A stretch of 64,000 nt of DNA, taken from the NCBI RefSeq assembly GCF_018873765.1, contig NC_057919.1, positions 67,202,984 through 67,266,983 on the forward strand, written 5' to 3'. Positions 1-64,000 of this stretch are shown one piece after another (within the stretch, counting starts at the first letter, position 1; each line of letters starts with the position of its first letter). The notes under the pieces are model-generated. The model was not told the origin of the DNA and made no database searches. It saw only the letters and a list, made by a program, of their open reading frames with translations. Made by a program: the position numbers and the translations under genes. The DNA comes from Telopea speciosissima (Eukaryota; Streptophyta; Magnoliopsida; Proteales; Proteaceae).

Positions 1-1729
1 CCTTATACTATGTTTTTGCTTTTGTACTTGGATATAGTAATTGGTACGCCTGAACTCTATCTTTTCAATTTTCAGGGTTTCAACACTAACTCTCAAGGCC
101 TCTTAGTATCGGATGCTTAAACTATTGATATTAAGGGAAAATTACCAAACCCAATAAGTACTTGGGATCACATTTCAATTTCTTTTTGATCTCCTTTTAT
201 GTCTTTTTTTGGTAAGCTGATCTCCTTTTATGTCACATGGAAGGTTCTTTCCAACTTTCTAAACCTCAGTGCAATAAGCATCAGAATCAAGAATGACAAT
301 GGAAATATGCTGTAAAGCTTTGAAACAACAGTACAGCAGCATGGATGAAGCTGACTATCAACCCTTCAGAACGGAACAATTAAACATGCCTCACTGCCCA
401 AATAATACCCAAATTTCTAAGGACTAACCAACGATCCACTTTCTAGGTAGTAAAGTCCATGGGTTGATATGAGTCATATGACAGACCTTGGTTCAAAAGC
501 TGTCTTAACCGACGCCTTGTTGGTGTCGCCTTGGTTTTTTTCCTCCTCCAATGCCTAGGATCGCCTAGACGCCGTGACAACTATGGTCTTAGCCATCTAA
601 GAACTAACCCCTTACCTACTTGCCTAACATAACAATCCAACCTTATTTGAAGACCAAAAACAGTCAGATCCTATGACAACTCAAGTTTGAGGTTTGCTAC
701 TTTGCTCTTAGAAGAATTCAGCGGCATAAAGATGGGAGGTGATCTATCTTACACCCCCACCCCATTTAATAGCTTGATTATTTAATATTCATAACTCCAC
801 CAAGGAACTCTAAAACTAAAGTTTATTTGGGAACTCAACTCCAGGTTATAAGTGACAGGAATTAGAGTGTTTCAACTACTAATGACTAGTCTTTCTATGT
901 ATTAGTAATCAGATTGCATATAAGTTTTGCTTTATGAACTGAATTATTCACAAGTGAATCTATCCCATACTGAATCTAGAATTTGACCACATCTGTTCCT
1001 TGCACAATGGTAGTTTGGACATGGCATAGTCACTTCTTGAAATGTTTGTTATACATTGCCACCTTCACAGTGCATATGATTGCTCTCACTATTCCATCCA
1101 GTTCATTTAGGACTCCAAGTTTACTGGATTATATTGTGGATATGATTATCAGATGGATTCAATTAATGCTGGAAAGGTCAGTGGACCACTAAATGCTTTT
1201 ATGTCCGATCAAATTTGATGAACTGGCATTTTGTGTATCGTGCGACTTTAATATTGCTTGAATACATCATACTTTGCTTGAGTTGCCAGTGCTCTTATTC
1301 ACTAATTTATTCAAGTTTGAAATTGAATAGGAAAATGCTTACATTCCTTGTTGCTACTACTAGTTACTGGGATTTTGAGTGTCAAACCATGAAGAAATTA
1401 TATTTGTGAATTCATGCAGTTCCTTTTATGTTTCTTTCTCATTTTTTTGTCATTGATCTGTCTCTGTTTGACTCTCTACAGTTTTACATTCCTTTTGATT
1501 ATTACATGCAATTTAAGTCGGTTTTGGTCATCTTTCATCTTCCTAATCTTTTCCATACCAAAGTGTGTTGGTTTCTCATTTCATATTTGCAATTTTCTTT
1601 TAGTCTTCATCAAAGTTTTTATTTACCTTTGAGTATTCCTATTTATCTTTCACCACTAAATCTGTAACTTTGCCCCTCATGTTACTGTAATTTTTCACCA
1701 AGTGAGGCTAACAATTATTGGTTACACAG
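1..1729 (+). other. Upstream intron sequence of the dihydrolipoamide dehydrogenase gene
   Basis: No coding exon of the enzyme could be recognised before position 1730, although the family has a conserved NAD-domain segment just upstream of the first exon seen here. The stretch is AT-rich with only short chance ORFs, so it is best read as intron, with the preceding exon lying before the window. A pyrimidine-rich run around 1414-1640 is the only compositional feature. Confidence 0.6.
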
Positions 1730-4700
1730 GTTACTTTTATTGAAGCACTGGATCAGCTAATGCCTGGCTTTGATCCTGAGATTGGAAAGTTAGCCCAGAG
1801 AGTTCTCATAAATCCTCGTAAAATTGATTACCATACTGGTGTATTTGCAACCAAGGTGCTTTGTCATTGAAAATTAATTTTTTCATCTTCTTTAGTAGGT
1901 CATAAGGTAATATCTTTGACATTTTCTCCAGATCACTCCAGCAAAGGATGGAAAACCTGTCACTATTGAGCTTATTGATGCAAAGACAAAGGAGCCAAAA
2001 GATACTCTGGAGGTAATTTTTCATCTCACATTTGCACGTATTGCATTCAGATTGTTGGAGCTGCATGGTTGCAGTAGCCAAACAGTTGAATAAACCAGAG
2101 GCATGTGTGCTGCTTGAGAGGCACAAAAGTATAAGTCAGCACGTAGATTTATGTTTAAATCAATTGTTAGAGAAAAATGTAGATTAATAAATGTCCATAT
2201 TTTAAAGGACCATTTGAATGGACGGTTGGACAGCAGTTGAACTATTTGGACCATTGCCCGGGAAGGGAAGATGTTCTGTACTAATCATCTGCCGGCAAGG
2301 TTCCCAAGAACCATTTATATGTCTGTAGACTGTTCCATTTCTACAGTCAAGACAGTTTCAACCGTTCAGACCAACAAGCTGCCTCATGTCATTTTCAATG
2401 AAAGGTGAAGTACAGGAGACTCGAACCCTGATCTTTAGGCACATCAGTTAAACATAACATTTTGCCACAATTGCTCCTTAAGTTGTGGCAAAACTTAATA
2501 ATTTTTGTCTAGTCTATTTAGTCACATCAGAAAACAACCAAATAAAGGAATTTGAATTTAGGTCCCACAGCATCCTGGAACTTAAAACACTCAGAGTGCC
2601 ACCACCACTCAGATAGTCAGATCATTACTGCTGAAGTTTGGGCAATGCTTAAACTCGGGCAGGATCTTTTGGACTGTCTACCTGACAGTCAGACTGCTAG
2701 ACTGTCAAGCAAAAAGGAAAAGATGTTAAATATGGTCTGCTCTTAAAAGTTGTTTGATGCATCCAGAGAAGAGAAACCTGCTAGCAAAGGTTCAAGATTA
2801 CTCCTTTGTGCAACTTCACCATTGATTCCTCCATCATTGTGACTTGTAACAGGGAGACATTGTGCCTCTTCCATTTTTAAGCATTATGATGCGACTAGGC
2901 TGACTAGCTTATCTTTCTGTCTTTAGTTCTTCGTCAATTTGTTTTATATCCAGTCCAGATCTAGTATGATTTATACAAACTTATGAACTACTTGAACAGA
3001 ACTTTACAGTTTCAACTTGTTCCTTTCATGAAATAAGTGGAATAAGCAAATCATTCAGCATGTTTTGCTTGTGTATCACATTCTGAGATTGTATGGTGTG
3101 CTAATTTAATTTATGAATAAAAAGACAGATGCTGTCTAACTCATAATGTTCAACAGGAGTTTTGATGTTAACATAGTCTTAGTTTTAGTTACTCAATCTG
3201 GTGGATTTATCTCCTGCGTAGTCCATACTTACATTGAAAAATAACCCATTCTTATAAGCAAATAACAAGGCCATAGATATTGTACCCTTATGGACCTGAA
3301 AAACTGATTAATGGTAACCATTTCCTTAGCTTGGCAAACCTTGCCATGTCCTCAAGGAATATGGAATTTTTTTCTCTTTTTCTGAGACTATTAGACGTGA
3401 AGTTTGTTGAAGAGTTGGGAATGTTCAAGTATTAAAATTTGTCGTGTGGTAGAATTGGATAGACCTGGGCACGAGGACGCCAGATCCCTCTCTCTGGTCA
3501 AGTTTCAGACCCAAATGAGCAAAAGGAAGTGGCTCAAAACTCAGTCATAAGTTTCATAATTAAACTGTCATCTTGTCATAACAGGAACTAGTGGCATTTT
3601 TGTAATTTTCTTTTAACTTTGTACCAACTTTTCAGCACTTCCCTACGTGTTAGGTTTTTAGGGGCTGAAACTCAACAAGTGAGATAGGTGTGATGTCCAG
3701 CTATGACATGCCTGTCTAGTGTTTAGTGGGTGTGAATTCAGAAAGGAAAGATGAAACTTTCCATATGTTAACATATATGATTATAAATTGCTGGTTAGGC
3801 ACAAATCCATGCAGGATAGCTAAAACTTAGAAATGAATTGTTGCATTGCTTTGTCCATGAGGTGTTTGCCTTGCTCCGGCAGTTAGGCTTTTCAATAAGT
3901 ATCATTTCCTTGCTGTTGGCATGTGGTGTCCACTACTTGCATAAGTGGACACAATTATTTCAACATCCCTAATCTAAGATGTCACTCATTTCTCCTGAAA
4001 GGGGGGGGGGGATCCTATTGTAGGATGCTGCCATTCTCAACAACTCTGACCTACGGGTATCCCTGCAGGTGGATGCTGCACTTATAGCAACTGGAAGGGC
4101 TCCATTCACGAAAGGACTTGGCTTGGAGAACGTAAGTGTGTTAATATTGTTGTGTATTAGAAAATGCTAAAGAAGATCCCTTTGCAAATATAAAACTGAA
4201 TTGGTTTAAAATATTGACTGCAGATTAATGTAGAAACACAACGTGGTTTTGTTCCTGTTGATGAGCGCATGAGAGTAATTGACAAGAATGGCAATCTGGT
4301 CTGAAACGAGGTTCCTTTGTTAACAACTTTCTGTTCATATACTGCATATCATACCTAACAAGAGGTTGTTTCATTAGGTTCCACATGTATACTGCATTGG
4401 TGATTCAAATGGGAAATTGATGCTTGCTCATGCCGCAAGCGCACAAGGGATATCTGGTAAAAACCTTTTTGTTTTCTGCTTCCTCTGACTCGTAAGATAT
4501 TTTACTATTCACTTATCAATTCACATATTAAATTACTTTTTGATACAGTTGTTGAACAAGTGTGTGGGAAGGATCATGTGCTAAACCATTTGAGCATCCC
4601 AGCAGCCTGCTTCACTCATCCTGAAATTAGTATGGTTGGCTTTACAGAGGTAGGCTTACTCAACGATGGGTTGTTATGCACTGTCTAAATATTTGGTTTC

Positions 4701-7354
4701 TCTCTTCATGGCATGAAAGATATCTGTGTTTACTTGTCATGGATATAGAACTTACTAGGCCTTATCCCACGCCTAGTGGTCAGCCCATGCTTAGTAAGGG
4801 TTTGGCTAAATTTTTTCAACACTGGTGGCCAATCTGATGTCTATTACCCTCCTTTATCGGATAATAGAGAAGTACATCTCAGAAGTAATAGAGATGCAAT
4901 GATTGGTAGTTTATGTACCGTGAAAGCACAATGTGTTGTTGGTGCATAACATCTGTATGCACAGTTTGCCAGTCCAAAAAATGTCCAATCATCGTAAGCT
5001 TGAATCTGGAATTTCTCATTTTCCATCAAATATATGTCGTGTTCAGTTCAACTGCTGTATTACTACTTGGCATCTGATGATATGACTTACAAAAAGACAT
5101 ATGTCTCTGCATCGAAGACAATCAAAGGCTATACACAGTAACCACAAACTTGAGCTTGCATGAACAGAAATTTATGGTTGTCAATAGAGAGAAAATTTTC
5201 AAGTTTCAACTATTAATCGTTAAAAGAAAAGGAATAAGTGAATGTATCCCAACATCGATCATATGGTACTGTCACATTATTTATCGTTATGGGAGTGAAT
5301 CTTACCTATTTGCTGACTTGTGCAGTACTGGATAATATTGGATATTTATTGAGTTAATAAAGTACAAGAATTAGAGAATCTGTGCTGTAACTCGATTTCA
5401 TACTTGTGTGTGGCAAGCATAACCCTGGAATTGCAGGCTCGGTCCAGGTTCATTCCCAGCTAACTGGATGGTTCTCTTCAAATCAAAGCATAGAGTAAAG
5501 AAAAACCTTTGAATTCTGTAGTGACTTTATCAAGAATTCCAACCAATTGAGTATGGTTGAAACATTCCCCATGGATGTTCTCTTTAGAAATTCCAAATTT
5601 TTCGTAAGAATTCCTTTTCTAATAATCTGTTGGCTGGTTTCCTGTAAGCTTGCCAAGAACAATATTTTTTTGAAGAGAAATGCTAAAAGCAACACATGTC
5701 AGAAGAAAAACTTAACATGCAAATAGGAAGATCAGGAACATCTGAAGGCTTCTTTCAGTTTTCAATGGGAACATTGTAATATTATATTGGTGAAGTCGCC
5801 TGATAGTATATCTATGAAGTCACATAATATTATATTGGAAGAATGCAAAGCATTTATAACTCCACTGATATTCAAATGTTGTACATTCTCTCTTGACCAA
5901 TTCTTCCTTCTGCATACTCTTTAAGCCCTAAAAATTCCAGACCATTTGAACAAGACCAGCTGAAGACTGCAAGCTTAACAGATCTGTTGAATATCTTTCT
6001 TTTCCCCCCATCCTCTTCTTTCAAAGTTCAATTTGTTATGGGATCTTTTGGAGCCTTTCTTTTGGTTCTCCAGATTTGAATGTAAAAAATTCTAAACTCA
6101 TGCAGCCTCAAGCGAGGGAGAAAGGTGAAAAGGAAGGATTTGAAGTAAGTGTTGCCAAGACAAGCTTTAAGGCTAACACAAAGGCCCTAGCAGAAAATGA
6201 AAGAGAGGGGATGGCTAAGGTAATTTTATTTATTTTTGTAAACAAAATTTTTTTTTTTTCTCGTATTTATTATTGAAGATTTTTTCACCATATTCTAAAT
6301 TCTCTCTACATCTTCGAACAGTTGATATACAGGCCTGACAATGGAGAGATTTTGGGAGTTCATATTTTTGGGTTGCATGCCGCAGACCTCATCCATGAAG
6401 CCTCCAATGCAATAGCATTGGGCACACGCATTCAGGTAATTTTTATGCCTTAGAATGACCAAAATAGAATACATTGCACTGAAGGTTTTGCAAAGCTTTC
6501 ATATTGAATTATCTTTATGCCACTAGAGTTTTGTGAAGCCTTCATATTGAATTATCTTTATGTCTTCATATTGAGCTGTTACTTGAGCCTTGTACCTTTT
6601 GAACCTGTTTTCCAGCATAAAATGTTTTCCAACTTAGAGAATAATGGATGATAAGTTTTCTGTTCCGATTCCTTAGCCTTCTATAGCTATAGATTTTTGG
6701 TCTCCTATGCAACCTGAAACATTGCCTTGATGTTATTAATGTACCATTTGTTATGTTTGGCATATGTGGCACTTTGTAGGACATAAAGTTTGCTGTTCAT
6801 GCACATCCAACCTTGTCAGAAGTGCTTGATGAGCTCTTTAAATCAGCTAAGGTATGTATCTGTTTCCTTCTGTTAACAGCAGCACATGAATGCACTTCAC
6901 ATTTCATTTATCTCTTGGTAAGTCTCAAACTGGAATAAATGTTAATATACATATTAAGAATCATCTGATTTAGCGGGGTAAATCTCTAGTATTGTTTTTA
7001 TGGCGGTCCCCAACCACTCAGTATGAGGCTAAGTAGACATGCAGGTGGCCTGGAAGGTGTCCTTTCCTCCTTCCTTGAGGCCTGCTCTTTAGTTTCCAGC
7101 AAACTCAACATTGTCTACTTTCAGTGAGAACTTCTATGTTCCGCATCTAGTGTGACTCGACATGATCTACTTTCGGACAAATAATTTGCTTCTAAATTCC
7201 TTACCCACTTATAATTGGCTATTAGATTATCTAGATTGATAATGAAATTTTTTTTTCTTTTTTCGTTTGCTTTTGATCCTTTTCTCCATTTTCCATTTTT
7301 CTGGGGCAGGTCTCTAGTGTTTCTAGTCCAGTCAAAGAACCAGTTGCAGTCTAA
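1730..7354 (+). CDS. LPD1: Dihydrolipoamide dehydrogenase (E3), plastid-type, C-terminal ten exons
   Basis: This is the FAD flavoprotein that reoxidises dihydrolipoamide in 2-oxoacid dehydrogenase complexes; the plastid form serves plastid pyruvate dehydrogenase and so supplies acetyl-CoA for fatty acids. Ten exons with GT-AG borders join in frame: 1730-1855, 1932-2012, 4069-4131, 4224-4298, 4378-4456, 4549-4649, 6106-6219, 6322-6435, 6780-6851 and 7310-7354 (TAA). They encode about 289 C-terminal residues of a protein that is usually about 570 aa. Visible motifs are [13 protein letters not shown] at the end of the NAD domain, [16 protein letters not shown] in the FAD-binding region, [13 protein letters not shown], and [12 protein letters not shown], which holds the catalytic His-Glu pair in the dimer interface. 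The wording matches plastid rather than mitochondrial LPD as I recall them. The transit peptide, redox disulfide and N-terminal FAD fold lie upstream of the window. No frame break is seen. Confidence 0.93.
2013..4068 (+). other. 2.1-kb intron of the LPD gene
   Basis: This intron lies between the exons ending at 2012 and starting at 4069. It is far longer than most others in the gene, which suggests old insertions, but I could not define terminal repeats or target duplications. Around 2400-2430 the minus strand reads like the T-arm (B-box) of a tRNA (GGGTTCGAGTC), possibly a decayed tRNA-derived SINE. A run of ten G is at about 4000. Confidence 0.5.
4650..6105 (+). other. 1.5-kb intron of the LPD gene
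   Basis: This intron lies between the exon ending [13 protein letters not shown] and the exon starting [12 protein letters not shown]. It is AT-rich and I recognise no gene, RNA or transposon end in it. Confidence 0.6.
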
Positions 7355-8195
7355 CCTTCTCCACAATCGGTTAAAGTTTGAAGAGGATTTTGATTGTGTT
7401 ACCTGTTAGGTTGTCTCTGTAAGCTGTACATCTCATAATAGATCAGCCCAACCGCCACACAATGGAATGCCTTGCACCTCTGTTCGGGAGAAGAATCTGG
7501 CCCCAATTTTGCGGAGTTTGTCATTTGTATTTGAGTACCTCTCTGGACTGATTAATTGGTTATGCAGTTTTGTAATCAAACTCTTACATTGAGGCACACA
7601 GTATAAGTGAGTCCATTCTGTTAGTAATTAATGTCAAAAAATATTAGCCGCTTTTCTTTTCATATTGCAGAGGAAAATTACGTCTAATGTTAATATTACG
7701 ACTTTAGTTGTTTTAATTACTGAGGTTTATGAGTTTCAATGGACTTTGAGCTTGACTTGTTCGAAAAAAGAATGAATTGAATGCAAAGCCTTTAATGTAG
7801 GAATTTGGCATCCGTGGATGAGTGATCCGCCTTTGAATCATCGGCTAAATCTGCCGGATCGGAATGGCTTAAGTAGAACTAGTCCGGTGCGGCTCCTATC
7901 TCTAAAGGGCTGTTTATTTTCTTCAAATGTTTATATTATGACTTAAGTTGTTTTAATTACTGAGGGTTATGAGTTTCAATGGACTTCCCTATCGATAAAT
8001 TGTTCCAAACCACTCAGTCAGAGTTGTGGCATCCATGTATGCTAACTTGAGATCACTGCCCTGCTAGACAATCATGCTAAAAGAACTATTGGTTATAAAT
8101 TGCTCTGTTTCTATTAGTAGTTTTGATGGAATATTATGAATTACACATGGGAGTGCATGCCCTATATTACTTTGGCCAACACTGCATTGTCCCCA
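7355..8195 (+). repeat. LPD 3' UTR/downstream with an imperfect direct repeat
   Basis: Sequence after the LPD stop holds two similar stretches, 7689-7752 and 7928-7990, both containing a TTGTTTTAATTACTGAG core and then TATGAGTTTCAATGGACTT. They are separated by about 175 bp of unrelated sequence. They may be a duplicated 3' flank or the two ends of a decayed insertion. No gene is seen. Confidence 0.5.
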
Positions 8196-8198
8196 GTA

Positions 8199-8222
8199 TC
8201 TCTCTCTCTCTCTCTCTCTCTC
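8199..8222. repeat. (TC)n microsatellite
   Basis: A run of about 12 perfect TC dinucleotides. Confidence 0.95.
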
Positions 8223-8689
8223 ATGTTCTCTGCAACCCTTCACTGCGACCTGAAACCCTCTTCTCTCCCTGTGGCGCTTGTCTATTTCCCTCTACCATGC
8301 GCCTTTGATCATCAGTGAAGGCGGAGTTGGTAGAATTTGGTGTACCAGTTGCCGTCCTCGTACGTTTAACAGCTGATGTGTGGTATGTCTCTCACCGGAA
8401 ACCTCCACTTCCAATTCCCTTTCTTATTCTCTCGTTTTTTTTGGTACTCTTTCTTTCAATTTTAATTTATATTCATTGTTTATTATTCAAATCTTTCATA
8501 TCTTCAAAATATTTTTGATCGAATTTCCCTCCAACCACGATGAATGGGATCGGCATGAGAAGTGGAATAAGTATCGAGAGGATATTTTGGAACATACCAA
8601 AACCCTAGGATGGTGGGTGAACCATCCTCTATTGATAGAAGAAAACTTTTTCCTTTCTTTTTTCTTCTTCTTGAACTTGACCTTCTCTG

Positions 8690-9060
8690 CAACTCACACC
8701 CTCTCCACCACCCCGCCCCATCCCATCTGCAACCCCGCCCCACCACCACCCTTTCCTCCCTCCCCCGTCCCTGCCCTTTCTCTTCCCGTCCAACCCTGCC
8801 CACCCTCCCCTTTGTTCCTCCTATAACCCCACCCCACGCCTTCCTTACCTGCCCTCCCCTGCAGACACATACCAGCTGTAACCCTCCCCTGTTCCCGTTG
8901 AAGCATCCCCATTTTTGTCTTAAACAAGCCAAAACTATTCACTCGGCCTCGCCTTGACATTCGAACCACACATCCCAACCCTGCACCATCCTCTCTCTCC
9001 CCTACAACCCCGACCCACCATGATCCCCTTCCCCTGCCCAACGGATTATGGGTCTGTCAC
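8690..9060. repeat. C-rich low-complexity tract
   Basis: Strongly C-rich on the + strand, with many CCACCCC and CCCTGC words. It yields overlapping proline-rich or glycine/arginine-rich ORFs on both strands, as expected from composition alone. A complementary G-rich tract at about 9480-9670 shares words such as GGCGGGGTTGCAG, so the two may be arms of a decayed inverted repeat. Confidence 0.55.
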
Positions 9061-11813
9061 CCTCTCTACGTAGAGGAGGTTCAATTTTTTTTTAAGGTTT
9101 TAAGAATTTAGAAAGCAGACCTTCCTATGGTTTAAGAATGACTTGATAACAGAGATTAGATCAGTTTGAACATGAGATGTATCAAACAAAATATGCCCTT
9201 GAATTGTTGCATACTTAATGATCATTGCAGTTTCTCCCATAAATCCAATGATTATTGAATGAGAGAAAATCAACCAAAACCTCTAAAAAAAAAAGAGGGG
9301 GATTAGGGAATCATAGTAAAGGTAATGAGAACACCTAAACCGCAGTCCAAAATTGAAACTTGTGTGTATGAACTCCGAAGTCTGGATTTGGAAGTCCCTA
9401 AAACCAACTGAAAAATCCAATGAAGAAAGTGAAGGTATAAATCAAGCGAAGATACAATGATGGATTGTTCAATGGAAGCAGGTCGCAGATAGAGGTTGAG
9501 TGCATGTGGCAAGGGTTGCACAGGCGACTGAGGGTGGGGCGGGGTTGCATAGGAGTTAGGGAGGAATAAGAGAGTAGGTGAGGGCAGGTTCAGCAGGGTT
9601 ACAGATGACAGATGGGGGTTGGGTGCAGCTGCAAGGCAGGGTGAGAATGTGTGACGGCGGGGTTGCAGATGGACGACAAAGTTCAATTGCTTTTGCAACG
9701 AAGAAAAATCCCACCTCATTATGTGATTAAAATAGAAAACAGTAGCAGTTTTGGACTCAAGACTATAAAACTCGAAAACAGAAACAGAATCAGTAGAGAA
9801 GATTCCATTCCAAACAGTATCTGTTTAGGATCTGAGAATCTAATCTATTTTATGATGAAACTTGAATCCGTTTAAGAATCAAGAATCAACCCATTAATCG
9901 GTCCAATTCAAGATGGATTATAAAGAAAACAACTACAAACCAGCGAATTCAGTCGATCTGATTCCATTCCAAAAGCAACAATTAGAAGCTGTCCACTTTA
10001 GGATCATTATCAGCCAATTCCAATCCACCGATTCAACGATCTCATTCCTGAATTTTAAAACCATGTCAATAATTGAAATGTCACACGTTCGTTATTAAGC
10101 AGCTGTCCTTCTAAGTACTGTATGGCTTTGAATGTCCCTTCCCTTTTGTTGCTAAGGTGAACCTGTTGACTTCGTTGAATGATAGAATCTCAAATCGTCT
10201 TCTACCGACCACAGTTCGCTAAATTAGATTCTTAACATAGTACAACTTATACGGTTTTATAAGCAGTTCCTTTGAAGTTGATTTAACACATGAAATTAAG
10301 AACCACTGAAGAAAGAATAGAGTCTAAAATCTGAACCAATATTCTAGGCATTAATATCATTAAAAAATTTATTCAAAGCATTAAGCATCTTTCCCACCCT
10401 GAAATTTCCACAAAAAAGAAAATGTTTCACCATAATGCGCCATAAAAGCAAGAGTCTTAATCAAAAACCAAACAAAAAACCTTTACGAAAAGCTCTTAAA
10501 CATCTCAGGCGTTATTGAACATGTAACAACTATAGCTCCAAGTAGTAATTTATAATTAAGCTCTTATGTATGCTGCTTCATCAGAAATTCCTTTCAAACT
10601 ACTCCAATTTCCTTTGGAGCAGATGACCATGGAACTAAAATCCTTTCAAGCACACATCAATTCAGCAGTTAAAAGGCTTAACACCAAGCAAAACATACTG
10701 ATGCTGACATTCATCAATGAATATATTCCATACAGCTCCACACAACCATCACCAACCTATCCCGAAAGCAGATTGCATACTAAAAGCTGTCACTTGCTGA
10801 ACTAGAATAAAAATGTTGAATCTGGACATATCTTAAATCAAAGGGCTGCCTGCAACTATGGTTAAAGCTCTGATGATTGAATACACTTCACCCACTTGAA
10901 AAAACAGAACTTATTTGTTGCTACCATAGCTTCGCACACCCTCCTGGAAGCCTTATCAGCAAACCACAAGGCATTGAAAATCCAACAGCCCCAATTCAGC
11001 TCAACATTAGAAGCTGAACTCTTTCCAATCACTCCAAAAAACGATGCATTCAGTCCATCTACCTAAGGATGGCTTGTTATACTTATATCCACCATGAACC
11101 CTAAACAGAATTTCTAAGACAATTCAGTAAATATCAAAATCCATCTAAACACCCATGACTAAAGATTTAGAAAATTTAGACATGAAATGAACAAAAACAA
11201 CTTCATCTACCATATTCAGTTATAACTGAAATGCTGCAACAAGTACATCATGACTTGCATAGAGAAGAAAATTTGATCCAACAACCCAGAATTGAAGGCT
11301 TCCTATGAAAACAAAGGCACTCAACACTTGCTACTACAAACAGGACCCCAGGGTATGCACATTTAGGAAACCATAGCAGAGCTGCATAATCTAGTGACCC
11401 AAACAGATCTATATTTTCCCTTAGGGGTGTAACAAATACTATTTTGCAAGCGAAGGCACTCCATCAAGAATGTCTCAACCTTCCACCAATGTCCATTTGC
11501 ACCCAGTTGATTAACATACATTCCAGCAGAGATCTTAAGTACAACTCTACCAATAAACATGTACCACAGCTACCATGAATGATTCCAGGGGTTCCAAAAA
11601 CACTGAATACTGAAAACCCATCTAAAATCCTAAATATAACCGCACGGCATAGGCACAAACTGTTTGATGGGCTGTCACCTAAGTATTTGTTGCCGAATAG
11701 TAGTATGATAAGGTCACTCGGAGATTACAATATGGTATACTGTACATCAGTAAACCCAGCAGCTACAAACTAAACCCAAGAGAAATTCGAGTCGACCTTT
11801 ATAGTTATAAACA
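9061..11813. other. Gene-free stretch
   Basis: Apart from the G-rich tract at 9480-9670, this AT-rich interval shows no gene, RNA or clear transposon end. ORFs here are short and not protein-like. Confidence 0.5.
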
Positions 11814-12203
11814 AACAAAATCTAATTTCATCATTTTGCTGGCATGTGTAAGGTAATCTGCAAAGCAATAAAACTGGACAGGCTTTATATTTTTCACAGA
11901 AAGGAATAGCTCTAATGTAATACTTCATAATCATATAGTTGAAACCATCAATCACCCCAAAGTTAACAAAAAGTATAATCGCTTCCTGCAAGCAGGAAAG
12001 TGTTCAATAACAAAATCTAGTTTCATCATTTGCTAAGGTAATCTGCAGTAGGGCAATAAAAATGGCCAGGCATATATCTTTCACAGTCAGGAATAGCTCT
12101 AATGTAATACTTCATACTCAAGTGCTCGAAGCCATTAATTACCCCAAAGTGTAACTAAAAGTATCATCACTTCCTGCAAGCAGGAAAGTATTCAACAACA
12201 AAC
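11814..12203. repeat. Two-copy tandem duplication, period about 195 bp
   Basis: Copy 1 is 11814-12008 and copy 2 is 12009-12203. Shared words in the same order include AACAAAATCTA, AAGGTAATCTGCA, GGAATAGCTCTAATGTAAT and CTTCCTGCAAGCAGGAAAGT. The copies have diverged by substitutions and small indels. The array lies just downstream of RPL29 and may include part of its 3' UTR or flank. Confidence 0.85.
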
Positions 12204-12318
12204 GAAGAACTATTGTAGTACCATAACATTTGTTCCAAAAATAATCCAGAAGAAAACAAAAATTCTAGTCTCCAGAAGCTAAGACTAAAAAACCGTCAGA
12301 ATCATAATGTTTCATTGT

Positions 12319-12625
12319 TTACTCTTCCTCCTCGTTCACAGATCCACCAGTATTATTGTGCTTCCTAGCGTACCTCTGGTTCCTTAAGAACTTGGGATCC
12401 ATCTGCACACGAAGCAACAATTAACAGAGAGAAAGAAAAATAATAGAATCATCAAAATACATATCCATTAAGATCCCAAAACACATTAAATAAATGTTTA
12501 AAACGAAGAAGCCTAAATCATACCCCTTTGGTGGATGTGTGTCTGTGCCTCTTGGGCTTCTTGATTCCATTCTTGTGAGCCTTGTGTGACTGGTTATGCG
12601 CAGTGTGGTTCTTCGACTTCGCCAT
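12319..12625 (-). CDS. RPL29: 60S ribosomal protein L29 (eL29)
   Basis: This is a small basic protein of the large cytosolic ribosomal subunit. It is encoded on the minus strand by two exons, 12625-12524 (34 codons, beginning [20 protein letters not shown]) and 12402-12319 (27 codons plus TAA, beginning [17 protein letters not shown]), joined in phase 0 with GT-AG borders. The 61-residue total is the usual plant length. The Lys/Arg/His-rich N-terminus and the invariant HTAHNQS and [11 protein letters not shown] motifs make the call secure, and the acidic EEEE tail replaces a variable C-terminus. An upstream intron in the 5' UTR is likely, because an acceptor (TTACAG) sits three bases before GAGATG and a donor (CTCAG|GTAC) lies near 12720. 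The gene looks intact. Confidence 0.96.
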
Positions 12626-12985
12626 CTCACTGTAACAGAAAAATCGAGATTGTAATCTTGCAACCAAAGAAATCACCAACGGAAATCGGGTTTACACAGA
12701 GATCGAGTTAGAGAGTACCTGAGAGGGAGATCTTCCCGTAGGACTGAATTAGGATTAGGGTTTTCTCCGAATGGCGAGAACGAGATAAAGACTAGTTTGG
12801 CTTACGAGATTTATGGAGCCGCTTTAAGCCCTATGTCTTACATTAGTTAAATGACAAATATACCCTTCTGTTTTCCATGGTCCAAACGTTCGAATTGGGC
12901 CGGGGGATGCTATTTTCCGGAACGGCCGAACTCGGATATGGCCATGCTCTTGTAGATTTATAATTGGGCCCAAACCGGCCCACAT
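12626..12985 (-). promoter_or_regulatory. RPL29 5' UTR and promoter with telo-box and site II elements
   Basis: Read on the minus strand, a telo-box-type AAAACCCTAAT sits near 12754-12764, next to the first (non-coding) exon. Further upstream are three TGGGCC/GGCCCA site II motifs, at 12896-12901, 12965-12972 (palindromic TGGGCCCA) and 12977-12982. In plants the telo-box plus site II combination is characteristic of ribosomal-protein and other growth-linked genes, where TCP-class factors bind site II. Confidence 0.75.
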
Positions 12986-13029
12986 GAATTCCAAGTTACT
13001 GCATTAGTGTCTGGTTCCTTGGGTCGGGT

Positions 13030-13715
13030 ACGTAGTACGGGTGTCAAGCGGTCAGTTCTGGCTGGTTTCAGTGTGGGGATGGTGAATTCGAAATCAAACC
13101 AATAAGGAAAGCTTTGTTTGGTTTCTGGTTGTAGCGGTTTGTTATCGGGATTGGCTTCATTTTGGTCTGGTTTTGGTTCGGTTTAACATGCATATGTATA
13201 CAAACACTATGGCTCCGTTTGTTTCGGCGTAAAATTTTACCTGGTAAATTATCTTTGGTAAATTTTTTACTTTCTAAATGTAAAATTTTATATGTTAAAA
13301 ATTTTTTCAATATTTTTTTTCATCAAAAATACAAATATTGGAACACTTTTCAACATGGACAATTTTACATGTCATGTTTTTTTGAAGTGAAAATTTTCAA
13401 GGTAAAATTTTACACCAAAACAAATTGAGCCTATGACTTTGTTTTTTTTAAAACGGGTTTTAGATTGTTATCGATTTCTTATCGGGGTAGATCGGTTTGG
13501 TTTCAGTTTCGATCTGGATTTTTGAGCCAATTTTGTTTTAGTTTCGTGTTCTTTCGATTTTTCAATATGGTTTAGTTCAGTTTCGGGGTCACAATACCCC
13601 AATACAAAACTTGGCCAATAAGACATTTGTACACTTCGGTCCGGGCCATTTTTTGTTCGGTTCGGGTAGATTTACCCGGTTTTGTCTCACTTTTGGTACC
13701 CCTAGTACACAAACA
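13030..13715. mobile_element. Probable decayed hAT-type element
   Basis: The left side reads CGGGTGTCAAGCGGTCAG and the right side ends GGTACCCCTAGTAC, resembling the TAGGGGTGTCAA termini of two better hAT elements in this window. Subterminal GGTTCGGTTT-like words fill the interior, as in those elements. The target duplication is unclear (AGTAC on both sides but offset), so the ends are tentative. A Harbinger-like MITE is nested inside. Confidence 0.4.
13211..13431. mobile_element. 221-bp Harbinger/Tourist-like MITE
   Basis: The termini form an imperfect inverted repeat of about 30 bp, left GGCTCCGTTTGTTT and right complement GGCTCAATTTGTTT, both followed by GTAAAATTTTACC. The element is flanked by TAT on both sides (13208-13210 and 13432-13434). 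A 3-bp target duplication and GG-starting TIRs fit PIF/Harbinger. It is non-coding and lies within the decayed hAT-like element. Confidence 0.75.
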
Positions 13716-14870
13716 TGGTTTCAATAATCGGATCAAAATTGGCAACTCTGATTTTGATTCTAGCAGCTTCGGATTGGCCAATTCCTAGTTTGAGGATCGG
13801 AATCGGAACACCGATTCTAATTCTGATTGTGGACGCTTCGAATAGAATAGCCCAGTGGCCCCAGTCCCTTGGGTTGGGTACTCTGGTATGATTTGAGAAA
13901 TCAAAATCGGATGAGAAATCAGTTAACTCTGATTTTGATTATGATTCTGGCCGCTTCGAATAGGTCAATTGGCACTTGATTTTTAAGGTTCAGGTTGATT
14001 ATGGTCAATTCTTGTTGTTTTCCAACTGAATCATACTCATATCAGATTTCATGGAGGTCAATTCTGTTGTCGATTCCATTTACTTAAATCATAGAACAGG
14101 TAACCCTGCTTCAAACTTAAGATTCACACCTAGAACACACATGCTTAGCCAGGCCTCACGGAAGAAATTTTCCCCTGTCCTGTGGAGGCTGATTGAGGGA
14201 CAAATGGTCTCAAACTCCGAAACTTCATGGGGATTAGGCTCTACTGCACTAGTCTGAAGCCAACTACCTTAGCAACTGCCCTCACTAATCCAACCTTTTG
14301 AATAGATAAAACTAAATCAACATCATATGGATTAGCTACACATAAATTTTGTAATCTATCTCAATCACAAATCTATTGTAAATATATCTTCTCTCATTAT
14401 ATTTTTCAACTGCCAAACAAAAGAATGGTTACGAATCAAAATCTTAAACCTCCCACAAAAACAAAAAGGGGGTTAATGCATGGTAATTCTAACCATTAGA
14501 TGAGTGGATGAAAGAGATAGACACAAAAGTGCTAGCGAGTCATCTTTTGGTTATGTTTGACAAATGCTAGTGTGGAGGAAAGAGATAGACACAGAGGTGC
14601 TAATATACCCTAACCCAACAGATTTGATATCTTTTTCATAGACTAAAGTGGTAAAAACTGGATAAAAATAAAATATTATTGAAGAAATACAGATAAAATT
14701 AATGAATAATGACTTAGGTATAAGATATGCGCTTTTTTCTTTATATTTTGTGTATGCAAATAACAGTTGTTGCATTGAGCCTATTGAAATGGGTAGTGTA
14801 GCTACCTCATGACAATCTACATGGCACTCAAATTAGGTATATATGTCGATCTCAAATCTCAATGCTCATT
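13716..14870. other. Gene-free stretch
   Basis: The first part has GATTCTGATT-like degenerate repeats. An ORF at 14051-14257 has no recognisable family. No confident feature. Confidence 0.45.
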
Positions 14871-15135
14871 TGATGTAGTGAATGCGTTCCATGATCAGGA
14901 ATGGGATGGGTGTTTAGTCCCACATCGATCAAGTAGTGTGCAACAGTTTAGCTTATGACCTTGTAAGAGTTTTTCCACCCTGAAGCTTGGGCTTTCAGGT
15001 TGGACGCCATTAAGTGGTATAAAAATGGGTTGTCTGTGCACCGTCTGTGTGGGGGCCCATGGTCCAAAGCTGGGGAGAATTGATGCAATGAATGTAATAG
15101 GAGTGGAGATTAGTCCCACATCGATCGAGTAATAT
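14871..15135. repeat. Possible small LTR/TRIM-like element with direct repeats
   Basis: Two similar stretches about 200-210 bp apart begin TGATGTAGTGAATG (14871) and TGATGCAATGAATG (15081). Each is followed by TAGTCCCACATCGATC. A purine-rich GCTGGGGAGAAT just precedes the second copy, like a polypurine tract before a 3' LTR. No primer-binding site was identified, so the call is tentative. Confidence 0.35.
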
Positions 15136-15319
15136 GGATTGGATGGTTTACCCTATAAGTTTATACTCTAAAACTAGTTATTAGTCTTATATGTAACTTG
15201 GAACAGACCCCACAAATGATTGAAAGGTCAGGTATAATAATTTTTTGTTTTTAAATTTAGGTTTTTTTATTTTTCGAATATGTAATAGAAGTAAGTTGGT
15301 TATATATTAGAAATGAAAA

Positions 15320-15514
15320 TTGGAAATTGTTGAAAGCATAATAGGAGATGTCCAACACAAGGTGAGCCAAATCGACTTAAATGAGTGGATCACCAAAGTT
15401 GAAGATGTGGCTAATTCAAAGGACATTCTATCAAAATGTTCACAGTTGGCTGAACTTGACCATATCATCACCATCCATGTGGCTCAAACCAGGCCAGAAC
15501 AACTAATGCTATAA
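15320..15514 (+). other. Unrecognised ORF, possibly a gene fragment
   Basis: A 64-residue frame is more protein-like than its neighbours, with hydrophilic stretches such as DLNEWITKVEDVANSKD and no low-complexity sequence. I do not recognise a family. It lies between transposon relics with no splice partners found, so it is at most a displaced fragment. Confidence 0.25.
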
Positions 15515-15611
15515 CTCGCTGGTTCGCTGGTCTATACCCAAAAAAGAAAGTGCTGGAAACCTAGACGGGCTGGTAACCATGTGGCACACCTGTTAATGAT
15601 ACAAAAGTGTT

Positions 15612-16391
15612 GGATCCTCTGATGCAGCCTGCCCGTGCGGCGGCGTATCCTTGCGAAATGACTTCCTTACTCATTAACCGAGCACCTTGCCCAGATGAGA
15701 TCCACACCTAAGGGTGTCAAAACCAAATCAAACCGTTTAAACCAAAATCAGTAGGCCGTTTAGTTAAATGGTCCAATTATGTTTTATAAATGACACAATT
15801 TATTTAATCGGTTCGGTTCGATTTAGATCGATTAATCCAATGATTTTAAACCGTGTTATCCAATTAAAATCGATTATAACCAAACCGTCTAACCGTTTAA
15901 AAACCTTAATTTCATGGGAGTTATTGATTCATACTATTATGTGCTTATGGGTCTCTGTATTTTGAAACTCTATCCATGACTTCTGTTGTTCCTATGTCAT
16001 TCTTAATTTTTATATGCGTCTTCCTTAATGGTTATGTGCATTGCCAAAGGCCCCCATTTTATATTAAAAAACACAGCAGATAACCATTGTAAATTAGACT
16101 TAATAAATGGTTTATGAAACCCTTTGGTAACCATCTAACCGAAACTGTGTAAAATCGTTTAAAAACCATTTAATCAAAACTATTTAAAAACCATTTATCA
16201 AATGGTCCAGGTTTTGATTATGAGACTGTTTAATTAAACGAACGACTGGTCACGATTTCTACCCTCAAATAGTCAAACCGAACCAAATCATTTAACTGAA
16301 ACCGGACCATTTAACACCCTTATCCACACCCCCTGCATGTATGAGGCCGCACACCGGCTGCATGGGTAACGGCAGCAGAGAATCCGGATCC
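15612..16391. mobile_element. MITE with GGATCC termini, split by a hAT insertion
   Basis: The left end begins GGATCCTCTGATGCAGCC and the right end, complemented, begins GGATCCGGATTCTCTGCTGC. Removing the hAT at 15709-16322 and one TSD copy leaves about 160 bp. That matches the size and start of other GGATCC/GATCCTCTAC elements here (36057-36224, 50746-50935, 58046-58235). The arms are only partly complementary, so this is an old copy. Confidence 0.5.
15709..16322. mobile_element. 614-bp non-autonomous hAT element
   Basis: The ends are TAAGGGTGTCAAA and, complemented, TAAGGGTGTTAAA. The element is flanked by a perfect 8-bp target duplication TCCACACC (15701-15708 and 16323-16330), diagnostic of hAT transposition. 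The interior is AT-rich with many ACCGTTTAA and CCATTTA-type subterminal repeats and no transposase frame. Confidence 0.88.
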
Positions 16392-16779
16392 ATCTTACCA
16401 TAGGATCACCTAACAGATCATCCCTGCCACCAAACACCGACTAACGAGCATAATGATATTATAATCGAGTTTTTTGTTTTTTTGATGAAACAAAGTGTAA
16501 TCACACAAACCACACATCAATCTCAAAAGGTTAACCGACTTTTGGGATCATTGAATGATAACATTGTAACCGAGTTTTGTTTGGTCCATTGAGTATATAC
16601 TCCATATGTAAAATTCGTTTAAAAGCCGTTCCAACTGCTAAGTATATGCGCTCAGTTATATGACTTATATCACGTCACCGAGACACACTGCATGTGAATA
16701 AGCTTTGCAAGGATACTTCCTACAAGTCTACAACTACTCTCGATTCCCCTTCACAGGTATGTGCGGATGCCATACTGCC

Positions 16780-17010
16780 TAAGGGTGTCAATTGGTCGGT
16801 TCAATCTGGATGAATCAGACTGGCCAAACCAAAGCCAACCCATTAAAAGAATCAGTTTTGGTTCGATTTGATTTTGGGTTGGATTAAACAGGTTGTATGA
16901 TTAGGTTTTGATTAATTGTCTTGATTGTTTGGTTTTATCGGCTTCAGCTCGCTTTTCTTTTTCGTTTTGGTCGGTCCAGGCATTTTAGTTCTATGGTATG
17001 GTTTGATAGC
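16780..17010. mobile_element. Truncated hAT-like end
   Basis: It begins TAAGGGTGTCAATTGGTCGG, the same terminus as the other hAT copies, followed by GGTTCGATTTGATTTTGG-like subterminal repeats. No matching right end was found before the SAR1 promoter, so the copy is truncated or too decayed. Confidence 0.45.
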
Positions 17011-17688
17011 CAAGGAATTTTGATCCAGTGGGTCCCTTCATATGGCAGGACTCATCTCAACGTCAGATTGGAATCCAACTTTTTTCTCGTACTCCAAACA
17101 CTCATTCCAAGAAATACATAACCACATCAGGGATTTTTGTTCCCCATCGTTGGGTATAATGCATTGGGGTGACGAGGAACCAGTATTATCCCAAAAAAAA
17201 AAAAAAAGGTGACGATGACCAGCCAATATTCGACTTCCAGCTGGACAGCAGATTCTGGACCTGATACTCCCGGTAAGGCGGTAACCCAGCTCACCATGTT
17301 TCTTTACTGTGTCCATGTCGTACCGGAGGAACCCGTAACGTGATCCAGCTCATGTGCTTTTATGCTATATATGCCAATGCCCTGTCTAGTGTCCACGAGG
17401 GGAAGACAGAAAAAGGAATTTTCATTTTTCTCCAATTTTTCCTCCGGCGTTCAAAGCTGTTTCTCTCACTCGTTCTCTTCTATTTCGAGGTTTCTAGGGC
17501 TTGCTTCCGTCTCTCTTCCTTTCTTTGTTTGCCGGAATTTCGTCTCCTCTCCGACAAATTGAGCGGAGGTATGAACTTTGAAGGCATTCGATCCGTCGAT
17601 CTAATTCTTCCGACCGGGTTTTGGTAGGTTCTGCAGTGGATTCTTGAGGGATTTGTCTATTCGTGGGTCTTGACTCTCGTCAGGGATC
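17011..17688 (+). promoter_or_regulatory. Promoter and 5' leader of SAR1
   Basis: This stretch precedes the SAR1 start codon. A pyrimidine-rich leader covers about 17420-17570. A likely 5' UTR intron runs from the donor GGAG|GTATGAAC (about 17567) to the acceptor CGTCAG just before GGATCATG (about 17682). A poly-A run is near 17190. The transcription start was not located. Confidence 0.45.
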
Positions 17689-20600
17689 ATGTTTCTTCTC
17701 GATTGGTTCTACGGTGTCCTTGCATCTCTCGGTCTTTGGCAGAAGGAGGCCAAGATCTTATTTCTAGGGCTTGATAATGCTGGGAAAACTACGCTCCTTC
17801 ATATGTTGAAAGATGAGGTCTCTGTTCCTCCTTCTTGGCGATTCTTCTCTTGTTTTTTTTCCTGATTTCTTTGCACAATTTAAAGTTTTTTTCCCATACC
17901 TTTGTTTCCTACGTGTTATTCTTTTTTTCTTCTTTTAATTGTTTTTCTTGGATCATATGCAGAGACTGGTTCAGCATCAACCGACTCAGTATCCAACATC
18001 AGAGGAATTAAGTATTGGGAAAATCAAGTTTAAGGCCTTTGATTTAGGAGGGCATCAGATCGCCCGCAGAGTCTGGAAAGATTACTATGCCAAGGTACAT
18101 TTTGACGAATTTTTTGCTAAAGAAAGAAAAAGCCGCTTTTATAATTTTCATTTAAGCTGCTTTTTGTCTCCTTGAATAAAATTTGTTCGCTCTGGGTTAC
18201 CGGGGCATGTAAGTGAATATGGTCTTCTGAAAAAATGCTTAATTTTGACTCCTCGCAAAATAGCATTGTAAAACAAAGCTAAATTGGCCTTGTGTTTACA
18301 TGAACTAACCAACACCATTCGATAATGAGTATCAACATGGAATGATTTCACCCTAGGTATATGAACACAGCCTTAATGGAATAGTGGAACTTTATCAGTA
18401 GGAATCTAGATGCTGCGGAAAAGGTTGGTGAAAAGTTTTTCCAATAAAAAACAGAAGAAGATAAATTCACTAAACTGATGACCTGTAATGCATTAGGATA
18501 TCAATTTTCCTTCGCTTATTTACATTTCTCAGTTGAGCCTTGGGCTGATATGAACCTCACGTAATTTTCTGACCAAGATGTTACCTGAGATCTTCACATT
18601 CCATTTAAGTTGTTTCTTCATGCTATATAACATAGTTCTAAAGGGCGTACCCAGTGCACAAGGTTACCACCACTGTGGGGTCTGGGGAGGGTCATAATGT
18701 ACGCAGCTTTACCCCTGCTGCTTTCACAGAGAGGCTGTTCCTGCACTTATTGACATTGTCCTTTTTTTCTTACACTTTGGAAATCTTTCAGTTTCATGTT
18801 TCATTTGCTCCTTACCTCTCATCTATAAGAGAGGTAACGGATAGAACAGGATCAGGTTTTAGATCTGGTTGTTGGCATTGGCATACTTAGGATCATATTA
18901 GTTGGAAAATATTTTCATTTGCAACTAATATGGTCAGATATGGTAAGTGTTAGTCACCACACATTGTAGGCATTTGTTTAAGATTTTATGCTTTTATTCC
19001 CTTTACAGGGTTCCTGTTTCCACAGATTCTCCAATTTGTTTCTTGTGTTTTTACCATCTAGGGTCTTTCAGTCATATGTTTCGCCCCAACCCCCTGATCC
19101 GTCCCCAAACTCATCCACATTCTTTTCATACAACTTTCAGCAGTACTCAATGTCTTATCTGTTACATCCTTTTATGTACTTTTAGAGATGAGCTTAACAG
19201 TCTCAGAACTTAATATAATATAATCTAATTACTTAAAAAGAAAAAGGAAAATTATAATCTCAGTCGATCATTTCTCTTTGAAACACTCACACAGACTCTC
19301 AGAGAGGAAAGGAAAAGGGGAAGAGAGGAACTTGATTAAGCCAGCTAGCTTGGAGCTGCTGTATCTGTGAATAATAATCCATGGTTATATGGAGTGTATT
19401 TTTATTGTGAACCTTTACTTAATATGGTTGGTCCCCCTCTTAAATGACTACGTACAAGGAATAGTATGGAGAGAATAAAAGGAACACATTCATAATTTGA
19501 ATGATGGTTACAAGACTGTTGATACAATGGAGGTGGTTGTTGATGCCTGCTGGTAAGGAGGCAGGTTTTATTAAAGGAATGTAAAGGGGATGCGTATATT
19601 GAGATGATTGGGTGACAAGATCAGGAAGGATAAAATCAGAGATGAATGCATTTGGTTTTGTGAATGCACTCTTGGCCTTTGTTGATTTTTCCTTTTTCCC
19701 CGGGTTTGTTGGATGTGCTACTCTTGGAACAATGTACATACAGTTGGTGTTGATGGGAATGTTTGTTGCTCAACTCAGCTTATCCTTCTAGTGTCACTTG
19801 TGGATGCTGTTTTTGAAAGCTAAGTGTATATTGTAGTACCTTAAATTTCTCAAAGTTAATGAGAAGTTATTTGGATTTAAAAGATTAACAGTACACGTTA
19901 AAATTACCGCTTTCATATTTTTTGATACGTGGTATCCCTAGTGTGTTTCTTCAGGTGTCCAGGTGCCATACTTGCTTCCAGATTGGGGAGTATACTGAGA
20001 ATATGCAAAGAAAAGCAATATTCATGTAGCATATAATGCATAACATAGATCATGAGCTTGCTGAGATCATTGTGCGCATTTGATGATTTGAGCTGATTGA
20101 CTTCACCTGCACCCTCTGTTTTGGTTAATAACCTGGTAATGTTCCACGTTAAAATCAGTGCTGTGAACCTATCTATAATAGCCCAAGGATGAATGTAGTT
20201 AAGTCACAGCATTCATGGCGATTACAATCATGGCTGTTACTTGGTTTTGCCTTGGCTGTCTCTCTACCCTATCGATTCATTGCTGATCAGGTTGCATGGT
20301 TGCTGTAATTTTTTCTGCGTAGTTTCTCTATTTACGATACCGTCAACATTAACTTTTTTTAAGTAACAGACTTAATTGTAGAAATGGTATCGTCTATGGT
20401 GCAGGTAGATGCAGTGGTGTACCTGGTGGATGCATTTGACAGAGAGAGGTTTGCAGAGTCAAAGAAAGAGCTGGATGCCCTCCTTTCAGATGAAGCATTG
20501 ACGAATGTTCCGTTCCTTATTCTTGGGAACAAAATTGACATACCTTATGCAGTCTCAGAGGAAGAACTGCGGTACCACCTTGGCCTGACAAACTTCACCA

Positions 20601-20725
20601 CAGGCAAGGGTAAGGTGAACCTCACCGACTCTAATGTTCGTCCTCTTGAGGTCTTCATGTGCAGCATTGTTCGGAAGATGGGGTATGGTGATGGCTTCAA
20701 GTGGCTCTCTCAGTACATCAAGTAG
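17689..20725 (+). CDS. SAR1: SAR1 small GTPase (COPII assembly)
   Basis: This Arf-family GTPase recruits Sec23/24 to ER exit sites and starts COPII vesicle formation. Three exons, 17689-17817, 17963-18094 and 20405-20725 (TAG), join in phase 0 and encode 193 residues, the standard SAR1 length. Exon 1 carries the amphipathic, unmyristoylated N-terminus [20 protein letters not shown] and the P-loop GLDNAGKTT. Exon 2 carries switch I and the G3 motif DLGGHQ, with His in the position that activates GTP hydrolysis. Exon 3 holds NKIDIP (G4) and the SAR1 signature [20 protein letters not shown], and ends [10 protein letters not shown]. All key residues are present and no break is seen. Intron 2 is 2.3 kb and carries an Au SINE. 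The gene stands alone with no functional link to its neighbours. Confidence 0.97.
18638..18745 (+). mobile_element. Au SINE copy in SAR1 intron 2
   Basis: The words AAGGGCGTACCCAGTGCAC, GTGGGGTCTGGGGAGGGTCA, ATGTACGCAGC and AGAGAGGCTGTT occur in the order I know from the tRNA-derived Au SINE family of angiosperms. The 5' side (about 108 bp) is recognisable; the 3' end and target duplication are not clear. It lies in the same orientation as the host gene. Confidence 0.8.
18746..20404 (+). other. Remainder of SAR1 intron 2
   Basis: T-rich intron sequence ending TATGGTGCAG at the exon 3 acceptor. No nested gene is recognised. Confidence 0.5.
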
Positions 20726-21340
20726 GAACAAGACAGGCTGTGATTCCACAACTACCCAGATGGTATTCTCTGCCACGCTAGTGCAATTAATCACTGGACT
20801 TGATTTTGAAAGTGTTATCCCTTTGGATTGGCTTTGAGGGAGGTATTTAATCATGGTTGCAATGTAAAGTGAATTATAAGTTGCAAATCTTAGAGTGGGT
20901 TGGTAGGTACTTTGTTGTCTCTCCTTTTCTACTGTTCCCCAGGGTAGTAAAGTACGAGGCTGTGTTTTTTTGTTCATCTATTTTTATGGCACAGGACATG
21001 CATGGTAATAATGTGATTAAGGTTTGTATTACAATGTCAATATTTTACTTGAGGATTTTGGGCTCCCAACAATTTTTTTAGCTTCATGGATTAGGCATGT
21101 AAGCTATTCCATGATCTTTGTTGATTTCTTTTATTTATGTGCCTCGTATTTTCATTAATTTTTATTTTTTTGGGTGGGGGGGGGTATTGAGAAACATTTT
21201 GGCAGCTGCTTAATAATTCCCCACCAAACAGAAGAAAAGCAATTTGTCCAACATTCTCCTCTGATTCGGTAGATACTCTGCATTCGTTCCGTAAGCTCCA
21301 TCCTCTCCTAACCAGATTTTCCATTGGCAAAATCTTTTCT
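20726..21340 (+). other. SAR1 3' UTR and spacer
   Basis: AT-rich sequence after the SAR1 stop, presumably 3' UTR to about 21080. A G-rich run lies near 21174-21184. No gene is seen. Confidence 0.5.
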
Positions 21341-21379
21341 TTTATAATTGGTTCATCAAAATGTACACCCTTCATATAT

Positions 21380-22466
21380 TTACTCCTGGGGTAAAAGCTG
21401 GCCATGCCGGTGCAGTGCCCAACCTGAGTCTTATCTCTCTCCCACTTGCTATGGAAGTGACCTCCATGCCGATTGGTTCAACTTTCCTGACTGGTTTGAA
21501 GGTAGTTCAACTGCTGATATTGATAACTCTGTAAAAAGATTTTGGTCTGAACTTCATGCCGACCTTCTTCAAACCATCGCATGCTTTCTGGGTATAGTTG
21601 ACCTTGAAGTACTTGTAAGGCGTGGCGTTCTGCTTTTTTAAATGTTTCAGTTGTAATTGAATCCAAAGCAGACCAAACTCCATGGTTTTTACAGTATTGT
21701 TTCGTCAGCGACCGCTTTTTGTCTGACCCATCGAAAGATCTCCAATACACTAGATATCCCAGAGTTGGAGGATGTGATTTGCATTGCATCCAATGGAGGA
21801 TGGCTTCTTCTGTACAGAGATGATGGTTTGGTCTTCTTCTTCTGTCCTTTCTACCGGGCGAGAATAGAACTTCCACCATTGCTTCATTCAGAGCTTCCTA
21901 ACCTTGTTGCAGAAATCTCTTCATCTCCTACTTCTTAGGACTGCATTGTCTGTGTCAATAATCATAGAATAGCAACACATTGGTGTTAAATTTGATTCGA
22001 CGTGGTGCTACTGAATTGACCACTCATGAGTATCTCGACAGACCAGAGCTCCTACGCACTATTACATGTGTCTCACTCACACTATGACGGGGTTTTCTAT
22101 TTTCTGGACTCTACGGATGCATTAGTGATCTTCTCTCCGAAAAAAATAAAAATGGGTTCCTTACAAGATGGTTGCTCCTAAAACCTCAAATTATACTCCC
22201 TACTCCCCTAGATGCATTACCATTTGATGCAGTACAAGACTACTTTAGCACAAGAAGAATGGTGGAAAGGTTGCTATCATCACCAAAAGATTTTTTACTT
22301 TCAATTTCCATTTGTGGAACAAAGCTCACGGGTATTGACCGCGACTACTACATTCACAATGTGCATATCTTGCAATTCCGCAATGAGGCAGATTTTGGTT
22401 ACATCTATGGAGTATGGATCCAGCCTCAATTCCATCACCTTCCTCCAAGTTATAGTTGGTGCCCTT
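21380..22466 (+). pseudogene. F-box/DUF295 pseudogene (copy A)
   Basis: This is a diverged relative of the three intact F-box genes at 45.7-60.7 kb. An F-box-like segment, ELHADLLQTIACFLGIVDLE, is visible near 21552. The bases for the second half of the F-box (the RFRCTCKAW region of the intact copies) are deleted. Later pieces match in different frames: LEDVICIASNGGWLLLYRDD near 21760, and KLTGIDRDYYIHNVHILQFR near 22325. Frameshifts and stops separate them. It has N-terminal sequence absent from the other copies (HADWFNFPDWFEGSS). It is the oldest unit member and probably non-functional. Confidence 0.88.
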
Positions 22467-22996
22467 GAGGGTTTGATTCTGTTCAACAAATTAGCAATTC
22501 TATCTACATTTGCAATTAGAAACATATATAGATAAAATGTTGACTTGTCCATTTCACACTTCCTTTTCAAATCATAGGATGCAATATTTGATTGTTTATG
22601 CAAACTACTACTGATAAGATTGCAATTTAGTTCCAATCATAGGTTATATTGAATGCTTTCCTTATGGTGCTCATGGGCAGTTTCCTTTCTTCCTTACCAA
22701 GAAGAATTTTTTTCCCTGTTCGATTCTTACTTATTTTAATTTGTAAACTACTAGAAATGGAAATGGAAATTGGTATCTCTGCAGTGGTCCAGGCAGCAGT
22801 AGAGCCTAGTACTTATACGTTAGGTTAAGATTTGTATTGTTTATTGAATGGTGAATCGCAACAAAGGATTAAGTAGTTCTTTTGTTAAGAACAACGATGG
22901 AAGATTCAGTCAGACATACAAGAATGGCAAGTCCCAAGCTATCTTCTATGAATGGTTAACCGTCCAATTTAACATTTTTTTTATTACACATTGGAC
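22467..22996. repeat. 3' flank of F-box copy A, homologous to the other units
   Basis: Homologous, in order, to the sequences after the stop codons of the intact copies, including CAAACTACTACTGATAAGAT and TGAATGGTGAATC. It ends at the copia insertion. Confidence 0.75.
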
Positions 22997-23215
22997 TGTA
23001 AGGGTATTTATGTAATATCCCTTTATATGTTCTAATATAATCCTACTTGTATTAATGCCCAGACTGTGAGGGGCAATCTAGTAATTAGCCCATCTAACCT
23101 AAACCCTAGTTTTCCTATATATACTAGCTGGAGGCAGCAGTCTGGGTATTCCAAAACTAGATACTCAGGGTGTAATGCTTTAAGCAACCTTGTGCTTAAA
23201 ACCCTAACCCTAACA
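22997..23215 (+). repeat. Copia 5' LTR
   Basis: 219 bp, TG...CA. The 3' end contains two telomere-like CCCTAA words, which is coincidental or family-specific. A TATATATA stretch near 23115 could be the promoter TATA element. Confidence 0.95.
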
Positions 23216-23724
23216 ATCTTAAAGCATTAGAGTTTGTGTGATCGACCTTGGAGATTGGAATCACCGTGGCGGTTCTTATACGATCAACTTTGGAGATCAG
23301 ATTTGGCGCCGCTCATCGTTCAAGTCTGCAGGATTTATTCCTCTTTATCCAGAAGCTTTGGTAACCAAAAGTTTTCTGGTTGTTCGTTTGTTTTTTGTTT
23401 GAAAAAAAAAAACAACTAAAGTGTGGCGGGCTCCACCCACAAAGAAGAACTTCTCACCTCTGATAGCAATCGTCGTTGCCAACTACGGCGGCTCTATAGC
23501 GCTGTCATCAGCCGTGGTGGGTAGAGGGTTATTCCTATTTCAACCGAATACAAGCAGTGACTTATTCGGGGTTTTGGTCTTGGTAGCGTTGGAATTCCTT
23601 AACTTCAAAGTTTCTGTTTCAGTTTGATGGAGGAATCCCTCTTTTGGCCGAAAGCCTTCTTTGTCCAAACCTTTGTCAAGAGAAATTACTCTTTTGACCG
23701 TAAGGTTTTTTCAAACCTTCTCTT

Positions 23725-23868
23725 GATTTGACAGTTTGATTGAAAAAGAAAAAGAAAAAGTATTGTTGATTTGATCAAAAAGAAGAGAGAGAAAGGGATT
23801 TGACAGTTTGATTGAAAAAAACAAAGAAAAAGTATTGTTGATTTGATCAAAAAGAAGAGAGAGAAAGG
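23725..23868 (+). repeat. 72-bp tandem duplication in the copia leader
   Basis: Copies at 23725-23796 and 23797-23868 share GATTTGACAGTTTGATTG and GTATTGTTGATTTGATC, with few differences. Confidence 0.85.
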
Positions 23869-24207
23869 GACTTTTGCAGAATACGAATTTTGCAAAAATT
23901 CGTTGGCAGAAAGTTTGCTATTTTCTATTTCCTTTGCTTTGACCATTGAAAAAAAAAAAAAAAACAAAGAAAAGGTAGAAAAAGACAAAACAAAAGTAAG
24001 AAGTTAAAAGAACTTGTGAGAATCTTATTTCCTCTTGATTTCGGCTGTACAAAATCAAATCGGATCTACACCATTAGAGTTAGCACCAACGCCGACGTCG
24101 TCGCACTATCGCGATCTTTTCTTTCGCCGTCTGAATCCAGAGTTCTCCATCTCAGGTGTGATTATTCTTTGAAGTATTTATTTTTTATTTAAGTTTTTAC
24201 TTGGACA

Positions 24208-27200
24208 TATAAACAAATCACTTAACAATGGAGAAACATGCTCTGTTCCAATTGAGATGATCAAATTGGAAAGCTTTAGTGGTTCGAGTTCGGTTCTTGG
24301 AAAAGGAGGACTCGTTTGGATGAAGTACCTCAATATTTTCTACATCGTAGTAAATAAATTTTTCGATTGTACGGACCTAATCGAAGCCCAATGGATAAGT
24401 GACGAAGACTTTTGCAAAGACTACCTATTGAACTCGCTGTCCGATAGGGGAGAGACCTATAGTAAATATGAGACTCGCAAAAGAGATTTGGGAAAACCTA
24501 GAAGCCCAATTCAAAAAGGAGGAGGACCTATCAAAAACTCACTTGGTTGACAAGTTTATGGACTTCAAGTTTCAAGAAGATAAGGAGATACTTCCACAAG
24601 TAATGTGACTTTGAGAACTTGAGAACAAAATTGAACCAAGAAAACATCCCCGTTGTTGATGCATTCTTAGTGGGTGCAATTATCTTTAAGTTACCCTCTA
24701 CCTGGCATTCCTTTAAAACTGAGATGCACAGAAAGAAAACACAAGTGGGGCTGGATGATCTCAAACGGTTCATTAGAATCGAAGATGAGAACAGAGCCAG
24801 GAATAACTTGGAGATGGTGAAACAACAACAGGCATCTGCCAATTTGGTTTCACAACCCAAGAAATATCCTAGGCAGTCCAAGCCACCTAAGAAAGAACCC
24901 CAACAGTTAGAGGCCAAAAAGACTAATTTTAAAAAGAGGGGCAAGTGCCGCAACTGTGGAAAGTGGGGTCACTATGCATCTGAGTGTAGGGGTCCTAAGA
25001 AAGGGAACACTGACACACCACAGAAGGAAGTTCACATGCTGGTGGACAAGACTGAGCCTACTAACTTTGTTGCCATAGTTGGCAAGGGTAAGGGGTTGGC
25101 CAGTACATCTTCAGATTGGTGGTTAGACTTTGGAGTGACTTGTCATGTTTGCAATAGCAAGGACCTGCTCACTGATGTTGTTCAAGTAGCAGTAGATCCG
25201 TTGCAAATGGAGACGCCGTGGAAGTGGCTCAACAAGGGACAACGAACCTGGTTCTATCATCGGTAAAATATTAACTTTGAAAAATGTTAAAATCTTTCCT
25301 AGTTTTGAAAAGAATTTAATTTCCATTGGAATTTTGCTTGATGCTGGCATGTCTATTACTTTTAGTAGTGGTAGAGTAACATTGTCTGTTAACTCCTTTT
25401 ATTTTGGATGTGCTTATAATTTGAATGGTATGTTTAGGTTGAGTTTAGCTAATGAGACAATAAACCAGGTTAACCATAATTCACTTGATCCCAAAATACT
25501 ACATTGTAGGTTAGGACATGTGAACTATAGGAAAATGCTCAAACTAGCTAAAACTCATAATTTACCATTAGACTCTTTAATTAGATTTAACAGATGTGAA
25601 GTGTGTGCTCAAACTAAAATAACTAGAAAATCGTTCAGACCGGTTTCTAGGAGCACTCAACTTCTTGAACTTATACATTCTGACATTTGTGACTTTAAAA
25701 GCTACACAACTAGAGGAGGTTGGAAGTATTTGATGACATTTATAGACGATTTTTCTAGATACTGTCATTTATACCTGTTAAAATCTAAAGATGAAGCTTT
25801 TGAAAAATTTAAAATTTTCAAGAATAGGGTAGAAAATCAGTTGAACTTGAAAATTAAAAGATTTAAAAGTGATAGGGGAGGAGAATACAAATTGACGAGT
25901 TCAAGGAATTCCGTGCCTCTGCAGCATAATCCTTGAAACTATCGCTCCTTACTCACCTCAATCAAATGGCATAGCGAAAGAAAGAACAGGACGTTAACAG
26001 AGATGTTAAACTCCATGTTATTGACAGCTGGTATGCCCTCTTGCTATTGGGGAGAAGCAGTGTTGACTGTAAATCACATTCTAAATAGACTACCACATTC
26101 AAAACTGACTTCTACACCTTATGAACTATGGCATAATCATCCCTGTAGATATGACACTCTTAAGGTTTGGGGCTGTATAGCTTATGTTAGGATACAAGAC
26201 CCTAGGAGACCTAAGGTGGGAACTGGAACAAACACTTGTGTATATCTAGGTTGTGCAGAAGACAGTGCTGCAGACCGGTTTTTGGATTTATCAACCAATG
26301 TGGTGATAGAATCTAGGGATGCTATATTCTTTGAGGATAAATTCCTTAGAGATAAAGGCCTGACCTTGCCTGGTTTAATCGAAGTGGTTACGTAATCACC
26401 TTTGGAATCGAACCAATTATTTTTGACACTACTCCCACAATGCTCCTTGAATCAGAATCTAGAAGAGTATCTACTAGATATCGAGTACCCAAGAATTTTG
26501 GTGAGGATTTTGTGACCTACCATTTAGAGGCTGATCCATCCACCTATAAGGAAGCGATGAGATCTAGGGACTCCCTGTTATGGAAAGAAGCCATTGATGA
26601 GGAAATGAGCTCTTTAATGCAGAATGAGACCTGGCACCTTGTTGATCTGCCTAGAGGGGCCAAGACAATAGGGTGTAAGTGGGTACTGAAGAAGAAACTT
26701 AATCCGGATGGGTCTATAGCCAGGTCTAAAGCACGATTAGTAGCTAAAGGCTATAAACAGGTGAGAGGGATAGATTATTTTGACATCTACTCCCCGGTCT
26801 GCCATTTGGCAACAATAAGGATTCTTCTTACCATAGCATCTATTGAGCACTATGTTGTGCATCAAATGGATGTAAAAATGGCTTTCCTTAATGGAGATCT
26901 AACAGAAGAAATCTACATGAACCAACCTGAAGGTTTGTCATGGAAGGTTCTAAAAAAAGAGTTTGTAAATTAAACAAATCTCTCTATGGTCTTAAACAAG
27001 CACCTAAATTGTGGCATGAGAAGTTTGACAAGACAGTAAAGAGCCTTGGTTTTCAAACCAGCAACTCGGATAAGTGCCTTTATTTTTTGTCTGAGTCAAA
27101 CAAGGTCGCGATTATTTGCTTGTATGTAGACTACATGTTGATTCTAGGTTCTGATCTCTCTGTAGTAAGTGACATTAAAGAAACCTTATCCAAAGAATTC

Positions 27201-27960
27201 GACATGAAAGATCTTGGTGTGGTAGACACCATTCTTGGAATGAGAGTAAGCTTCAGTGAGCAAGGGATCACCCTTAGTCAGACTCATTACATTGAGAAGC
27301 TACTTTCTAGTTGGGGATACAGTGATTGTAAACCGATTGAGACACCCTATGACTACAACAAACGGTTGAAACCTAACACAGGTGACACCATGAATCAGTT
27401 AGATTATTCTAAACTGATTGGTAGTCTCATGTATGCAATGAGTTGCACTAGGCCAGACATAGCCTTTACGGTAGGCATGCTGAGTCGTTTCACTAGTAAT
27501 CCTGGAAAAGAGCATTGGAATGCCCTATCGAGGCTGATGAGATACCTTAAGGGTACTCAATGTTATGCTTTATGTTATAATGGACATCCTCCAACTTTGG
27601 AAGGATATTCTGATGCATCTTGGTGCTCAGATTTGGGAGACAGCAGATCCACCAGTGGTTATGTATTTACACTAGGAGGACAGCATTGAGCATGGAAATC
27701 CAAAAGACAGACTAGTATTGCTCTGTCATCTATGGAATCGAACTTTATGCTCTAGCTGCGGGAGATGAAGCGAGTGGATAAAGGATCTCGATCATGGATA
27801 TTCCATTGAGGAGTTTTAAGTTAAACTCTATATCTATATTCTGTGATAATCAAGCAACCAAGACGATTGTGAATAACTCACTCTTTAATGGTAAGAGGAG
27901 ACACATCAGTGAAACAGGCTATGCTGAATTATAGAACAGAACAAGGGATTATCACTTTGA
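24208..27960 (+). pseudogene. Copia gag-pol remnant
   Basis: Successive frames carry a CCHC zinc knuckle (CRNCGKWGHYASEC, about 24946), a protease motif altered to LDFGVTCHV (usual LDSGATCHV), and a GAG-pre-integrase motif HCRLGHVNYRKM. The integrase core has HSDICDF and FKSDRGGEY, but a frameshift falls near its third catalytic residue at about 25970. RT motifs are KARLVAKGYKQ and [12 protein letters not shown], with YVDY replacing the catalytic YVDD. RNase H ([10 protein letters not shown]) is followed by stops. Frames change at about 25266, 25936, 26395, 26970 and 27689. The element cannot move on its own. The domain order and GWKYLMTFIDDFSRY wording are copia; I do not assign a lineage. 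Confidence 0.93.
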
Positions 27961-28926
27961 TTGATGTGAGATCGAAGGATAATACGGCAGATGCCCTTAC
28001 AAAGAGATTGAACAAAGATCGAACATTCAAAACTACAGGGGAGATGGGGTTAAAGACCATTTAGTCAGGTCTTAACCTAACCCAATATTATTTTGAATTA
28101 TTCGAATCTCATCTAGCCTTGGTAAGCATTCGGGACAGTTTACATGTTTCAGATAACTTAGTTAGGTTATTAAGTATGGGGGTTTGTGAAACCATTCCAA
28201 ACTTGATGGTGTAGCAAATTTTCATGTGAAGTCTCCTTACTTTGCTATTCCACAAAGGAATATGAAAAATGTCTGATATGTTTCAATGATATTGTGCTAG
28301 TCTTTATGTCATTCCAAATTTGATGACATGTCTTTCATAGTATGGTGTACCATTCCAAATTTGATGATACAACATAAATCTATGACTGATATGACGAATA
28401 CAGTATTCCAAATGGAAACATGGTATGGTCCTTATGATAGAGACTATATAGGATCGAGTTCTTGTAAAGAAACTTGAGCTGATGCTTATTGTTTTTTGAT
28501 TTACCTTCAGCCATATATGAAATATACTAAGTTCTTATTGTTGAACTAGATACTATTGTGCAAATGATTGAATTCATAATATCTTATGAAATTCATATTT
28601 GACAAATTACAGAGAATGGCGAAGATGGAGGAGAACGGTTGAATCTGGATCTCGATGAGGATGACTTACTTGATGAGTAAAGTCACATGGATTGCAAGGA
28701 ATTTTCCTTTTGATTATTTCTTTTGGTTTAGCCACTTGCATGTGGAACTTCGGATTTATTGTTGGGTTTAGTTTTGATCTAAAACCTTTGTTTTATTTCT
28801 TGAAGTTTACTTATTTCTTATTTGATTTATTGGATTATTGATATTCAATTTATATTGATTCAATTACTGATTGAACAATGGTTCCTATACATGTGTAATG
28901 GATATATGTAGAACATAGGAGGAGAT

Positions 28927-29145
28927 TGTAAGGGTATTTATGTAATATTCCTTTATATGTTCTAATATAATCCTACTTGTATTAATGCCCAGGCTATGAG
29001 GGGCAATCTAGTAATTAGCCCATCTGACCTAAACCCTAGTTTTCCTTTATATACTAGCTGGAGGCAACAGTCTGGGTATTCCAAAACTAGATACTCAGGG
29101 TGTAATGCTTTAAGCAACCTTGTGCTTAAAATCCTAACCCTAACA
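28927..29145 (+). repeat. Copia 3' LTR
   Basis: 219 bp, seven substitutions from the 5' LTR and no indels. It is followed by the TGGAC target duplication at 29146-29150. Confidence 0.95.
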
Positions 29146-29402
29146 TGGACAACAGACCATGTCCCCTGTTTCGCTCTAAATAGCTGAAAAGCTTAGGGCT
29201 TTTTACTCATAGGTTTATAAAGAGTCCGGCGTGAGGCTCCAAGCAAACAAAAACATACAGGGTTTCATCATTTGAGCCATGGAATGCTTTATAGTTTTTA
29301 AAGCCAAACAACTTTGGATTTTTCATGTCAGATTTTAGAAAATTTAATATTTTATACAAATCTTCATGTGAGGATACAAAGACCATAATCCTGTTTCTCA
29401 CT

Positions 29403-30215
29403 TCAATCTAACTACAAGCAGGCATCTTCTTTACCCCTTGCTCTACCATTCCCTTCCGCACCTTCTCCGCTTCCTTCCATTTGCCCACTTGCACAATACA
29501 AAATTGATAGCAGCATGTAGCTTGCTTCTCTCTGAGGTTCTATGACCATCAAATCCTCTCATACCTTTTCCCCAAGCCCCACATTTCAATGCGCAACACA
29601 TGTTTCTCTAAGCTTTCCTACTTACTTTCCTTGAATATTTCTCAACCAACTCTATTTCTTCTTTCAAGTACCCACCCCAGCCAAGGATGGCCACCATGCA
29701 AGTAATGTGATCTGCTTCATGAGCAAGTCCATAAGCTGATATCATTGATTCAAAGAACACCAACCCTTGCTTTATTAGCTCCGAGTGACTACATGCCATT
29801 AACAACCCAATGAAGGTCACTTTATCAGGCCTTACACCAGAACTTACCTTCTCTTCATAAAGCTTTACAGCTTCAAAAGCCTTAACATGTAGCCCAAACC
29901 CAAATAGCATTGCATTCCAAAAGACCAGATCCTTATTTTGATTATATAAGTAAAAGCTTGGCATGATCTTTCTAAGTCACCACCCTTGCTTTACGTGTTT
30001 ACAAAGCCAATGCCCTCGTAGCCTCGTAGGTGAAGGAATGGAAAACCACGGCGGAATGCAAAGCCATGTACCATTCTTCCACACCCAAGAACTGCCAAGT
30101 TAGAACATGCATGAAGGATGGCCCCAAAGATAAAGTCATCGGATTTGATCAGATTCCTCATCATGTACGTCAACAAAGAAGCCAAGGGCCTCTTCTCCAT
30201 GCCTGTTCTTTGCAT
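29403..30215 (-). pseudogene. PPR pseudogene, unit A
   Basis: The minus strand reads as PLS-type pentatricopeptide repeats of an organelle-RNA-binding family. Pieces include SDDFIFGAILHACSNLAVLG, GRMVHGFAFRRGF, DLVFWNAMLFGFGLHVKAFE, VRPDKVTFIGLLMACSHSEL and ISAYGLAHEADHITCMVAIL. Typical PPR genes encode a long intronless protein; here the frame is broken between 29964 and 29991 and there are stops further on, and only the C-terminal repeats are present. Unlike units B-D it keeps the LYEEKVSSGVRPDKVTF segment, so it represents the older form. It faces the F-box gene tail to tail. Confidence 0.85.
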
Positions 30216-30249
30216 ACCTTGAGCAAGGTTTTGTTGGCTTTAGTGGTTT

Positions 30250-31000
30250 TTATCTAGACCAGTTAATGGGTTGGTTCAATAGTCTAGTTTGGGTTGTCCA
30301 TTGGAATGGGAGGTGAAGAATCTTCAAGTGGAAGACTGAAGTCTTCAACAAGGTTGAGTCTTCCAAGCAAGTGGAAGTAGTTGGTGGTTGAAGTCATTAA
30401 GCAAGGTGGAGTCCGAAAAGACATTTTGGAAGAAGGGTGTAGTAGATTTTCTTTAAGGAGAAAGTGAAATCTTGCCCAACAAGGTAGAAGAGTAGTCTAT
30501 ACAAAGAAGAGATGTGTCATCCATTGCTAGAGTGGAAACCATGAAGAAATGAGAAGCTAAGGATGTAGAGACACCAAGAGAGAGAGAGAGAGGTGTAACA
30601 AATTGCAAGGTTGTACTACTTTTTTTTCTTCTCTTGTTCTTAATGGAAGATTGAATCACTTTGTGGATGTAGGGGGTATTGTCGAACCACGTAAATCTCT
30701 TATCTTTTGTGTGATTGTTTATTTTCCTCTTTTTTTTTTTTTTTTAAGGTCTTGTTGATCTTGCACATACCAAATTCATAAGGTGTTTACAACTTTACAT
30801 TGGAAAAAGAGGGTTGTTTCTCAACCACAACAAGTTTAAATTATTAGCATCGGGTATCGTATCGGAAAGATGATTTTAAGAAACATATTGCATCGTTTTA
30901 TATCGTGAGATGTAAGATACACTAAAGATATGTATGAAATAGTCAAGAAACGTATAATAATGCTTAGAATATATAAAATACAATTTGAAAGCATAAGGGA
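30250..31000. other. Unassigned sequence after unit A
   Basis: A purine-rich stretch (30300-30600) with GGAAGTAGTTGGTGG-like words, a GA microsatellite (30580-30591) and a poly-T tract at 30730-30746. It resembles LTR or leader sequence of a retroelement, but no termini were found. Confidence 0.35.
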
Positions 31001-32867
31001 CTATAAATAAGGAGTCCAATGGGGTGGGGATCGGAGGGTGGGGTGGTCATTTCCACAAGGGTGTGGAGATAGAAAGACACAGGCTGGGCACAACGAGCGG
31101 TATGCCCTGCCTTTACCCTTAAGGCTCCGTTTGGTTGCAAGGGAAATGGGAAAGGGAAGTGAAGGGAAGGGAAGGAAAATTTTTCCTTTTAAGTCGTTTG
31201 GTTGCAAAGCAAGTAAAGTAATTAATTTTGTTAAATTGTTTGGTTGTCTTTAAAATTGATGTAAAATCAACGTAAAATTTTTAAAAATTTATAATCCAAC
31301 CCACTTTCTAGCTTGCACTTATTAATGCTCTTTTTTAATAACTTATGGAAAAAGGACTGCTAACCAGTGGTGCAGCGCGGCGTGTACCTGTGTCCAGGCA
31401 CAGTCGCGGGCACAAAATGATCGATGCACCCCTTGGAAAGGCAACAAGGACCAGGGGGTGCATTGGTCATTTTAAACTTTTATTATATATATGGTAGAAT
31501 TTTGATGAATTTGAAATAATGTTTGGAAACACATCATAGCTACCCCGTTGAGACCCACACACACTTACACACAGATGCACATAGGCAATTAGAGAGCCTT
31601 TGAATTCTAAGGACCCAAAAGGTGCACTATTCAGATTTTCACCCAAAAAATCTTTGAAGAATGTTGTTCTGATACTAATGTAGGACACAATTTTTATTTT
31701 TCTCACTGAACCATTAGTCATTGATTCTAAGATATCAGGGGTTTCGAATTATTTTACCGAAATACCCATGTCAGATGCAACAAGGCAAGATCATCATAGA
31801 GACATCTTTTTTTTATCCTCAACACTTATCCTTTTTTTTTTTTTCCTTTGATTTTTGTGCAATGGGTACACACCCAATTGTCATAGAATACCAACTTATA
31901 GTTTATACAACACCCAACCAGTACATCCATATCCTTATAGCATAATGCATTCTTCAATTTGGATTTCTTAATGTCATGTTGTTCATTCATGAAAGCATTC
32001 TCACTTTTTTTTGGCTGATGGATGTTCATGAGCACATTCTTTTGTTGCTAAACTATTTTTCCATCATTGGATACAAAAAATGAACACATATAGATTATCT
32101 ACTTTCCAACTCTTGAAAATTTTTATTTTTCCTCAGCTATTATTCAAAAGCCATTATATGTATCCTCTTGGTAAATCCATTTACTAAGCCTAGTCCAAGC
32201 ATACAAGGCTTTACAAAAGATTCAATTCTTAGACACATACTTGAACAACACCCACTATCATACACATATTAATATTGATCATTAATTAATCTCCAAGAAA
32301 TTTCTTATTCATTCCAGATGATCAACAAAGAGAATGCCACAACAAAGACTTTACAAAAACTAAAGCCTATTGGGGGGATCTATTATTGACCAGTTATTGA
32401 GTTAAGAAATGATTAAAACTATATAACCAAACACATACGTAAGCTGGGAAATTTCAAGCAAGTCAAGCAAAGTACTATGATTGACTAATAATGTTTGATT
32501 CAACTTACTCTTCTCCAAAATATGTTGTGCAGTCAATGAACTTAGTGTAACCTCATGTGAGCTTTGGAATATCAGTTTTCTGCAAAAAAAGGATATCAAA
32601 GGAAACTCAGTTTCCAAAGTCTGTTAGACTAGAATGGATCATATAATATTAGGAAGTGACAAAATTATAGATGTCTATGATCATTATCTTCACATGAGAT
32701 ATACATGTGATATTAAATTCTTAGTCTTATCATGATTGAATTGATCGTGGTTTACTATGAGTGAAACTCTTTTAACTTATCTCTCACGTCTAGTGTGAAG
32801 TTGTGCACGCACTTGTTTGAGTTAATATATTCATTGTATTAGATTGATAAACTTTCAATTTAGGATA
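31001..32867. other. Gene-free stretch with MITE relics
   Basis: At 31123 the word GGCTCCGTTTGGTTGCAAG begins like a Harbinger-type MITE end, followed by AAGGGAAGTGAAGGG-type sequence and an internal TCGTTTGGTTGCAA. No opposing terminus was found. The remainder is AT-rich with no gene recognised. Confidence 0.4.
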
Positions 32868-33945
32868 GTATTATGTGTCATAGTAGTATGAGTTGATCTC
32901 ACATTGGTTGTATTGGCATCCGATGGTGGGTTAATATTGGATTGGGCATCCTCTCCTTGCAAGTCAATTTTCAAGGATGAGTTCTACCTGGTTTGTATCA
33001 GTCCGCTCTGATACCACTAATCCGGAGAAGACCAATGTGGGCATCGTCCTATAAAGGGGATGAAATGTTATGTGACATATTAGTATGGACTGATCTGACA
33101 TTTGTTGTATGGGCAGCCGATGGTAGGTTGATATTGGGTTAAGTATCATCTACTTTCAAGCTAGTTTTTCAGGGATGAATTTACCTGGTCTGTATCAAAA
33201 TTTTATGTGCCATATCGATATGGGTTGATCCCACATTGGTTGTATGGGCAGCCAATGGTGGGTTGATATTGGGTTGGGCACCTCTTCCCTCAAATCGATT
33301 TTCAGGGATGAGTTCTACCTAGTCTGTATTAGTGGTATCAGAGCGACCAATCATGCTCTACCATGGGAGGAGCGACCTGGTTCCATGGATGTATCCTTGA
33401 TCCGAAGTAGGTCGACATGGGCTTCAACCCTGTAAGTGGATGAAATATTATATACCATATCAGTATAGACTGATCCCACATTGGTTGTATAGGCAACTGA
33501 TGATGGATTGTTATTGGGTTGGACAACTTCTCCTTACAAACTAGTTTTCAGGGATGAGTTTACCTGGTCCATATCAGAATGTATGTGCCATATCGATATG
33601 GGGTAGCTGATGGTGGGTTGATATTGGGTTGGACACTCTCTCTTTGCAAGTCGATTTTTAGGAATGAGTTCTATTAAGTCCATATTAGTGGTATCAGAGT
33701 GGACGATCCTCAGTGGTGCTCTACCACGGGAGTGTTGACCTGGTGCTACAGGTGAATCCCTAATCTGGAGTAGGCCGACATAGGCCATCGGTCCTATAAA
33801 GGAGATGGAATGTTATGTGCCATATCAGTATGAGTTGATCCCATATTGGTTGTATGGGCAGGTGATGATGGTTTGATATTGGGTTGGGCACCCTCTACTA
33901 ACAAGTCGATTTTCAGGGATGAGTTCTATCCGGTCTGTATCAGAT
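32868..33945 (+). repeat. Tandem array of a TRIM-like short LTR element
   Basis: About six copies of a roughly 110-130 bp LTR-like unit, at about 32868, 33068, 33195, 33447, 33578 and 33809. Each contains GTGCCATATCGATATGG-, TTGATCCCACATTGGTTGTA- and CAGGGATGAGTTCTACC-like words. Two internal segments, starting at about 33331 and 33688, begin with TGGTATCAGAG, the classic primer-binding site complementary to initiator Met-tRNA. A third internal segment (about 33002) carries the complement, CTCTGATACCA. This is LTR-internal-LTR repeated head to tail, with no coding capacity. Confidence 0.8.
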
Positions 33946-34225
33946 AGATTACCGATTATAATAGGATTATATTTTTCATATTGATACTTGTATTATAATC
34001 TAATCATTAATCAATGAAAAACGAATTCTATATCTGATACTAAGATACATTTTTTATATATCAAATGATTAAAAAAAAGGTAAAATGCACTTGAAGTACC
34101 TACTATTTCAAAAAAAGAACACTTAAGGTATCTCAAGTTTAAAAAATAACATTTGAGATATCTTATAAACTATTTTTGTTCACAAATTAGGCTTATCAAT
34201 TCTGATAAGTCTTGCTTTTTAATGT
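33946..34225. other. Spacer
   Basis: AT-rich sequence after the TRIM array with no feature recognised. Confidence 0.4.
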
Positions 34226-34966
34226 AGGTGTACATTATAAGGGAAAATGGTTTGACTAATTCTGAAGTTGCTAGAGATCTTACTCTTAAAAAGAAAATTC
34301 TTACTGGTAACTTATTTAGTCTCCTGATCTTTTGAAATTTGTTGTCTACTTAATTGAATTAAATTGTTGCAGTGATATTTGTTTATGCTTTTTAGGCTAT
34401 GTTCAAAAATTTTCTTTCCTTGGATTCTGAAAAAAAGCACTCACTTTTTCTTTGAATGTAGAGGTAGATAATGCGTATCATACTTCTCCAGGATTAGTTT
34501 CTAACCATGAGCTGTAACCCGGAGAACAGTCCGCAATTGATAGTAAAGAAGTTGATTCTGAAGATTTGGGAAGCATCAGTCTGAAAAAGCAACAATAAAA
34601 TTTAAAGATATGAAAGACTTTGAAGATTTCACCCTTATAGTGAATGGTTTGAGTATTGATTTTAAACTTAGTCAAAATGTTCGGCTAAAGTACTATGAGC
34701 TCTGCTGCAGTCAAAACTCTTATTTTCACGACAATCTTCGTACAAATATCAAATGTAAGTTGATTGTTAAGATAATTTCTGAGACCGTGGAAGCGTTTGA
34801 TTTCCTACGAGATTGTAAAGTCACTACAGCTAAGAATGAGTTTATTTTTTGGGACAACTGTTTGGATATGGATAGTCGAATGAGAATGAATGTTATTTTT
34901 TTGCGTACTCGACTGCAACAGCATTTGAACTTCGCCTTTAAGTTAGAAGAGGTAAATAAAAGATAA
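34226..34966 (+). pseudogene. Exon-like remnants of an unrecognised plant gene
   Basis: Segment 34229-34309 follows an AG and reads YIIRENGLTNSEVARDLTLK before a possible GT donor. After an intron-like AT-rich gap, 34460-34610 reads through one stop. A longer frame at 34610-34966 contains LIVNGLSIDFKLSQNVRLKY, IKCKLIVKIISETVEAFDFL and MRMNVIFLRTRLQQHLNFAF, ending at a possible splice donor (GAAGAGGTAAAT). The sequence looks like genuine protein (amphipathic, no low complexity), but I do not recognise the family. In-frame stops before it suggest a pseudogene or displaced fragment. Confidence 0.4.
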
Positions 34967-34989
34967 AATGTGACATTCCAGCTTCTCTC

Positions 34990-35260
34990 AATCACTTCAG
35001 AGTCCCTATAGACTAGATAACTTGTTCTGATACCATTTAGAGTTTAGACAATTAAGGAGAACAATAAGGATTTACATGGTTCGATAATAAACACCTACAT
35101 CCATGGTGAAACAAACTATCTTTTTTATTATCACTAAACACACTCACAAACACACTTATATACAAGGAGTCTAATAGATATAAACGGCTATAATCCAACA
35201 GTCCCTAATGAGTTTCATAATCAAAGAATCTTTCTAACAGAGCTTCGTGAGTTTTGTCAG
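34990..35260 (-). mobile_element. Possible LTR/PBS fragment (minus strand)
   Basis: On the minus strand TGGTATCAGAACAAG (near 35034) resembles a primer-binding site following an LTR end. Further in is the TTCTCCTTAATTGTC/CATGTAAATCC type of sequence common in plant copia LTRs. No second LTR or internal region is seen. Confidence 0.35.
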
Positions 35261-35264
35261 GTTT

Positions 35265-35605
35265 TTTCTAAATTTCTTCTAAAAACTAATCCTAACAACC
35301 AAAAGAGCGAAAAATAAAAATAAGAACAATGAACTATCTAACCAAAATCTAGGAACACAGAAAAAAAATCTATTACAAGAGATCAATAATCATTTTTTAT
35401 ATTATATACCTTTCTTGATTGTTTTTTTGAAATTTCTTCTAAATCTAATCCTAACAAATAAAAGAGCAGAAAAAGAAAAAACAAGAATAAGTGAACTATC
35501 TAACTAAAATCTAGAATATAGAGAAAAACATCGATTACAGGAGATCAATAATCAATTTTCTAAATTTTTTAAAGAACGAAAAAAAATTACATACCTTTCT
35601 TGAAT
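35265..35605. repeat. Imperfect tandem duplication, about 165-170 bp
   Basis: The two halves share AAATTTCTTCTAAA, CTAATCCTAACAA, GAACTATCTAAC, AAAATCTAG, GAGATCAATAATCA and ATACCTTTCTTGA in order. AT-rich and non-coding. Confidence 0.7.
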
Positions 35606-35613
35606 TTAATACC

Positions 35614-35847
35614 ATGAATCTCCCGTCATACGAGCACTTGATCGCCATCAGCTTGATCTTCATTGATGAGTTCAGTTTGATCTGCAAGGTCGTCAATGGC
35701 GCAAGTGATCTTTGTCTTCATACTGCTTCAATGAACCTCCTCTCCTATGAGTGCTTGATCGCCGTCAACTTGATCCACTTTGGCAAGTTCAGTTTGATTT
35801 ACAAGGTCATCCACGGTGCGAGTGATCTCTGTCTTCATACTGCTTCA
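35614..35847 (+). repeat. 117-bp tandem duplication within an ORF
   Basis: Copies at 35614-35730 and 35731-35847 (39 codons each) keep frame, both beginning ATGAA and ending GTCTTCATACTGCTTCA. The encoded repeats resemble SLICKVVNGASDLCLHTASM. The frame runs to 35907. I know no family, and low divergence with a multiple-of-three period does not prove coding. Confidence 0.7.
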
Positions 35848-36056
35848 TTTATTTCTACTATTGAGTTATTTATCTTCATTCTGTGTGTTTCTGCTTCTGC
35901 CTACTAGTACCTATGTGTATCGCATATTGAGGCGGGTTCCATTCTTGTAAGTGAATGTAACATAGTTTAGGTGGACCCTAAGGCATGGCTTATTATGGAC
36001 TTATCCTCTTATGATAGGTTATTCCATATATATCACCTGGGGTAATTCATTTCGAC

Positions 36057-36224
36057 GGATCCAGATCCTCTACTACCGAGCTGCCCATCTTGTCGTGCTA
36101 TGTAGACACAGCAAGGCGTGCAATGATCACCTTGCCCGAATGGGGGTAAGGTGGTCATATGCGCCTTGCTGTGTCTAAGCAGCATGGCACAGGACGGGCA
36201 GCTCGACAGTAGGGGATCCAAATT
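36057..36224. mobile_element. 168-bp Mutator-type MITE
   Basis: It begins GGATCCAGATCCTCTACTAC and ends in the approximate complement (CAGTAGGGGATCC plus a few bases). The arms extend inward through GAGCTGCCC/GGGCAGCTC and GACACAGCAAGGCG/CGCCTTGCTGTGTC, giving a near-complete hairpin. Flanks TTCATTTCGAC (36046-36056) and TTCATTTTGAC (36225-36235) form an 11-bp target duplication with one mismatch, consistent with Mutator-like insertion. Confidence 0.75.
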
Positions 36225-36259
36225 TTCATTTTGACACAGTGGTACAGGTTGTTCAGGTG

Positions 36260-36366
36260 GTGAACGTACAAGAATGAGTTCCAGCCATCCACATGGCATC
36301 CACTATGTGTGGGTCCCACCATGTGGATGCCATCTGGATGGCTGGAACCCATTCTCGTGTGTTCAC
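36260..36366. mobile_element. Foldback (palindromic) element, 107 bp
   Basis: Left arm GTGAACGTACAAGAATGAGT and right arm ATTCTCGTGTGTTCAC are the outer parts of a nearly perfect hairpin. CCAGCCATCCACATGGCATC pairs with GATGCCATCTGGATGGCTGG around a short centre at about 36310. No clear target duplication. Confidence 0.7.
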
Positions 36367-36531
36367 ATACTATTAACCCTTATGGGCCGAGGAGTTACTC
36401 AGCCAATGGTCAGACTAAGGTCACCAACTGCACACTTCTTGACGGCATCAAGAAGAAGTTGGATGACGCTAAGGGATTATGGGTCGAGGAGTTATTCAGC
36501 ATCCTTTGGGCCTATTGTACAACTGTCAGGT

Positions 36532-37529
36532 AAGGGGTGTCAACGGGTCGATTCGGTTTGATTTCGGTTCGGGCTTTTCAATTTCATTGTGACTTTTATA
36601 GAAATCGAAACCAAACCATTAAGAAATGTTCGATTTCGATTTCGGTGCGGTTTGGTTTCGTGTCGATTTTGATTTATGATAACGGGTTGATATCAATTTG
36701 GATTTAGTTCGGTACCGGTTTTATATAACTAGTAAGGTCCGGTTAATGCTTATTTTTCTTCTCTTTCTCTTTTAACTACATAAAATATTTCAAAGACAAT
36801 ACATCTTTCCATCCTATGTCCTATGGCCTATGGATACAATTGGTTGGGTATCCCATTTAGTCTTAGGGAACAAAACAAAAAAAATATTCAACGGAGGGCC
36901 GTTGGAAAAAAATAAAATAAAATAAAGGCTGAAAGGCATATAGCTAAATAGGCAAATAGCTAATAGAAACAATCAAAGTTCAAACAAAGAAATGAAGAAT
37001 CAGGAGTTGAGATTGAAAAAAAAAGAAGGGGCAATCAGAAACTCTGGTTGCGACTTGCGCTTGTGTCGTTGCCCGTTGCCGAATGCCGGTACCGTTGAGT
37101 GCAGATTATCGAGTGACCTTGAGCCCTTGAGGCTTGATTGCTTGAACAATGAACTCTTGAAGTGTCGTTGAGTGGCTAAGGAGTAAGGACTGAGGAGTGA
37201 GGCTGCTGCCGCCGCTGAGTTGCTGAGAGAGTGAGAGTCAAAAACTTGAGACGAGAGAGTGAAAGTGAAAGTGAAAGTGATTAGGGCATTTAGGGGGCAA
37301 TGGGGCATTATATATTTGCTGATTTTCATTTACTCATTTATCGGGTTGGGTCGATTCGGTTTGGGTTTGGATCTAACGGTTCGGGTCACCGGTGTACCGT
37401 CGAGCTAGCCCAAATCGAACCAAAATCGACTGCTCCCTGGATCCACAAACCGAATCTGAACCAATAAGAGATCGGTTTGGTGTGGTCTGGATCAGTTTTA
37501 TTGGTTCGGGTTGGGTATTGACACCCCTA
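36532..37529. mobile_element. 998-bp non-autonomous hAT element
   Basis: Termini are AAGGGGTGTCAA and, complemented, TAGGGGTGTCAA. The 8-bp target duplication TGTCAGGT is perfect (36524-36531 and 37530-37537) and falls in gypsy integrase sequence, which becomes continuous once the element is removed. GGTTTCGGTTCGG-type subterminal repeats occur at both ends. No transposase is encoded. A minus-strand ORF at 37000-37329 is low complexity (repeated FTFTF, AAAAA) and not credible. Confidence 0.93.
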
Positions 37530-37744
37530 TGTCAGGTCTACCACCGGTGAAACTCCTTTCTTGCCCACGTATGGTTCTGAAGCTGTCATCTCCGTTGAAG
37601 TTGGTTTGCCTTCCTTCTGTGTCCAATATTTTGATGAACATACCAACGTAGACGGGCTTCGGGCCAACTTTGATTTTCTTGATGGGGTCCACCAACAGTC
37701 CCAAGCGCAAATCACTTCTTACCAGCAACTCATTGCGAGGTACT

Positions 37745-38367
37745 TGTTAAAAATTATTTATCCACCTGTGTCCCCCTTTGGATAGTCCGCTGTGTTAGAG
37801 CTCATGTATGATATGCATATTGTTTCTTCCCTTTCTTACAAGGTCGGTCTTTTAGAGGAAGCGGTTCCAGCATGGTATCAGAGCAGGTTGCAGATATTTT
37901 CACCAAGGGATTATCTGGGAAATTGATCCATCCTAATCTAGTCAAGTTGGGCATAATTGACATATTTGCTCCAACTTGAGGGTGAGTGTTGAATTATGTA
38001 CACCAGAATACCTATTCTGGTAATTTTACAGTTGTATTTTTTACTTCTTTATATCTCCTAGTTAAGTCGGCTGTACTAGGGGTACTTTGGTCATTAGTAT
38101 GTAATCTCTCATATTATTAATACAATGCTTGGTTGATTATATTGATCATTCAAGAAATTACTCTCTAATGCAGGTATGCCAACATGGTATCAAAGCAGGC
38201 AGGGGTCACGGTATCGAGTTCCCCTAGGAACTGATAGGTGTTAAAAAATTATTTATCCACCCGTGTCCCCCTTTGGATAGTCCGCCGGGTTAGAGATCCT
38301 GTATGAAATACATATTGTTTCTTCCCTTTCCTACAAGGTCAGCCTTTTAGAGGAAGCGGTTCCAACA
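37745..38367 (+). mobile_element. TRIM-like element with 128/129-bp LTRs
   Basis: LTRs lie at 37745-37872 and 38239-38367, both beginning TGTTAAAAA and ending in CA (TTCCAGCA and TTCCAACA). The 5' LTR is followed directly by the primer site TGGTATCAGAGC. The perfect 5-bp target duplication GTACT (37740-37744 and 38368-38372) lies within gypsy integrase codons. The interior is not typical TRIM sequence but a piece of a different copia element: RNase H tail, LTR, and that element's own primer site. The two LTRs have diverged appreciably. Confidence 0.92.
37876..38200 (+). mobile_element. Captured copia junction: RNase H end, LTR, primer site
   Basis: 37880-37978 reads EQVADIFTKGLSGKLIHPNL then VKLGIIDIFAPT and a stop, the normal C-terminus of copia polyproteins. 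TTGAGGGTGAG then acts as polypurine tract. A 198-bp LTR (37987-38184, TGTTGAATT...GCCAACA) follows, then TGGTATCAAAGCAGG, a second primer site. The order 3'end-LTR-5'end is that of a one-LTR circle or a tandem copy, not a linear element. Confidence 0.82.
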
Positions 38368-38442
38368 GTACTACAATTTTTGGGTCAAAGAGCATATCTT
38401 TTTGCCTAGTGATCTCGTCCTTCGGAAGACTGAAGTTTCCCA

Positions 38443-39006
38443 CAGGCCAACGGTCAGGTGGAGGTAACAAATAGAACACTACTTGAGGGGATCAAGAAGA
38501 GACTAGATGAAGCAAAGGGGAGATGAGTAGAAGAGCTTCTCAGTGTCCTATGGGCATACCGGACAACGGTAAGGACACCCACCGGAGAGAGCCCATTTCG
38601 ACTAGTATACAGAATAGAAGCTCTAGCACCGATCGAGGTCCTCGCCTTGTCCCACAGAGTCTTGCACTTCAACGAACAAACGTACGACGATAGACTTCGA
38701 GTGAATTTGGATTTCTTGGACGAGGTTCGTGAGAAAGCATTACTCCGGAACATGGCATATCAGCAGTGAACGGCCAAGTATTACAATTCAAGAGTCAAGG
38801 AAAGGCTGTTCCATCAAGGAGACCTAGTTCTAAGGAAAGCACAAGCATCGCAACCAAGGAAGGAAGGAAAGCTATCGGTAAATTGGGAATGGCCTTACAT
38901 AGTTTCCAAGCAGATACGACTAGGAACATATCGCTTGAAAACTCCAGGGGGCAAGAGGATAGATCAGCCGTGAGACTCTGAACATCTGAAAATATTCTAC
39001 CAATAA
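38443..39006 (+). pseudogene. Ty3/gypsy (Tat-type) integrase C-terminus, fragment 2
   Basis: It starts at PQANGQVEVTNRTLLEGIKK, continues through WVEELLSVLWAYRTTVRTPT and the C-terminal domain (KYYNSRVKERLFHQGDLVLR, NWEWPYIVSKQIRLGTYRLK), and ends KIFYQ then TAA. In-frame stops near 38524, 38767 and 38971 show decay. It begins exactly where fragment 1 ends, at homologous integrase sequence, which suggests recombination between related elements. Confidence 0.88.
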
Positions 39007-39183
39007 AGGATCAGTTGCAGTTAGTTTAGTTATTTTCATGTTTCAAGAATTTTGAAGTCTTTTTTTTTCAAGTAGGATTTTTCAAAGTTTTTCCAAATTG
39101 AAGATTAACAAGAAATGAAAGCTCTTAGCTGCACTTCCCCATTGTCGAGCACTTCTCCATCGCCGATCAAGTTCACATCAAGG

Positions 39184-39545
39184 CTCTATGCAAACCAAGG
39201 CCATCGATCACAAGGCTCTATGCCAACCAAGGCCATTGGCCATGAGGCTCTATGCCAACCAAGGCCATCGGCCACAAGGCTCTACGCCAACCAAGGCCAT
39301 TGGCCACGAGGCTCTATGCCATCCAAGGCCATCAGCCACGAGGCTCTGTGCTAACCAAGGCCATCGGCCACGAGGCTCTATGCTAACCAAGGCCAAAGGC
39401 CATGAGACTCTATGCCAACCAAGGCCATCGGCCACAAGGCTCTATGCCAACCAAGGCCATCGGCCTCGAGGCTCTATGCCAACGAAGGTCATCGATCACA
39501 AGGCTCTATGCCACCAAGGCCCTTTGGCCATGAGACAACCAACAA
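39184..39545 (+). repeat. 32-bp minisatellite, about 11 copies
   Basis: The unit contains CCAACCAAGGCCATCGGCC and ACAAGGCTCTATG, with period 32 counted between successive CTCTATGC words (39184, 39216, 39248 and so on). Copies carry substitutions; the last is partial. It lies between the integrase end and the antisense ORF, the region where plant Tat-group elements often carry tandem repeats. The ORFs crossing it are by-products, since 32 is not a multiple of three. Confidence 0.92.
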
Positions 39546-39660
39546 AGGTAAATTACAATACGTACAAGAAAAAGTCAAGCACTAAGATTGAAGGTCAAGA
39601 TCATAAGATGATACTGAAATTATGAAAGCTACTACAAGCACATGCCAAAAAAGTACTCTC

Positions 39661-41298
39661 TTACATGAAGAAAGAAATAAAATCAAGGCTCAGGAGGAGC
39701 AGTAATGATAGTGGTGACATCAACGCCCTCCTCCAGATAAGGGAGACCAAGCTTGGGGACCGAGTCACCTCGACGCCCTCCTCCAGATGAGGGACATCCG
39801 CCACCATCTCGTTAGCTTCCATAGCGGTAGAAGAGGACGAAGGGGAAGGAGCCTTGGACGAATGAAGGGGCACTATGCCCGGAGATGAAACCACCTCAAC
39901 ATCCTCCTCCGAACAAGGGTCATCAGCCACTACCTCATCGGTGTCTATAGCGGCAGGAGGGACATAGCTTTGAAACTCCCTAAAGTTGTAACAGGGAGTT
40001 CTCCCGAGAACAAAGCCTACGACATTGTTTATACCCATGATATAAACCTCGTCATTGTATGCATAGAACTTGTCCACGCAGGAACAAGATACTCGAAAGT
40101 CGGCCACAGCTTGCTCATGAGCATGGGTAAGATCGGTACCATGCTGCTCCCGTAGGGGATGAAGCTCGCCCTCAAGGGCTTAGACCCTACCAAATAAGTC
40201 CGCGGTCCCAGCCTCCAAAGCAGCCTTCTGAGAAGATAACACACGAATCTCCTCGGCCATGTTCCCCTCCCGGGCAGCCCCCTCCTCACACGCGACCTTC
40301 CGCCCCAAGACTTCCCTCTCCAGACTCCGCAAGCGTTGGGCCTATTGAATGTTTTGAAAGGCATACTTCTTGAAGCGTAACATCGCCTCGATAGCCTGGT
40401 GATGAACCTGCAACCAAATTAAAGTCAGCAAACCATCAACATGCAAAAACAGGGGAAGAGAAAATAAAAAGGCGTGAACTCACAAAAGCTATGTCCTCGT
40501 AGAGAGACCGCATCAGCCTAGAGTCGCTCATCTTCTGTAGGGCCTCGTGATCAGTGAGAAGCTGGCTCTTGTCTACCCACTCCCTAGCGACCTCCTCATT
40601 GGCCATGATAGATCCCCATCGTGGATTTCGTACGGAAGGATCAGGGGAGAAGGGGTCGGAGCATCCTCATCAGCGCTTACTGAAGAAACCACCCCCTTAC
40701 CCTTGCAAGGGGGAAAAATGGCAGCACCAGGAATAGCAGGAGGAGAGGAAGCTTGAAGACCAGAGAGCCCTTTCCTGCACATCAAGGACCAGGACCACCT
40801 TTCCTCTTGGCACCCACGGCAAGGACGATGCCAAGCATGGGCACCGGAGGATCGGCCACGTCAACAACCCCTCGTCGTAATCGGGGTAGAGGAGGCATCC
40901 TTGCGGGGACGCGAGGCCTTCGTAGCCACCATCACAACTACCCTCTGCTTCGTGGCATTAGCGCGGAAGTGAGCAAGGTCGGGTCGAAGATCCACTGACA
41001 ATACAACATGAGAACAAAGTAAGTCAGCATCGAGAAAAGTAAACAGAAAAATAAGGTATAAAAGGCTAACAAAGGATCAGTCCAAGAGCTTACCAGGACT
41101 CAACTTCCACAGGAATAAGAAGGCTTCTGACTCCAATTGACGAACATCGAACTTATTGCCTCTCAAGCAATAGCTGAGGGACTTGTTCTCGAAGTCATTC
41201 AGAGTGGGGGGGGGGCAGTTTGCACCCTACAGGTCAACCTCTTCCCAATGGGTCCGAAAGGGGCATTGGGGGATAGAAGCAAAGAAGAATAGGTCCCT
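39661..41298 (-). pseudogene. Degenerate distal part of the gypsy antisense ORF
   Basis: Minus-strand frames at 40785-40573 and 40107-39661 are rich in Ser, Pro, Glu and Asp (for example SSPGIVPLHSSKAPSPSSSS), interrupted by stops. They continue the direction of the better-preserved antisense ORF upstream on the same strand. Imperfect internal duplications, such as the EEDVEVVSSPGIVPL and EEGVEVTRSPSLVSL blocks, are visible. The role is unknown. Confidence 0.5.
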
Positions 41299-42033
41299 TT
41301 AATATTTGAGCGAGTTGGGCATCCCCTCAAAGAAGTAAAAACTAACAAAAGAACCCTTAAGGGAACGACGGTGAAAATGGTACCACCCACCTCCTCTCCT
41401 CAGTGTATAAAAATGTAAGAATAGGGGAACAATAGCATCATGATCGACCCAAACAAAGAAGACGAAAAAACCCAAAATAACCCTCCAGGAGTTGGGTAAT
41501 AACTGCCCAGGGGTAAAATGCCAGTGGTCTAGTACCAACTTGGCAAAGTGGAGAATGGGGAAGCAAAGACTACTAGCGAAGGAGATCACATACAAGCATA
41601 TCTCATCGACTCGGTGGGAAAAGGCAAGATCACTATCCCCAAGGACATGGAGAGCTATGCCGGGGGTAATGTGATACAACTGACCAAAGGACAGCAAATC
41701 AGAGGAAGTTAAGGAGCTATGATAATATTTGATCCTAGTGGCCTTCGTAATAGGGACTGATATCCCAGAATCGTCCCCATCGGAGTGACCATCTAAATCC
41801 GGGCTCGAGATAGAAGGGACGAGGCTGGTAGCTCCCTCCCCCTCATCACTGAGTATAGGTCTAGGGGAAGGCAAGGGGGGAAGGGTATCCACATTTGACT
41901 CGGACGAAGACAATGTAGCCCCGCTGACACCAGGTCCTCCACAAATATGGTCCAAGTCAGAGCTACTCGACATAGCAATAGAAGGGGAAGACTTACTCGA
42001 ATTGGAGCTCCTAGATACCAAGATACCCGGCAA
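41299..42033 (-). CDS. Antisense ORF of a Tat-lineage gypsy element (transposase_28-like)
   Basis: A 244-residue frame has an acidic, Ser-rich N-terminal third followed by a domain resembling Pfam 'putative gypsy type transposon' (PF04195). Visible motifs are LVLDHWHFTPGQLLPNSWRV, ILGFFVFFVWVDH, and an aromatic/basic GGGWYHFHRRSLKGSFVSFY. Such ORFs lie antisense between pol and the 3' LTR in Tat-group elements; their function is unknown. Position (after the integrase and minisatellite, before the polypurine tract and LTR) and strand both agree. It is a transposon ORF, not a host gene. Confidence 0.75.
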   Translation of the reverse strand: MPGILVSRSSNSSKSSPSIAMSSSSDLDHICGGPGVSGATLSSSESNVDTLPPLPSPRPILSDEGEGATSLVPSISSPDLDGHSDGDDSGISVPITKATRIKYYHSSLTSSDLLSFGQLYHITPGIALHVLGDSDLAFSHRVDEICLYVISFASSLCFPILHFAKLVLDHWHFTPGQLLPNSWRVILGFFVFFVWVDHDAIVPLFLHFYTLRRGGGWYHFHRRSLKGSFVSFYFFEGMPNSLKY

Positions 42034-43047
42034 CGAATCGAACTACATCTGCGAGGAAGAACAAGTTCAAGTCAGTATCCAAAAAAAGAAAAAAAAAAGA
42101 AGAAGAAGAAAGTAGGGGGAAGAAGACAAAGGGAGGAAGAAGGTAATCATAGAACCTCAAGGCGAGACAAGCCCAAAAAATAGGTCGAGCGTAGATGACA
42201 AGATCGCGCATGACGAGATAGAGACCGTAGGTGACAAGGTCGGGCGCAACAAGAGAGCGCGGATGAGCGCACAAGCAAGAGCGGACGAGCTCACAAACGA
42301 ACACGGTCGAGCACGTGGACGGCCTATATGGGCGAGCACACTGGCGAGTGGGCGGCGAGCTCGTGGGAGACCAGGCGCAGATGGCTAGACCTGGGCAACT
42401 TGAGTGGGTGAGCACGCGGACGCAGGGGAGAGCACCCAGACGCCCGGGAGAGTGGGCGAGGGAGCAATGAGAGGGTGAGCACATGGACAAGTGGGTGAGC
42501 ACGCGGGCGAGCACGATGAGCTTGGGCAACCAGCCCAAGGCAACGAGGCACGAAGGCCCATGCAAGATGAGCACCAAAAGCAACTAGGTAAAGCCCCAAG
42601 CACAGGCAAAAAAGAAAAACAATTTCTCTCAAGGAGGAGAAAAGACAAACACTTGGGGGGCAAGAAAATGGACTTAGCAAAAGGAAGGAAGATGGGTAGA
42701 GCTCCAAGGAAGAGAGAGATTGAGGAAAGAGTGAAAAGCAAGAAAGGGAAACGAGAGAATGAGGAGAAAGTAAAAAGCAAAAAGTGAAGAGAAGAAATAG
42801 AAAAAGTGGACAGAAAAAAAAAAGGAAAGAAAAAGAAACTAAAAAGTGTAGTTTGGGGGGATTTGAACCCCTCACCTCTCCCACTTACTAAGAAAGGAAT
42901 AAGCCATCTACTCCAAGAAACAAAGGTCATCCAACGGTCATAGATGCTCATCACAAAGCTCCCTCCAAGAAGTCTTATTTGTAATAGGCCCCTCACCAGA
43001 TTAAAAACTGCGACACAGTTGATACTCTCTTGAGCACTCCGTTCCAA
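42034..43047. repeat. Low-complexity internal region of the gypsy element
   Basis: 42230-42540 is built from degenerate GAGCACG/GGCGAGC words; 42600-42840 is purine-rich (GGAAAGAG types). It yields long but meaningless minus-strand ORFs rich in Ser, Leu and Phe. A tRNA T-arm-like piece on the minus strand (GGGGTTCAAATCCCC near 42857-42871) has no matching tRNA body. Confidence 0.5.
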
Positions 43048-43669
43048 GAGAGTGGGGGGCAAGTGATAAACCAAAAATATATGAGCCAATCCCAAGAGAT
43101 TACATGTCCTGACCCAAAGAGGAGGCCAGCTCAAGGCCGGCAGCGATAGAACCAGTTCGGTAGCCCAAGAGGAATAGGACCCAAGAGGCTACCCCAAAGG
43201 CCAAGTCTACCATGCAAGCCACGGAGTCCAACCATGACGTCATCGGCAAGATCTACATTATCCTATCACTAAAAGATCGGGAGGTATACCAAGGGGAGAA
43301 CTATTCCCAAAGAGGTACAAACCTAATCAAACTCAACACGAGAGGAGGACGTTTAGGGAACCTCTTCCCTACTAGGACTCTACATCTCACAAGGAGCTAT
43401 TTCAAGTACAACTCTACTACGAGATAGATTATTCCACGAAGAATACTTATCATCAACTGGGACTCTCCACACCGCCATATTTAACTATAAATACTCAGGC
43501 ATTCTACCCCATTAACCATCTTGAATTCCAGTAATTCATCTGTTGCTAAGAGAAATCTAACTTAGGCATCGGAGAGTCCTAGGCTGAAACCACACCGGTT
43601 CTCCCTTGTCCCTGACGTCCTTTTGTAGGTTGTGGCACCCGAAGGACCTACCGGAGATTTCCTGACGCA
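43048..43669 (+). repeat. Gypsy polypurine tract and 3' LTR
   Basis: The polypurine tract AGAGAGTGGGGGGCAAG (43048-43063) precedes an LTR starting TGATAAACC at 43064. Inside are a TATA-like CTATAAATACTC (about 43486) and, downstream, CTTAGGCATCGGAGAGTCC, wording typical of Tat/Athila-group LTR ends. The 3' end is put at about 43669 (...GACGCA) but is uncertain because no 5' LTR is present for comparison. Confidence 0.65.
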
Positions 43670-43672
43670 ACT

Positions 43673-43839
43673 TGTTGTAACAACCTTATCAAGAGTTGTA
43701 ACAATTTTTCAAAAACCACAACAACGTGTGGTGATCCATTTGTAACAGATTCTGTTAAAGAGAATTATATATACAAACACCTACCCATTACTGAAGGTGG
43801 GCGAGAATTCTAAACAGACTCTCTCTCCTTATTCTCACA
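43673..43839 (+). repeat. Possible solo LTR fragment
   Basis: This short interval between the gypsy LTR and F-box-unit homology starts TGTTGTAAC, ends TTCTCACA, and has a TATATATA stretch. TG...CA borders and the TATA suggest a solo LTR, but no target duplication is seen. Confidence 0.3.
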
Positions 43840-43841
43840 CC

Positions 43842-44825
43842 CCTGAGGGTTTGAATCTATTTAACAAATTAGCACTTCTCTCTGCATTTGTTATCAGAAA
43901 CATATATAGAGATAAATTGTTGACTAGTCCATTTCACACTTCCTTTTCAAGTGATAAGATGCTAGATTTGATTGTTTATGCAAACTACTACTGATAAGAT
44001 TACATTTTATTTCCAACCATAGGTTATTAAGTGCTTGCTTTCCTTATGGTGTTCATGGGCATTTTCCTTTCATCCTTACCCAGAGGAATTGTTATCTAGG
44101 GGTGTAAATGAATAGCCAAAATCCGTTTTCGTATCCGTGTCCGTATCCGTTTAGCACTATCCGAATCTGTTCGAAAGCTAAACAGATGCGGATACGGATA
44201 GGCTATAGCTATCCGAAAAGCTATATTTACATGTAAACGGATAAAATATCCGATCCGTATACGTGTCCGTATTCATTTAGCACTATCCGAATCCGTCTGA
44301 TAGCTAATCGGATGTGGATGCGGATATAACATTATCCGAGCCGAATCCAATCCGTTTACAGCCCTATTGTTATCCCTGTTTGATTCTTACTTATTTTAAT
44401 TTGCAAAATTCTAGAAATGAAAATGGAAATTGGTATCTCTGCAGTCTCCAAGCAGCAGCAGTGGGTCATGTAGCAGCGCCTAATACTTGTAATTTTAACA
44501 GGATCCTTCTTTTTATTGAATGGTGAATCACAACAAAGGATTAAGTAGTTCTTTGTTAAGAAAATTGACATTATTTTGATTACGCAATAGAAACCAGACC
44601 ATGTCCCCTGTTCAGCTCTAATTTGTTGAAAAGTTTGGGGTTTTTTACTCGTAAGTTTATAAAGTCCAGCATAAGGCTCCAAAGCTGAGATAATAAGGAT
44701 CCTAAATTTTCCTAATTTTGTTTTAGTGTGATTACAGAAACAAAAACATAAAGGGTTTCATCATTTGAGACATAGAATGCCTTATATAGTTTTCAAAGCC
44801 AAACAATTTTGGATTTTTCATTTTA
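43842..44825. repeat. Partial F-box unit (3' flank only)
   Basis: It starts at CCCTGAGGGTTTGAATC, which is the stop-codon region of the F-box genes. It follows their downstream sequence through ACCAGACCATGTCCCCTG and ACATAAAGGGTTTCATCATT to about 44825. The F-box coding part is missing on the left, replaced by transposon sequence. A hAT element lies inside. Confidence 0.8.
44097..44366. mobile_element. 270-bp non-autonomous hAT element with empty sites in paralogues
   Basis: Termini are TAGGGGTGTAAATGAA and, complemented, TAGGGCTGTAAACGG. The 8-bp duplication TTGTTATC (44089-44096 and 44367-44374) is perfect. Homologous positions at about 48088, 53463 and 60840 read GAATTGTTA(T/C)CCCTGTTTG without insertion. 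ATCCGTATCCG-type subterminal repeats fill the element. Confidence 0.94.
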
Positions 44826-44925
44826 AATTCAGCTAAGGGGATCTAGGGTTGGATTAGGATTTTAAAAAGCTCGGCCCAACCTGACCTGTTGCAGTCCTAG
44901 GTATCCATGAGGAAGACCAATCACC

Positions 44926-45160
44926 GAGATTGCCCAATAATGGTAATTATTGAATAATAAGGAAAGAAACTATAAAAAAGGCACAACCCGGCTTCAACAG
45001 GGTTTTAGGAATCAGTATTTGATACTAACCCGGATTTTTTAACCGAGATTGCCCAATAATGGTAATTATTGATTAATAAGGAAAGAAATAAAAAAAGGGG
45101 GCAGAATCCGGATTCAACAGGGATTTAGGAATTAGTTTTCGATACTAATTCGGAATTTTC
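44926..45160. repeat. About 117-bp tandem duplication upstream of F-box copy B
   Basis: CCGAGATTGCCCAATAATGG and TAATAAGGAAAGAAA occur at about 44926 and 45043, followed in both by similar CGG(C/A)TTCAACAGGG text. Confidence 0.7.
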
Positions 45161-45728
45161 TAGATCGGAAAGATTTACCCCATGGTTTGAGGTATCTGTC
45201 TCAGATCACCCAATACGGTAGATATTGCACGGTTTTGAAGGTGACCAAGTCGATACTGTATCTATGAAACGGTACCAGCAAAGGATAATCCAGATTAAAA
45301 CCCTTTTTTGAGGATAATCAAGGGTAAACTTGTCTGATACATTTGATCCAGCCAATACCATATTGGTATTGTATCGATTTTGAAAGTGACCGACACCCGA
45401 CCTGATACCGTACACTAAAACCATGTTTAGCCCCGGTTAAAAAAATGGTTTTTTTTTTTAAAAAAAAAAAAAATCTTCTTTTTATCCTTGATCAAAATCA
45501 ATCCACAGTATCCACCCATACGGAATCTCCCCAGTATCGGTATCGCCCTTTACCAATACCGATCCGATACTGGCAATGCCTCCGATCCGCTACGGATCCC
45601 TAGAACCGTGTTTCAAAACTTCAAGTTGATATTAGGAACATTCTGTAGTCATTCAGAGTATCACTCCCTTCGTACTCTCCTCCTCGTATTGCATCAGTAC
45701 TCTGAGGCTGTTTTTCAACACATCAACA

Positions 45729-47874
45729 ATGGAGTTTTATCGTACAACTGAAAACGGGTATAATCATTTTTTTTTTCGTTTCTTTCGAAATTATAATGCA
45801 TCGATCCTAGATAGTAGATACTGCTCTCTATCTCTAAAGTTTTTTTTTTTTTTTTTGGTTTTTCATCTTGCATTGGATCATCATCTAGAATCTAGATACT
45901 ACTGCTCACTATCTCACTTTAATGGTTGATTGGAATTAAATTTTCATCTCACCCTTAATTTTTATTTTTTCTTTCTCATTGTTTCTTTGCCACACAACAA
46001 CATTATTGTGGAAAAGAAGCAGAGGTGGATCTCCAATTCCTCCTCCACTTAGGATGTTCATCGCTTGTTCTTTGTTTGTCCTTTTTCCTCTCATATTTGG
46101 GGAGGGATTCTGTGCAAAGGGGAGAATGCCTCTTGATTTTGAAGGGGAATGAATAGATATGGGTGGGCAAGAGATTCTGTAGAGATTTTGTTGTAATTTA
46201 GTGGGCAAACTTGTTTTTTGTGCAACAATCTATGGATGGAGAGGATCTTGGAAGATAGACCAGAAAATTTATATCTTATCAGCCACCTAATCTTCATGTT
46301 GCTTCATTCTTGGACACATTTGATTGGGTCCTTCTGCTTGGTCTTTCCCAACTAAATGGGTTGAAATTCTATTTTGCCATACTACTTCTGTTAAGAGCCA
46401 TCTTTGTTGTCTATTGTTGGATATCTCTCTCTCATGGTATGCAATTTTCTGCTTTTCTATTTGGAGGAGTTGTTGCTCTACACTTCCAAAACTTGCATAA
46501 AGGATGACTCCACCTTCCAGTCAAATCTACATGAAGTTGTGCATTATCAGGTTATAGGCGCCACCAAAAGATTGACAAATACCAACAAAAACTCTTAGTT
46601 TTCTTTTTGGTTAGACCAATGTAATAAAACTCCTATACATCGATGATTGACGAGTAACTGTGATAACTTCTTAGAAAATCAAACATGGATCTCAAAAGGA
46701 ATGTGATTATTTTTGCTTTGCCTATGGTTCCTGCTTGTGCAATTTGGTTATAACAAATGTATCTTGAGGCTCCTCTGTTTTTGTGCTTATAAATTTGATT
46801 AAGGATATAGGTTTGATCTTCTTTCACTCTCTTATAATTGAAACTCACAGTTTCTTATTGGGATTGTTACATCATGTATTCCTTAATGTTACTGGCAGGA
46901 ACTGCCTACGTGCCTCAGCTGAAGAAACCAGTCAAGAAGAAGGTAGTTCAATTGCTGAACTTCATGCCAATCTTCTTGAAACTATCGCATGCCGACTGAG
47001 TATAGTTGACCTTCTGCGTTTCCGCTGCACTTGTAAGGCATGGCGTTCTGCTTCTTTTAATGTTTCAGCTGTAATTGATTCCAAAACATACCAAACTCCA
47101 TGGTTTTTACAGTTTTGTCTCGAAAGCGAATTCATGTTGTCGGACCCATCAGAACAAGATGATTGTTATGATATAAATATCCCAGAGTTGGAGGATGTGA
47201 CTTGCATTGCATCCAATGGAGGATGGCTTCCTCTGTACAGAGATGATGGTTTGGTCTTCTTCTTCTGTCCTTTTTCCCGGGCGAGAGTAGACCTTCCGCC
47301 ATTGCCTCTACCATTGCCTCCACTATTGCTTCATTCAGAGCTTCCTAACCTTGTTGCAGCAATCTCATCATCTCCTACTTCTCAGGATTGCATTGTCTGT
47401 GTCATTAATCATAGAAATAGCAACACATTGGTGTTAAATTTGATTCGACGTGGTGCTACTGAATGGACTACACATGAGTATCATGACGGACTAGAGCGCC
47501 TACGCACCATTACATGTGCCTCATACTATCACGGGGTTTTCTATTTTCTGGACTCTACGGATTCATTAGTGACCTTCTCTCCGGAAAAAATAAAATGGGT
47601 GTTTCACAAGATAGTTGCTCCTACGTTACCATTTGATGCAGTAAAAGACTACTTTAGCACAAGAAGAATGGTGGAAAAATTGCTATCACCACCACCAATA
47701 GATATGTCACTTTCAATTTTCATTTGTGGAACAAAGCTCACGGGTATTGACCGCGACTACTACATTCACAATGAGCATTTCTTGCAATTCGGCAAAGAGA
47801 GAGATTTTGCTTACATGTATGGAGTATGGATCCAGCCTCGACTCCATTACCTTCCTCCAAGTTATAGTTGGTGA
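45729..47874 (+). CDS. F-box/DUF295 protein, copy B
   Basis: A predicted SCF ubiquitin-ligase substrate adaptor. Exon 1 (45729-45757) encodes MEFYRTTEN plus two bases; exon 2 (46899-47874) completes a Gly codon and continues NCLRASAEETSQEEGSS, giving 334 residues. I prefer this splice model because the long exon 2 frame has no ATG near its start in copies C and D, while exon 1 is conserved in all three with a GT donor and an AG acceptor (CTGGCAG) in matching phase. The F-box is LLETIACRLSIVDLLRF then RCTCKAW, residues about 30-60. The C-terminal part (LEDVTCIASNGGWLPLYRDD, FFCPFSRARVDLPPLP, CIVCVINHRNSNTLVLNLI) resembles DUF295/KIB-type beta-propeller F-box proteins. No break. The substrate is unknown. 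Confidence 0.85.
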
Positions 47875-48639
47875 CCCTGAGGGTTTGATTTTGTTTAACA
47901 AATTAGCACCGCTCTCTCTGCATTTGCTATCAGAAACATATATAGATAAAATGTGATTGTTTATGCAAACTACTACTGATAAGATTACATTTTATTTCCA
48001 ACCATAGCTTATTGAGTGCTTTCCTTATAGCTTATTGAGTGCTTTCCTTATGGTATTCATGGGCTGTTTCCTTTCTTCCTTACCAAGAGGAATTGTTATC
48101 CCTGTTTGATTCTTTCTTATTTTAATTTGCAAAATCCTAGAAATGGAAATGGACATTGGTATCTCTGCAGTCTCCAAGCAGCAACAGTGGGTCATGTAGC
48201 AGCGACTAATACTTGTAATTCTAATAGGATCCTTCTTTTTATTGAATGGTGAATCACAACAAAGGATTAAGTACTTCTTTGTTAAGAAAATTGATATGGA
48301 AGATTCAGTCAGACATACAGGAATGGTTCAATTTGACATTATTTTAATTACACAATGGAAACCAGACCATTTCCCCTGATCAGCTCTAATTCGTTGAAAA
48401 GCTTGGGGTTTTTTACTTGTAGGTTTATAAAGTCCAGTGTAAGGCTCCAAAGCTGAGACAATAATGATCCTAAATTCATAATTTTTATTTTAGTGTGATT
48501 ACACAAACAAAAACATACAGGGTTTAATCATTTGAGACATGGAATGCTTTATAGTTTTTAAAGCCAAACAACTTTGGATTCTTCATTTCAGATTTTTGAA
48601 ATTTTGATACTTATACAAATCTTCCATGTGAGGATATGA

Positions 48640-49730
48640 ATTTTTCCCAACTACAAAGACCATAACCCTGTTTCCCACTTCAATCCAACTACAAGCAGGC
48701 ATCTTCTATACCCCTTGCTCCACCATTCCCTTCCGCACCTTCTCAGCTGTTTCCTTCCGTTGCCCACTTGCAGAAAACAAATTTGATAGCAGCACATAGC
48801 TTGCTTCTCTCTGAGGTTTTACGATCATCTAAATCCTCTCCTACCTTTTCCCCAAGCCCAACATTTCAATGTGCAACAGATGCGCTTAGTAGAGCTTCAT
48901 GTGAGCTTGTTTTTCAGACTTACTGTCCTGGAATATTCCTCAACCAACTCTCCTGCTTCTTTCAAGTACCCAACGCGGCCAAGCATGTCCACCATTCAAG
49001 TTATGGGATCTGCTTCATGAACCAGTCCATAAGCTGATATCATTGATTCGAAAAACACTAGGCCTAGCTCTATTAGCCCTGAGTGACTACACGCCATTAA
49101 CAATCCAATCCTAAAGCTTACAGCTTCAAAAGCTTTTCCATATAGTCCAAACCCAGATATCATTACATTCCAACAGTTCAAATCTTTACTGATTATATCA
49201 ATAAAAGCTTGGCATGATCCTTCTAAGTCACCACATTTGGTGTGCATGTTTACTAAGCCACTGCCTACATAGGTGAAGGAATGAAAGCCACGGCAGAATG
49301 CAGAGCCATGTACCATCCTTCCACACCCAAGAACTGCCAAGTTAGAACATGTGTGAAGGATGGCCCCAAAGGTGAAGTCATCGCATCAGACTCCTCTACT
49401 TCCGCTTCGGGCAGGGATAAGGCGGTACTTTCCACCCGCCTTGTGTGTGTCGGAGCAAGGAAGTACCGGGCAGGCAGAAGTAGAGGATTCGGCTCCGTCA
49501 TCGTTTGATAAGATTCCTCGTCATGTCAACAAAGAAGCCAATGGCCTCGTCTCTGTGCCCATTCCTTGCATACCCTGAGATTATAGCTCTCCATTCTCAG
49601 GTGTCTGCCAAAACAGAGCAAGAGCACAGTCAATCTCCCCAACCTTCATGAACGCCATAGATCATGGCATTCCAAGAACCTGGGTTTGAGTCCTTGCATA
49701 CACAAATGCCCTCACAGCATCATGTAAGCA
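48640..49730 (-). pseudogene. PPR pseudogene, unit B
   Basis: The minus strand holds GRMVHGSAFCRGFHSFTYVG, SGLVNMHTKCGDLEGSCQAF and VMISGFGLYGKAFEAV, then SFRIGLLMACSHSGLIELGL. The junction between EAV and SFRIGLL is a deletion relative to unit A and is shared by units C and D. Upstream, MAFMKVGEIDCALALFWQTP (49615-49680) is another repeat. A 113-bp MITE interrupts the frame at 49384-49496. Not functional. Confidence 0.85.
49384..49496. mobile_element. MITE in PPR unit B (internally deleted copy)
   Basis: It starts CATCAGACTCCTCTACTTCC and ends GCAGAAGTAGAGGATTCGG then CTCC, with flanks GTCATCG on both sides (49377-49383 and 49497-49503). Units A (about 30136) and D (about 63718) lack it. 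It is shorter than the unit C copy by 62 bp internally. Confidence 0.82.
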
Positions 49731-49739
49731 GCTAAGTTT

Positions 49740-50340
49740 GGTATATATTCTCGGAATGGATTTTGGGTCTAGAATGCATTCTGAAACCTGGTTCTTTTCT
49801 ATTTTCTTGCTAAAGAATGTATTTTAGACGCAGAATCTATTCTAAGAATGCATACCAAACACAAAGGTTGGGAATAGAGATAAGAAGTTGTCACCAACAA
49901 ATCAATAAAGAGGAAGACCCACCCACCATCCTAGGTTCACCAACCCCTCCTTGGGTTTTTGATTGTTCCAAAATACATTTTCAATACCTTTTCCCACCCT
50001 GCAATGAATGAGATCTCATTCACAGTTGTTGGAAGGAAACTTGGTCATAAAAATAAAAATAAAAAACAAAAGTGAGAGAAACAATAAAAATAAAAAATAA
50101 AAAGAAACTAGAGAAAGGTGCGCCCTCTTCCCTCCTATTATTTTTCTAATCATGGTTTAAGATTAAAAGATTTTTAGGGCAATTTTGAAAGTTTATTTTT
50201 ATTTTTTTCTTACATGGCATGAGTAATAACCAACTTTCGGGATTTAGTAAATCTTTTCATAATGGAAAGTAGTGGATGTAAAACAAATTTGAAACCTATT
50301 TATCTTGTAATTTCCATTCTTATCTAGTAGATCTAAGAAA
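49740..50340. other. Tail of unit B
   Basis: AT-rich sequence shared with units C and D. It contains the uninterrupted CATAAAAATAAAAATAAAA (about 50047), the empty site of the Mutator-like insertion found in unit C. Confidence 0.6.
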
Positions 50341-50745
50341 TTGTCCCATAAAAAACTAAGGCAGAATCTGGCTTCAGCAGGGTTTTAGGCTCGGCCAATA
50401 CTAATCCAGATTTTTCTTGATCGGATAGATTTACCCCATGGTTTGAGGTATCCGTATCAGATCACCCAATACGGTATACCTAGTCGATACTATATCGATG
50501 AAACGGTACGAGCAAAGGGTAATCCAGATTAAAACCCATAATCAAGGGTAAACTTGTTTGATACAGCCGATCCATGCCAATACCATATCGGTATTGTATC
50601 GGTTTTGAAAGTGACCGATACCCGACCTAATACCATGCACTGCAACCATGTTTAGCCCTAGTTAAAAAAACGGTTTTTTTTTTTTTAAATCTTTTTACCC
50701 TTGATCAAAATCAATCCCCAGTATCCACCCATATGGAATCTCCTC

Positions 50746-50935
50746 CAATACAGATCCTCTACGGCGCAGGTGCCCGTAGCGGCCTATGCGGCGCAAACTG
50801 AGCTGGGCGCACAATGACCACCTTACCTCAGCTCGAGCAAGGCATTTGGGTAGGGATAAGGCGGTCTTTGCATCCGCAGCTCAGTCTGCACTGCTCAGGC
50901 TGCTACGGGCAGCGTGCCGTAGAAGATCTGGATCC
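50746..50935. mobile_element. 190-bp Mutator-type MITE upstream of F-box copy C
   Basis: TIRs contain AGATCCTCTACGGCGCAGG and, complemented, AGATCTTCTACGGCACGC. Flanks AATCTCCTC and AATATCCCC are a decayed 9-bp duplication (see the cleaner unit D copy). Unit B reads straight through at about 45522 (GGAATCTCCCCAGTATCGG). Confidence 0.85.
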
Positions 50936-51235
50936 AATATCCCCAGTATCGATATCGCCCTTTACCAATACCGATCCGATACTGATAATGCCTCCGATCC
51001 GCTACGGATCCCTAGAACCGTGTTTCAACACTTTAAATTGATAACCACACGCGAGAAGTGGAACCTGTTACGCTATATTAGGAGCATTCTGTGTCATTCC
51101 CTTGTGCTCTCCTTCTCCTTCTCATATTGAAACACGGAACCCTAGAACCGTGACGTCATTCAGATTATCACTCCCTTGGTACTCTCTTTCTCGTATTGCA
51201 TCAGTACTCTGTGGCTGTTTCTCAACACATCAACA

Positions 51236-53275
51236 ATGGAGTTTTATCGTACAACGGAAAACGGGTATAATCAATTTTTTATTTTTGGTCTTTCGAAAGG
51301 ATAAAGCATCGATCCTAGATAGTAAATACTGCTCTCTATCTCTAAAGTTGTTTTTTTTTCTCTTTCATATAGCATTGGATCATCTAGAATCTAGATACTA
51401 CTGCTCACTATTTCTCTTTAATTTGGAAATAAATTTTCATCCCACCCTCGTTTTTTTTTGTTTTTTTTTTACTTTCCTCTGTCATTGTTCTTTGCCACAC
51501 AACAACATTATTGTGGAAAAGAAGCAGAGGTGGATCTCCAATAATTCCTCCCCTTAGGATGTTCATCACTAGTTCTTTGTTTGTAAGAGATTCAGTAGAC
51601 ATCTTGTTGTAATTTAGTGGGCGACTTGTTTTTTGTGCAACAATCTATGGATGAAGAGGATCTTGGAAGATAGACCAGAAAATTTACATCTTATCAGCTA
51701 CCTAATCTTCATGTTGCTTCATTCTTGGACACCCTGGATTGGGTCCTTCTGCTTGGTCTTTCCCAACTAAATGAGTTGAAATCCTATCTTGCCTTATAAC
51801 TTCTGTTAAGAGCCATCTTTGTTGTCTAATGTTGGATATCTCTCTCTCATGGTATGCAATTTTCTTTTTGAATTTTCTGCTTTTCTATTTGGAGGAGTTG
51901 TTGCTCTACACTTCCAAAAAATGCATAAAGGATGACTCCACCCTCCCATCAAATCTACATGAAGTTGTGCAAGATTGACAATACCAACAAAAACTCTTAG
52001 TTTTCTTTTTGGTTAGACCAATGTAATAAAACTCCTACATATCGATGATTGACAAGTAACTGTGATAACTTCTTAGAAAATCAAACATGGATCTCAAAAG
52101 GATTGTGATTATTTTTGCTTTGCCAATGGTTCCTGCTTGTGCAATTTGGTTATGACAAATGTATCTTGAGGCTCCTCTGTTTTTGTGCTTATAAATTTGA
52201 TTAAGGATATAGGTTTGATCTTCTTTCACTCTCTATAACTGAAACTCACAGTTTCTTATTGGGATTGTTACATCATGTATTCCTTAATGTTACTGGCAGG
52301 AACTGCCTACGTGCCTCAGCTGAAGAAACCAGTCAAGAAGAAGGTAGTTCAATTGCTGAACTTCATGCTGACCTTCTTGAAACTATCGCATGCCGACTGA
52401 GTATAGTTGACCTTCTGCGTTTCCGCTGCACTTGTAAGGCATGGCGTTCTGCTTCTTTTAATGTTTCAGCTGTAATTGATTCCAAAACATACCAAACTCC
52501 ATGGTTTTTTCAGTTTTGTCTCGAAGGCGAATTCATGTTGTCGGACCCATCAGAACAAGATGATTGTTACGATATAGATATCCCTGAGTTGGAGGATGTG
52601 ACTTGCATTGCATCCAATGGAGGATGGCTTCTTCTGTACAGAGATGATGGTTTGGTCTTCTTCTTCTGTCCTTTTTCCCGGGCGAGAGTAGACCTTCCAT
52701 TATTGCCTCTACCATTGCCTCGACTATTGCTTCATTCAGAGCTTCCTAAACTTGTTGCAGCAATCTCATCATCTCCTACTTCTCAGGATTGCATTGTCTG
52801 TGTCATTAATCATAGAAATAGCAACACACTGGTGTTAAATTTGATTCGACGTGGTGCTACTGAATGGACTACACATGAGTATCATGACGGACTAGAGCAC
52901 CTACGCACCATTACATGTGCCTCATACTATCACGGGGTTTTCTATTTTATGGACTCTATGGATTCATTAGTGACCTTCTCTCCGGAAAAAATAAAATGGG
53001 TGCTTCACAAGATAGTTGCTCCTACGTTACCATTTGATGCAGTAAAAGACTACTTTAGCACAAGAAGAATGGTGGAAAAATTGCTATCACCACCACCAAT
53101 AGATATGTCAGTTTCAATTTTCATTTGTGGAACAAAGCTCACGGGTATTGACCACGACTACTACATTCACAATGAGCATTTCTTGCAATTCGGCAAAGAG
53201 AGAGATTTTGCTTACATGTATGGAGTATGGATCCAGCCTCGACTCCATTACCTTCCTCCAAGTTATAGTTGGTGA
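51236..53275 (+). CDS. F-box/DUF295 protein, copy C
   Basis: Exons 51236-51264 and 52300-53275 encode 334 residues with the same structure as copy B: MEFYRTTEN, an acidic linker, the F-box (ELHADLLETIACRLSIVDLL), then the DUF295-like propeller ending LPPSYSW. The frame opening at 52259 begins with TTG, not ATG, supporting use of exon 1. It is intact. Differences from copy D amount to about six residues, including AWR/AWS, EHL/ERL, IDH/IDR and FAYMYG/FSCVYG. A MITE sits about 300 bp upstream of exon 1 and may affect expression. Confidence 0.85.
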
Positions 53276-54039
53276 CCCTGAGGGTTTGATTTTGTTTAAC
53301 AAATTAGCACCTCTCTCTGCATTTGCTATCAGAAACATATATAGATAAAATGTGATTGTTTATGCAAACTACTACTGATAAGATTACATTTTATTTCCAA
53401 CCATAGCTTATTGAGTGCTTTCCTTATGGTATTCATGGGCTGTTTCCTTTCTTCCTTAACAAGAGGAATTGTTACCCCTGTTTGATTCTTTCTTATTTTA
53501 ATTTGCAAAATCCTAGAAATGGAAATGGAAATTGGTAATTGGTATCTCTGCAGTCTCCAAGCAGCAACAAGTGGGTCATGTAGCAGCGACTAATACTTGT
53601 AATTCTAATAGGATCATTCTTTTTATTGAATGGTGAATCACAACAAAGGATTAAGTACTTCTTTGTTAAGAAAATTGATATGGAAGATTCAGTCAGGCAT
53701 ACAGGAATGGTTCAATTTGACATTATTTTAATTACACAATGGAAACCAGACCATTTCCCCTGTTCAGCTCTAATTCGTTGAAAAGCTTGGGATTTTTTCC
53801 TTGTAGGTTTATAAAGTCCAGCGTAAGGCTCTAAAGCTGAGACAATAATGACCCTAAATTCCTAATTTTTGTTTTAGTGTGATTACACAAACAAAAACAT
53901 ACAGGGTTTAATCATTTGAGACATGGAGTGCTTTATAGCTTTAAAAGCCAAACAACTTCAGATTTTTCATTTCAGATTTTTGAAATTTTGATACTTATAC
54001 AAATCTTCCATGTGAGGATATGAATTTTTCCCAACTACA

Positions 54040-55170
54040 AAGACCATAACCCTGTTTCCCACTTCAATCCAACTACAAGCAGGCATCTTCTATACCCCTT
54101 GCTCCACCATTCCCTTCCGCACCTTCTCAGCTGTTTCCTTCCATTGCCCACTTGCAGAAAACAAATTTGATAGCAGCACATAGCTTGCTTCTCTCTGAGG
54201 TTTTACAATCATCTAAATCCTCTCCTACCTTTTCCCCAAGCCCAACATTTCAATGTGCAACAGATGCGCTTAGTAGAGCTTCATGTGAGCTTGTTTTTCA
54301 GACTTACTGTCCTTGAATATTCCTCAACCAACTCTCCTGCTTCTTTCAAGTACCTAACGCGGCCAAGCATGTCCACCATTCAAGTTATGGGATCTGCTTC
54401 ATGAACCAGTCCATAAGCTGATATCATTGATTCGAAAAACACTAAGTCTAGCTCTATTAGCCCTGAGTGACTACACGCCATTAACAATCCAATCCTAAAG
54501 CTTACAGCTTCAAAAGCTTTTCCATATAGTCCAAACCCAGATATCATTACATTCCAACAGACCAAATCTTTACTGATTATATCAATAAAAGATTGGCATG
54601 ATCCTTCTAAGTCACCACATTTGGTGTGCATGTTTATTAAGCCACTGCCTACATAGGTGAAGGAATGAAAGCCACGGCGGAATGTAGAGCCATGTACCAT
54701 CCTTCCACACCCAAGAACTGCCAATTTAGAACATGCGTGAAAGATGGTCCCAAAGGTGAAGTCATCACATCAGACTCCTCTACTTCCGCTTCGGACAGTA
54801 CTTCCGTGTGCCCCACATACAAGGCAGGTGGAATGTACCGCCTTACCCCTACCCAAGTGGGGCTAAGGCGGTACTTTCCACCCACCTTGTGTGTGTGGGC
54901 GCAAGGAAGTACCGGGCAGGCAGAAGTAGCGGACTCGGATCCGTCATCGTTTGATAAGATTCCTCGTCATGTCAACAAAGAAGCCAATGGCCTCTTCTCT
55001 GTGCCCATTCCTTGCATACCCTGAGATTATAGCTCTCCATTCTTAGGTGTCTGCCAAAACAGAGCAAGAGCACAGTCAATCTCCCCAACCTTCATGAACG
55101 CCATAGATCATGGCATTCCAAGAACCTGGGTTTGAGTCCTTGCATACACAAATGCCCTCACAGCATCATG
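54040..55170 (-). pseudogene. PPR pseudogene, unit C
   Basis: Minus-strand PPR pieces are nearly those of unit B (GRMVHGSTFRRGFHSFTYVG, SGLINMHTKCGDLEGSCQSF), with the same EAV-SFRIGLL deletion. A 175-bp MITE breaks the frame at 54768-54942. Not functional. Confidence 0.85.
54768..54942. mobile_element. MITE in PPR unit C (full-length copy)
   Basis: Starts CATCAGACTCCTCTACTTCC and ends GCAGAAGTAGCGGACTCGG then ATCC, with flanks GTCATCA and GTCATCG. The interior is itself largely palindromic (TACCGCCTTACCCC and GGGGCTAAGGCGGTA). Same insertion site as in unit B. Confidence 0.82.
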
Positions 55171-55502
55171 TGAGCAGCTAAGTTTGGTATGTATTCTCGG
55201 AATGGATTTTGGTTCTAGAAAGCATTCTGAAACCTGGTTCTTTTCTATTTTCTTGTTAAAGAATGTATTTTAGACGCAAAATCTATTCAAAGAATACATA
55301 CCAAACACAAGGGTTGGGAATAGAGTGATACGAAGCTGTCACCAACAAATCAACAAAGAGGATGGCCCACCCACCATCCTAGGTTCACCAACCCCTCCTA
55401 GGGTTTTTGTATGTTCCAAAATACATTTTCAATACCTTTTCCCACCCTACAGTGAATGAGATCTCATTCAGTTGTTGGAAGGAAACTTGGTCATAAAAAT
55501 AA

Positions 55503-57346
55503 GGGAAATTATCAGCACCACCCCTTGATGTTTGTCTATATTTTAAAGCACACCCACTAACTACCATAATATCAAATCTGATCCAAAAACTAACGGCGTT
55601 AGTCTTTTAGCCGTTAACTAGTGATGTCAGCAAGTTAGTTTTTCTTAAAAGACAAAATTGCCCTTATTATGACATGAAGTGTGGATGTTTTTGTAATTTC
55701 ACCTCTTTCCCCTCTCACTCCCAGAGTCCCACTCACCCTTTCTTCTCCGTCTCCGGCTACCATGGCATCCCTCTCCCCTCCAACACTCCTTCTCCCTCTC
55801 CCCTCCCTCTCGGCTCCGGCTCCAACTCCGACTCCATCTCTATTTCCTCCAAATGTTCTGACAACCGCTGGTGATCTCTGCAAGGATTAGAAGCACAAGA
55901 ATGGCGAAGGCACCATGTAAAACCATATACTGGCAGGTCCAGAACACGAACAGGGTCCCTAGATGATGGCCAATGAAAAGCAAATCGCTACTTTACCCAG
56001 CCACAATCACTTGAGTAAGTAACAAATTCGTCACCGATCTTTGTTAAACTATATCAACCTCCCTGAAAATGCGCCATTCATTTGGAGGACTTGGTTCTGT
56101 TTTATCAGCTAAAACAGAGCATCAAGAACAAAACTCAAAATCTTTCTGAAGTTCTTGAACCCACTTCTTGGCCCTTGCGAACGACTCTAGAAGTTTCAAA
56201 AAGGGGGGAAAAGTACAAAATCAACAACATAGCATGATGCCGCCTAGTACAAATACAGAAGAATCTACTATCTATGGAAAATGCAGAATCTATCAGAAAA
56301 GAGAAAGAACCATTCAAAGCCAAGGAAAAGAATGCTGCTCCGATTGTCGACGCCTGCCTCCAAAGAACTGGAAATTCAGACCAAACAGAAATACCCTAAA
56401 GACAAAAGTAGTGCTCACACCTCTCCACAACCGTCTCCAGATAAGCCAAATGTTATAGATAAGCCAAAAGAGACATTGGGATCATCTCAATCTCTCTTTA
56501 TCTTAACCAAACCCAATGGATAAACTTCCACTATAAGATAGAATTAGACCTCTCATCACTGTAACTCTTTGTACTCTTCTATAAGTTAACACGTAACACC
56601 TCACTCACACAACAACGTGAGAAGGATCAATTCAAACCCTTAGTCTTTACAGTATCATCCAGAACTCGTCATCAAGTCATCGAAAACAAAAATCACCTGG
56701 AATTCAAGGAAATGGCCCTTACGAAGCGCAAGACGAGGCTTGACTTCCAGCGCCCATATCTCCGAGAAGAACCTGCGATCGGAACCGGAAAATTACAAAA
56801 TTGTGACCAAAAAAATCAGAAATTTGAACAGATGAAACCAAATTGATGCTCACCATCAAGAACATAAAGAAGAGAGAGAGATCTTCGAATTTAAGAGAAC
56901 GAGGTATTCATCTAGGGTTTCCAAGAAATGAAGCAGAATAGCTTGCGAAGAGAGGGAAAATCTACACAAATCGTTCCCTACCCAGTACCTAGCGCTCCAG
57001 ATGAAAGCGTTGCTTAAACTTTCGCAGGGTTTGCTTCTTGATTTTGACTTTGAAATGGCTTGTCGAGCAGACGGTAGGGGGTTCAAGGACGGGCGGTGGT
57101 GGGGGAGAGCAGTGGGGGTGGGAGTGGAGGTTGCGCAGCAGGGCTGCAGTGCCTGAAAATGAGGTGGGGGCAAAGTTGAGGAGAAGGATGAGCTGGAGAG
57201 GGTAAAATAGGAAATTTGTTTGAATTAGTCACAATGGGCACCTCAAGTATAATTTATCGTTTCTGTTTTAGTGTATAGGGTATTTTAGTCATTCGAATGT
57301 CACACAGTTAATCCGCAAACGTCAGGGGTGGCACTGATAATTTCTC
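55503..57346. mobile_element. 1.84-kb Mutator-like element, possibly carrying a gene fragment
   Basis: Termini are GGGAAATTATCAGCACCACC and, complemented, GAGAAATTATCAGTGCCACC. The flanks are TAAAAATAA and TAAAAATAT, an 8-9 bp duplication; units B and D lack the insertion. No transposase is seen. On the minus strand, 56772-56697 looks like an internal exon (acceptor GATCGCAG, donor CCAG|GTGATT) reading EIWALEVKPRLALRKGHFLE, which suggests host sequence acquired in Pack-MULE fashion. Simple Pro/Ser-rich ORFs at 55674-55890 are compositional. Confidence 0.75.
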
Positions 57347-58045
57347 TAAAAATATAAATAAAAAACAAAAGAGGGAGAAACAATAAAAATAAAAAATAAA
57401 AAAAAACTAGAGAAAGTTGCGCCCTCTTCCCTCGTATTATTTTTCTAATCATGGTTTAAAAGTAAAAGACTTTTAGGGCAATTTTGAAGATTTATTTTTA
57501 TTTTTTTCTTACATGCATGAGTAATAATCAATTTTGGGGATTTAGTAAATCTTTTCATTATGGAAAGTAGTGGATGTAAAACAAATTTGAAACTTATTTA
57601 TCTTGTAATTTCCATTCTTATATAGTAGATCTAAGAAATTGTCCTATAAAATACTAAGGCAGAATCTAGCTTCGGCAAGGTTTTAGGCTTGGCCAATACT
57701 ACTCTAGATTTTTCTTGATCAGACCGATTTACCCCATGGTTTGAGGTACCCGTATCAGATCACCCAATACGGGTATATCTAGTCAATACTATATCGATGA
57801 AACGGCACGAGCAAAGGGTAATCCAGATTAAAACCCATAATCAAGGGTAAACTTGTTTGATACAGCCGATCCATGCCAATACCATATCGGTATTGTATCG
57901 GTTTTGAAAGTGACCGATACCTGACCTAATACCATGCATTGCAACCATGTTTAGCCCTAGTTAAAAAAATGGTTTTTTTTTTTTTAAAATCTTTTTACCC
58001 TTGATCAAAATCAATCCCCAGTATCCACCCATATGGAATCTCCCC

Positions 58046-58235
58046 CAATACAGATCCTCTACGGCACAGGTGCCCGTAGCGGCCTATGCGGCGCAGACTG
58101 AACTGCGGGTGCAATGACCACCTTACCCCTACTCGAGCAAGGCATTTGGGTAGGGATAAGGCGGTCTTTGCATCCACGACTCAGTCTGCATTGCTCAGGC
58201 TGCTATGGGCAGCGTGCCGTAGAAGATCTAGATCC
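58046..58235. mobile_element. 190-bp Mutator-type MITE upstream of F-box copy D
   Basis: TIRs contain AGATCCTCTACGGCACAGG and, complemented, AGATCTTCTACGGCACGC. The 9-bp target duplication AATCTCCCC is perfect (58037-58045 and 58236-58244). It is orthologous to the unit C copy and absent from unit B. Confidence 0.92.
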
Positions 58236-58536
58236 AATCTCCCCAGTATCGGTATCGCCCTTTACCAACCCCGATCCGATACTGACAATGCCTCCGATCC
58301 GCTACGGATCCCTAGAACCGTGAAGTTGATAACCACCCGCGAGAAGTGGAACCTGTTACGCTATATTAGGAACATTCTCTCGTCGTTCTGAGTATCATTC
58401 CCTTGTACTCTCCTTCTCCTTCTCGTATTGAAACACGGAACCCTAGAACCGTGAAGTCATTCAGATTATCACTCCCTTGGTACTCTCTTTCTCGTATTGC
58501 ATCAGTTCTCTGCGGCTGTTTCTCAACACATCAACA

Positions 58537-60651
58537 ATGGAGTTTTATCGTACAACGGAAAACAGGTATAATCAAAATCTTCTTTTTTTTTTGGTCTTTC
58601 GAAAGTATAAAGCATCGATCCTAGATAATAAATACTGCTCTCTATCTCTAAAGTTGTTTTTTTTTTTTTTTTTTTTCATATAGCATTGGATCATCAAGAA
58701 TCTACATACTACTGCTTGCTCACTATTTCTCTTTAATTTGGAAATAAATTTTCATCCCATCCTCGTTTTTTTTTTTTTTTTCCCCTTTCCTTTTTCATTG
58801 TTCTTTGCCACACAACAACATTATTGTGGAAAAGAAGCAGAGGTGGATCTCCAATAATTCCTCCGCTTAGGATGTTCATCACTTGTTCTTTGTTTGTCTT
58901 TTTTCCTCTCATATTTGGGGAGGGAGTCTCTGCAAAGGGGAGAATGCCTCTTGATTTTGAAGGAGAATAGATATGGGTTGGTAAGAGATTCAGTGGGCAA
59001 CTTGTTTTTTGTGCAACAATCTATGGATGAAGAGGATCTTGGAAGATAGACCAGAAAATTTACATCTTATCAGCTACCTAATCTTCATGTTGCTTCATTC
59101 TTGGACACCCTGGATTGGGTCCTTCTGCTTGGTCTTTCCCAACTAAATGAGTTGAAATCCTATCTTGCCTTATAACTTCTGTTAAGAGCCATCTTTGTTG
59201 TCTAATGTTGGATATCTCTCTCTCATGGTATGCAATTTTCTTTTTGAATTTTCTCCTTTTCTATTTGGAGGAGTTGTTGCTCTACACTTCCAAAAAATGC
59301 ATAAAGGATGACTCCACCCTCCCATCAAATCTACATGAAGTTGTGCAAGATTGACAATACCAACAAAAACTCTTAGTTTTCTTTTTGGTTAGACCAATGT
59401 AATAAAACTCCTACATATCGATGATTGACAAGTAACTGTGATAACTTCTTAGAAAATCAAACATGGATCTCAAAAGGATTGTGATTATTTTTGCTTTGCC
59501 AATGGTTCCTGCTTGTGCAATTTGGTTATGACAAATGTATCTTGAGGCTCCTCTGTTTTTGTGCTTATAAATTTGATTAAGGATATAGGTTTGATCTTCT
59601 TTCACTCTCTATAACTGAAACTCACAGTTTCTTATTGGGATTGTTACATCATGTATTCCTTAATGTTACTGGCAGGAACTGCCTACGTGCCTCAGCTGAA
59701 GAAACCAGTCAAGAAGAAGGTAGTTCAATTGCTGAACTTCATGCTGACCTTCTTGAAACTATCGCATGCCGACTGAGTATAGTTGACCTTCTGCGTTTCC
59801 GCTGCACTTGTAAGGCATGGAGTTCTGCTTCTTTTAATGTTTCAGCTGTAATTGATTCCAAAACATACCAAACTCCATGGTTTTTTCAGTTTTGTCTCGA
59901 AGGCGAATTCATGTTGTCGGACCCATCAGAACAAGATGATTGTTACGATATAGATATCCCTGAGTTGGAGGATGTGACTTGCATTGCATCCAATGGAGGA
60001 TGGCTTCTTCTGTACAGAGATGATGGTTTGGTCTTCTTCTTCTGTCCTTTTTCCCGGGCGAGAGTAGACCTTCCATTATTGCCTCTACCATTGCCTCGAC
60101 TATTGCTTCATTCAGAGCTTCCTAAACTTGTTGCAGCAATCTCATCATCTCCTACTTCTCAGGATTGCATTGTCTGTGTCATTAATCATAGAAATAGCAA
60201 CACACTGGTGTTAAATTTGATTCGACGTGGTGCTACTGAATGGACTACACATGAGTATCATGACGGACTAGAGCGCCTACGCACCATTACATGTGCCTCA
60301 TACTATCACGGGGTTTTCTATTTTATGGACTCTATGGATTCATTAGTGACCTTCTCTCCGGAAAAAATAAAATGGGTGCTTCACAAGATAGTTGCTCCTA
60401 CGTTACCATTTGATGCAGTAAAAGACTACTTTAGCACAAGAAGAATGGTGGAAAAATTGCTATCACCACCACCAATAGATATGTCAGTTTCAATTTTCAT
60501 TTGTGGAACAAAGCTCACGGGTATTGACCGCGACTACTACATTCACAATGAGCATTTCTTGCAATTCGGCAAAGAGAGAGATTTTTCTTGCGTGTATGGA
60601 GTATGGATCCAGCCTCGACTCCATTACCTTCCTCCAAGTTATAGTTGGTGA
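58537..60651 (+). CDS. F-box/DUF295 protein, copy D
   Basis: Exons 58537-58565 and 59676-60651 encode 334 residues. Exon 1 ends AACAG|GTATAATC, so the junction codon is AGG (Arg) rather than the GGG (Gly) of copies B and C. The F-box core is intact, though the tryptophan motif reads AWSSAS rather than AWRSAS. The propeller ends LPPSYSW as in the others. Exon 2 and the end of the intron are almost the same as copy C, whereas the outer flanks differ by several indels. Predicted functional; partner and substrate unknown. Confidence 0.85.
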
Positions 60652-61238
60652 CCCTGAGGGTTTGATTTTGTTTAACAAATTAGCACCTCTCTCTGCATTT
60701 GCTATCAGAAACATATATAGATAAAATGTGATTGTTTATGCAAACTACTACTGATAAAGATTACATTTATTTCCAACCATAGCTTATTGAGTGCTTTCCT
60801 TATGGTATTCATGGGCTGTTTCCTTTCTTCCTTACCAAGAGGAATTGTTATCCCTGTTTGATTCTTTCTTATTTTAATTTGCAAAATCCTAGAAATGGAA
60901 ATGGAAATTGGTATCTCTGCAGTCTCCAAGCAGCAACAGTGGGTCATGTAGCAGCGACTGATACTTGTAATTCTAATAGGATCCTTCTTTTTACTGAATG
61001 GTGAATCACAACAAAGGATTAAGTACTTCTTTGTTAAGAAAATTGATATGGAAGATTCAGTCAGACATACAGGAATGGTTCAATTTGACTTTATTTTGAT
61101 TACACAATGGAAACCAGACCGTTTCCCCTGTTCAGCTCTAATTCTTTGAAAAGCTTGGGGTTTTTTACTAGTAGGTTTATAAAGTCCAGCGTAAGGCTCC
61201 AAAGCTGAGACAATAATGATCCTAAATTCCTTCCTAAT

Positions 61239-62831
61239 GGGGAAAGGTTTCGTACACGGTCGTGTAAACCGTGTACGAAACCTTTCCCCCCCCCCCCCCC
61301 TTTACTTTTTGCAAATTACTTTTCATTCACAATTTTCTCTCTCTCCTCTATTCATCTCTCTCGTCTCTATTCACCTCCTCTCTGCAACTGTGAGCGGGAG
61401 CGACGAAGGCCTGGCGGAAGACCAAAATCGAACCACCATTCCCTCGTCTCTATTCATTTCTCTCATCTCTACCTACCTCTGACTTTTATGCTTTTCCACA
61501 AAATTACTTTTCATTCCCGATGTTCTCTCTCTCCTCTTTGTTCATCTCTCTCGTCTCTATTCACCTCCTCTGCAACCTGCATGTGAGAGTGAAGAGGGCC
61601 TGCCGAGTGCCGGAACAGTAAACTGGGTTTATTGCAACCCAATTGCATTGTACAGATATTCATCCCATTACAGACCCTAAAAATTTAAGAACAAAGAAGA
61701 TACTAAAAACTGACTATATTCAATGAATTTTTTTTTTCAGCTTCTGGTTTTTGAGAATTTTGGGCAAGGATAGATTCATAGATAGGCTGGATATGGCATA
61801 GCTCTCTCTCAAAAAGCCAAGTATATTGTGTATAAGCACATGTGAGAAAGCATTTAACACAGGGAAGAAGATGCATTGCATTGCACCCTTCCTTGGTTTT
61901 ATCAGTAAATCATTCACTCATTTATAACTGAATCATCAAATTCCACACACAAATTGTAACTCCTTTCGCACGAACTCCAATCCTCCTCTTATTCGCTCTC
62001 CATCCAAATTTAAACCCTATTTTCCTCATTCTCTCTTCAGATTTCAGAATAGCCCAACAAATGGATGCTAACATAGTAACAGATCTCAAGTCGGAGGAGC
62101 AGCTCTTCTTCGAATGCCTCTAGAACCCAGAACCTCTGGAGCTTCAGAGGTGAACAAGAAAATTTTATTTTACTTCTCCGTAATTTCTATCTGTATTGAT
62201 CTTATTTACTTACAAGTGTAGTAATCATCTTTCTGAACTTGCAGATGCAGTGCAAAAGAAATTACCCATAACTTCGATTCTCTTGCTCTTCATAACAGTC
62301 TCTTTGATGCGCATTACGAACCCTTTGTTGGTTCATCAATGGCAATAGATTTGATTTCATCCCAGCTCCCGCCGCTCCCAAATTTGAATTTGGAATTTCA
62401 ATCTTTTGATGTTTTCGATTGGTTGGATCGCTACCTTTCTCCCAATGGAGGTTCGATTATGCTGTTCCGGCACTCGGCAGGCCCTCTTCACTCTCACATG
62501 CAGGTTGCAGAGGAGGTGAATAGAGACGAGAGAGATGAACAAAGAGGAGAGAGAGAACATCGGGAATGAAAAGTAATTTTGTGGAAAAGCATAAAAGTCA
62601 GAGGTAGGTAGAGATGAGAGAGATGAATAGAGACGAGGGAATGGTGGTTCGATTTTGGTCTTCCGGCAGGCCCTCGTTGCTCCCGCACGCAGTTGCAGAG
62701 AGGAGGTGAATAGAGACGAGAGAGATGAATAGAGGAGAGAGAGAAAATTGTGAATGAAAAGTAATTTGCAAAAAGTAAAAGGGGGAAAGTTTCGTACACG
62801 GTTTACACGGCCGTGTACGAAACCTTTCCCC
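61239..62831. mobile_element. 1.59-kb long-TIR DNA element with hairpin tips
   Basis: Terminal inverted repeats are about 380 bp (61239-61618) and 370 bp (62462-62831), near-perfect complements through GGCCTGCCGAGTGCCGGAAC. Each tip is itself a palindrome: at the left, two 22-bp arms (61239-61260 and 61268-61289, GGGGAAAGGTTTCG...) around a 7-base loop, then a C run. The other units read through the site (CCTAAATTCCTAATTTTTG), so the insertion is private to unit D. A target duplication is not clear. The centre carries a spliced gene fragment and no transposase. Confidence 0.88.
62061..62569 (+). pseudogene. Intron-containing gene fragment inside the long-TIR element
   Basis: Exon-like 62061-62149 begins MDANIVTDLKSEEQLFFECL, has an in-frame TAG, and ends at a GT donor. 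A 95-bp intron ends CTTGCAG, and exon 2 from 62245 continues in phase as CSAKEITHNFDSLALHNSLF, then SSQLPPLPNLNLEFQSFDVF and DWLDRYLSPNGG. The frame then runs into the right TIR and stops at 62569. Codon-like sequence and clean splice sites indicate captured host genomic DNA. I do not recognise the parent gene. Confidence 0.65.
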
Positions 62832-62999
62832 TTTTATTTTAGTGTAATTACACAAACAAAAACATACACGGTTTAATCATTTGAGACATGGAATGCTTTA
62901 TAGTTTTTAAAGCCAAACAACTTTGGATTCTTCATTTCAGATTTTTGAAATTTTGATACTTATACAAATCTTCCATCCGATGATATGAATTTTTCCCAG

Positions 63000-64000
63000 C
63001 TACAAAGACCATAACCCTGTTTCCCACTTCAATCCAACAAGAAGCAGGCATCTTCTATACCCCTTGCTCCACCATTGCTTTCCGCACCTTCTCTGCTTCC
63101 TTCCATTGCCCACTTGCAGAAAACAAATTTAATAGCAGCACATAGCTTGCTTCTCTCTCAGATTTTATGATCATCAAATCCTCTCCTACCTTTTCCCAAG
63201 CCCAACATTTCAATGTGCAACAGATGCGCCTAGTAGAGCTTCATGTGAGCTTGTTTTTCATACTTACGGTCCTTGAATATTCCTCAACCAACTGTCTTGC
63301 TTCTTTTGAGTACCCAACGCGGCCAAGCATGTCCACCGTTCAAGTTATGGGATCTGCTTCATGAACCAGTCCATAAGCTGATATCATTGATTCGAAAAAC
63401 ACTAGGCCTAGCTCTATTAGCCCTGAGTGACTACACGCCATTAACAATCCAATCCTAAAGCTTACAGCTTCAAAAGCTTTTCCATATAGTCCAAACCCAG
63501 ATATCATCACATTCCAAGAGACCAAATCTTTACTGATTATATCAATAAAAGCTTGGCATGATCCTTCTAAGTCACCACATTTGGTGTGCATGTTTACTAA
63601 GCCACTGCCTACATAGGTCAAGGAATGAAAACCACGGCGGAATGCAGAGCCATGTACCATCCTTCCACACCCAAGAACTGCCAAGTTAGAACGCTTGAAG
63701 GATGGCCCCAAAGGTGAAGTCATCAGGTTTGATAAGATTCCTCGTCATGTCAACAAAGAAGCCAAGGCAAGAGCACAGTCCTTGCATTACCCTGAGATTA
63801 TAGCTGTCCATTCTCAGGTGTCTGCCAAAACAGAGCAAGAGCACAGTCAATCTCCCCAACCTTCATGAACGCCATAGATCATGGCATTCCAAGAACCTGG
63901 GTTTGAGTCCTTGCATACGCAAATGCCCTCGCAGCATCATGTAAGCAGCTAAGTTTGGTATGGATTCTTGGAATAGATTTTGGGTCTAGAAGGCATTCTG
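63000..64000 (-). pseudogene. PPR pseudogene, unit D
   Basis: Minus-strand frame 63723-63340 reads GRMVHGSAFRRGFHSLTYVG through VMISGFGLYGKAFEAV, then SFRIGLL with the B/C/D deletion. The MITE of units B and C is absent (GTGAAGTCATCAGGTTTGAT at about 63714). A local deletion and duplication near 63745-63850 repeats AAGAGCACAGTC. The pseudogene continues beyond the window with the same upstream repeats as the other units. Confidence 0.83.

Follow-up and report, generated by a model that had tools for sequence, protein, structure and literature searches.

A palindrome-ended, probably Mutator-type family of gene-carrying elements in Telopea speciosissima

The locus and its 1,593-bp insertion

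The window, by which we mean the whole stretch of 64,000 bp analysed here (C4:67202984-67266983, from the 823-Mb genome of Telopea speciosissima), contains genes for F-box/KIB1-4, PPR and Arf proteins as identified with Pfam. A tandemly repeated unit composed of an F-box/KIB1-4 gene and PPR pieces is present in three, in part five, copies between 44000 and 64000, with relatives at 21500-30200. The fifth copy of the F-box/KIB1-4 unit holds a copia-type LTR element (22997-29145) with 222-bp repeats at 96% identity, bordered by a 5-bp duplication, TGGAC (22992-22996 and 29146-29150), which was read by eye and served as a check on the method. A minisatellite comprising 10.7 copies of a 32-bp unit (39181-39521) lies inside one long open frame.

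Positions 61239-62831 constitute a 1,593-bp insertion in which inverted arms of 370-380 bp enclose a cargo of about 825 bp, and these arms are the sole inverted repeat of at least 150 nt in the 64 kb under the settings used. A sequence-only reading of the window had described this stretch as a long-TIR element with arms of that length and a hairpin of about 50 bp at each tip, which is borne out by the present analysis: the 324-nt arm core is 98% complementary, the left hairpin is perfect and the right one has a single bulge. The features of the element, its flanks and the paralogous empty sites are as follows.

44640 to 44775, + strand: paralogous empty site c4, junction near 44716
48420 to 48540, + strand: paralogous empty site c1, junction 48482/48483
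53800 to 53925, + strand: paralogous empty site c2, junction 53866/53867
61218 to 61238, + strand: left flank, with an extra TTCC relative to empty sites c1 and c2 and without a 9-bp duplication
61239 to 61618, + strand: left terminal inverted arm, made up of the tip and two tandem subunits, with matches at 26 other fetched loci
61239 to 61289, strandless: left terminal palindrome, 51 bp, perfect 22-bp arms and a 7-nt loop
61313 to 61435, + strand: outer tandem subunit (left arm), with approximate limits (repeat pair, spacing 188)
61501 to 61618, + strand: inner tandem subunit (left arm), adjoining the cargo
61620 to 62446, + strand: cargo, homologous to the RWP-RK gene on C6
62061 to 62149, + strand: captured exon 1, from alignment to the C6 gene
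62150 to 62250, + strand: captured intron 1, GT...AG, its exact acceptor placed from the reading frame and not from transcripts
62251 to 62446, + strand: captured 5' part of exon 2, from alignment to the C6 gene
62462 to 62831, - strand: right terminal inverted arm, with subunit similarity extending inward to about 62444
62782 to 62831, strandless: right terminal palindrome, 50 bp, one bulge
62832 to 62842, + strand: right flank, which at the empty sites follows the left flank directly

Over 380 gapped columns the two arms are 95.3% identical, differing by nine substitutions, all in the outer 220 bp, and by 10 gap columns that mostly reflect a C run of differing length. The tandem subunits behind the tip are 188 bp apart and are 83-86% identical over blocks of about 105 bp, an arrangement of outer and inner arm copies similar over 100 bp or more that corresponds to the multiple-arm class as delimited in an extract of PMC3310237. 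The tip sequence had no match in viral_contigs or genome_contigs, and the window element had none in plasmids.

Family members, terminal palindrome and cargo

A genome search with the left arm returned 64 matches (40 of 249 candidates scored), from which 27 loci were fetched, the window copy included. A second arm search returned 51 matches (40 of 294 candidates scored) and added 11 further places, three of which were fetched (L075, L076 and L077). Both tips of 17 among the 27 loci, and one tip of eight more, entered an alignment (42 tips, 25 loci) whose consensus, GGGGAAAGGTTTCGTACACGGTCGTGTAAACCGTGTACGAAACTTTTCCCC, is palindromic and has 13 invariant columns; three CGTGTA boxes can be read from it in each tip. 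All nine interior groups distinguished among 26 compared elements possess the tip, as do the three later loci (100%/98%, 100%/76% and 92%/88% identity over the aligned part), and the palindrome is therefore a family trait. Neither is the hairpin a private mutation of one copy nor the element a single-copy inverted duplication lacking a family, given its occurrence at 27 + 3 loci.

Within the palindrome 91.9% of cells pair, against 35-56% when the partner is slid by one to three columns. Pairing is not in excess of that in column shuffles (91.9 vs 91.7%), nor is covariation (4 pairs changed on both sides vs 3.1 in the shuffles), and several copies have GTAAC for GAAAC in the second half of the palindrome, which breaks a pair. 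Selection for a folded hairpin is thus unsupported and, judging from the aligned tips, the palindrome is conserved as sequence. A comparison of the tip with the rest of the arm gave 88.6% at positions 1-51 vs 71% at positions 81-150 (18 arms from nine elements) but carries no weight here, the alignment beyond the tip being doubtful because the left and right arms of one element are 72.5% alike and arms of different elements 71.2%. Matches to the query arm span about 120 to 314 positions in most of the other interior groups. In L075 and L076 they extend over only about 70-120 bp of a query arm, and behind the tip these two loci have no match to the window arm. Two loci have irregular ends. The left tip of L011 is doubled (1001-1073), with a second, more diverged palindrome outside the first, and L030 has further tip pieces in both orientations just beyond its right end (2713-2870), which suggests a second element adjoining the first.

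The whole cargo of the window copy matches C6:67040507-67041331 at 95.5-96% identity. In the C6 gene the reading frame continues into an RWP-RK domain (E 1.7e-23) located downstream of the captured piece. The sequence-only reading had proposed two exon-like pieces separated by an intron, and a parent gene; alignment to this longer related gene supports the exon/intron/exon layout, and the C6 RWP-RK gene is the likely source of the cargo, which would run from its upstream sequence through exon 1 and intron 1 into part of exon 2. A source gene inside the window was ruled out, as the cargo matched only itself in the 64 kb. The exon-like peptide had no match in Pfam or NCBIfam, and a single PDB match at E 0.54. 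The apparent exon 2 ends in arm sequence, which starts at about 62447, and an AAT at the right junction (62444-62446) is common to gene and arm. The same 825-bp cargo is present at four loci including the window copy, the other three being 97.7-98.2% identical to it, and the whole elements with shared cargo are 95.3-96.9% alike; the loaded element has therefore multiplied. Exon 1 of the window copy reads TAG at 62121-62123 where the three sisters and the C6 gene read TGG. Because the four copies share many differences from the C6 gene, capture from this gene or a close relative preceded multiplication. No arm match was found in the 9.9 kb around the C6 gene.

Several of the nine interior groups carry host gene domains. 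Pfam searches of 10 interior frames identified LRR, ADH_N and DUF3464 (PAM68) above cut-offs and TAPR1-like and PAS below them, with nothing for five; of ten frames searched in addition, including three from the window element, one gave DUF3464 and the others nothing, and two of the later loci contain LEA_2 and inositol-phosphate synthase pieces. By these matches, the members appear to hold parts of genes from the LRR, alcohol dehydrogenase, PAM68, LEA_2 and inositol-phosphate synthase families and, weakly, PAS. No transposase domain was detected with Pfam in four frames of the window element or in 19 frames of 17 other loci. One element (L032, 1284-1766) includes a long proline-coding run, coding for glycine on the other strand, which may reflect expansion of a C run or an artefact of assembly. 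It is conceivable, although we think it unlikely, that the 51-bp palindrome is a self-sufficient mobility module, such that the DNA between any two copies could be moved by one unseen transposase. If true, this would explain both the likeness of the tips despite the differing arm sequence behind them (L075, L076) and the presence of pieces of many different genes in the members.

Target duplications, movement and the empty sites

Target duplications were assessed in the 18 fetched copies with both ends readable, using as control the left flank of one copy paired with the right flank of another (n = 306). Nine loci with one end missing or unclear were left out (L015, L021, L022, L024, L026, L029, L031, L032 and L033), L017 was counted among the 18 despite its shortened left tip, and the three later loci were counted apart. 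With the boundary free by one base, 9-bp duplications having no more than one mismatch are present in 16 of 18 copies vs 12 of 306 control pairings, and perfect ones in 11 of 18 vs 1 of 306. Fixed boundaries give 10/18 vs 1/306, and two bases of freedom 16/18 vs 23/306. By length, perfect copies number 11 at 7 bp, 12 at 8 bp, 11 at 9 bp, one at 10 bp and none at 11 bp. The copies collected with their flanks thus define a target-site duplication of 9 bp, the two misses among the 18 being L028 (2/9 mismatches) and the window copy (5/9). Among the later loci the duplication is perfect in L076, 8/9 in L075 and 7/9 in L077. The three sisters with the same cargo as the window copy have 9-bp duplications that are perfect in two cases and 8/9 in the third (TAATGTTAT in L010, TAAAAATAA in L012 and ATAATTAAA/GTAATTAAA in L011). 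AT content in the 5' flanks (26 elements) averages 82% within 30 bp and 63% at 100-500 bp.

We consider these elements to be best explained as a non-autonomous, palindrome-ended and gene-capturing cut-and-paste family of the Pack-MULE type, moved in trans by a Mutator-type transposase (probability about 0.85). The resemblance to Pack-MULEs remarked on in the sequence-only reading is upheld by the gene fragment with its intron, by the length of the arms and by the 9-bp duplications seen in the sisters; a duplication of 9 bp has been termed typical of MULEs (PMC4486113). The family is very probably of the Mutator kind, as judged by the 9-bp duplication, the long arms and gene capture; no autonomous partner was seen among the MULE hits scored. 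A transposase encoded by another element would recognise the ends, perhaps via the palindrome with its CGTGTA boxes, which is a good candidate binding site, and would cut out the element and reinsert it into AT-rich DNA with a 9-bp stagger, producing the 9-bp duplication. The 5' part of the RWP-RK gene may have been acquired through a repair or template-switching event, after which the loaded element multiplied to at least four places. For animal Pack-TIRs, the excerpted text of PMC8277862 describes capture by template switching or by gap filling, with short stretches of shared sequence as the guide; the AAT shared by gene and arm fits such short-homology capture, and is too short to serve as proof.

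A reading to which we would give somewhat less than even odds places the family in a foldback-type Mutator lineage, like FARE in Arabidopsis and MuTAnT in Medicago, with secondary gene acquisition, rather than in the classical Pack-MULE line. The modular arms, tandem subunits and palindromic ends speak for such a lineage, and the difference between these ends and the MuTAnT mask GGGGTTTGCTAGAACA (PMC4486113) speaks against it; it overlaps with a trans-mobilised Pack-MULE-type family and does not exclude it. MULE transposase domains are numerous in the genome (150 scored of 828 candidates), and none of the 150 scored hits is within 71 kb of any of the 27 loci; likewise, no tip was found within about 1.5 kb on either side of 30 MULE hits. 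This lack of a neighbouring scored hit would suit a non-autonomous element moved by a transposase from another superfamily that also makes 9-bp duplications, but we regard such a mover as improbable, as Mutator is a good match for the long arms, the gene capture, the GGG...CCC ends and the AT-rich 9-bp duplications.

The window copy is situated exactly between AAT and TTTT, and its flanks CTTCCTAAT and TTTTATTTT mismatch at five of nine positions, so that it has no 9-bp duplication. Taken by itself, this would be in keeping with a new superfamily with hairpin-directed insertion and no target duplication, comparable to Spy (as presented in an extract of PMC4482050) or to Helitron-type elements, but 9-bp duplications at the sisters, including the three with the same cargo, make this highly improbable and rule out insertion without duplication as a family trait. 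Two oddities had been pointed out from the sequence alone; the palindromic tips prove to be family-wide, whereas the missing duplication is real at the window copy and does not extend to the family. It looks like a defect of the window copy alone. Most simply, a later local event could have cleaved the DNA precisely at the element's left end, trimmed the left flank past the duplication and rejoined the ends with TTCC as filler. The extra TTCC of the window copy lies a few bases left of the element, and c4 differs in length in the same stretch. Duplications of 8-10 bp were recorded for 45 of 53 complete elements of Tm1, a nematode Mutator/foldback family, in an extract of PMC3169594, so some Tm1 elements have none either. 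One copy without a target duplication is poor evidence for a new mechanism.

At c1, c2 and c4 the sequences bordering the element are joined directly and the element is absent; a fifth paralogue, which does not have the stretch containing the site, was left out of this comparison. Since these paralogous sites in the window are empty, the element is an insertion and not an in-place inverted duplication, and a single event of the latter kind caused by replication error, for which the likeness of the arm core (about 98%) might be cited, has a negligible probability in view of the empty sites, the family at many loci and a source gene on another contig. The nine substitutions between the arms, set against divergences of 3.3-5.0% between paralogous flanks near the site, are compatible with insertion of the Pack-MULE-type element after duplication of the unit, without being decisive. 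Upstream of the element, c2 and c3 show 3 differences over 1,200 aligned bases (59336-60535) and 22 over 549 nearer the element, a step in divergence that looks like gene conversion or recent exchange.

Comparison with known systems

Listings of open-licence papers on palindrome- or hairpin-ended elements and on Pack-MULEs with RWP-RK contain no description of this family, and four tip strings searched in the same literature, as far as its text was covered, gave a sole match in a work on Corynebacterium that is unrelated to judge by its title and abstract. Palindromic or foldback ends in Mutator-type elements (Muta1, MuTAnT and FARE1) and Pack-MULEs with tandem arms are already known. Tomato (PM-ZIBP) and Arabidopsis have Mutator elements whose long arms are tandem and which contain gene fragments (PMC3310237, in extract). 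The window element is like these MULEs in its long arms, tandem subunits at both ends and host gene fragment, and the family is like them in having several copies of one loaded element, target duplications and no transposase of its own. Unlike them, it has a conserved 51-bp palindrome at its ends, and in the window copy this palindrome lies outside the repeated subunit.

MuTAnT of Medicago truncatula (PMC4486113) shares GGGG/CCCC ends, 9-nt duplications and modular arms able to fold back, but has a different end sequence, is mostly 200-300 bp long, targets TA microsatellites and has a known putative autonomous partner. FARE1 of Arabidopsis, compared by description only as cited in PMC4486113, similarly has palindromic repeats at both ends, folds back and is classed as a MULE. 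Muta1 of Aedes aegypti, according to an extract of PMC5225508, has a palindromic terminal motif followed by tandem subterminal repeats, 8-9-bp duplications and non-autonomous derivatives with varied interiors; it differs in that its palindrome is 10 bp long and imperfect, its subterminal repeats are 12 bp and its host is an animal. The present family provides a worked case of gene-fragment capture in which the likely source, the junctions, the loaded copies, the sister duplications and the empty sites are all readable. Its conserved palindromic ends offer a handle on which portion of a Mutator-type end movement requires, and the family allows one to ask whether terminal palindromes promote capture. 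Set beside these known systems the family is ordinary in kind, and the large conserved terminal palindrome is its unusual part.
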